In this document: piece after piece, positions 1-36,859 of the stretch
Layout of the letters: every line of letters begins with the position of its first letter
How positions within the stretch are numbered: position 1 is the stretch's first letter
Origin: Rhodothermus sp.
GTDB lineage: Bacteria > Bacteroidota > Rhodothermia > Rhodothermales > Rhodothermaceae
NCBI GenBank assembly: GCA_030950375.1
Contig: JAUZRN010000058.1
Span: forward strand, 1-36,859
Direction of reading: 5' to 3'
Length of the DNA: 36,859 bases
Made by a program: the position numbers and the translations under genes
The notes under the pieces: generated by a model
What the model was told of the DNA's origin: nothing
What the model saw: only the letters and a program-made list of their open reading frames with translations
Databases searched by the model: none

Positions 1-1
1 G

Positions 2-493
2 TGGGGTGGGTATCTGTGGTACCAGAAGCTGTTTGCTGCTTCGGAACTTTCTGCTGAGGCGCTTCCCGTCTTCGATGCCCGTCTGGTGCTTGTTTACATC
101 GGTTCGCCTACCTGTGGACCGTCTAATCACCCGGACCTTCCGGCGCTGTTGCAGACGGTTCAGGCTCGCCTGAGGGCACATGCTGAAACGCATCGGCAGG
201 GTGTGCACTTTGTCGGGATCGCCATCAGTCGTTCGCCCTCGGATGGTCTGCAACATCTGGAGCGGATGGGACCTTTCCATGAGGTGGCGGCCGGCGGGCG
301 GTGGGCCAGCCTGGCCTTTCGCGGTGTACGGGCGCTTCTGGGGGGTGCGACAGCCACACCACAACTGGTATTCTATCAGGAAACCAAAGACGAAGCCCGA
401 CTGCTGCTCCGGCTGGTCGGAATCGATCGAATTCGTCGGTGGGTGCAGGCCGGGATGCCGCTGCCAGCGGTGGATACTACACGGGCTCACTAA
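2..493 (+). CDS. Thioredoxin-like protein, 5' end outside the window
   Basis: The reading frame is open from the first bases of the window, so the N-terminus is missing. About 163 residues are visible. The first in-frame start in the window is a GTG at 86, but the coding-like sequence upstream (WGGYLWYQKLF) argues for a longer protein, perhaps with a membrane anchor. The segment VLVYIGSPTCGPSN looks like the first beta strand and active-site turn of a thioredoxin fold. It has a CxxS-type motif (CGPS) instead of CxxC. ATPQLVFY further on could be the cis-proline strand. A single cysteine in the motif would suit a peroxiredoxin-like or non-redox binding role; that is inference. It ends with TAA, and the next gene is convergent. 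Confidence 0.65.
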   Translation, partial: WGGYLWYQKLFAASELSAEALPVFDARLVLVYIGSPTCGPSNHPDLPALLQTVQARLRAHAETHRQGVHFVGIAISRSPSDGLQHLERMGPFHEVAAGGRWASLAFRGVRALLGGATATPQLVFYQETKDEARLLLRLVGIDRIRRWVQAGMPLPAVDTTRAH

Positions 494-706
494 TGTCGGT
501 GCAGAAAAATGAACGCCCGATCCATAGCCTGGGGATTATCGGTCTCCTTTTGGCCTGCCATGGCATCTCAAGGCCCTCAGGGTCCGCTGGGTGCTGTTGT
601 CTGTTGCAGGAGCGGGGGGATGTAGTCCGGCAGGCGTCGCAGGGGGGCGTCTCTGAATTATAGGGATTATAGGGCGGGCGTCCCGTCCTCTGCCGCCATG
701 CGCTGC
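494..706. other. Convergent intergenic gap, 213 bp
   Basis: No convincing gene is seen. A 38-codon frame from the ATG at 510 has no family resemblance. A short G/C-rich hairpin (GGGCGGG-CGT-CCCGTCC, near 672-688, one G-U pair) follows two copies of TATAGGG. It lies between two convergent stop codons and may stop transcription from either side, but it has no T-tract. Confidence 0.3.
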
Positions 707-1924
707 TCAAAAACGCAACAAAGCGCCCATGGGCGCATGCTGCGCCATGAGCGTTCGGGCAGCCTCGCTGCGTACCAGCTCGATGGTGGCATCCTGGGCC
801 AGGGCCATTTCGAGCGCGCGGTCGATAATATCTGCCTCAGCCGTAACCGGTTGGCCGCAGGCCGGGCAGGGTTTCGAAGCATCCAGCACGAGCAGATCGC
901 AATGCGCGCAGTAACCACCCGGAACCTGGAACGCATCGTCCACGGCCACCGTCATAACGCGCCGCTGATTAATGGCGTCGATAACCGGCTCCACACCCCA
1001 GACGCCTCGCTCAGGCAGGCTTTCCTGGATCCGCTCCAGCGTGCGCATTTCTTCGCGCGCCTCGACGGCCCGCTGCACCGGCTCGATGGCTTCGGCTACC
1101 TGGTGCACCGGAGCATGCACATCCACCGAGAACTCGCCGCCCACCTGTTCACGGATGGCTTTCGGCAGATGCGTCAGGAAGATAGGTTTCAACTTTTCGG
1201 GGGCTGCAAATAGCAGGTAGCGGGCTTCAAACTGTTGAAAGACCAGGGACGCGATCGTGGCCAGGGCTTTACCTTCCTGATGGATAAGCTGCAGTTCCAG
1301 ATCGTCCCGCTGGTTCCAGTCGATCCAGTCGGTGACCAAGCCCCGGAGTTTGGGCCCGGTCAGGGTCAGGACTTCTTCGACATAGCCGATCTGGCTGATG
1401 AAAAAGCGGCTGTGCTCACGGGAAAGCAGGGCCACTACGAAACGGTCGTGTTCATCGCGTGTGCGTACCAGTGGGCGTGTATAGGGCGTTGAAGCCAGCT
1501 CCAGCCGGTCGGGCAGTGGAAGGGGCAGGGCGATCTGGCGCCACAGGCCCAGCGATTCGCACACGAAGAAGGCTACGCCGCGTCCCATGGCCGGCAGTCC
1601 TTCTTTCAGGGCCAGCTCAATGCGCGCCAGCTCGCTGGCGACCTGGTCACGTAGCTGTCGATCTTCCAGGCTTTCCAGCTTAGCCCGAGCCAGATTCTTG
1701 AAGGCCACGTGCCAGGCCTCTTTGAGGCGTCGCTCCGGTGTCAGCTCCAGATACAGGCTGATGATCGGGTCGTCGGCCGACTGGATAGAGCCCAGCTGCC
1801 GGAGCGCAGCAGGGGTCAACAGCCGATAGGCCGGCTCGATGCGCTCCGCTTCCAGCCGATGCAGAATGCGGTCCCGCAGTTCGGGCGAAATCGTTTCGGT
1901 CAAATGCACCATCGATTTTTCCAT
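707..1924 (-). CDS. Bacterial archaeo-eukaryotic release factor-like protein (baeRF10 type)
   Basis: This 405-residue soluble protein has the layout of the bacterial eRF1-like families: an N-terminal region containing ISLYLELTP, a central eRF1 domain 2-like part (RFVVALLSREHSRFFISQIG) and a domain 3-like C-terminus. The C-terminal part has a four-cysteine knuckle (CAHC...CPAC) at about residues 325-345, as in zinc-bearing eRF1 domain 3. The GGQ peptide-release tripeptide of true eRF1 is absent, so canonical stop-codon release is unlikely. A ribosome-linked or rescue role is inference from the fold family. The ATG at 1924 was chosen because GGAG lies about 8 bases upstream; a GTG at 1933 is the alternative. 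It follows a sigma-factor gene on the same strand after a gap of about 56 bp, so the two are probably cotranscribed. Confidence 0.7.
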   Translation of the reverse strand: MEKSMVHLTETISPELRDRILHRLEAERIEPAYRLLTPAALRQLGSIQSADDPIISLYLELTPERRLKEAWHVAFKNLARAKLESLEDRQLRDQVASELARIELALKEGLPAMGRGVAFFVCESLGLWRQIALPLPLPDRLELASTPYTRPLVRTRDEHDRFVVALLSREHSRFFISQIGYVEEVLTLTGPKLRGLVTDWIDWNQRDDLELQLIHQEGKALATIASLVFQQFEARYLLFAAPEKLKPIFLTHLPKAIREQVGGEFSVDVHAPVHQVAEAIEPVQRAVEAREEMRTLERIQESLPERGVWGVEPVIDAINQRRVMTVAVDDAFQVPGGYCAHCDLLVLDASKPCPACGQPVTAEADIIDRALEMALAQDATIELVRSEAARTLMAQHAPMGALLRF

Positions 1925-1980
1925 AGGATTCACTCCGGTTTGGTGACCACCGTTTGGGGTACGTCGGATAATCGGGGAGG

Positions 1981-2655
1981 TCAGGTACGGGTGGCCTGCA
2001 CGCGCTGGCGTGCACGACGTAGGAGCGCAGCCGTTTCGCGCACCGACCGCCGGACGACCACGGCCACCTCCTGAACGGGCAGTTCGTGTGTGTCGTGCAG
2101 CAACAGCACCTGACGCTCGATGGGATCCAGCCGCTCCAGCGCCTCGGGCGGTACTTCTTCTACTATGATCCGCTCTTCCTCCAGCGAACTCGGATCCGGG
2201 ATCACATCCTCCCAGCGTTCCAGATCATCGGGTTGGTACCACTCCCAGAAGGATTCTTCGTCGTCGTAAATCGGTTCAGGAGGTACCGGTGCGTCCAGCG
2301 ACAGCTCCCAGAGCTGGCGAAAGAGCCGCTCACGCTGCAGGTAACGCTGCAGGACGCGATGCAACAGACCCAGCAGCCAGGCTCGAACGCTCAGTTGTCT
2401 GGGCTTACGGTGGCGCTGGCGCCAGGCCGTGATCAGCGTCTCACCTACCAGCTCTTCGGCGGTCAGATCTTCTGGACGCAGCTCCTTGAGCCGCCGGTAG
2501 TGCGCCAGTTCACGATGGGCCGCGCGGAGCAGCTCGTCCACATAGGGCTCGATCAGCCGGCGGAAGGCGCGTCGGTCACCTTCCAACACAGCCTTCCAGG
2601 AGGGAGTGATCGTCTCGGTAGCCAAGGTGAATACCAGGTTGGGGTTCAGGGACAC
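1981..2655 (-). CDS. Sigma-70 family (ECF-like) RNA polymerase sigma factor
   Basis: The protein has 224 residues. Region 2-like helices span about 25-115 (LEGDRRAFRRLIEPYVDELL, then AEELVGETLITAWRQ and RAWLLGLLHRVLQRYL). An unusually acidic linker of about 45 residues (121-168, rich in D, E and W) follows. A sigma region 4 helix-turn-helix occupies 172-220 (LDPIERQVLLLHDTHELPVQEVAVVV). It lacks an anti-sigma partner of the usual membrane type; the neighbour downstream is the baeRF10-like gene. The start is a GTG with no clear Shine-Dalgarno, so the N-terminus is uncertain, but the conserved core begins at TPSWKAVLEGD. Repeated CAGGAAC boxes lie just upstream and could be promoter or operator sites. 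Confidence 0.8.
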   Translation of the reverse strand: MSLNPNLVFTLATETITPSWKAVLEGDRRAFRRLIEPYVDELLRAAHRELAHYRRLKELRPEDLTAEELVGETLITAWRQRHRKPRQLSVRAWLLGLLHRVLQRYLQRERLFRQLWELSLDAPVPPEPIYDDEESFWEWYQPDDLERWEDVIPDPSSLEEERIIVEEVPPEALERLDPIERQVLLLHDTHELPVQEVAVVVRRSVRETAALLRRARQRVQATRT

Positions 2656-2678
2656 ATGCCACAGAAAAAGCGCGAAAA

Positions 2679-2715
2679 GTCCTGTTCAAGTTCCTGTTGA
2701 AACGTACCGTTCCTG
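2679..2715 (-). promoter_or_regulatory. Repeated CAGGAAC boxes upstream of the sigma gene
   Basis: Read on the minus strand, CAGGAAC occurs at 2715-2709 and 2696-2690, and CAGGAC at 2684-2679. These three boxes lie between the P-II terminator and the sigma start. GGAACTT within the second copy resembles the -35 GGAAC element of many ECF-sigma promoters, which would suit autoregulation. No matching -10 element is clear. Confidence 0.35.
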
Positions 2716-2719
2716 CAAC

Positions 2720-2751
2720 AAAAAAGCCCCGTCCTTTCAAAGGGACGGGGC
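2720..2751 (-). terminator. Rho-independent terminator of the amtB-glnB operon
   Basis: On the minus strand a G/C-rich stem of about 12 bp (GCCCCGTCC pairing with GGACGGGGC, continued by A-T pairs and one G-T pair) closes a two-base loop. It is followed by a T-run. It lies 22 bp after the P-II stop codon. Confidence 0.92.
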
Positions 2752-2773
2752 CGGAAGCCCGAAGGACAGCGGT

Positions 2774-3133
2774 TCAAGAGCGTACCGTAACTGGCGTGAC
2801 GGCGGCTTCGTCTTCCTCGCCGGTGCGGATGCGGTAGACTTTCTCGACGGGCAGAACGAAGATTTTGCCGTCGCCCACTTCGCCGGTACGGGCCGATTGC
2901 AGGATGGCCTGCACGGTGGGTTCGACGAAGTGGTCCGACACGCCAATGTCAAGCATGACCTTGTCATGCAGCTCCATTTTGACCGTGGTGCCCCGGTAGG
3001 TTTCGACCTGCTCGGTCTCACCGCCGTGACCTTTGACGCGGGTAACCGTCAGGCCATGGACTTCGGCCTGGAAGAGAGCCTTGAGCACGTCGCCGAGCTT
3101 TTCGGGGCGGATGATGGCACGAATCAGCTTCAT
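2774..3133 (-). CDS. glnB: Nitrogen regulatory protein P-II
   Basis: This 119-residue trimeric signal protein senses ATP/ADP and 2-oxoglutarate and controls AmtB or nitrogen enzymes. MKLIRAIIRPEKL is the typical first strand, residues 36-56 form the T-loop, and VEKVYRIRTGE near the C-terminus is the family signature. Tyr46 of the T-loop is present (ETYRG). Position 51, the tyrosine uridylylated in E. coli GlnB, is valine. Control by GlnD-type uridylylation is therefore unlikely, and regulation by effector binding alone is inferred. Its ATG is 20 bp after the amtB stop, so the two genes form an operon, although the order (transporter first) is the reverse of the common glnK-amtB. The symbol glnK would be equally defensible. 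Confidence 0.95.
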   Translation of the reverse strand: MKLIRAIIRPEKLGDVLKALFQAEVHGLTVTRVKGHGGETEQVETYRGTTVKMELHDKVMLDIGVSDHFVEPTVQAILQSARTGEVGDGKIFVLPVEKVYRIRTGEEDEAAVTPVTVRS

Positions 3134-3153
3134 GGTGACTTTGGGGTTGGGGT

Positions 3154-4518
3154 TCAGGGGGTTGCCGGACGAGGCTGGGCGGCTGGTGCCGGGACCGTTC
3201 CGTTGGTCTGTTCGTGCTCCAGCAGCAGGATGGCGCCTTCGCCGTCGGTGTAGGCTTCCTCGCCATGCAGTATGACGTCGAGGCCGATGGCTTCGGCGCG
3301 GGCCGTGGCCCGAACCGGCATGAAAAGGCTGAGGGCTTTCAGGATAAGGTAAGAGACAATACCGCTATAGAGGAGCACGGCCAGAACCGACACCAACTGA
3401 ACCACCAGTTGGCCGGGGTTGCCAGACAGCAGACCGTCGGCACCGCCCCACCTTGCCTGCGCAAAGATGCCGGTCAACAGGGCGCCGGTAATGCCGCCGA
3501 GGCCATGCGCAGCAAACACATCCAGCGAGTCGTCAAAGCGTGTGCGCGGCCGCCACAGGATGACGAAGTAGCTGGGCAGCGCCGAGAAAGCCCCCAGCAG
3601 CAATGCCGCCCAGGGGGCAATGAAACCCGCAGCCGGCGTGATGGCCACCAGTCCCACCACGATGGCTGTGGCGGCACCGACAGCGGTTACTTTCCCTTCC
3701 CGGGCAAGGTCCAGCAGGGCCCACACAAGCAGCGTAGCAGCCGGGGCCAGCATGGTGTTGACGAAAGCCAGCGCGGCGCTTTCGCCAGCAGCCAGGGCGC
3801 TGCCCCCATTGAAGCCAAACCACCCAAACCACAGCAGGCCAGCCCCCAGCAGCACAAAGGGTACGTTGTGCGGTAGCATGGCCTGGCGGCCATAGTCGCT
3901 GCGTGGACCCAGAAACAGCACCGCCGCGATAGCGGCCGCTGCCGCGTTCACATGCACGACGGCTCCGCCGGCAAAGTCCAGCGCACCCAGATCCGCCAGC
4001 CAGCCGCCACCCCAGACCCAGTGCGCCACCGGGGCATACACCAGCAGCCCCCACAGGGCAATGAACCAGAGGTAGGCCTTGAACTGCATGCGCTCGACAA
4101 TGGCCCCGGAGATCAACGCGGCCGTAATGATGGCAAACGTACCCTGGAAGGCCATGAACAGCAGATGCGGGATGCTACCGCTGAGCTCCAGGCCCACGCC
4201 GCGCAAGAGCGCCATCGACAGGTCACCTACCCAGGCCGAACCTTGGCCAAAAGCCAGCGAGTAGCCCAGCAGCGCCCAGAGTACACCCGAGACGCCCAGC
4301 GCAATAAAGCTCATCATCATTGTGTTAAGCGCATTTTTGGCGCGCACCAGGCCGCCATAGAAGAAGGCCAGCGCTGGCGTCATGAGCAGGACCAGCGCGG
4401 TGGAAATAAGCATCCAGGCCGTGTCGCCGCTCGAAAGGGCCGTGGTGGCAAGATCTTGGGCTCGGGCTGGAAGGGGCAGCAGTCCCAGTAGAAGCAGCAG
4501 ACAAAATCGTACATACAT
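3154..4518 (-). CDS. amtB: Ammonium transporter
   Basis: This inner-membrane ammonium/ammonia channel of the Amt/MEP/Rh family has about 454 residues. The ATG at 4518 gives a classic signal peptide (MYVRFCLLLLLGLLPLPARA, then Q), as many bacterial AmtB proteins have; a GTG at 4524 is the alternative. About eleven hydrophobic helices follow. Family landmarks are TPALAFFYGGLVRAKN in the first helix, GGAVVHVNAAAAA with the first pore histidine, and DVFAAHGLGGITG with the second. The C-terminal tail (residues about 400-450) is cytoplasmic and would meet the P-II T-loop. It is the first gene of an amtB-glnB operon that starts from an AT-rich promoter region. Confidence 0.96.
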   Translation of the reverse strand: MYVRFCLLLLLGLLPLPARAQDLATTALSSGDTAWMLISTALVLLMTPALAFFYGGLVRAKNALNTMMMSFIALGVSGVLWALLGYSLAFGQGSAWVGDLSMALLRGVGLELSGSIPHLLFMAFQGTFAIITAALISGAIVERMQFKAYLWFIALWGLLVYAPVAHWVWGGGWLADLGALDFAGGAVVHVNAAAAAIAAVLFLGPRSDYGRQAMLPHNVPFVLLGAGLLWFGWFGFNGGSALAAGESAALAFVNTMLAPAATLLVWALLDLAREGKVTAVGAATAIVVGLVAITPAAGFIAPWAALLLGAFSALPSYFVILWRPRTRFDDSLDVFAAHGLGGITGALLTGIFAQARWGGADGLLSGNPGQLVVQLVSVLAVLLYSGIVSYLILKALSLFMPVRATARAEAIGLDVILHGEEAYTDGEGAILLLEHEQTNGTVPAPAAQPRPATP

Positions 4519-4565
4519 AGCCACACTTTAATTTTTTAGATTTAAAAAAGGTTTTGCTGGCTTAT

Positions 4566-4594
4566 TATTTAACAAAATTAATTTTATATGTCAA
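4566..4594 (-). promoter_or_regulatory. Candidate promoter of amtB-glnB
   Basis: On the minus strand TTGACA (4594-4589) is followed by a 17-base spacer and TAAATA (4571-4566), about 48 bp before the amtB ATG. The same stretch contains TAATTTTG, which fits the TAnnTTTG -7 element known from Bacteroidota. No NtrC or sigma-54 (GG-N10-GC) site was seen. Confidence 0.5.
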
Positions 4595-4982
4595 TAACTT
4601 AGGATAACATGTTTTAGAAGTTAATTTTTAGAAAGCGCTTTTGTCATTTGCTTTACAAAAACTGACATCGCCACACGGAGACGGAGGCGTTCCGACAACG
4701 CGGCCACTATATGCTTTGAGCTGGGGACCAACCGTCTACCTGATGACCACAGCGATGGAAGCAAGGACATCAGGTACAAGATCCTTGATGCCTCGTCGGC
4801 TTCGATCGGGACAGCTTTTCCAGGGGCAGACACCAACCGTTCTGCCTGACTGTATGAAACCGTAAAGTGGCTCCCGATATACAGACAAGGCCGGCTGGAA
4901 CAGTTGGGAAATGCTACGACAATTAAGACGCATTACTGCATATGCGTCCACAGCGTCCGGACGCGCTCATACCACGCGGTTG
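4595..4982. other. Gene-free stretch upstream of amtB
   Basis: This covers the region between the amtB promoter and the end of the thioredoxin-like gene. Several frames of 60-75 codons are open on both strands, but none shows a recognisable motif or ribosome binding site. Two imperfect direct repeats (CCAACCGTCTACCTGA near 4730 and CCAACCGTTCTGCCTGA near 4834) lie about 100 bp apart. A decayed gene is possible but not shown. Confidence 0.4.
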
Positions 4983-5468
4983 TTAGGCTTCGTAGAAGGG
5001 CATGGTAGGGTCTGCCAGCCGTACGGTCACCAGGCGTCCATCGATGAACAGCAAAGCAACGGGATTGACGGGGGGCAGCTCCCGGCCCCAGACGTCTTTT
5101 ACCTCCGGGATCCACGCGTAATCGAAACGGAGTGGGTGCTGCTGGAGATAAATGCGTTGTCTGCCAGCATACACCACACGGGTGAACGCCTGCAGCGTAG
5201 GCCAGTATCGGTTCAGGTGATCTATTTCCACGGCGATGCAGGTCGCACATCCGCGTTCGTCCAGGATGATCCACAGCGACAACCGCCCTGATGGCTTCAG
5301 ATGGCCTTCTCGAAGGGCTGCCGCGGCCACATACTCGATGTAGTTTTCCGGCGTCATGACCTCGTGCTCATAGGTTGCTATCCGTTTCATTGCCTGTTGA
5401 TAGCGTACGAAGAGCCATCCCGACGCCAGAAGCAACAGCGTCAGCGCTGCATATCCCGCTCGGGTCAT
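4983..5468 (-). CDS. Membrane-anchored thioredoxin-like protein with CATC motif
   Basis: The protein has 161 residues. An N-terminal hydrophobic helix (about 5-22) should anchor it in the inner membrane with the rest in the periplasm. A thioredoxin-like domain follows. LWIILDERGCATCIAVE carries a CxxC motif (C74, C77) at the expected turn after the first long strand, and VNPVALLFIDG supplies a likely cis-proline (P136) and the following strand. This is read from the sequence pattern; the exact family is not recognised. The start codon overlaps the stop of the upstream propeller gene (ATGA), so translation is coupled. A dithiol-disulfide role on a partner outside the cytoplasm is inferred. The cysteine-rich peptide two genes upstream is an attractive candidate. 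Confidence 0.75.
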   Translation of the reverse strand: MTRAGYAALTLLLLASGWLFVRYQQAMKRIATYEHEVMTPENYIEYVAAAALREGHLKPSGRLSLWIILDERGCATCIAVEIDHLNRYWPTLQAFTRVVYAGRQRIYLQQHPLRFDYAWIPEVKDVWGRELPPVNPVALLFIDGRLVTVRLADPTMPFYEA

Positions 5469-6520
5469 GGCGTTGATCGCTGATCCTGGGCCAGCGCTGT
5501 GAGCACATTGGGGTAGCGTTTCAGGTAGACATCGCCGCCTTCGCGTTCCAGCGTATAGATGCCATTGTCGTCCACTGCCAGCGCCATCGGCATCCGAGCC
5601 AGGTCATAGGTGGCCAGGTAGCGTCCATCTTGGGTCGCGTAGACGTCGAGGTAGGAGAGGCGCTTCCGGTGCTCGTCGTGGATCGGTACCACCAGCAGGT
5701 ACGCATCGTAGACCTCGATCATGGCGGTAGAGAAAAGGGCCCAGGGCGAGTATCCCATGGCCATACTCTCGCCGTCAGCCTCGAACTGCACGTAATTCCC
5801 TTCGCTGGGCAGGTTGTCGATCGTAGCCACCGAGAAAAGTTGGCGTCCCTCAAGCGTGTATTTTTTGATAAACGGCTCAGACTCGCCCGCATAGTAGAAA
5901 TACCGTCCATCGAAAGCCAGGTCGCCGCTGTAACAAAGCGGCATTACTTTTCCCAGGTTCGTGCTCGCAAACCCGCGAACGACTTTTCCCTCCAGATCTA
6001 TGATATTGAAGAGATAGGCAGGGCTGGTGGGGGACAGGATCAGCAGTCTGTGCTCATCAACGACTTCACCGCGATATGCTTCTATCCCGATCTTTTTGTC
6101 CAGAACGAGTGTGTCTGCGATCGACCACACCACGAGGCGCGCGGATGAAAAGAGATAGATCCTGCCATGATGCACATCCATATCCGAGATACCGGTCACC
6201 TCGCCCGGCCCTTCCCCTCTACCCTTTCCAATAAAGAAAGGATGTCCTCGCAGATCCTTGCCGAAGACTGCTATTTTCCCCAGGTTTCTTTCAAACACAA
6301 AAAGATATTGGTCTGACTGGCAAAGTTGAGAAGGCTCATATAGCTCAAATGCAGAAAGATTCAGGCTATCGACCGCCTGGAGACGCGCTTTGATGAGCCG
6401 CTGGCGCAGGGACTGTTCCGTCCTGGCAAAGAAATCCAGTGGAGACTGGGGCGAAGATGATTCGGTCTTACAGCCAGCCAGCACGCTCCATAAAAAGACC
6501 AGAAGCGTTACGGTCCGCAT
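5465..6520 (-). CDS. Six-bladed beta-propeller lipoprotein
   Basis: The 351-residue protein begins with a lipoprotein signal (LLVFLWSVLAGC, lipid-bearing C17) and should be tethered to a membrane facing the periplasm or outside. The ATG at 6520 was chosen because it places this signal at the N-terminus; the frame stays open upstream to 6616. The body has repeated propeller-like strands: YLFVFERNLGKIAVFGKDLRG, GEGPGEVTGISDMDVHHGRIYLF, and YLDVYATQDGRYLATYDL near the end. These are typical of the 6-bladed propeller (BF3164/TolB-like) proteins of Bacteroidota. In that phylum such proteins are often encoded beside NVEALA-type peptides, and a similar peptide gene lies just upstream here. A peptide-binding or export function is inference. 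Confidence 0.75.
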   Translation of the reverse strand: MRTVTLLVFLWSVLAGCKTESSSPQSPLDFFARTEQSLRQRLIKARLQAVDSLNLSAFELYEPSQLCQSDQYLFVFERNLGKIAVFGKDLRGHPFFIGKGRGEGPGEVTGISDMDVHHGRIYLFSSARLVVWSIADTLVLDKKIGIEAYRGEVVDEHRLLILSPTSPAYLFNIIDLEGKVVRGFASTNLGKVMPLCYSGDLAFDGRYFYYAGESEPFIKKYTLEGRQLFSVATIDNLPSEGNYVQFEADGESMAMGYSPWALFSTAMIEVYDAYLLVVPIHDEHRKRLSYLDVYATQDGRYLATYDLARMPMALAVDDNGIYTLEREGGDVYLKRYPNVLTALAQDQRSTP

Positions 6521-6630
6521 AATGAACGTTCTTACAGATTGAAGTGTCGGTTTGAGCTCATTCTGGATCACAGAAGAAGCAGGGTCGGTAGCATCGCACA
6601 TAGCCGGACTGTTCACTGTAAATCATTCCA

Positions 6631-6652
6631 CAGTAGTATATCAGTAGTATAT
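6631..6652. repeat. Perfect 11-bp tandem duplication at the peptide stop codon
   Basis: CAGTAGTATAT is repeated twice without interruption. On the minus strand the copies provide the last codons (Ile-Tyr-Tyr) and the TGA of the peptide gene, followed immediately by the same sequence again. Loss or gain of a copy would alter only the end of the peptide and its spacing to the next gene. Confidence 0.8.
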
Positions 6653-6820
6653 ATCATCCTCTGCGTGACACGAGCCATTCCATCCAAAGCATGTGCTACA
6701 CCCTGTGCAGGCGGCAAGCGCTTCTTGCACAGAAAACCCAATCTGTCGGTGTTTCCAGGAGACCTCGACGTTCAGTACCAACAACAGGGCAGCAACCAGA
6801 CATGCAGCGACGGCTTTCAT
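6641..6820 (-). CDS. Short secreted Cys-rich peptide, NVEALA-like
   Basis: This 59-residue frame starts at an ATG preceded by AGGG at about 8 bases. The first 20 residues form a signal-like segment (MKAVAACLVAALLLVLN). A short linker with FSVQEALAAC follows, then a cysteine-rich tail (C38, C41, C44, C51; CTGCSTCFGWNGSC) and an acidic end. The overall plan, a signal, an xxEALA box and then cysteines, resembles the NVEALA peptides of Bacteroidota, which commonly neighbour six-bladed-propeller genes as this one does (gap 120 bp). The match to the NVEALA box is partial (VQEALA), so family membership is an inference. The opposite-strand frame at 6539-6985 has no signal of coding. Confidence 0.65.
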   Translation of the reverse strand: MKAVAACLVAALLLVLNVEVSWKHRQIGFSVQEALAACTGCSTCFGWNGSCHAEDDIYY

Positions 6821-7097
6821 GGCGAATCCCTATGTTGGCTGTTGATGAATCTTACAGCTAAGGTAAAAAAAAGTATTGGGTCAAGCCGTATGGGGTTGTT
6901 AATCTGGTCGAGCATGCATTTGGGGGTGGTAGTATCCGCAGGAACAGGAGGCCGCCGGCCGGCCGTTCAGGTAGTCGGCTCTTAAATTATCGTACACCTG
7001 TGTTGTATTGTGGGCTGTTGCACCAGGATTCACTGCCGTTCGGGTTTTTGCTGGCTCGGAGGCGGTTGGTTATGCCATCGGGTTTTCCCGATGCGGT
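6821..7097. other. Upstream region of the peptide-propeller operon
   Basis: No gene is seen. On the minus strand TTGACC at 6884-6879 is a possible -35 element with a T-rich run after it, but no good -10 hexamer follows at 16-18 bases. It probably holds the promoter for the 6820-4983 operon and the end of the 2H phosphoesterase transcript. Confidence 0.35.
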
Positions 7098-7673
7098 TTA
7101 CGTGGTCGGCGGAGTAATCGGCCGGATGCCCTCCAGGCCGACTTCCCAGCCCACCCGAAACACGTCGTCCGGCGGTGCATTCCGCCAGATAAGGCTGACA
7201 TGGGTTACGGGGAACGTCAGCGGTTGCCACTGTTGCTGGAGTGCGTGCTGCAGCGTCACGCAGGCAGCGGCATCGGGGGCCTGACCAATGCTCAGGTGGG
7301 GCGTAAAGCCGCCGCGGTGACGCCGTACGTCGTCGCACTCCGGGGCTACGGCCAGCAGCGCCTGTTGGAGTGCATCGAGGGCTTCGGCCGGCTCGGGCGC
7401 CAGCCACAGCGTACAGCGGCCGCTCGGATGGCGAAAGTACCGAATCGTAGCCAGACGTACGGTGAAAGGCAGCAACGGTCGGATGCGCTCGGCCATTGCT
7501 TCAAGCAGGTCCGGCCAGGCCTCCGGCGGCCGAAACGGATAGAGCAGGTTGATGTGGGGCATCCAACGGCGTACCTGACGATCGTAACGGGTGCGGATAG
7601 CCTGAATAGGCGGCCAGATCGCTTCGGGCGGAATAATCACAACGGCGGTATGGTGGGTCTTTCGGGCAGGCAT
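7098..7673 (-). CDS. 2'-5' RNA ligase / 2H phosphoesterase family protein
   Basis: The protein has 191 residues, the usual length for the 2H (LigT-like) superfamily, whose members act on 2',3'-cyclic or 2'-5' phosphodiester bonds in RNA. The two histidine motifs are visible: PHINLLYPF (H40) and TPHLSIG (H126), separated by the expected distance. The first motif has Asn where HxT or HxS is usual; the second is HLS. Both catalytic histidines are kept, so activity is plausible. The in-cell substrate cannot be told from sequence. It is transcribed away from the YfiT-like gene, with about 110 bp between the two starts. Confidence 0.82.
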   Translation of the reverse strand: MPARKTHHTAVVIIPPEAIWPPIQAIRTRYDRQVRRWMPHINLLYPFRPPEAWPDLLEAMAERIRPLLPFTVRLATIRYFRHPSGRCTLWLAPEPAEALDALQQALLAVAPECDDVRRHRGGFTPHLSIGQAPDAAACVTLQHALQQQWQPLTFPVTHVSLIWRNAPPDDVFRVGWEVGLEGIRPITPPTT

Positions 7674-7782
7674 TCCGGGCTTGCTTTTGCGCAGAAAAAA
7701 AAGCGATAACTCGGGGTAGCTTCACCCTGAAGCATCCGGTAGGATCCGGATCGGACGGCAATCTACAACAACAGAACCTGCC

Positions 7783-8331
7783 ATGTCTGATACCTTACGC
7801 TATCCGATCGGGCCGTTCCGATGGCCAGACACACCGCTGACCACGGAGCAGCGGGAGGGGCTGATCGCGCAACTGGCTGAATTGCCTGTGCAGGTGCGCC
7901 AGATTGTGAACCAGCTCTCCGAAGTGCAGCTGGATCGATCCTATCGACCGGGGGGCTGGACGGCCCGTCAGGTGGTACATCACCTGGCCGACAGTCACCT
8001 GAACGGCTACGTGCGTTTCCGGTTGGCGCTGACCGAGGAAGCGCCGCTGATTAAACCCTACGATCAGCAACGGTGGGCTGACCTGCCCGATGCCCGTTTG
8101 GCGCCGGTTTCGGCTTCGCTTGCCCTGCTGGACGGGTTGCATGCTCGCTGGGTGGCGTTGCTGCGCAGCCTGCGGCCGGAAGACTTTCAACGAACGTTCC
8201 GCCACCCAGAGCACGGTCCGCTGACGCTGGATCAGGCGTTGGCGCTCTACGCCTGGCACGGCCGCCACCATGTGGCGCATCTGTCGCTGGTGCGGATGCA
8301 AACGGCCGAAGCTAAATCGACGGGCTCATGA
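7783..8331 (+). CDS. YfiT/BstA-like DinB-superfamily protein
   Basis: This 182-residue four-helix-bundle metal protein belongs to the DinB/YfiT group. It closely follows the YfiT pattern: YPIGPFRWP at the N-terminus, GGWTARQVVHHLADSH (metal-ligand histidine near 67) and YAWHGRHHVAHL (histidines near 159 and 163). Family members include bacillithiol S-transferases of Firmicutes and putative metal-dependent hydrolases. Whether this organism makes bacillithiol is not shown by the window, so the thiol substrate is open. The stop overlaps the start of the next gene (ATGA), which suggests coupled translation with the L-2-hydroxyglutarate oxidase. Confidence 0.85.
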   Translation: MSDTLRYPIGPFRWPDTPLTTEQREGLIAQLAELPVQVRQIVNQLSEVQLDRSYRPGGWTARQVVHHLADSHLNGYVRFRLALTEEAPLIKPYDQQRWADLPDARLAPVSASLALLDGLHARWVALLRSLRPEDFQRTFRHPEHGPLTLDQALALYAWHGRHHVAHLSLVRMQTAEAKSTGS

Positions 8332-9527
8332 CGGCACCTGCGGTTGTGATTGTGGGAGGGGGAATTGTCGGGCTGGCTACGGCCTATCGGCTTATGGAAC
8401 GCATGCCGAAGGTGCATCTCACCATACTGGAAAAGGAAGACCGGGTGGCCGCGCATCAGACAGGCCGTAATTCCGGGGTGATCCATTCCGGGCTGTACTA
8501 CCGACCAGGCTCGCTCAAGGCTATCTGTTGTCGGGAGGGCAAGCGAGAGCTGATTCGCTTTTGTGAGGCTGAAGGGATTCCTTACGAATGCTGCGGTAAG
8601 GTGATCGTGGCTGTCGAGGAGGCAGAGCGATCCCGTCTGCAGGCACTTTACGAGCGCGGACAACAGAATGGTGTAACGTGCACCCTGATCGGTCCGGAAC
8701 GGCTTCGCGAACTGGAACCGCATGTGCAGGGCGTGGCGGCCATTTACGTGCCAGAGGCAGGTATTGTCAGTTATCGGGCGGTGGCCGAGCGACTTCGGAT
8801 GAAGTTGGAGGCGGCCGGCCATCGCGTGGTGCTGCGGGCCCCGGTCACGCGTATCGTGCCGGACGGCCGAGGGGTGGTGCTTGAAACACCGGCCGGCACC
8901 TTCCGAGCCGATGTCGCCGTGGGATGTGCTGGACTGTACGCCGACCGGATCGCTCGCATGGACGGTCTGGAGCCAGGTGTACGTATTCTGCCCTTCCGTG
9001 GTGAATATTACGAGCTGCGGTCTGAACGGCGACAGCTGTGTCGTAGCCTGATCTATCCGGTACCGGATCCTGCCTATCCATTCTTGGGCGTGCACTTCAC
9101 GCGCATGATTGATGGACGCGTGGAATGCGGGCCCAGTGCCGTGCTGGCCTTCGCCCGGGAGGGCTACCGGCTGGCCGATGTAAACCCGTCGGAGCTGGCC
9201 GAGATGCTGACCTACCGAGGCTTCTGGCAACTGGCCCGCCGGCACTGGCGCAAAGGAGTACAGGAGCTCCTGCAATCGCTCAGCAAACGGTATTACCTGC
9301 GCCAGGCCCGACGGCTCATTCCCGAGGTGGCGCCGGAGGACTTGTTGCCGGCTCCGTCAGGAGTGCGGGCCCAGGCTGTCGATCTCAATGGTCGCCTGGT
9401 GGATGACTTTCTCGTAATGGAGTCGCCACACATGGTGCACGTGATCAATGCTCCTTCACCGGCTGCCACTTCGGCATTTTGCATTGGGACCCTGGTCGCC
9501 ACGCGCGTGCAGGCCCGATTCAGGTAA
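8328..9527 (+). CDS. lhgO: L-2-hydroxyglutarate oxidase (FAD-dependent)
   Basis: This 399-residue flavoprotein oxidises L-2-hydroxyglutarate to 2-oxoglutarate, a metabolite-repair step, usually passing electrons to quinone. The FAD-binding motif VVIVGGGIVGLATAYRL is at residues 6-22. The LhgO signature HQTGRNSGVIHSGLYY is at 43-58, and the typical end VHVINAPSPAATSAFCIG is at about 370-387. Length fits the family. It overlaps the upstream yfiT-like gene by four bases. A large repeat-bearing gap follows with no clear terminator. Confidence 0.92.
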   Translation: MTAPAVVIVGGGIVGLATAYRLMERMPKVHLTILEKEDRVAAHQTGRNSGVIHSGLYYRPGSLKAICCREGKRELIRFCEAEGIPYECCGKVIVAVEEAERSRLQALYERGQQNGVTCTLIGPERLRELEPHVQGVAAIYVPEAGIVSYRAVAERLRMKLEAAGHRVVLRAPVTRIVPDGRGVVLETPAGTFRADVAVGCAGLYADRIARMDGLEPGVRILPFRGEYYELRSERRQLCRSLIYPVPDPAYPFLGVHFTRMIDGRVECGPSAVLAFAREGYRLADVNPSELAEMLTYRGFWQLARRHWRKGVQELLQSLSKRYYLRQARRLIPEVAPEDLLPAPSGVRAQAVDLNGRLVDDFLVMESPHMVHVINAPSPAATSAFCIGTLVATRVQARFR

Positions 9528-9577
9528 CGGCCGCCCAAAAAGGGAGCCAGGTTGCACGTTCGTTTATCGGGAGAGAG

Positions 9578-9812
9578 CGGTTTCTGACCAGCCGTGCTTT
9601 ATTTTGCAGCAACGCTGTGTTCCACCAACACCCCTTCAGGCCTTTCGGCCAGCTCCCCCTCCAAGGGGGAGCAAAACTTCTGGTTTGGTCACGTAACGTT
9701 TACTTCCGCGTGCTTGCCCGATTCCTGGCAAGGCTTTTTAATGATGTTCCCCCTCCCCACCGGGGAGGGGGATAGGGGAGGGGCCAACCATCCCCGCCAA
9801 CTCAGTGGCTGC
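9578..9812 (+). repeat. Hairpin-rich intergenic repeat, unit A
   Basis: The unit begins at GGTTTCTGACCAG. It contains, in order, a GGCC-TTTC-GGCC-type hairpin (9640-9650), a CTCCCCCT...AGGGGGAG hairpin (9653-9671) followed by GCAAAA, a spacer of about 55 bases, GCAAGGCTTTTTA, and a CCCCCTCCCC...GGGGAGGGGG hairpin (9749-9771) followed by GGGCCAACCATCCC. Units B to F share this order. Confidence 0.75.
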
Positions 9813-10010
9813 GCTGTTTCTGTCGGCAACGCTGCCTTCCAACAGACACCCCCTCGGGCCTTCGGCCAGCTCCCCTTCCAAGGGGGAGCAGAATTTTTGG
9901 AGCTCTATGGCAAAGTGCCCCCTGGCGCTTCCGGCAGAGACCCAGCAAAGCTTTTTTTCTTGAGTCTCCCCTCCCTTTTGGGAAGGGGGGCAGGGAGGGG
10001 GCCTGACCTT
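9813..10010 (+). repeat. Hairpin-rich intergenic repeat, unit B
   Basis: This follows unit A directly. It has the same components: a GGGCC-TTC-GGCC hairpin (9856-9867), a CTCCCC...GGGGGAG hairpin ending in GCAGAATTTTTGG, then AGCAAAGCTTTTTTTCTTGAGT and a CCCCTCCC...GGGAGGGG block. Frames through it translate to low-complexity, Pro/Gly/Glu-rich strings and are not genes. Confidence 0.75.
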
Positions 10011-10232
10011 CCACACTATCTCCTCAACTGAGGACCTACGGCAATACAATCCCCCAACGAAAACAAAACAAGCCGGCCTGACTTACCACCCAATGGAGAC
10101 CAAACAAGGGCTTGACAAACTACTCCGTTCGAGTTTTCTTCTCCCACAACCACGGCGACGTGGTGGCCGGCACGTCACCAGCCGTTCTCGGTTGACCTGA
10201 TTCCCTTTCCCCAACCGAAACCAGCGGAAGCT
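10011..10232. other. Leader region of the T9SS-tailed gene
   Basis: It holds TTGACA at 10112-10117, a good -35 element, but only a weak T-rich -10 candidate (near 10135). A TCGGTT...AACCGA inverted repeat lies shortly before the ribosome-binding GGAAG. No gene is seen. A short TCCTCA-AC-TGAGGA palindrome sits at 10019-10032. Confidence 0.35.
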
Positions 10233-11051
10233 ATGAAGCGCATGCATCTTCCCATTTCCCTGCTGGGATTCTGGTTGATACTACCGGCCACGGCGCTTCA
10301 GGCCCAGCCCCCACCCCTGTTTGAGCTCCAGGAGATTTCGATAGAAGCGCTTGATCCTCAGGCCCAGCAACGCTGGCAGGTGTTGCAACGACTTCCAATG
10401 ATGGTGCGGCTGCAGGTGGTGCGGCTTCCGGAGCAGCTCTGGCGCTATCGTGCTTTTACGCTGGCGGTGGATGCGGCGGGCTGTCTGGTGCTGGAAGAGG
10501 GCCAGGGTCTACGCGCGCTGACGGCGCGGCTGAAAGAACTGTCGGTGCTTTCGGAAGAGGCGGTGGCCTGGAACGGGCGGATCTACGCGGACGCGTCAGT
10601 AGAGGTGGGCGAAGTGTCGCTGGTAGTGATGCGGACGGGTGCGGTGACGGGTCATTTGTTGCTGGGGGATTGGGAGTACTGGGTGCGGCCGCTGAGTGAG
10701 GGGTTGCATGCGCTAGTGGAGATTGACCCGCGGAAGTATCCACGAGAGTGGCCGGGTAGTCCGTATTACGACGGTGGAGGGATTCCGGAGGAGCCGGTAC
10801 TCGCAGGGGTGTATCCGAACCCGGTGAGAGATCGGCTGGTGGTGCGCTTTGGGTTGCCGGCGGCGGAGGAGGTGGAGCTCAGGGTGTATGATGTGTTGGG
10901 ACGGGAGGTAGTGCGTCGGCAGCTGGGTCGCGTGGCGGCGGGGTGGCATCGGGTGGAGCTGGCGACGGGCGCCTGGTCGTCGGGTCGTTATGTGGTGGTG
11001 CTTCGGGTGGGTGAGCGTACGTTGACGCAGTCGATCACCCGGGTTCGGTAA
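10233..11051 (+). CDS. Secreted protein: metalloprotease-propeptide-like region plus T9SS tail
   Basis: This 272-residue protein has a signal peptide (residues 1-24, ending LQA). Residues 105-168 (AVAWNGRIYADASVEVGEVSL...GAVTGHLLLG...EGLHALVEIDP) resemble the N-terminal propeptide of reprolysin/M12-type metalloproteases; this is pattern recognition only. Residues 192-272 are a type A T9SS C-terminal sorting domain (VYPNPVRDRLVVRF, LRVYDVLGREV, SGRYVVVL). No HExxH is present, so the catalytic domain expected between the two parts is missing. It could be a deletion derivative or a free-standing inhibitor or binding module exported by the T9SS. The coding strand is strikingly G-rich at third positions (GCG, GTG, CTG, GGG), unlike neighbouring genes. 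Confidence 0.75.
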   Translation: MKRMHLPISLLGFWLILPATALQAQPPPLFELQEISIEALDPQAQQRWQVLQRLPMMVRLQVVRLPEQLWRYRAFTLAVDAAGCLVLEEGQGLRALTARLKELSVLSEEAVAWNGRIYADASVEVGEVSLVVMRTGAVTGHLLLGDWEYWVRPLSEGLHALVEIDPRKYPREWPGSPYYDGGGIPEEPVLAGVYPNPVRDRLVVRFGLPAAEEVELRVYDVLGREVVRRQLGRVAAGWHRVELATGAWSSGRYVVVLRVGERTLTQSITRVR

Positions 11052-11062
11052 GTGTAGCATCT

Positions 11063-11096
11063 GCGGAGGGGCCAGGGTGGGTCCCTCCGCGTTTGG
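11063..11096 (+). terminator. Rho-independent terminator after the T9SS-tailed gene
   Basis: GCGGAGGGGCC pairs with GGTCCCTCCGC (one G-T pair) around a six-base loop and is followed by GTTTGGTTTGG. The stem is strong, but the T-tract is interrupted by G residues. Confidence 0.65.
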
Positions 11097-11131
11097 TTTG
11101 GCTGGTGTTGCACCAACCGTTGGAGGAAGCG

Positions 11132-11365
11132 ATGCGGAGCTGGGTGCACTTCAGTCGGATCGACACGGTGCAGGTCGAGCCATTTCTGCTGGTTTTCTGC
11201 GAGGGAAATTTTGATGTAGGGCTTGCACCGATTCACCGTTCCATTCGGAGTTGGTATCCGAATGCGAAGTTGCATTTTCGGGTGCCGGCCGTGACGTGGG
11301 ACTATTTGCATCGGTGCTGGCGTGAGGGCAAGGATTGCCTGCGCGTAGAGATACGCACGTTCTGA
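11132..11365 (+). CDS. Small hypothetical protein, 77 residues
   Basis: The ATG at 11132 is preceded by a strong Shine-Dalgarno (TTGGAGGAAGCG), which supports a real gene. A GTG further upstream at 11093 would start within the terminator and is less likely. The protein has no signal peptide or membrane helix. It mixes aromatic and charged residues (SWVHFSRIDTVQVEPFLLVF, WDYLHRCWREGKD) and has three cysteines. No family is recognised. It lies alone between a terminator and a convergent peptidase gene (gap about 64 bp). Confidence 0.5.
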   Translation: MRSWVHFSRIDTVQVEPFLLVFCEGNFDVGLAPIHRSIRSWYPNAKLHFRVPAVTWDYLHRCWREGKDCLRVEIRTF

Positions 11366-11429
11366 GGACATCGGGGTATTTCCTTTCTGGATCCCGTGCT
11401 GCACGGCTGGCTCTGGCTTCAGGGTGCAC

Positions 11430-13082
11430 TCAACTTCCGGCGCGCTGGCTGTCGCGCAGCGCGCGGAAGGGGGTGCCTTCGCGCCAGTTAGGAAAGTCGT
11501 TGCTGTTTGCCAGCCGGTAGCCGATATCGAACAGCAGACGCAGATCGTCCACGGCCCCGCGCAGGTCCCACGCCGGGTCGTACTCGTCCGAGGGCTTATG
11601 GTAGTGCTGCTCTACATATTCGGCACGGCGCGCCAGCGTCCATTCCGGACCGTGCGCCACGTGGTCGATACCGGCGTCCAGGTAGAGTGCCGGAATGCCC
11701 GCACGGGCGAAGCTGAAGTGGTCTGAGCGGTAATAGTAGCCTTTTTCCGGCTCGGGATCGGGGCGCAAGTAGCGACCCTGCGCTTCGGCGGCGGCCGCCG
11801 CATAATCGTCCAGCTCCGACATGCCATAGCCAATCACCGTCACGTCGCGCATAGGACCCAGCACGTTCAGGCCATCCATGTTCAGGACGGCCACGGTTTT
11901 TTCGGGCGGAAAGATCGGATGGGTGGCGTAGTAAGCCGAGCCCAGCAGGCCCTGCTCTTCGGCAGTCACGGCCAGAAACAGCACAGAGCGGGCAGGCGCT
12001 TCGGGTAGCGTCGTAAAAGCCTGTGCAAGTACCAGCAATCCGGCTGTACCCGTGGCGTTGTCGAGTGCGCCATTGTAGATGCTGTCGCCGGGCAGCGATG
12101 GGTCGACGCCCAGGTGATCCCAGTGTGCGGTGTAAATCACGACTTCATCGGGGCGTTCTTGGCCCGGGAGCAGTGCCAGCACGTTTTGTGAGCGCACCTC
12201 CCGAATGGTGTTGTGCAGCGAGGCCGAAAAGCGAAGGTTCAGCGGCACTGCTCGAAAACCTGGTCGGGCGGCGGCTGCCTTGAGCTGTTCCAGGTCCTGT
12301 CCGGCCAGTTCAAAGAGTCGCCGGGCGGACTCATAGGTCAACCACCCTTCGATCGCACATCGATCCATATTCTGCTGATCGTTTACCAGCGTAAACTGCG
12401 GGCCGGACCAGGACCCCTGCACCACGGCCCACGGGTAGCCTGCCGGACCAGTCTCGTGGATAATGAGGGCGGCTGCGGCACCCTGTCGGGCAGCCTCCTC
12501 AAATTTGTAAGTCCAGCGGCCATAATAGGTCATAGCCCGGCCGGTGAAAAGTGTCGAGTCGCCTGTCGCGTAGCCGGGGTCGTTCACCAGCATGACGACG
12601 GTTTTGCCGCGCACGTCCACGCCTTCGTAGTCGTTCCAGTTGTATTCGGGCGCTACAATGCCATAACCCACAAAGATCACCTCGCTTTTGGTCACCGACA
12701 CCTCTGACACCAGCCGTTTGGTCCAGAACATAGCTTCGTCTCCATAGCGGAAACGCAGCCGGCTTTGGCGTCCCTGCACCTCCATTCGGGCCGATGCCGG
12801 ATCGGCCGTAATCTCGGCCAGCGGCACCTCCTGCGTGTAACGGTCACCGTTGCCCGGTTGCAGGCCCAGCGTTTGAAACTGTTCGATCAGGTATTTCACG
12901 GTTTGCTCTTCACCCGGTGAGGCAGGTGCCCGGCCTAGGAACGCATCGGAGGCCAGCACCTGAATATGCTCGGCCAGCAATGCCGGCGTAATTGCTTCAT
13001 GGGCGGTCTGGGTGGGATCTGTTGGCTGGCAGGCCAGCGGAAACAACAGGGCGAGCAACAGCCCGGGCAATAGCAGGCGCAT
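11430..13082 (-). CDS. M28 family metallopeptidase lipoprotein with PA domain
   Basis: The 550-residue protein starts with a lipoprotein signal (LLLALLFPLAC, lipid on C18), so it is probably anchored in the outer or inner membrane and acts outside the cytoplasm. A protease-associated domain spans about 130-265. The M28 aminopeptidase domain follows at about 290-525 with the co-catalytic zinc ligands visible: H320 (TAHWDHLG), D341 (NGALDNATG), E375/E376 (TAEEQGLLGS), D403 (NMDG) and H495 (YHKPSDE). It should remove amino acids from peptide N-termini. It lies 115 bp downstream of tsaE on the same strand and may have its own promoter. Confidence 0.93.
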   Translation of the reverse strand: MRLLLPGLLLALLFPLACQPTDPTQTAHEAITPALLAEHIQVLASDAFLGRAPASPGEEQTVKYLIEQFQTLGLQPGNGDRYTQEVPLAEITADPASARMEVQGRQSRLRFRYGDEAMFWTKRLVSEVSVTKSEVIFVGYGIVAPEYNWNDYEGVDVRGKTVVMLVNDPGYATGDSTLFTGRAMTYYGRWTYKFEEAARQGAAAALIIHETGPAGYPWAVVQGSWSGPQFTLVNDQQNMDRCAIEGWLTYESARRLFELAGQDLEQLKAAAARPGFRAVPLNLRFSASLHNTIREVRSQNVLALLPGQERPDEVVIYTAHWDHLGVDPSLPGDSIYNGALDNATGTAGLLVLAQAFTTLPEAPARSVLFLAVTAEEQGLLGSAYYATHPIFPPEKTVAVLNMDGLNVLGPMRDVTVIGYGMSELDDYAAAAAEAQGRYLRPDPEPEKGYYYRSDHFSFARAGIPALYLDAGIDHVAHGPEWTLARRAEYVEQHYHKPSDEYDPAWDLRGAVDDLRLLFDIGYRLANSNDFPNWREGTPFRALRDSQRAGS

Positions 13083-13197
13083 AATGGTTCAGATCGCGTT
13101 GGTTTCTGGATTTTCTGAAAGTACGAACGACAGCCTTTTTTTGAAAGCCACCTTTTTCGGGGGTTGTTGTGTGCTGAACGGAAAGGAGCGGTGGTTT

Positions 13198-13638
13198 TCA
13201 CCGGTAGCTGATACGGCGGCGGTCGCCTCCCAGGTGTTCGAGACGTACGCGTAGCGTGTGCGGTGGCAGCAGGGGTTCGATGCGGTCAGCCCATTCGACG
13301 ACGCTGACGCCGTCTCCATAGAAGTATTCTTCGTAGCCCAGGTCGTAGAACTCTTCGAGGGTGCGCAGGCGATAGGCGTCAAAGTGATACAGCGGGAGGC
13401 GTCCCCCCCGATACTCGTGCACCAGCGTAAACGTGGGGCTGCTGACCGCTGTCTCGGGGATGCCCAGACCTGCAGCGATACCTTTAACCAGTTGCGTTTT
13501 GCCGGTGCCCAGGTCTCCATAGAGGGCCACCACGTCGCCCGGTCCGAGGTGTTTGGCTAAGCGGCGGCCCAGTGTAAGCGTGGCTTCCGGGCTGTCCGTT
13601 TCGCAGGGTAGCAGGTCCGTTAGGGCGGCTGTATTCAT
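13198..13638 (-). CDS. tsaE: tRNA threonylcarbamoyladenosine biosynthesis ATPase TsaE
   Basis: This 146-residue cytoplasmic ATPase works with TsaB and TsaD in making t6A at position 37 of ANN-decoding tRNAs. The P-loop GDLGTGKT is at 41-48. SSPTFTLVHEY (66-76) and YHFDAYRL (84-91) are TsaE signatures, and VVEWADRI (113-120) is the third. Length is normal. The ATG overlaps the stop of the porX-like gene (ATGA), so translation is coupled. A tsaE-porX neighbourhood is common in Bacteroidota from memory, although no functional link is known. Confidence 0.95.
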   Translation of the reverse strand: MNTAALTDLLPCETDSPEATLTLGRRLAKHLGPGDVVALYGDLGTGKTQLVKGIAAGLGIPETAVSSPTFTLVHEYRGGRLPLYHFDAYRLRTLEEFYDLGYEEYFYGDGVSVVEWADRIEPLLPPHTLRVRLEHLGGDRRRISYR

Positions 13639-15194
13639 ATTGCTTTGGGGCGCATGGTGACGATCGGCACAATCATTTCCTGCAACGAGACGCCGCCATG
13701 CTGGAACGTGTCGCGGTACAGGTTGACGTAGTGGTGATAGTTGGTCGGATAGACGAAATAATAGTCTTCTTTGGCCAGCAGGTAGGTAGTAGTTATGCTG
13801 CTGCGAGGCAATCCAAAGGGCAGCGGATCGCGCACGAAGATGGCGTGGCGTTCGTCGCCGCGCAGGTTACGGCCAAATTTGAACCGAAGCGCCGTCGAGG
13901 TTTCGCGGTCGCCGAGCACTCGGGTGGGGTGCAGGCAGCGAATGGCGCCATGGTCGGTTGTCAGGATGATGGTACAGCGCTGGCGAGCCAGCTCCTGAAA
14001 AGCCTGATAGAGCCAGGAGTGCTCGAACCAGGTGCGCGTCAGCGCCCGGTAAGCACGTTCGTCCGGAGCGATCTCCTTGAGTACATCCGAATCGGAGCGG
14101 CTATGGGCCAGAATGTCCACGAAGTTTACGACAATGGCGCTCAGGTCGTGTTGGAGGAAGTCGTTCACCTGGCGGGCGAAGGTGCGGCCATCGGCCGCTC
14201 CGATGAGCTTCTCGTAGCGGATGCGGGCACGAAGACGGCGTCGCTCAAAAAAGTCTTTCAGGAAGCGTTCTTCGTTGCGATTGCGGCTATTTTCGCTCTC
14301 TTCGGCCTCGGACCAGGCGTCCGGGTAGCGCCGGGCCAGGTCGCGGGGCAGCAGTCCGCTGAAGATGGCATTGCGGGCGTAAGGAGTGGCTGTAGGCAGC
14401 AACGAAAAGTGGAAGGCCGGCTTCAGGTCGAACAGGGGCGTTAGCAGCCGCTCAAACTCGAGCCATTGATCGAAACGCATGCAGTCGATTATGAAAAACA
14501 GTACAGGACAGCCCTCGTCGAGTGCTGGTAGCACGAAATGCGACAGCACCTCGTGAGATAGAATGGGCCGATCCTTATCGGGCTGCGAGGCCAGCCAGTC
14601 GGGATACACGGTTTCGACGTAGCGGCCAAAGATCCGGTTGGCTTCACGGAACTGATCTTCCAGAATCTGACGGGCACCTTCGTCGCCTTCCAGCTCCAGG
14701 TCAAAGCGCGTAAGCTGGCGATACAGGTCGATCCATTCGTCGGGAGTGAGGGGGCCCTGCAGGGCTGCTGCAATACGCGCAAAGGCCTGCAGGTATTCCT
14801 GCGAGACTTTTTCGCTTCGGATGCGAGGTTGCTCGAGCAGGCGCTTGCAGGTAAGCAGGATCTGACTCGGATTCACGGGTTTGGTCAGGTAGTCACTGAT
14901 CTGGCGTCCCAGGGCCTCTTCCATGAGCTGCTCTTCCTCGCTTTTGGTGACGAGCACCACGGGAAGCTCCGGGGCCAGTGCCTTGATTTCGGACAACGTC
15001 TCCAGCCCCCCCATACCCGGCATCTGTTCGTCAAGAAGCACCAGGTCAAAATGATGGCGACGCACCTGTTCGACGGCGTCGGCCCCATTGGTGACGCTGG
15101 TAACTTCGTAGCCTTTGGTTTCCAGTAACAGAATGTGGGGCCGGAGCAATTCGATCTCGTCGTCGGCCCAGAGAATGCGCGGTTTTCCTGGCAT
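13635..15194 (-). CDS. porX: PorX-type response regulator with PglZ (alkaline phosphatase-like) domain
   Basis: The 519-residue protein is a CheY-like receiver fused to a PglZ domain, the layout of PorX, which regulates T9SS genes with PorY in Porphyromonas. The receiver begins KPRILWADDEIELL, has acid-pocket D11 and D12, phospho-acceptor D55 (LVLLDEQMPGMGG) and a conserved lysine (DYLTKP). The PglZ part (about 200-510) has FFIIDCMRFDQWLEFERLL and TTDHGAI. The ATG at 15194 was chosen because it starts just before the receiver, as in relatives; an upstream TTG at 15215 is possible. It overlaps tsaE by four bases. A T9SS-tailed protein in the same window agrees with a functional system. Confidence 0.9.
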   Translation of the reverse strand: MPGKPRILWADDEIELLRPHILLLETKGYEVTSVTNGADAVEQVRRHHFDLVLLDEQMPGMGGLETLSEIKALAPELPVVLVTKSEEEQLMEEALGRQISDYLTKPVNPSQILLTCKRLLEQPRIRSEKVSQEYLQAFARIAAALQGPLTPDEWIDLYRQLTRFDLELEGDEGARQILEDQFREANRIFGRYVETVYPDWLASQPDKDRPILSHEVLSHFVLPALDEGCPVLFFIIDCMRFDQWLEFERLLTPLFDLKPAFHFSLLPTATPYARNAIFSGLLPRDLARRYPDAWSEAEESENSRNRNEERFLKDFFERRRLRARIRYEKLIGAADGRTFARQVNDFLQHDLSAIVVNFVDILAHSRSDSDVLKEIAPDERAYRALTRTWFEHSWLYQAFQELARQRCTIILTTDHGAIRCLHPTRVLGDRETSTALRFKFGRNLRGDERHAIFVRDPLPFGLPRSSITTTYLLAKEDYYFVYPTNYHHYVNLYRDTFQHGGVSLQEMIVPIVTMRPKAI

Positions 15195-15322
15195 ACAGAT
15201 GCGTGGCTGATTCAATCCCTGCGAAAAACAGCCGGAGGGGAAACTCCCTGCCGCTTTGGGCTATAACGTACGCTCCGGACAGGCGATCCGGTTTGCCGTG
15301 GTTTTGAACGAACAGCCTGCCC

Positions 15323-16267
15323 ATGATATTGCGTACCGGACAGTTTACCTTCCCGACGCCACCCGTGCAGCTTTTTGGCCGGGAGGCCCCCCTGATGCTG
15401 GAGATTGGCTTTGGCGACGGCGGTTTTCTGACGGAGTGGGCGGCGCATCACCCGGACTGGAACGTGCTGGGCGTGGAAATATCGCCGGGATCAATGCGGC
15501 GGGCGTTCGGACGGGTGCGCCGGGCCGGCCTGACCAATGTGCGGCTCTATCTGGGGCAGGCACGCTTTCTGGTGCGGAATGTGCTACCCCCACACAGCCT
15601 GTCGCTGGTCTATGTGAACTTTCCAGATCCCTGGCCAAAGAAGCGGCATCAGGAGCGACGCCTGTTGCAGGCATCGTTTTTTGCGTTGCTTTCCACCCGG
15701 CTGGTCAATGGCGGTGCGCTTCGGCTGACTACCGACGATGCCCCGTATTTTGCTTTTGCTCGGGAAGAAGCTGAAAAAACCGGGTTGTTTCGGATCGAAG
15801 TGACCGAGCCACCGTCGGAGACATTGCAGACCAAGTACGCACGCAGGTGGCAGGCACAACAGAAACCCATTTATCACGCCATTTTTACGAAGCAGGCGGA
15901 CGCTGCCGATTTGTTTCCTCCCGCTATCGAACGCTATGACGTCATGCATCACGCGCTGCTGGAAGGTACACTGCCCGAGTTAGAGCATTTTGAGAAGCTC
16001 GTTCACCCCTTCAGAGGGGGGCACGTAATCGTACTGGAAGCCTATCGGTCGCTCGACGGCACCGGGCTGCTGTTTCTGGTTCGGATTGAAGAAGAAGATC
16101 TGACGCAGGAAGTGCTGGTCGAAGCCCGTCCGAAAGGCGAACAGGTGCTGGTGCGTGTGCTGCCGTTCGGGCTGCCGCTCTCGACCCGGGGCACGCGTGA
16201 AGCCATTCGATGCCTGACCGGATGGCTGGAGGCGCAAGGCATGCGTCTGGCGGAGGCGTTTTTCTGA
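15323..16267 (+). CDS. trmB: tRNA (guanine-N7-)-methyltransferase, long form
   Basis: The enzyme makes m7G46 in the variable loop of tRNA using S-adenosylmethionine. The SAM site LMLEIGFGDGGFL is at 24-36, and the TrmB signature VNFPDPWPKKRH is at 98-109. TKYARRW (170-176) corresponds to the tRNA-guanine recognition motif. At 314 residues it is about 90 longer than E. coli-type enzymes. The extra C-terminal domain (about 200-314) is reminiscent of the extended TrmB of Aquifex, where the tail stabilises the enzyme at high temperature. It is divergent from porX, with 128 bp between the starts. Confidence 0.93.
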   Translation: MILRTGQFTFPTPPVQLFGREAPLMLEIGFGDGGFLTEWAAHHPDWNVLGVEISPGSMRRAFGRVRRAGLTNVRLYLGQARFLVRNVLPPHSLSLVYVNFPDPWPKKRHQERRLLQASFFALLSTRLVNGGALRLTTDDAPYFAFAREEAEKTGLFRIEVTEPPSETLQTKYARRWQAQQKPIYHAIFTKQADAADLFPPAIERYDVMHHALLEGTLPELEHFEKLVHPFRGGHVIVLEAYRSLDGTGLLFLVRIEEEDLTQEVLVEARPKGEQVLVRVLPFGLPLSTRGTREAIRCLTGWLEAQGMRLAEAFF

Positions 16268-16434
16268 CTCTCCAGGAACGTGCGGGACAGTGCCAGAGAC
16301 TTCTCGGGTGATAGGCTCTTGAAAGAGGTGTCCGGATGAAAGCACCAGAGCGGCAGCACAGGCAGTAGGCCTGGGAAAGCACGCATGCCTCTTGCGTGGG
16401 TGAATGTGGTGTGGCGGAGAAGGGCCTGTAGCTA
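16268..16434. other. Gap after trmB
   Basis: No gene, terminator or recognisable motif is seen before the repeat cluster begins at about 16435. Confidence 0.4.
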
Positions 16435-16620
16435 TGTTACTTTTCGTATTGGGAAACACACGCCCCTCCGTCGTTTCGCGACAACTCTCCCTGAGAAGGG
16501 GGCGGAATTTGGGGATCTCTACGGCCACGCACCTTTAGCGCCTACGTCCGAAACCGGGCAAAGCTTTTTTTCTGAGTTCCCCCTTTCCGTTGGGGAGGGG
16601 GCTCACTTCGTTCATCATTG
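16435..16620 (+). repeat. Hairpin-rich intergenic repeat, unit C
   Basis: This is a diverged copy of the 9578-10010 element. It has GTCGTTTCGCGAC in place of the first hairpin, CTCTCCCTGAGAAGGGGGCGGAATTTGGGGATCTCTA, then GGGCAAAGCTTTTTTTCTGAGTT as in unit B, and the closing CCCCCTTTCC...GGGGAGGGGG hairpin (16579-16601). Confidence 0.65.
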
Positions 16621-16845
16621 CCATTGTCCCGGGTGCTGGTGCTTCCATCGGGCGAATGCCCCCCTCAGGCCCTTCGGGCCAGCTCCCCCTGCGAGGGGGA
16701 GCAAAATTTTCTGGTTTCTGGACTATTGGTAGATCTGGCATGGCCGCTGGGTAGCAGACCTGCCGGTATTTGCGCGTTCCCCCTTCCCCGCCGGGGAGGG
16801 GCCAACCATCCCGCTACGCCGCTCCAACCGCTGTGCGGTTTCTGA
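16621..16845 (+). repeat. Hairpin-rich intergenic repeat, unit D
   Basis: The best-preserved copy. It has the AGGCCCTTCGGGCC hairpin (16667-16680), the AGCTCCCCCTGCGAGGGGGAGC hairpin followed by AAAATTTTCTGG, a spacer, the CCCCTTCCCC...GGGGAGGGG hairpin followed by CCAACCATCCC as in unit A, and the terminal GCGGTTTCTGACCAG also seen before unit A. Confidence 0.75.
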
Positions 16846-16925
16846 CCAGAACCCTGTCTCTAACAGACATCTCCCAGGCCTCCGGCCAGCTCTCCCTCAA
16901 GGGGGAGCAAATGTTTTTGGCGTAA
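16846..16925 (+). repeat. Hairpin-rich intergenic repeat, unit E (truncated)
   Basis: It contains only the first half of the element: CAGGCCTCCGGCCAG, CTCTCCCTCAAGGGGGAG and GCAAATGTTTTTGG. It then runs into unrelated sequence. Confidence 0.65.
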
Positions 16926-17066
16926 TTGTCAAACTCGGCATAATGGCCGGATGTCAGCCCTGCATCGGAATAATCATGCAGGCAGTGCTCTGTGCTTGCT
17001 GTCTTCTCTAAGCGTTTCTTCTGACTTTCATAGTCTCTGGCTCATACGCTGGTCCTGTCCGGAATA

Positions 17067-17140
17067 AGCCCCTGCTGTCACTTTGCGGCAATTTTCCCGA
17101 AAGACCGGAGCGAATTTTTATGGAGGCCGGCACGCCTGTC
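17067..17140 (+). repeat. Hairpin-rich intergenic repeat, unit F (decayed)
   Basis: The string CCCCTGCTGTCACTTTGCGG, followed by AATTTTCCCGAAAGACCGGAG and CGAATTTTTATGGAGGCCGG, aligns base by base with the middle of unit C, with many substitutions. The stretch precedes the small membrane-protein gene, so a frame extended back to 17083 would translate repeat sequence. Confidence 0.45.
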
Positions 17141-17226
17141 TTGCCGTGGTCTCGGTGACGTTTGTCCTTATTTTCTTCCAGCACCTGTGGTCTTTTTTGC
17201 GAGGTGCACGAAAAGATAGAGCAGGT

Positions 17227-17442
17227 ATGCCAGCGATACGCCGACTTATCGCTCTGCTTCTCCTGGCCGACGGTTTGATCACGGTGGTCTGGGGAGCTGG
17301 CTTTCTGCGCTGGCAGCGGCGGTGGATGCCGCGTTGGTATCGGCCGGTGTTGGACGGGCTGCTCCGCTGGCCCGGGTCGCTGCTTCGCCTGGGAGCAACG
17401 CTGGAGGCGCTGCTGGGCTGGTGGTTGTGGAGGCAGCCATAG
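17227..17442 (+). CDS. Small membrane protein, 71 residues
   Basis: The frame is open back to 17083, but that part overlaps a decayed intergenic repeat, so the ATG at 17227 was preferred. AGG is present but very close to the ATG, and a GTG upstream is possible. Two hydrophobic segments (RLIALLLLADGLITVVWGAG, and LLRLGATLEALLGWWLW) flank a basic, Trp-rich loop (RWQRRWMPRWYRP), giving a likely two-helix membrane hairpin. No family is recognised. It converges on the RNB ribonuclease gene with only 7 bp between stops. Confidence 0.55.
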   Translation: MPAIRRLIALLLLADGLITVVWGAGFLRWQRRWMPRWYRPVLDGLLRWPGSLLRLGATLEALLGWWLWRQP

Positions 17443-17449
17443 GCGTTGC

Positions 17450-19429
17450 TCAGGCGCGTTGCAGCCGGAGGCGGCCACGGCGAGGATCCACTGCTTCAGG
17501 GCGCACGATAACGCAGTCGCCGGGCCTGAGCGCATCCGCGGTGGCCAGCAGGCCACGCAGGCCGTAGGGTTGCAATTCAACAAGGTATCCGGCCGGGCGG
17601 CGGGTTACAACGATTGCTTCGAACGTCTGGGCCGTGTGGCGCTTGAGCCAGACCAGTGCCCAGTAGCGGGTGGCCTGCTGTTCCAGTGTGCGGGCTTCGC
17701 GCTCGGCAGCTTCGGCTGTGGCCAGCACCTCGAACAGTCGGGTAGTGTCGTAGGGAAGCGGAGCGTTGGCCAGGGCAGCTACGAGCTGGCGCTGCAATGC
17801 CAGGTCGGCATAGCGCCGGATCGGTGAGGTGATCTGCACGTAAGCTTCCAGGCCAAGTCCGGCATGGGGTTGGGGGTGTGTAGATAACCGGGTGCGGCGC
17901 AGGCCGCGCAGTCGGGTGGTCAGGAGGACTGGATCGTAGTCCAGCTTTTTGCCCTGCAGTTCGGGATCATCCGGGGGATCCTGTACGCGGTAGATCATAG
18001 GCAATTCGTACTCGGCTGCCCACCGGGCTGCTTCGGCGTTGGCCAGAATCATCCATTCACTGACCATGCGTCGGGCGGGGGTGTCGGGGTCGATCACCTT
18101 GAGCGTAATCGTGTCGCCTTCTACCTGAACTTTGAGCTCCGGCCGTCGAATCAGCAGGGCGCCCCGGGCCAGACGAGTTTCAGTCAGCGATTGGCTCAGA
18201 CGGGCCAGCACCTGTAGCGATGGGGCCAGTTCGTGGGGTGTGTCGCCGGCCAGTATCGCGTCAACGGTTTCGTAGGTGAAGCCGTACGCCACCCGGATTT
18301 GTCCGCGTACGAGCTGCACGTCCTGGATTTGCTCCTGTGCGTCGACGGTTACCACGACGCTCAGCGTAGGACGAACCGTTTCGGGCTGCAGGCTGGCCAG
18401 GTCATGGCTCAGGCGCTCGGGCAGCATGGGAATGGAGCCAGTGGGCAGGTAGCGGGTCAGGCCTCGACGCAGGGCTTCCTGGTCGAGCACATCTCCCGGT
18501 AGGACAAAGTGGGGCACGTCGGCCAGATGGATGCCAATGCGCCAGCCGCCTTCGGGCAGAGGCTCGACGGTGAAGGCATCGTCGATTTCGCGGGTGGAAG
18601 CGTCGTCGATGTGGAAAGCCGGCAGATGCGTAAAGTCGGTGCGATCGTCGGCAGGGGCAAAGGGGGCCAGTGCGTCGGCAGCGGCCAGCACTTCGGGGGG
18701 AAAGGCAGGTTCGATGCCGGCCAGCAGCGCGAATGTATCGGCAGAAGCATCGAGGCGACCCGTGCGCAGCAGGATTTCCAGGGCAGCTTCGCGGGTGGTC
18801 ATGCCCCGGTCGCGAGCTATGTCGGCCAGCACCTGGGTGATGTCGGAGCGCTGTTTCTGGCGTAGATAGGCTTCCAGCGCATCCAGCACCTGCGTCGGCG
18901 TTTCGGGCAGTTCGTCGGTTTCCGCATCGAGCAGCTGTTCCAGTCGGGCACGCAGCGCCTGGCGTTCGGCCTCACGTTCCCGGCGGCGGCGCTCGGCCGT
19001 CTGCAGGGCTTCGACCTGCTCAGGGGTGCGGGGTGAAAAGGTCAGTCCACGTCGGCTAAAATACAGGGGGTCGGCCAGGAGCGCTCGTAACAGGGCTCCC
19101 TGTTCCAGGGTGCCAGCTTCGCCAAAGTAGAGGTGGGCCAGACTTTGCAGATCAAAGGTGTCGCCTTCTTCACGGGCGGTTTCCCAGAGCAGAGCCAGGT
19201 CGATTTCAGCCTGGAGGGCATTGATCTGCGCTTCCAGCGTGCGCACCACCTCGGCAAGCACATCGGGGGTGGCGGTGTGTTCATGGTGAATAGCGATGCG
19301 GCGCATCGGCAGCCGAATGCGGCGCCCTGTAGGGGTAAGCGCCTGCACCGTTCTATCCCGCAGAGCCAGCACCAGCGCAAATTGTGGCCGGTCGTTTTCC
19401 AGGTATTCAACAAGGGTGCCCGGTTTCAT
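17450..19429 (-). CDS. RNB-domain 3'-5' exoribonuclease (RNase II/R family)
   Basis: The protein has 659 residues. The catalytic RNB domain occupies roughly 255-580. Its metal-binding acidic motif HIDDASTREIDDAF holds D275, D276, D283 and D284. LPERLSHDLASLQP and SPIRRYADLALQRQL are further RNB signatures, and a weak S1-like strand set ends the protein. The N-terminal 140 residues and a charged, probably coiled stretch (140-170) replace the usual cold-shock domains. This is more like cyanobacterial/plastid-type RNB proteins than E. coli RNase R. The ATG at 19429 was preferred over the TTG at 19459. It should degrade RNA processively in the cytoplasm. It diverges from the O-methyltransferase gene. 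Confidence 0.88.
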   Translation of the reverse strand: MKPGTLVEYLENDRPQFALVLALRDRTVQALTPTGRRIRLPMRRIAIHHEHTATPDVLAEVVRTLEAQINALQAEIDLALLWETAREEGDTFDLQSLAHLYFGEAGTLEQGALLRALLADPLYFSRRGLTFSPRTPEQVEALQTAERRRREREAERQALRARLEQLLDAETDELPETPTQVLDALEAYLRQKQRSDITQVLADIARDRGMTTREAALEILLRTGRLDASADTFALLAGIEPAFPPEVLAAADALAPFAPADDRTDFTHLPAFHIDDASTREIDDAFTVEPLPEGGWRIGIHLADVPHFVLPGDVLDQEALRRGLTRYLPTGSIPMLPERLSHDLASLQPETVRPTLSVVVTVDAQEQIQDVQLVRGQIRVAYGFTYETVDAILAGDTPHELAPSLQVLARLSQSLTETRLARGALLIRRPELKVQVEGDTITLKVIDPDTPARRMVSEWMILANAEAARWAAEYELPMIYRVQDPPDDPELQGKKLDYDPVLLTTRLRGLRRTRLSTHPQPHAGLGLEAYVQITSPIRRYADLALQRQLVAALANAPLPYDTTRLFEVLATAEAAEREARTLEQQATRYWALVWLKRHTAQTFEAIVVTRRPAGYLVELQPYGLRGLLATADALRPGDCVIVRPEAVDPRRGRLRLQRA

Positions 19430-19515
19430 GCACTTCGATGCGGATGGATGATACCGCAAAAATAGGGAATGGCTGGCGTATCTTGGTTAACGGACGGTCA
19501 CCCACTGAAACGTCG

Positions 19516-20178
19516 ATGGCGCGTCGAACGCTTCCGCTGAACGACTCGCTCTATGATTATCTGCTGTCGGTCTCTTTGCGCGAGCCTGAAGTGCTCCGGC
19601 GGCTTCGGGCCGAAACGGCTCGTCATCCCCAGGCTGAGATGCAGATTGCACCGGAGCAGGGACAGTTCATGGCATTGCTGGTTCGGTTGATCGGTGTCCG
19701 GCGCGCCCTGGAAATCGGGGTATTCACTGGCTACAGTGCGCTCTGGGTAGCGCTGGCTTTGCCGCCGGACGGTGAATTGATCGCCTGTGATCTGAGCGAA
19801 GAGTACACAGCGGTGGCCCGGCGCTACTGGGAGGCGGCTGGTGTGGCCGATCGGATCACGTTGAGGCTGGGACCAGCACGCGACACGCTTGAGGCATTGC
19901 TGGCCGAGGGAGCGGCTGGCACATTTGACCTGGCGTTCATTGATGCCGATAAAGAATCGTACGAATGCTATTACGAACAGACGTTGCAACTGGTGCGTCC
20001 CGGCGGATTGATTCTGCTGGATAATCTCCTGATGGGAGGACGTGTGGTCGATCCGACGAACCGGGAACCGGCCGTCGAGGCAATTCGGCAGCTCAACGAG
20101 AAACTATGTCGGGATCCTCGCGTCGATTATGCACTACTGCCGGTTGGCGATGGGCTGGGCCTGGCCCGTCGGCGTTGA
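19516..20178 (+). CDS. Class I SAM-dependent O-methyltransferase (CCoAOMT-like)
   Basis: The protein has 220 residues, typical of metal-dependent O-methyltransferases of the caffeoyl-CoA/catechol type. LEIGVFTGYSALWVA (65-79) binds SAM. LIACDLSEEY (88-97) binds the ribose. FDLAFIDADKESY (137-149) and LILLDNLLMGG (165-175) supply the metal-binding Asp and Asn residues. The ATG at 19516 was chosen because homologues begin just before this point and the upstream frame overlaps the divergent ribonuclease start. The acceptor is unknown; catechol-like or small phenolic compounds are usual for the family. Confidence 0.88.
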   Translation: MARRTLPLNDSLYDYLLSVSLREPEVLRRLRAETARHPQAEMQIAPEQGQFMALLVRLIGVRRALEIGVFTGYSALWVALALPPDGELIACDLSEEYTAVARRYWEAAGVADRITLRLGPARDTLEALLAEGAAGTFDLAFIDADKESYECYYEQTLQLVRPGGLILLDNLLMGGRVVDPTNREPAVEAIRQLNEKLCRDPRVDYALLPVGDGLGLARRR

Positions 20179-20312
20179 TGGTGCGTCATTTTTGCATACG
20201 GATCAATAGGCACGATCTGTGCAGCACGGCTGAGAGACGCATGATCGGTTTTTTGCCGAGGGCACCGGCTGAAAAAACGACAGGACGGGGTTGCGATCGG
20301 AGGTAAGGAGCT

Positions 20313-21263
20313 ATGGCACAGGCGGTAAAGGATTACTACGAAATTCTGGGTGTTCCGGAAAATGCCACCGAGGAGGAGATTAAGAAGGCGTACCGGAAGC
20401 TGGCGCGTGAGTGGCATCCGGACCGAAACCCGGATAAGCCGAATGCGGAGGAGCGCTTTAAGGAGATTCAGGAGGCCTACAGCGTGCTGTCAGATCCTGA
20501 AAAGCGCCGGCAGTACGACATGATGCGGAAAAACCCGTTTGGGGCGTTTGGCGGGTTTGGTCCGGGTAATGGCAGTCGCTTCTACCGGACGCCAGAGGGA
20601 ACGTACGTCCATTTCGAGACGAGCGGTAACCTGGAAGATCTGCTGGATGAAGAGTTTGGTTTCGGTAGTCTGGGCGATATTTTCAGTCGCTTTTTTGGCG
20701 GATTCGGGCGTTCCGGTACGCGGCACGATCCCTTTAGCCGGATGCGCCGGCCCCGTGATGTAGAGGTTCGTGTGCGGTTGCCGTTTGAGCAGGCGTTGCG
20801 TGGTGGTAAGACCGACATCACGTTGCCCGACGGCCAGAAAGTACGGATCAATGTGCCGAAGGGTGTTCGGTCCGGCTTCAAGATTCGCCTAAAGGATGGA
20901 GGCCCGACGATTGCCGGCGTGCCTCAGGGTAATGTATACATCATCTTTGAAGTAGAGCCTCATCCGCGCTTCCGGCGAGAGGGTGATGACCTCTACACAA
21001 CGATCACGATCAACCCGCTGGAAGCGATGTTGGGGACTGCACGGGAGGTGATGGATGCCTACGGCCGTCGGATCAAGATACGGATTCCGCCGGGCACGCA
21101 GCCGGGCGAACGCCTGCGCATCCGCGGTCATGGGGTGGAAACCGAAACGCATACGGGGGATCTGTACATCGAAGTCCAACTGGAAATCCCCCGGCGCCTT
21201 TCGGCCGAGCAGCAGCGCATTCTGCGCGAAGCGGCTGAGAAAGCTGGTCTGATCCGGTCTTAG
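20313..21263 (+). CDS. CbpA-type DnaJ co-chaperone
   Basis: The 316-residue Hsp40 has a J domain (about 8-70, HPD at 35-37) that stimulates DnaK ATPase, then a Gly/Phe-rich linker (75-90) and two C-terminal substrate-binding domains (about 145-310). It lacks the CxxCxGxG zinc fingers of DnaJ proper, so it is a class B protein like CbpA. A strong GGAGGTAAGGAG ribosome-binding region precedes the ATG. No CIRCE or other heat-shock operator was recognised in the 134-bp upstream gap. A terminator follows. Confidence 0.95.
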
Positions 21264-21270
21264 CAGCCCG

Positions 21271-21291
21271 GGCGTCTGAAGGCGCCTTTTT
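21271..21291 (+). terminator. Rho-independent terminator after the DnaJ-like gene
   Basis: GGCGTC-TGAA-GGCGCC forms a six-pair stem (one G-T pair) with a tetraloop and is followed by five T residues, just after the stop codon. Confidence 0.75.
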
Positions 21292-21400
21292 AGTCTGCAC
21301 GTTGAAAGGCTGCTGTTTCCAGGAGTATGCGCCTGACAAACCGGGCAGGCTCCTGGGGCTCTCGGCATTTTTAAGCGGAAGGCTTTGATGCCTGTCGCTG

Positions 21401-22216
21401 CTACATAGCCACGGATCGGGACGGTTCGGTCAGAAATGCCAGCACTTCACGGGCGAAGGCGTCGGGTGCATCGGCATGTACCCAGTGGCCGGCTGCGGGG
21501 ATGGTCACAAGACGTGCGTGGGGAAAAAGCCGACGAATGTGCGGTAGGTCATTTTCCGTGATGTAGTCGGAGCGGGCGCCTTTCACAAAAAGCACCGGTC
21601 TGGTAAACTGACGGCCGTTATCGATGGCGGCACTGATCCGATCATAGTAACGGCTCAAGCCTTTCAGGTCCATTTGCCAGGTGTACCGTCGGGTAGCTGC
21701 ATCGAACTGCAGATTCTTCAGTAGAAACTGGCGGATGGGGGCTTCGGGGATATAGGTAGCCAGAGCTTGGTCGATGGCCTGGCGACTGTCGTAGCGGACG
21801 GGATCAATTGCCTGCAGGGCTTCAAGAATGGTGCGATGGCGAGGTTCATAGGCACGAGGCGCAATGTCGACCACGACGAGGCGATCGACGCGCTCCGGAG
21901 CACCAAGCGCCAGTTCCATGGCTACTTTTCCGCCCATGGAATGTCCCAGCACGTGTGCCTGTTTGAGACCCTGTGCCTCCATAAAAGCCAGCACATCGGC
22001 GGCCATTGTGGGATAGTCGATAGGACGGGCATGCGGCGAGCGGCCGTGTCCCCGCAGGTCCAGCGTAAAAACGCGAAAATGTGGGCTGAAAGCTTTGCTG
22101 GCCAGTGTATGCCAGTTGCCGCTGCTGCCCAGGAGTCCATGGAGAATGAGCAGCGGGGGGCCTTCGACGCCGTAGCTTCGGTAGGCCAGTTCAGCGGTCT
22201 GGATAGCGGGTAGCAT
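21401..22216 (-). CDS. YbfF-like alpha/beta-hydrolase esterase
   Basis: The protein has 271 residues with an alpha/beta-hydrolase fold. The oxyanion region LLILHGLLGSSGNWHTLA, the nucleophile elbow GHSMGGKVAMEL, DIAPRAYEPRH and the catalytic histidine AAGHWVHADAP match E. coli YbfF closely. YbfF is an acyl-CoA or ester hydrolase, and the natural substrate is uncertain. The ATG at 22216 lies inside the end of murB (26-bp overlap). An in-frame ATG at 22240 would add eight residues. Overlap with murB suggests translational coupling. Confidence 0.88.
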   Translation of the reverse strand: MLPAIQTAELAYRSYGVEGPPLLILHGLLGSSGNWHTLASKAFSPHFRVFTLDLRGHGRSPHARPIDYPTMAADVLAFMEAQGLKQAHVLGHSMGGKVAMELALGAPERVDRLVVVDIAPRAYEPRHRTILEALQAIDPVRYDSRQAIDQALATYIPEAPIRQFLLKNLQFDAATRRYTWQMDLKGLSRYYDRISAAIDNGRQFTRPVLFVKGARSDYITENDLPHIRRLFPHARLVTIPAAGHWVHADAPDAFAREVLAFLTEPSRSVAM

Positions 22217-23198
22217 GGCGGGGAAGGAGTATTTCAGCATCGGGGAGTGGGTCGAATTCGCCAATGAAACGAATTTCTGGCTCCAGGCGATGGCCGGTCT
22301 GCGTTTCGACCACCTGTTGCACGTAGGCGATAAGCGCCTGCACCTGAGCGGCTGTGGCCTGGCCACGATTGATGATAAAGTTAGCGTGGCGCGACGATAC
22401 TTCAGCGTCGCCGATGCGCACGCCTTTTAGACCACACTGGTCGATCAAGCGTCCGGCGCCAATTCCATTGATTTTTTTGAAGATAGATCCAGCACTGGGT
22501 TCGGTGTCGAGGGGAGGGTGACGCTCGCGTCGCCAGGCAAGGTTGGCGTCCATAATTTCGCGCAGGCGTGTCGGATTGCTCGGGGTAAGCTGAAAGGTGG
22601 CAGCCAGCACGATGTCGTCGCGTTCGTGGAGGATGGAATAGTCGTAGCCAAAATGGAAGTAGTCGGGACCGACAGTGCGGCGTTCGCCTTCGGCCGTCAG
22701 GATTTCAGCTTCGATCAGTATCTCTTCAATGAAGATGGTACGTGCGCGGTCAGGTGGCGGCGAGAGAAAGTGCAGGTTTTGCCAGAGGGCGCCACCTACA
22801 GTAGAGGGAATGCCCACATAGTGTTCCAGGCCAGCAAGGCCCATGTTGACGGCCACTTCGATGAGGTCAGGATAGACGATCGCGCCGCTTTCGGCCCAGA
22901 GGCGATGGTTGGAGCATAGGCGATAGGCACGGGCACGATTACGGATGACCAGACCCCGGAAGCCCCGGTCGCCCACCAGAATGTTGGCGCCCAGGCCAAG
23001 CACAAAATACGGGATGCCCAGTTCGCGGGCGGCCAGCACGGCTTCGGCCAGCTCGTCACGCGTGCGTGCTTCAAAGAACAGATCTGCGGGCCCTCCAATT
23101 TTGAACGTTGTATACGGCGCCATTGGCACGTTATGCCGCACGCGTTCAGTGCCAAGGCGAGTGCAGAGTGCCGCATATGCAGGGCTGGAGCGCCTCAT
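22191..23198 (-). CDS. murB: UDP-N-acetylenolpyruvoylglucosamine reductase
   Basis: MurB reduces UDP-GlcNAc-enolpyruvate to UDP-MurNAc with NADPH and FAD in the cytoplasmic stage of peptidoglycan synthesis. YTTFKIGGPADLF (29-41), LGLGANILVGDRGFRGLVI (67-85) and GIPSTVGGALWQN (129-141) are FAD-binding signatures. The proton donor is Ser238 (PSAGSIFKK), and Glu308 (EPEIRFIG) completes the active site. Length (335) is normal for the E. coli-type enzyme. It is the first gene of a two-gene unit with the YbfF-like esterase. Confidence 0.95.
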   Translation of the reverse strand: MRRSSPAYAALCTRLGTERVRHNVPMAPYTTFKIGGPADLFFEARTRDELAEAVLAARELGIPYFVLGLGANILVGDRGFRGLVIRNRARAYRLCSNHRLWAESGAIVYPDLIEVAVNMGLAGLEHYVGIPSTVGGALWQNLHFLSPPPDRARTIFIEEILIEAEILTAEGERRTVGPDYFHFGYDYSILHERDDIVLAATFQLTPSNPTRLREIMDANLAWRRERHPPLDTEPSAGSIFKKINGIGAGRLIDQCGLKGVRIGDAEVSSRHANFIINRGQATAAQVQALIAYVQQVVETQTGHRLEPEIRFIGEFDPLPDAEILLPRHATRYPDR

Positions 23199-23332
23199 GT
23201 AAACTGCGTCACGTAAATGGTGCCTCCTATACTCCCAAAGTACCGCTGGCGTTCACGGGTAGGAAGCGCTTCCTGCTAAGCCAGGCTATCTAACCGTTCA
23301 GCCTCTTATTTTTACTACTGGGCGGTAATTGT

Positions 23333-23361
23333 TTGAACGATGCTTGGCACTGGTCTACATT
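23333..23361 (+). promoter_or_regulatory. Candidate promoter of the susC-susD operon
   Basis: TTGAAC, a 17-base spacer and TACATT (four of six bases match TATAAT) lie 48 bp upstream of the susC ATG. The leader has no Shine-Dalgarno, as is common for Bacteroidota outer-membrane genes. Confidence 0.5.
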
Positions 23362-23408
23362 TATAGCGATTTATTCAGAATCTTCTCTTCACCTAATCTA
23401 TCTCAGCC

Positions 23409-26312
23409 ATGGAAAAGGTGAGATTTCTTGTCCTTGGGATGCTGTTAGCCCTCATCCCTCTTGGGGCACAGGCGCAGGGCGTTCTTCGAGGACAGGTAAC
23501 CGATGCAGAAACTGGAGAGCCGTTGCCAGGCGCCAATATTTTGTTGGTTGAGCTGCAGCGAGGAGCCGCTGCGGACATTGATGGCAACTATGAGATTGTG
23601 GATATTCCGCTGGGGACCTACACCTTGCGGGTATCCTTTGTAGGCTATCGGACGCTGGAGCGGTCGGTGGAAGTGCAGGCCGGGGTGCAAGAGTTGAATC
23701 TGGAACTGCAGCCTGATTATACCGGCCTGGAGGAGATCGTGGTGACCGGTATTGCTTCGCGCACGTCCAAGGCGCGGGCTGAAGTGGCCGTCTCCCGCAT
23801 TAACACCGAGGAATTGTTGCAGCAAAATGCCTATCAGGACATCACCGCCATGGTGAATGGAAAAATCGCGGGCGTGACGGCCAAGCAGGCGACAGGCAAT
23901 GTAGGCGGTGGATTGCGATTCATTGTACGGGCCGATGCGGCGCTGAACGGTAATGGCCAGCCGGTGATCTATGTGGATGGGGTGCGGATCGACAATGCTG
24001 AGATCGCCGGCTTTTTCACGGGTGGGCAGGAGTTTTCGATGCTGGCCAATCTCAATCCGGAGGATATTGAAAGTATTGAGGTGCTCAAAGGGCCTGCCGG
24101 CGCTGCTCTGTACGGCACCAGTGGAGCCAATGGCGTGATCCTTATCCGAACCAAGCGGGGACGGACGGGAGATTTCCGGGTGCAGTACAAGCGCGTAATT
24201 GGGGCTAACCAGCAGCTCAAGAAGTATACCCTTGACACCTCACCCACCCCGGATGTGGCGAATGGCTTTTTCCGAGATGGCGTCATCAGCCAGCACACCA
24301 TTTCAATCAGCGGAGGAACGGCCAATGTACGCTACTATACCTCCTATGATCGACGCAAGGAGGAGGGCCACATCCTGAACAATGCAATGGACCGTCAGAC
24401 CTTCCAGGCCAACTTTGATGCCTTTCCCAATGATAAGATTACGATCCGTGCGAGTGCAGGCTATACCTATAATGAAATGGACCTGCCCCAGAACGATAAC
24501 AACATTCTGGGCTTTCTGGGGAACACGTTGCTGGCTACCCGGCCTTTCATCTTTGAGGACAGTACAGATCTGGTGGATGTGACAGACCGCTCTCGGATTA
24601 CCGAATTCCTGGGATCGGTCGAGATAACCTATACCCCCATGGACAACATGGAAGTGCGGGCCGCAATCGGATACCAGGGCTCGGACTTCCGGGAAGATCG
24701 GACTTTGCCGCGGGGCATTGATGTCACGACCAATGGACGCCGCTCGATTTTCACTCGGCGCAACCAGCAGTACACGTACGATTTCAACGCGCGTTATACC
24801 TATAACATCCTGCCCAATCTGGAAGCGACCACCATTGCTGGTGGGCAGGCGTTCAACCGGATCCTGCGCACCTTCTTTATGCAGAAAGAGAATTTTATCA
24901 GCGAGCTTATTTCTAACATTGGCGCAGGATCGGAATTTATCAACGGGGATGAAGGCTTTGCCCACAGCCGAGAAGCCGGAATCTATGTGCAGCAGGAATT
25001 CGCCTATGCCAATCGGCTGTTTGTCTCGCTGGGACTGCGGCGGGACTACGCCAGTGCGGTTGGTCGGAAAGCGCCCAGCATTTTCTATCCAAAGGCCAGC
25101 ATGGCCCTCCGGCTGGATCAGTTTGACTTCACGCCGGATTTCTTCACGCTGCTGAAGCCCCGCATAGCTTATGGCGAGACCGGCGTGTTGCCCGGTCCCT
25201 TAGATGGCTTTGCGCTGTTGTTCGGGGCGGAGCCTTCCGGCTATGGTGCAGGCGCGACGCCTGATCAGATCGGCAATCCGGAAATTGAGCCCGAGCGCGT
25301 GCGGGAGCTGGAGGTGGGCTTCGATGCTGAGCTGTATAACCGTATCGGTATCGAGTTCACCTATTATCGGCAGTGGGCCACCAACTCGATCATCGACTTT
25401 CGGAATCCGCCGTCCACCGGCTTGATTGCTTCGGCGGTGCCCTTTAACGTCGGTGAATCGCAGGGCTGGGGAATTGAATCGGCTCTGACGGCCAACGTCT
25501 GGCGTACGCGAAACTATAGCCTGGACTTTACCTTCATCTGGAACTGGAGTCGGAATGAGGTAAAGGATCTGGGAGGCGCGCAGCCGATCTTTGATCCCTT
25601 TGACGTCAATGTCATCAAAGAGGGACTGCCTCGTTCAGCCTTCTACACGTTCCGCTCCAAGGCTGTCTTTGATCCGAACACCGGCGAATATCTGGGTTCG
25701 GAGGTGATCAAGGATGAAAATGGCGAGGCCAAGCGCTTCTATCTGGGCACGCCCTATCCGGAGCACAGTGGGTCGTTCTCGGTCAACTTCCGCTTCCTCC
25801 GGAACTTTACTTTCTATGCGCTGGCCGACTGGCAGCTGGGGTTGAACGTGTTCAACCTGACCAAGCTGTTCCAGGTGCGCTTTGGCGGCAACAAAGAGCG
25901 GAACATTCTGGCAGCCAAGCTGGGGCTGTTGGATCCAGATACCTTCGAGTACACCAAGGGCATTACCCCGCTGGAGCCAGGCACGCCCGAGTATCGTGAG
26001 GCTGCTGAGCGTCATGCAGCCCTGGACGGCAACTACGATGGTAACTTTATAGAAGATGGGGACTTCCTGCGGATTCGGGAACTCAGCCTCCGCTACGACT
26101 TCACGGACCTGCTCCGGCGTTCTGCAATGGGGCGCCATATCCGCGGCCTGAGCGTGGCCATCTCGGCCCAGAATGTTGCGCTGTTCACAAAGTATAGCGG
26201 TATGGATCCCGAGCTGAACTTTGCCGGTGGTCGTGGGCTGATCCGTGGGCAGGACTTCCTGACGCTGCCGATTCCACGGGTTATCTACGCCACAATTATG
26301 GTAACGCTGTGA
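23409..26312 (+). CDS. SusC/RagA-family TonB-linked outer membrane receptor
   Basis: This 967-residue outer-membrane porter has a signal peptide (1-22, ending AQA). A carboxypeptidase-regulatory-like barrel (about 24-105, VLRGQVTDAETGEPLPGANI) and a TonB-contact motif LEEIVVTG (107-114) follow. The plug runs to about 245 (NPEDIESIEVLKGPAGAALYGTSG), and a 22-strand-type barrel forms the rest. It would import a bulky nutrient, such as an oligosaccharide or peptide, captured by the SusD partner encoded next, using proton-motive force via TonB. No glycoside hydrolase or other substrate-specific enzyme is near, so the substrate is unknown. The start is at an ATG with a pyrimidine-rich, SD-less leader. 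Confidence 0.96.
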   Translation: MEKVRFLVLGMLLALIPLGAQAQGVLRGQVTDAETGEPLPGANILLVELQRGAAADIDGNYEIVDIPLGTYTLRVSFVGYRTLERSVEVQAGVQELNLELQPDYTGLEEIVVTGIASRTSKARAEVAVSRINTEELLQQNAYQDITAMVNGKIAGVTAKQATGNVGGGLRFIVRADAALNGNGQPVIYVDGVRIDNAEIAGFFTGGQEFSMLANLNPEDIESIEVLKGPAGAALYGTSGANGVILIRTKRGRTGDFRVQYKRVIGANQQLKKYTLDTSPTPDVANGFFRDGVISQHTISISGGTANVRYYTSYDRRKEEGHILNNAMDRQTFQANFDAFPNDKITIRASAGYTYNEMDLPQNDNNILGFLGNTLLATRPFIFEDSTDLVDVTDRSRITEFLGSVEITYTPMDNMEVRAAIGYQGSDFREDRTLPRGIDVTTNGRRSIFTRRNQQYTYDFNARYTYNILPNLEATTIAGGQAFNRILRTFFMQKENFISELISNIGAGSEFINGDEGFAHSREAGIYVQQEFAYANRLFVSLGLRRDYASAVGRKAPSIFYPKASMALRLDQFDFTPDFFTLLKPRIAYGETGVLPGPLDGFALLFGAEPSGYGAGATPDQIGNPEIEPERVRELEVGFDAELYNRIGIEFTYYRQWATNSIIDFRNPPSTGLIASAVPFNVGESQGWGIESALTANVWRTRNYSLDFTFIWNWSRNEVKDLGGAQPIFDPFDVNVIKEGLPRSAFYTFRSKAVFDPNTGEYLGSEVIKDENGEAKRFYLGTPYPEHSGSFSVNFRFLRNFTFYALADWQLGLNVFNLTKLFQVRFGGNKERNILAAKLGLLDPDTFEYTKGITPLEPGTPEYREAAERHAALDGNYDGNFIEDGDFLRIRELSLRYDFTDLLRRSAMGRHIRGLSVAISAQNVALFTKYSGMDPELNFAGGRGLIRGQDFLTLPIPRVIYATIMVTL

Positions 26313-26317
26313 CCAAC

Positions 26318-26342
26318 GGGGGTGGGAAGCTTTCCCACCCCC
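26318..26342 (+). promoter_or_regulatory. Perfect hairpin between susC and susD
   Basis: GGGGGTGGGAA pairs exactly with TTCCCACCCCC around a three-base loop, starting six bases after the susC stop. No T-run follows. It could act as a weak attenuator, a processing point or an mRNA stabiliser that sets the SusC:SusD ratio. Confidence 0.75.
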
Positions 26343-26388
26343 TCCTGCACCCAATCAGTTTGTGCAACCAACCATGTGGAATTACGCC

Positions 26389-27651
26389 ATGAAACGTTAT
26401 CTCACGCTGGTAAGTGGCAGCCTGCTGTTACTGGTCGGGTTGCTGGCCGGCTGCGACACCTTTGTCGAAGATGTGGATCCGCCGATTGACACCATTCCAG
26501 ACGAACGATTGAATGACCCGGATCAGATCCCTTTCCTGGTTCTGGGAGTGCATGCGCGTTTTGCGGATACCTATGGAGGGCTGGCCTTGCTGGGAGGTGG
26601 ACTCTCTGACGAGCTCTTTTTTGACCAGAATGTGCCCGGAGCCACGTTCCCCTCTTATCGGGAAATCGATCAGGGGGATATTTTGTTGGACAATAACTCA
26701 GTCGATGGCGTCTATAACGACGTCGGAGAGCTGCGTTTCCTGGCCGACAACCTGGTCGAGCGCATCGATAATATGGGAGATGTGCCGGCCGATCTGGCAA
26801 CATTGGGGCGCTTCGTTGGATACTTCTATGGAGGGGTGGCCCGGTACTTTTACGCCACCTACTTTGGCCTGAACCCGGATGAGGGCGGAGGAGTTATCGA
26901 CGCGGGCCCCTTTATTCCATCGAATCAGATGTATGACCTGGCGCTGGAAAAACTAAACGCCGCCCTGCAAAACCTGCCGCAGCAACTCCAGATCGGAGAC
27001 GTAACCTTCACGCAGGCACAATTGCGGCGGGTAGTGAACTCTGTGATTGCACGGGTTCATCTGTACAAAGGAGATTATGCGGCGGCCACCCAGGCAGCCC
27101 TGAATGGCATGCAGCCAGGCGATCCGCCGTTCCTGGCACTTTTCAGCGTGGAAGCCCCGAATGACTTCTACTTCGGTGGGGGACCAGGACGCACGCAGTT
27201 TGTGCCGGATTGGCGCTTTGCCCAGTACGTCGAGGATGATCCTTCTGAAGTAGCGCGGGTTCCGCTATGGACCAAGGTAGGAAATGATGGGGTAACCATC
27301 TACTACATTCAGGGCAAATACATGAGTCAGGATTCTCCCATTCCCTTTATGACCTGGCAGGAAAATCACCTGATGCTGGCCGAACTGGGAGCGATCCGGG
27401 GGCAGGACCTCGGGGGGCTGGATCCACTGACGCTCATTAACGAGGTGCGGCAGAGTCATGGGGTTACGCTACTGCCTTCCGGTACGACCGTGGACGAAGA
27501 CCTGATCCTGGAGGAGCGAGATAAAGAGCTGTTTGTACAGGGAGCGCGGCTGCCAGACCAGCGCCGCTTCAACCGGTGGCACCTGCCACCAGGTCGATGG
27601 ATGTATCTGCCCATTACGCAGAACGAACGGAACGCCAACCCGAATCTGTAA
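26389..27651 (+). CDS. SusD/RagB-family nutrient-binding lipoprotein
   Basis: This 420-residue outer-membrane lipoprotein has a signal ending LAGC, with lipid on C22. Helical SusD-like repeats follow (YDLALEKLNAALQNLPQQL, VIARVHLYKGDYAAATQAAL). The family-typical end is YLPITQNERNANPNL. It should form the lid on the SusC porter encoded upstream and bind the substrate. The ATG at 26389 puts the signal at the N-terminus; ATG 26374 and GTG 26362 are also in frame. It is shorter than many SusD proteins (about 500 residues). A strong terminator follows. Confidence 0.93.
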   Translation: MKRYLTLVSGSLLLLVGLLAGCDTFVEDVDPPIDTIPDERLNDPDQIPFLVLGVHARFADTYGGLALLGGGLSDELFFDQNVPGATFPSYREIDQGDILLDNNSVDGVYNDVGELRFLADNLVERIDNMGDVPADLATLGRFVGYFYGGVARYFYATYFGLNPDEGGGVIDAGPFIPSNQMYDLALEKLNAALQNLPQQLQIGDVTFTQAQLRRVVNSVIARVHLYKGDYAAATQAALNGMQPGDPPFLALFSVEAPNDFYFGGGPGRTQFVPDWRFAQYVEDDPSEVARVPLWTKVGNDGVTIYYIQGKYMSQDSPIPFMTWQENHLMLAELGAIRGQDLGGLDPLTLINEVRQSHGVTLLPSGTTVDEDLILEERDKELFVQGARLPDQRRFNRWHLPPGRWMYLPITQNERNANPNL

Positions 27652-27675
27652 TTCTGGGCTGGACGAGCGAAAAGC

Positions 27676-27715
27676 GTGGGCCGCCCGGACTTTAGACGGG
27701 CGGCCCGCTTTTTTT
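27676..27715 (+). terminator. Rho-independent terminator of the susC-susD operon
   Basis: GGGCCGCCCG (27678-27687) pairs perfectly with CGGGCGGCCC (27697-27706) around a nine-base loop and is followed by GC and seven T residues. Confidence 0.95.
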
Positions 27716-27777
27716 CAGAACTCTTGAGATGGTTGCGCGTGCAAAGTAAGGGCGCGCTATCTGTCGAAAAAACTGAT

Positions 27778-29958
27778 ATGTGGGGGCTTCTCCTCGGGCT
27801 CTGGCTACGTAGCGTTGTTCCAGCCGTTGATTCGCTGGAGCAGTGGGTTCAGCAAGGCGTTGCGCTTCTTCCGGAGCATCCTGCTCAAGCGGCCACCGCC
27901 TTCGTTCAGGTTGTGCAGGTGGACTCAACCTACATTTCCCCCCGACATGGGGCCGTGCTCTTCTGGTTAGGGCAAAGCCTGTGGTTGCTGGACCGGCAGG
28001 AAGAAGCGCTGACGTTGTGGGAACGTGGGCTGGCCCTGTTGCAACAGCGTGGGTGGGTAGATGTAAGAATGGCAGATGCCTATGTGCGGCGGGTTTTCAT
28101 GGTGCAAGATCGATCGCGTTATGCCCGCGGCGCGCAGGTCTATCAGCAACTGCTGGCACTTCTGGACGACCAGGCATTAGATGCGGAGGCGCTGCAACTG
28201 CTCCAACCGCATCTTGAAGCACTTTCCTGGATCTTGCCGCCTGCCGTTGCAGCCCGCGCTGATTTAGCCGGACTTATCCAACAAAAACGAGTTACGCGGC
28301 CGGGTATTGGACAGTTGTTGTTAGCCTGGTGGCGCAGCCAGGATCCGCTTCCCGTAACACGCCGCAATGAACGGCTGGAAGAACATCTGGAACGCGTGGG
28401 CTATGCGCTGACCCACTTTGTGGATCCGGACGAAGGATTCGACGATCGCGCACGCATTTATGTACGCCTGGGCCCCCCCTGGCGTCGGGTGCGGCTTTCC
28501 GTGAGCAATCCCTGGCTTCGCCGCAAAGTGTTCGCGCGCATGCCTACGCTTATGGAAATCCAGCTCCCTCGCGGCGAATTCTGGGTCTATCGCCACATCG
28601 ATGGAGATGCTCAATACGTCTTTGTAAGTCGAGATAACAAACCATACCGGCTCGGTACTTCATTTGATCTGCTGCCTTCGACGTTACTCAACGGTATTGG
28701 AGCAACAACGCGAGGGCAGGAGAAGGCCCGGGCGACCATCCGTATTCTGGCGGAACTGTACGGACAGCTGGCAACCAATCATCCGCTTTTCGGACTGCGC
28801 TATCAGGATCTGGCCACGTACGCCCTCTGGTTAGATGAACTGGAACTGGCCGAAGAAACCGCCAACTGGGTCCGGCTGCGTTCTCAGGTAACCGATCTAC
28901 CCGACGAGTTGGATCCCGAAACGCAGCGCCGGCTCAATATGGCTGAGATGATGGGCGTTCCGGTTATGGGCGGGATGCGTTATCCGGGCCTGGGGCTTGC
29001 GGATCAGCCTCCGCACCTTTTTGCGCTCCGCATGATTCAGGAGGGCAAAATCGAAGAGGATGAGGCTATCCTACGGCGGGAAGAGCACGTACCCCGCGTA
29101 TATAGCAATCTTTTTGAAGAAGTTGAACCCCTCCCGGTTGCGGTTCGGCTGGCGCGCTTTTTAGATGCAGATGGTACGACCCGGACGCGCCTCTACTGGT
29201 CAGCTTCCAATAAGGCGTTCCAACCCGGCAAGCTAGCCCAAAAGCGGCTCCGAGAAGCAGGTATGATCAGCGCCGATTTTCTGGTCACCGCGACCCTGGC
29301 TCAGCGCGACAGGGCCTATCGAACACGTACGCTGCATATGCGTCGGCAGCAGGTGTGGCGGGCAGACCTGAGAAGCGAGGGCGTAGCGGATCCTGTGCTG
29401 CTTGAAGCTCAAGGGGATACGGGGCTTTATCACCTGGTGCTGCAAATTTCGCAGTTTGCGCTGGATCGTACGACGCGCCCCCCTCGTCCTGGACCGCTCC
29501 TGAAAATTACGTCGATTCGCTTTGATTCACTCCAGGCGCTTAACGCAGATCCGGCGGTATTGGAGATGAGCGATCTATTACCCCTATGGTACGATCCAGC
29601 AGCAGGCGATACGCTGCCGGGCCGGCCTTATCCATTCGCCCGGTTGACGCTGGACGTTCCGCTGGCGCTTTACTTTGAAGTTTATCATCTGACGTTTGGC
29701 ACTGACGATCGCACGCACTACGAGGTATCTTACGAAGTGCGGCGGCGTGAGAAGGGAGGGCTATTGCAGCGGGAACGAGAAGTGCAGACGACGTCGCGTA
29801 CGGTCTACGAAGGCATGAATCGAACCGTCCGTGAGTATATTGTGCTGGATTTGCAAGACTGGCGCGGTGCGCGTTCAGTGGAGATTGTGGTACGGGTTCG
29901 TGATTTGATTTCCGGGCAGGAAGTGGCACGCAGCCTTACTTTTGAAGTCGGTTCTTAA
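27778..29958 (+). CDS. GWxTD-domain protein with variant motif
   Basis: The 726-residue protein starts at an ATG (27778) after the susD terminator; the frame is open further upstream but runs through that terminator. A hydrophobic N-terminus (MWGLLLGLWLRSVV) suggests export. Helical, TPR-like repeats cover about 20-160. The GWxTD region (about 200-240) reads ERVGYALTHFVDPDEGFDDR and then ARIYVRLGPP; the usual GWxTDRG becomes GFDDRA here. The C-terminal third is beta-rich (YFEVYHLTFG, THYEVSYEVRRR, VEIVVRVRDLISGQEVARS), as in other GWxTD proteins. These are common in Bacteroidota and related phyla, but their function is not established. It is two bases upstream of the MGMT-like gene. Confidence 0.8.
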   Translation: MWGLLLGLWLRSVVPAVDSLEQWVQQGVALLPEHPAQAATAFVQVVQVDSTYISPRHGAVLFWLGQSLWLLDRQEEALTLWERGLALLQQRGWVDVRMADAYVRRVFMVQDRSRYARGAQVYQQLLALLDDQALDAEALQLLQPHLEALSWILPPAVAARADLAGLIQQKRVTRPGIGQLLLAWWRSQDPLPVTRRNERLEEHLERVGYALTHFVDPDEGFDDRARIYVRLGPPWRRVRLSVSNPWLRRKVFARMPTLMEIQLPRGEFWVYRHIDGDAQYVFVSRDNKPYRLGTSFDLLPSTLLNGIGATTRGQEKARATIRILAELYGQLATNHPLFGLRYQDLATYALWLDELELAEETANWVRLRSQVTDLPDELDPETQRRLNMAEMMGVPVMGGMRYPGLGLADQPPHLFALRMIQEGKIEEDEAILRREEHVPRVYSNLFEEVEPLPVAVRLARFLDADGTTRTRLYWSASNKAFQPGKLAQKRLREAGMISADFLVTATLAQRDRAYRTRTLHMRRQQVWRADLRSEGVADPVLLEAQGDTGLYHLVLQISQFALDRTTRPPRPGPLLKITSIRFDSLQALNADPAVLEMSDLLPLWYDPAAGDTLPGRPYPFARLTLDVPLALYFEVYHLTFGTDDRTHYEVSYEVRRREKGGLLQREREVQTTSRTVYEGMNRTVREYIVLDLQDWRGARSVEIVVRVRDLISGQEVARSLTFEVGS

Positions 29959-29960
29959 GG

Positions 29961-30356
29961 ATGGGGCGACAGCGAGGCAGTGGCCGCGAGGCGGATACTG
30001 CGCAGCGTGATTTTTTTGGGCGGGTGTGGGAGGTGGTAGCCCGCATCCCACCGGGACGGGTCACCACATACGGACATATTGCCGAATACCTGGGTTCGCG
30101 TAGCGCTGCCCGAACGGTTGGCTGGGCGCTGAACGCGGCAGCCGGATCGGACCTGCCCTGCCACCGGGTAGTCAATCGTCGGGGAGAGCTGACCGGTCGC
30201 ATGCATTTCGAAGGGCCCTTCGTCATGGAAGAACGCCTGCGTAGCGAAGGCGTCACATTTACCGAAGACGGCCGCGTCGATCTTTCTCGCCATCTGTGGA
30301 TTCCAGGCCAGGACGAAGACAACTCTGAGCATTCCCCTCGGGGCGGGATGCCTTGA
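29961..30356 (+). CDS. Single-domain MGMT / alkyltransferase-like protein with PCHRV
   Basis: The 131-residue protein is the DNA-binding domain of O6-alkylguanine-DNA alkyltransferase without the usual N-terminal domain, the size of an alkyltransferase-like (ATL) protein. RVWEVVARIPPGRVTTYGHIA (21-41) is the recognition-helix region with the base-flipping context. ATLs typically have Trp in the active-site motif, but here it is PCHRV with Cys67, as in true MGMT. It may therefore repair alkylated guanine directly, or may flag lesions for nucleotide-excision repair. A charged tail of about 15 residues follows the domain. It starts two bases after the GWxTD gene and is probably translationally coupled to it. 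Confidence 0.88.
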   Translation: MGRQRGSGREADTAQRDFFGRVWEVVARIPPGRVTTYGHIAEYLGSRSAARTVGWALNAAAGSDLPCHRVVNRRGELTGRMHFEGPFVMEERLRSEGVTFTEDGRVDLSRHLWIPGQDEDNSEHSPRGGMP

Positions 30357-30773
30357 AATGCGTCGGACCAGCGCGTTTGTGAGTCTGTAAAGCAACCGTT
30401 CCCGTAGCTCGAACGGTAAAACAGGCAGCCCAGCGAGTTGCAAAAGGACTGCTTCTGGTTGGAGTCCGCTTGCCGTCATGCTGGCGTACAGGTGCAGCCA
30501 TCCTGTTGTCCAGGTGAGTTGCCGGGAAGGAGTGTAGCGTGGAAGTCATGATGCGGGAATGCGTCGTGCGTTCTGTCGGCCGTTCCTGCCGGGCGTTTTA
30601 CAACCTGGAGGTTCGGTTGAGCGGCTTCTGGCTTCGGTGTGGGGAGTTCGGACAACGCCTGCAAGTGGCCTCCAGCAGCAACGAAGTGTCGGCAATATTT
30701 ATGCGACAAAATCAATATCGGGAAAATACGCTTCTTCTCGGCCTGTCTGTTGGCATGAAACGGTCGGAGCCTT
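30357..30773. other. Gene-poor gap of 417 bp
   Basis: Frames are open on both strands: a plus-strand frame from 30548 (MMRECVVRSVGRSCRAFYN...), and a minus-strand frame from 30479 whose first part (PFELRERLLYRLTNALVRR) looks protein-like but then runs antisense through the MGMT-like gene. None has a good ribosome-binding site or known motif. A decayed gene is possible. Confidence 0.35.
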
Positions 30774-32075
30774 TCAGGGTTGAGCAGCTACCGGATGGCC
30801 GGCCAGGCGATCGAGGACGTCCCAGAAGCCGGGAAACGAGATGCGGGTGCATTCAGCCCCTTCAATAAGCGTCTCACCTTCGGCCACCAGTCCGGCTACC
30901 CCCATGGCCATGGCAATGCGGTGATCGTCAAAGCTACGGACGGTGGTGCCGCGGAGCCGACGGCCGCCTTCGATCGCCAGACCGTCGTCGAATACTTCGA
31001 CGCACGCGCCCAGAGCTTGCAGGTTTTCGGCCATGGCTGCGATGCGATCGGTTTCCTTGACCCGCAGCTCGGCAGCGTCCCGGATTTCGGTGCGGCCGGT
31101 GGCACAGGCAGCAGCCACGGCCAACACAGGGATTTCGTCGATCAGGTTTGGAATGAGGGCCCCGCCCACATGGATGCCGTGCAGCGTGCTGCTGCGCACG
31201 ATCAGGTCGGCGATAGGTTCGCCGCCGTAGTTTCGCTCGTTCTCGACAATAATCTCGGCGCCCATGGCTCGCAGCACGTCGAGCAGGGCTGCACGAGACG
31301 GATTGAGCCCTACACCGGGCAGGCGGATTTCGCTGTCGGGCACGATCGTGCCGGCCACCAAGAAAAAGGCCGCGGCCGAAAAATCGCGGGGGATCGTCCA
31401 GGTGCGGGCCGGGATGCGCTGTCCCCCCTGTACAGTCAGGTAACGCTCACCTGCTATTTCCACCACACTCAGGCCCAGCATGCGCTCGGTATGATCCCGG
31501 GAAGGGATAGGTTCGATGACGGTCGTTTCTCCTTCGGCGAACAAGCCAGCCAGCAACACGCACGATTTGACCTGTGCTGACGGCACGGGGAGCCGATAGG
31601 TAATGCCCCGCAGCTTACGGCCACCTCGAATATGGATAGGCGCATGACCGTCGGTGAGCGTCAACGTGGCACCCATCTGGCGCAGCGGAGCGGCGATGCG
31701 CTCCATCGGGCGACGACTGAGCGAAGCATCTCCAACAAGCGTGCTGTCGAAGGGTTGTCCGGCCAGAATTCCAGCCAGCAGGCGCATTGTGGTGCCCGAG
31801 TTGCCACAGTCGAGCGGGCGATCCGGAGCCTGCAGGCCTTCCAGCCCACGGCCCTCGACGATCAGAATGCCATGCGCGTCTTCCGTAATGGAAACGCCCA
31901 GCTGCCGCAGACACGAAAGCGTGGACTGCGGATCGGCGGCTGACGAATAGTTCACCAGGCGTGAGGTGCCGTCGGCCAGAGCCGCCAGCAGAGCAGCCCG
32001 GTGGGCGATGGACTTGTCCGGGGGCAACTCGACAATGCCCAGCAGGCTTCGGGCTTGCGACACGCGCTGGATCAT
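30774..32075 (-). CDS. aroA: 3-phosphoshikimate 1-carboxyvinyltransferase (EPSP synthase)
   Basis: This 433-residue enzyme joins phosphoenolpyruvate and shikimate-3-phosphate in the aromatic amino acid pathway. Substrate-site motifs are PPDKSIAHRA, CGNSGTTMRLLAG, SRRPMERI, PSAQVKSC and LIDEIPVLAVAAA (catalytic Asp), and ELRVKETDRI near the end. RDHTE and SAQVK are characteristic of class II enzymes, which tolerate glyphosate; the DKS motif lacks the preceding Gly, so the class call is tentative. The ATG at 32075 was chosen, 17 bp after the adenosine deaminase stop; the frame continues upstream inside that gene without being needed. Confidence 0.95.
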   Translation of the reverse strand: MIQRVSQARSLLGIVELPPDKSIAHRAALLAALADGTSRLVNYSSAADPQSTLSCLRQLGVSITEDAHGILIVEGRGLEGLQAPDRPLDCGNSGTTMRLLAGILAGQPFDSTLVGDASLSRRPMERIAAPLRQMGATLTLTDGHAPIHIRGGRKLRGITYRLPVPSAQVKSCVLLAGLFAEGETTVIEPIPSRDHTERMLGLSVVEIAGERYLTVQGGQRIPARTWTIPRDFSAAAFFLVAGTIVPDSEIRLPGVGLNPSRAALLDVLRAMGAEIIVENERNYGGEPIADLIVRSSTLHGIHVGGALIPNLIDEIPVLAVAAACATGRTEIRDAAELRVKETDRIAAMAENLQALGACVEVFDDGLAIEGGRRLRGTTVRSFDDHRIAMAMGVAGLVAEGETLIEGAECTRISFPGFWDVLDRLAGHPVAAQP

Positions 32076-32092
32076 GGACTGTCCAACCAGTT

Positions 32093-33172
32093 TCAAGGGG
32101 TCGGCGATGGTTGTGAAAGGCCGGCCATCAGCCGATCCAACTCCACTTCCACGTTGCGTACAAGGTCCTGTTTCTCTTCCCAGTGCATAAAAGCGTGGCG
32201 GAAGCCGTTGAGCACAACGTTTCGGAGCTGTTGCACGTTGAGTCCACAATGGTGATGCACGCGCCAGAGTTCGTCGGTCATAGTAGTGCGGCTAAACAGG
32301 CGGTTATCTGTGTTGATGGTTACCGGTACCGATCGGGCCACGTACTGCCGAAGGGGATGCGAGGCATAGTCGGTCACGGCCTTGGTCTGCACGTTGCTGG
32401 TCGGACAGACCTCCAGCGGAATCTGGTGGTCAATGACATACTGGAGCAGGTCCGGGTCTTGATAGAGGGTGACCCCGTGGCCCAGGCGGTGTGCCCCACA
32501 GTAGAACAGGGCCTGGTGGATCGAGTCAGGTCCCCAGGATTCGCCGGCATGGACGGTCAGATTCAGCAGGTGGTTACGGGCCAGGTAGAAGGCGTGCAGA
32601 TGGTGTTTGGGGGGATGACCAGCCTCGCCACCTGCCAGGTCGAAGGCGACCACGCCCCGCTTTCGGTAAGCAACGGCCAGTTCGGCTGTGCGGAGCGAGA
32701 GGGTTTCGGATTCATGGCGCAGGCCGCAGAGAATCAGACCGGTTCGGATACCGAAGTCACGCTCCGCTGCTCGTAATCCTTCAAGCACCGCATCGTTGAC
32801 CTGCTCGAGCGTCAGGCCTTCTGCAACGTGGAGTACTGGCGCGTAGCGAACCTCCAGGTAGCGGACGTTCTCGCGAGCGGCATCTTCGACCAGTTCATAG
32901 GCAATACGACGTAGTGCTTCGCGGGTCTGCATGACCGGTACCGTGTAGCGAAACCAGGCCAGATAGGCTTCCAGTGAGTTCGAAGTATCCACCTGATGCA
33001 GTGCTTCCGCCAGCCCTTCGAGACTGTCGGCCGGTAGCAGCGCACGTTTTCCCTGCTGAGTGGCCAGTTCCAGCAGCGTCTTCAGTCGTAGCGATCCATC
33101 CAGGTGGCAGTGCAATTCAGCCTTGGGCCAGGCCAGAATCGCGTTACGGGAGAGCGTAGTCGGGACTTCCAT
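32093..33172 (-). CDS. add: Adenosine deaminase
   Basis: The 359-residue zinc enzyme converts adenosine or deoxyadenosine to inosine in purine salvage. Its metal and catalytic residues are visible: H21 and H23 (ELHCHLDGSL), H208 and E211 (LTVHAGE), H232 (HRLGHGV) and D289 (TINTDNRLFS). The NTDN form, instead of NTDD, is the variant found in many bacterial add genes. It is transcribed first in a unit with aroA, an unusual pairing with no evident pathway link. It diverges from tatA, with about 210 bp between the starts. Confidence 0.95.
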   Translation of the reverse strand: MEVPTTLSRNAILAWPKAELHCHLDGSLRLKTLLELATQQGKRALLPADSLEGLAEALHQVDTSNSLEAYLAWFRYTVPVMQTREALRRIAYELVEDAARENVRYLEVRYAPVLHVAEGLTLEQVNDAVLEGLRAAERDFGIRTGLILCGLRHESETLSLRTAELAVAYRKRGVVAFDLAGGEAGHPPKHHLHAFYLARNHLLNLTVHAGESWGPDSIHQALFYCGAHRLGHGVTLYQDPDLLQYVIDHQIPLEVCPTSNVQTKAVTDYASHPLRQYVARSVPVTINTDNRLFSRTTMTDELWRVHHHCGLNVQQLRNVVLNGFRHAFMHWEEKQDLVRNVEVELDRLMAGLSQPSPTP

Positions 33173-33383
33173 GATGGGCTTTTTACCAAAAAGAAACGGC
33201 TACCGTTGCGCAGAGTTTCGGATACGGAACCCCAATTTCAGGCAGTCGTTTCGCAGATATCACGGGCATGCAGCTTTCGCGGGATTTTCCTGCACAGGAG
33301 GTCGCGCATCGCTTAATTTTAGGTGGCCGGCTGCATGCGGAAGGGGTAGCATTGTTCATCATTATGCCGTCTGAGGTGAAGCC

Positions 33384-33668
33384 ATGTTTGGGAACATTGG
33401 AGCGCCCGAGCTACTGCTGATTTTTCTGGTCGTGTTGCTGGTCTTTGGCGCCAAGCGCATTCCCGAGATCGCCCGGGGATTGGGCCGTGGGATCCGGGAG
33501 TTCAAAGAGGCTACGCGAGAGATTTCTCGAGAAATTTCGGTGGAAGTAGACGAAACACCACAGATTCGGGCACCACAGCAGGGAACGCCGACGGCACGGA
33601 CGACGGCGACGCCAACACAGCAACCGGCGGCCGGTTCGTCGCAGACGTCGGAATCCACCCAGAGCTGA
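33384..33668 (+). CDS. tatA: Sec-independent protein translocase TatA
   Basis: The 94-residue inner-membrane protein forms the pore of the twin-arginine pathway for folded proteins. One membrane helix (about 7-22), the hinge FGAKRIPE, and an amphipathic helix ([14 protein letters not shown]) are present. A long Thr/Gln/Ser-rich tail follows. GAGGTG precedes the ATG. No tatC is in the window. The stop is 10 bp before gatA, so the two genes are probably cotranscribed. Confidence 0.95.
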
Positions 33669-33678
33669 TCGGCGAGGT

Positions 33679-35163
33679 ATGGAGTACCTGACCTATGCTG
33701 ACGCCCGACGGGCGCTGGAGGAGGGCGAGACCAGTTGTGAAGCACTGGTCTCGTCTTTTTTGGAACGTATTGAGGCCGACAACCCGCGCCTGAATGCCTT
33801 CATTTCGGTCGATGCCGAAGGAGCGCTGACGCAGGCACGGGCGCTGGATGAACGATTGGCTCGGGGGGAGCCACTGCCACCGCTGGGAGGGCTGGTGCTG
33901 GCCGTCAAAGACGTGATCTGCATCAAGGATCAGCGGGTGACGTGCGGCTCGCGCATGTTGGAGAACTTTGTTTCGCTTTATGATGCGACCGTCATCGAAC
34001 GGTTGCGGGCGGCAGGCGCCATTTTTATCGGGAAGGCGAACTGTGACGAGTTCGCCATGGGTTCGTCGAATGAAACCTCGTACTTCGGTCCGGCCCGTAA
34101 TCCGATCAATCCGGACTATGTGCCTGGCGGCTCCTCGGGTGGTTCGGCAGTGGCGGTGGCTGCGCGGATGTGCCAGGCCGCTCTCGGCAGTGACACGGGG
34201 GGCTCCATTCGTCAACCGGCAGCTTTCTGCGGAATCGTGGGGTTGAAGCCGACCTACGGCCGCGTCAGCCGTTACGGGCTGGTGGCCTATGCGTCGTCGT
34301 TCGACACAATCGGCCCGATGACGCATACGGTCGAGGATGCCGCCCGTATCCTGCAGGTGATCGCAGGCGTGGACCGCTGGGACTCGACAAGTGCGCCGGT
34401 CGACGTTCCGAATTATCTGGAGGCACTCACGCGGCCGATTAAAGGGCTTCGCATCGGATGGCCGCGCGAATACTTCGCTGAAGGACTGGACCCGGAAATC
34501 CGACAGATCCTCGAACAGCGGGCGGCTCAGCTTGAAGCAGCAGGAGCGGTGGTGCAGGAGGTGTCGCTGCCCCACATGGAATATGGCATCGCCACGTACT
34601 ACATTCTGGCCACAGCCGAAGCTTCCAGCAACCTGGCCCGGTACGACGGCATCCGATACGGCTATCGGGCCGATGTGCAGCAGATCCGGCGTGAGCTGGC
34701 CACCAACGACAGCGACGAGTCTGTTATCTATCAGCTCTACGTGCGTTCGCGGAGCGAAGGCTTTGGTACCGAGGTCAAGCGTCGGATCATGCTGGGTACC
34801 TATGTGCTTTCGGCTGGCTACTATGAAGCCTACTACGCCAAGGCGCAACGCGTGCGGCGATTGATTCGCCAGGACTTCGATCGGGCCTTTGAACAGGTCG
34901 ACGTGCTGCTTACCCCGGCTACGCCAACGCCGCCCTTCCGGCTGGGAAGCAAGCTGGCCGATCCACTCGAGATGTACCTGAACGATATCTACACGGTAAC
35001 AGCCAACCTGGCCGGTATTCCGGGGCTGGTCGTGCCGGTGGGAACGCATTCCAGTGGATTCCCGGTGGGGGCGCAGCTCCTGGGCCGCCACTTCGACGAG
35101 GCAACACTCCTGCAGGTGGGACAGGCTCTGATGGCAATGAGCGGTACCGTGGCCAGAACGTAA
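33679..35163 (+). CDS. gatA: Aspartyl/glutamyl-tRNA amidotransferase subunit A
   Basis: GatA is the amidase subunit of GatCAB, which makes Gln-tRNA(Gln) or Asn-tRNA(Asn) from mischarged Glu- or Asp-tRNA. The amidase-signature triad is visible: K77 (AVKD), S152 (cis-Ser, [11 protein letters not shown]) and S176 ([10 protein letters not shown]). [20 protein letters not shown] and the C-terminal [14 protein letters not shown] are typical GatA. Length (494) is normal. gatB and gatC are not in the window. It lies between tatA and sucD, all on one strand. A long open frame on the opposite strand (33511-35091) is a GC-codon shadow. Confidence 0.97.
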
Positions 35164-35218
35164 CCATTTTACGTCATTCCTGAAACGAATCGTCTGTCAC
35201 CAGCCAGCAAAAAGACCC

Positions 35219-36097
35219 ATGAGTATTCTGGTCGATCGCCATACGCGCCTGGTGGTGCAAGGCATTACCGGTAAGGAAGGGACCTTTCACACGCAGCAGA
35301 TGATCGAATACGGGACGAACGTGGTGGCCGGCGTCACCCCGGGCAAAGGGGGACAGAAGCACCTGGATCGTCCTGTCTTCAACACGGTGGCTGAGGCGGT
35401 CGAAAAAGAAGGGGCCAACACGTCGATTATTTTCGTACCGCCGGCCTTCGCGGCCGATGCCATCCTGGAAGCGGCTGATGCCGGTATTGAAGTGATCGTC
35501 TGCATTACCGAAGGTATCCCGGCCCGCGATATGGTGCCCGTTTATCATTATGTGAGACAGAAGGGGGTCAAACTGATCGGTCCAAACTGTCCCGGCGTCA
35601 TTACCCCCGGACAGGCCAAAGTGGGTATCATGCCGGGTATGATTTTCAAAGAGGGCCCAATTGGCGTGGTGTCGCGCTCGGGCACACTCACCTACGAAGC
35701 GGTCGATCAGCTCACGCGCCTCGGACTGGGACAGAGTACCGCCGTGGGCATTGGGGGCGACCCTATAATTGGCCTGCGGTTCACAGACGTGCTTCAACTG
35801 TTCCAGAACGATCCAGAAACGGAGGCGGTGGTGCTTATCGGTGAGATTGGCGGGACAGCCGAAGAGGAAGCGGCGGCCTTCATCAAGGAGCACATGACGA
35901 AGCCGGTCTTTGCCTTCATCGCCGGAGCCACGGCACCACCGGGACGCCGCATGGGGCATGCAGGGGCGATCATTGCCGGAGGCAAGGGAACGGCTGAGGA
36001 GAAATTCAGAGCGCTGGAAGCGGCGGGTGCCGTGGTGGTGCGTAACCCTGCACTGATCGGAGAGACAGTGCGTGAGCATCTGGGGGCGTTGGCCTGA
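35219..36097 (+). CDS. sucD: Succinyl-CoA synthetase, alpha subunit
   Basis: SucD carries the phosphohistidine intermediate of succinyl-CoA synthetase (ADP/GDP-forming), the TCA-cycle substrate-level phosphorylation step. The CoA-binding Rossmann part opens with [13 protein letters not shown] (12-24). [11 protein letters not shown] (121-131) is the signature, and the active histidine is H247 in [10 protein letters not shown]. Length (292) is normal. sucC is not in the window. The gap to gatA is about 55 bp and to engB six bases, so sucD and engB are one unit. Confidence 0.97.
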
Positions 36098-36103
36098 AGC
36101 CCG

Positions 36104-36706
36104 ATGAAAAAGCCAGCGGCGCGTTTTGTCCGAAGCGTGACGCAGTGGGAAGATCTTCCTGACGATGGATTGCCCGAGGTAGCGTTTGCTGGCCGCTCTA
36201 ACGTTGGCAAAAGCTCGCTGCTGAATGCACTGCTTCGGGCACCCGGACTGGCCCGCACGAGCAGTACACCTGGAAAGACGCGCCAGCTCAACTTCTACCG
36301 GGTGAACGAGCAGCTCTATTTTGTGGACCTGCCTGGCTATGGCTTTGCGCGTACGTCACAGACGGAACGCCGTCTGTGGGGACGGCTCATTACCCGTTAC
36401 CTGCAGGAGCGTCCTACGCTGGCGCTTGTGGTGCATCTAATCGATAGCCGGCACCCGCCCACGCCGCTTGACGAAGCCATGATGGACCTGATGCGTGGCC
36501 AGCACGTCCCCTATCTGATTGCACTCACGAAGACCGATAAAGTATCGGGTAATCGGCGTACCCAGGCCGTGCAGGAAGTTGTGCGCGTGTTGCAGGAGCG
36601 CGCTATGGAAGTACCAATAATCCCGACCTCCGCACAGACGGGCCTGGGACTCCGCGATCTCTGGCGCTGGATCGAGCAGGTGACGGTAGGAAAACATAGG
36701 AGATAG
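36104..36706 (+). CDS. engB: Ribosome biogenesis GTP-binding protein EngB (YihA/YsxC)
   Basis: This 200-residue essential GTPase helps assemble the large ribosomal subunit. G1 is GRSNVGKS (30-37), with the G2 threonine in the SSTPGKT stretch. G3 is DLPG (75-78), G4 is TKTD (142-145) and G5 is SAQ (176-178). QLNFYRVN and LPGYGFA are further EngB signatures. It begins six bases after sucD. The last 150 bp of the window after it hold no gene or terminator that can be supported. Confidence 0.96.
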   Translation: MKKPAARFVRSVTQWEDLPDDGLPEVAFAGRSNVGKSSLLNALLRAPGLARTSSTPGKTRQLNFYRVNEQLYFVDLPGYGFARTSQTERRLWGRLITRYLQERPTLALVVHLIDSRHPPTPLDEAMMDLMRGQHVPYLIALTKTDKVSGNRRTQAVQEVVRVLQERAMEVPIIPTSAQTGLGLRDLWRWIEQVTVGKHRR

Positions 36707-36859
36707 GGGAATCTTGCAACGTCGAGAGGCCACAGGCGTAGTCTGCCCGGGCACGCAATCCGGGGCGTCTCGAAGCTGGGCAGTGGGCCCCTGTCGCGAA
36801 GTCGTGGAGGTACGTCATTCTATACAGGGGATCTTCGTGTGAACCAATAGCGATGGTGG

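Follow-up and report, generated by a model that had tools for sequence, protein, structure and literature searches.

The 36,859-nt Rhodothermus contig JAUZRN010000058.1 analysed here (the window) is part of a 3.03-Mb draft genome (G000) and contains a decaying copy of a three-gene module which is widespread in the Bacteroidota, encoding a short cysteine-containing peptide, a 6-bladed-propeller-type lipoprotein and a membrane-anchored thioredoxin-like protein, with two of the three genes frameshifted. The gene set, its order and conservation, the cysteine patterns, the assignment of the focal family to the thioredoxins and the frameshifts of the window copy were shown directly, and on balance we favour the view that the trio is a peptide maturation and display module, in which the thioredoxin-like protein would set the disulfides of the peptide and the propeller would bind it.

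Three first-pass ORFs on the minus strand (6641-6820, 5465-6616 and 4983-5468) had been described in the earlier note as a four-cysteine secreted peptide, a propeller lipoprotein and a membrane-anchored CxxC thioredoxin-like protein, the latter two overlapping by ATGA. The three ORFs and the CxxC and hydrophobic N-terminus of the third are present, with the stop codon of the propeller gene and the start codon of the thioredoxin-like gene sharing the 4 bp at 5465-5468, but the description of the peptide applies to the ORF and not to the gene. The 59 aa ORF at 6641-6820 (minus strand), which has a signal-like N-terminal segment with FSVQEALA followed by CTGCSTCFGWNGSC, corresponds to the beginning of a longer peptide, and two tandem copies of the 11-bp unit CAGTAGTATAT (plus strand, 6631-6652) displace the frame of its tail. 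A tblastn search with the peptide of G003, a genome of the same genus, located this remainder at 6570-6638 on the minus strand (frame -2, 100% identity across 23 aa), where it contains further cysteines. The 59 aa are 74% identical to the intact peptides of G003 and of G027, a member of another Rhodothermales family, which are longer (80 and 93 aa, respectively) and have more cysteines, and since the window gene is truncated, the count of four cysteines is true of the truncated product only. The window copy is also a warning that short peptide ORFs taken from a single genome can be truncated genes.

The propeller gene (5465-6520, minus strand, 351 aa) starts at the ATG at 6520 (MRTVTLLVFLWSVLAGC, lipobox) instead of the GTG at 6616, and the additional GTG-initiated stretch overlaps the displaced peptide tail. 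Its lipobox (LAGC, in FLWSVLAGC) has a counterpart in the G027 propeller (ICAVLTGC), and the orthologs are 58-80% identical. The match of the window propeller to PF17170 is weak (E 0.0024, 17.5 bits, cut-off 22.9 bits), and co-aligned homologs scored above the PF17170/PF15869 cut-off with 29.1, 29.5 and 63.1 bits. An AlphaFold model of the propeller, for which the input was two sequences, had a mean pLDDT of 35, and a contig scan with the G027 propeller as query gave matches from G027 only.

The third gene (4983-5468, minus strand) has a 161-aa ORF with a hydrophobic N-terminus predicted to anchor it in the membrane, CATC as its CxxC site and a conserved NP at the cis-proline position, and is ended approximately 20 aa early by a 1-nt frameshift, with the tail (TTAWYERVRTLWTHMQ) recognised by sequence match in another frame at 4933-4988. 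The lost residues correspond to the final helix in a low-confidence structure prediction (two sequences as input). In an alignment of 24 sequences of this focal family C76 is invariant, and C79 and P137 are nearly so. No Pfam family matched the protein above cut-off, but the family profile matched PDB entries 8t4c (E 7e-9), 3erw (StoA, 6e-5) and 4nmu (ResA, 1e-4), and from the CxxC and cis-proline positions and these profile matches the family is assigned to the thioredoxin oxidoreductases. It resembles TlpA, ResA and StoA in the membrane anchor, the CxxC site and the conserved proline, and differs from them in lacking a Pfam assignment and in being tied to peptide-propeller operons.

The damage is local to the trio, since the sigma-factor and baeRF genes beside it align to those of relatives without gaps. 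The copies in related genomes differ in their state: G027 has three intact genes arranged as in the window, in G003 the peptide gene is intact, the propeller gene is frameshifted and the thioredoxin-like gene is cut down to its first codons, and in G006 the thioredoxin-like gene is visible by its end only, at a contig edge. The exactness of the tandem copies and the perfectly preserved tail would also fit a reversible slipped-strand phase-variation switch in the place of decay, but the repeat has two copies only, the thioredoxin-like gene has a second, unrelated frameshift and the G003 copy is broken at other positions, which makes such a switch very improbable. The reading of the window copy itself as a working system is not supported, as two of its three genes are frameshifted.

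To what extent the arrangement recurs was determined with a profile of the focal thioredoxin-like family, built from sequences gathered by similarity alone, which matched in 17 of 394 Bacteroidota genomes. When only similarity-based finds were counted (E < 1e-6, enough flanking sequence, not cut by a contig edge), a propeller gene was directly adjacent in 19 of 22 loci, commonly with a 4-bp overlap, and the three exceptions have one intervening gene (L090), a neighbour not recognised by the profile (L135) or a TlpA-like site (L138). A signal-bearing ORF with at least two cysteines was present just upstream of 14 of the 15 distinct propeller/thioredoxin-like pairs, and in the Bacteroidota units the short signal-bearing cysteine peptide is usually located 50-100 bp upstream of the propeller. 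Such an upstream ORF was found for 34/62 propellers versus 10/232 control genes (Fisher p = 7e-19), with several of the ten positive controls being propellers missed by the profile (NVEALA-associated or thioredoxin-linked). For the peptide, propeller and thioredoxin-like genes alike, dN is well under dS where dS is unsaturated, and the peptide frame is under purifying selection. The trio is thus conserved beyond chance, because dN is lower than dS, the gene order is kept in another family and the arrangement recurs throughout the phylum, which bears out the conserved peptide frame and gene order anticipated in the earlier note. Chance co-occurrence was rejected on the basis of the 19/22 adjacency, the peptide enrichment and the adjacency seen with a second thioredoxin-like family.

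This second family has a C-x-x-S/C/A-N site and occupies the slot of the CxxC protein in peptide-propeller units; across the phylum, about 30 of its 38 distinct loci have a propeller directly upstream. There are seven matches in G000, among which one gene may be split in two, and these include a CGPSN-containing protein at 2-493 (plus strand) of the window, approximately 4.5 kb from the focal trio. Its relative in G006 (84% identity) is encoded 8 bp downstream of a propeller which is itself preceded by a cysteine peptide, and by this comparison the window gene is assigned to a paralogous unit, the remainder of which would lie beyond the start of the contig. In G006 and G003 too, the focal trio shares its contig with an ortholog of this gene. 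The second family had no PDB profile match and could not be connected to the focal family by profile comparison, but TPQ is invariant, a single member (L196, CGPCN) exceeds the Pfam Thioredoxin_8 cut-off by 0.1 bit, and the family is probably thioredoxin in nature. Many members have C-x-x-S and hence lack the resolving cysteine, and are therefore not ordinary two-cysteine oxidoreductases; by analogy, a natural C-x-x-S site would resemble a trapping variant, and would suit holding or isomerising better than net oxidation.

The number of propellers per genome varies widely, with 23 in G000, 19 in G006, 58 in G141 and none in G001, and the difference between 23 or 19 and zero within a single genus points to rapid gain and loss. 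In G000 many of the 23 propellers have a cysteine-rich peptide upstream, several of which share a six-cysteine pattern, and the six cysteines are kept by paralogous peptides. Five loci of this genome (L158, L156, L157, L160 and L153) contain additional peptide-propeller-thioredoxin-like units with the pattern CxxDxC...C...C...C...C...E, part of them apparently intact and part frameshifted. Many other peptide-propeller pairs are without an adjacent thioredoxin-like gene.

With regard to known families, the peptide had been likened to the NVEALA type, and like NVEALA peptides it is indeed encoded immediately upstream of a 6-bladed propeller gene. The NVEALA/propeller loci of Bacteroides likewise consist of a short signal-bearing peptide with an -EALA-like region and a propeller lipoprotein directly downstream, but the Rhodothermales peptides have more cysteines and do not match PF14055: with E values up to 10 allowed, the window peptide gave no hit, and there was none in G000 or among 17 related peptides (0/17). 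A comparison of the NVEALA and peptide profiles was weak and mostly covered the signal segment. Membership of the NVEALA family was rejected on these grounds. To our knowledge, NVEALA-type peptide-propeller loci have no established function, and literature searches covering NVEALA, propeller-peptide loci of Bacteroides, MauE-propeller pairs and Rhodothermus propellers yielded no description of a peptide-propeller-thioredoxin system.

As a mechanism for the maturation and display module, we suggest that the cysteine-rich peptide would be exported via Sec and then cut after an AxA-like site before its first cysteine, that the anchored thioredoxin-like protein would form, reduce or rearrange its disulfides, and that the lipid-anchored propeller of the same operon would bind its own peptide and hold or display it. 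The idea of a dedicated redox partner, put forward in the earlier note, fits the specific tie of the focal and second families to the peptide-propeller context (19/22 and about 30/38). Such an association does not in itself identify the substrate, and the module is weakened by the many peptide-propeller pairs that have no thioredoxin-like gene next to them, by the C-x-x-S members of the second family and by the absence of MauE and signal peptidase near the window trio. A different client has to be considered, as the ATGA overlap couples the thioredoxin-like gene to the propeller rather than the peptide, and the enzyme may act on the propeller or in general periplasmic redox balance. The window and G027 propellers have a single cysteine in common, which is the lipidated cysteine of the lipobox, and this points to the peptide as the likely substrate of the redox protein; together with the confinement of both thioredoxin-like families largely to the peptide-propeller context, this makes the alternative unlikely. 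In the maturation and display module, the lineage-specific expansion of propellers favours a role in specificity for the peptide.

Several related operons contain additional genes. MauE (PF07291) is encoded within peptide-propeller operons of G167, G368, G407 and G141 (loci L091, L136, L149 and L147). The corresponding operons of G368, G141 and the Bacteroides-type G275 encode signal peptidase I. Both additions would suit a peptide that is secreted and carries disulfides. In one Bacteroides-type NVEALA locus, signal peptidase I and a CxxC lipoprotein are encoded downstream, and the Bacteroides CxxC lipoprotein showed a weak link to the focal family in profile comparison. RND pump genes flank peptide-propeller operons in G368, G407 and G141, and judged by this position the pump is a possible export route for the peptide. 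AcrB-type pump genes adjoin operons L149, L136, L134 and L147, an HlyD-type adaptor is present in L131, and small AraC-type HTH proteins (110-142 aa) are encoded next to peptide genes in L131, L127 and L133. In L136 (7032-8858, G407) an O-antigen-ligase-like protein with TPR repeats is encoded between MauE and the peptide gene. The L092 contig of G141 encodes a GG-leader cysteine-rich peptide upstream of a propeller (4931-5143, TIGR04149-like, just below cut-off), and also contains short C39-peptidase-like fragments. Near the window trio there was no MauE, signal peptidase I, RND pump or AraC-type regulator, and PF07291 had no match in G000. Elsewhere in the window, the protein encoded at 10233-11051 (plus strand) has a type IX secretion C-terminal sorting domain (PF18962).

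The adjoining RND pump genes would also be compatible with antagonism, in which the peptides are bacteriocin-like toxins, the propeller is an immunity or holding partner and the active, disulfide-bonded form is produced by the thioredoxin-like protein. Such a reading is favoured by the marked expansion in particular lineages, where many of the propellers of G000, G006 and G141 each have a different peptide next to them and G001 has no propeller, and disulfide bacteriocins such as sublancin have dedicated oxidoreductases. In the sublancin/BdbB system, as in the trio, the redox enzyme is encoded together with the secreted cysteine peptide, but the trio has no neighbouring glycosyltransferase or ABC exporter, in particular none with a C39 peptidase, and includes a propeller lipoprotein. 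As none of the 17 scanned peptides matched a recognised bacteriocin family above cut-off, we regard antagonism as possible but rather doubtful.

Another system with comparable parts is methylamine dehydrogenase, the genes of which encode the small subunit MauA, which carries a quinone cofactor, the propeller MauB, and MauD and MauE. The small secreted cysteine-rich protein, the propeller partner and the thioredoxin-like protein all have counterparts in the trio, and MauE is present in several related operons, so that the peptide could be conceived as a small catalytic subunit with quinone cofactor and the propeller as the large subunit. However, the peptides lack the conserved tryptophan pair and vary widely in both length and sequence, neither a MauG-like nor a radical-SAM gene for making the cofactor was noticed in the neighbourhoods examined, and there is no MauE near the window copy; a Mau-like assembly is accordingly highly improbable, and a quinone enzyme of the methylamine dehydrogenase type was rejected for want of the conserved tryptophans. 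In candidate RiPP clusters of Streptomyces identified with decRiPPter, MauE, in some cases together with MauD, accompanies a precursor containing eight or more cysteines, and the authors proposed a role for MauE/MauD in precursor modification (PMC7794033). These clusters belong to another phylum, and the passages of that article on which we draw do not mention a propeller.

Finally, the maturation and display module may be extended to a broader, more tentative proposal, in which a class of secreted disulfide peptides extends across the Bacteroidota. Each peptide would be made with its own propeller and with a dedicated thioredoxin-like protein belonging to either of two different families, the number of propellers would have risen above 20 in certain thermophile genomes, and the peptides would serve cell-cell recognition or antagonism; we consider this plausible, but with the odds somewhat against it. 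Some genomes have strongly expanded sets where close relatives have none, and this suggests that the units act in specificity or competition. The repeated presence of a dedicated thioredoxin-like protein, sometimes with MauE and signal peptidase, makes the gap in the function of NVEALA-type loci testable, and raises the questions of whether the peptide is disulfide-bonded, whether the thioredoxin-like gene is needed for that bonding, and whether each propeller is selective for its own peptide.
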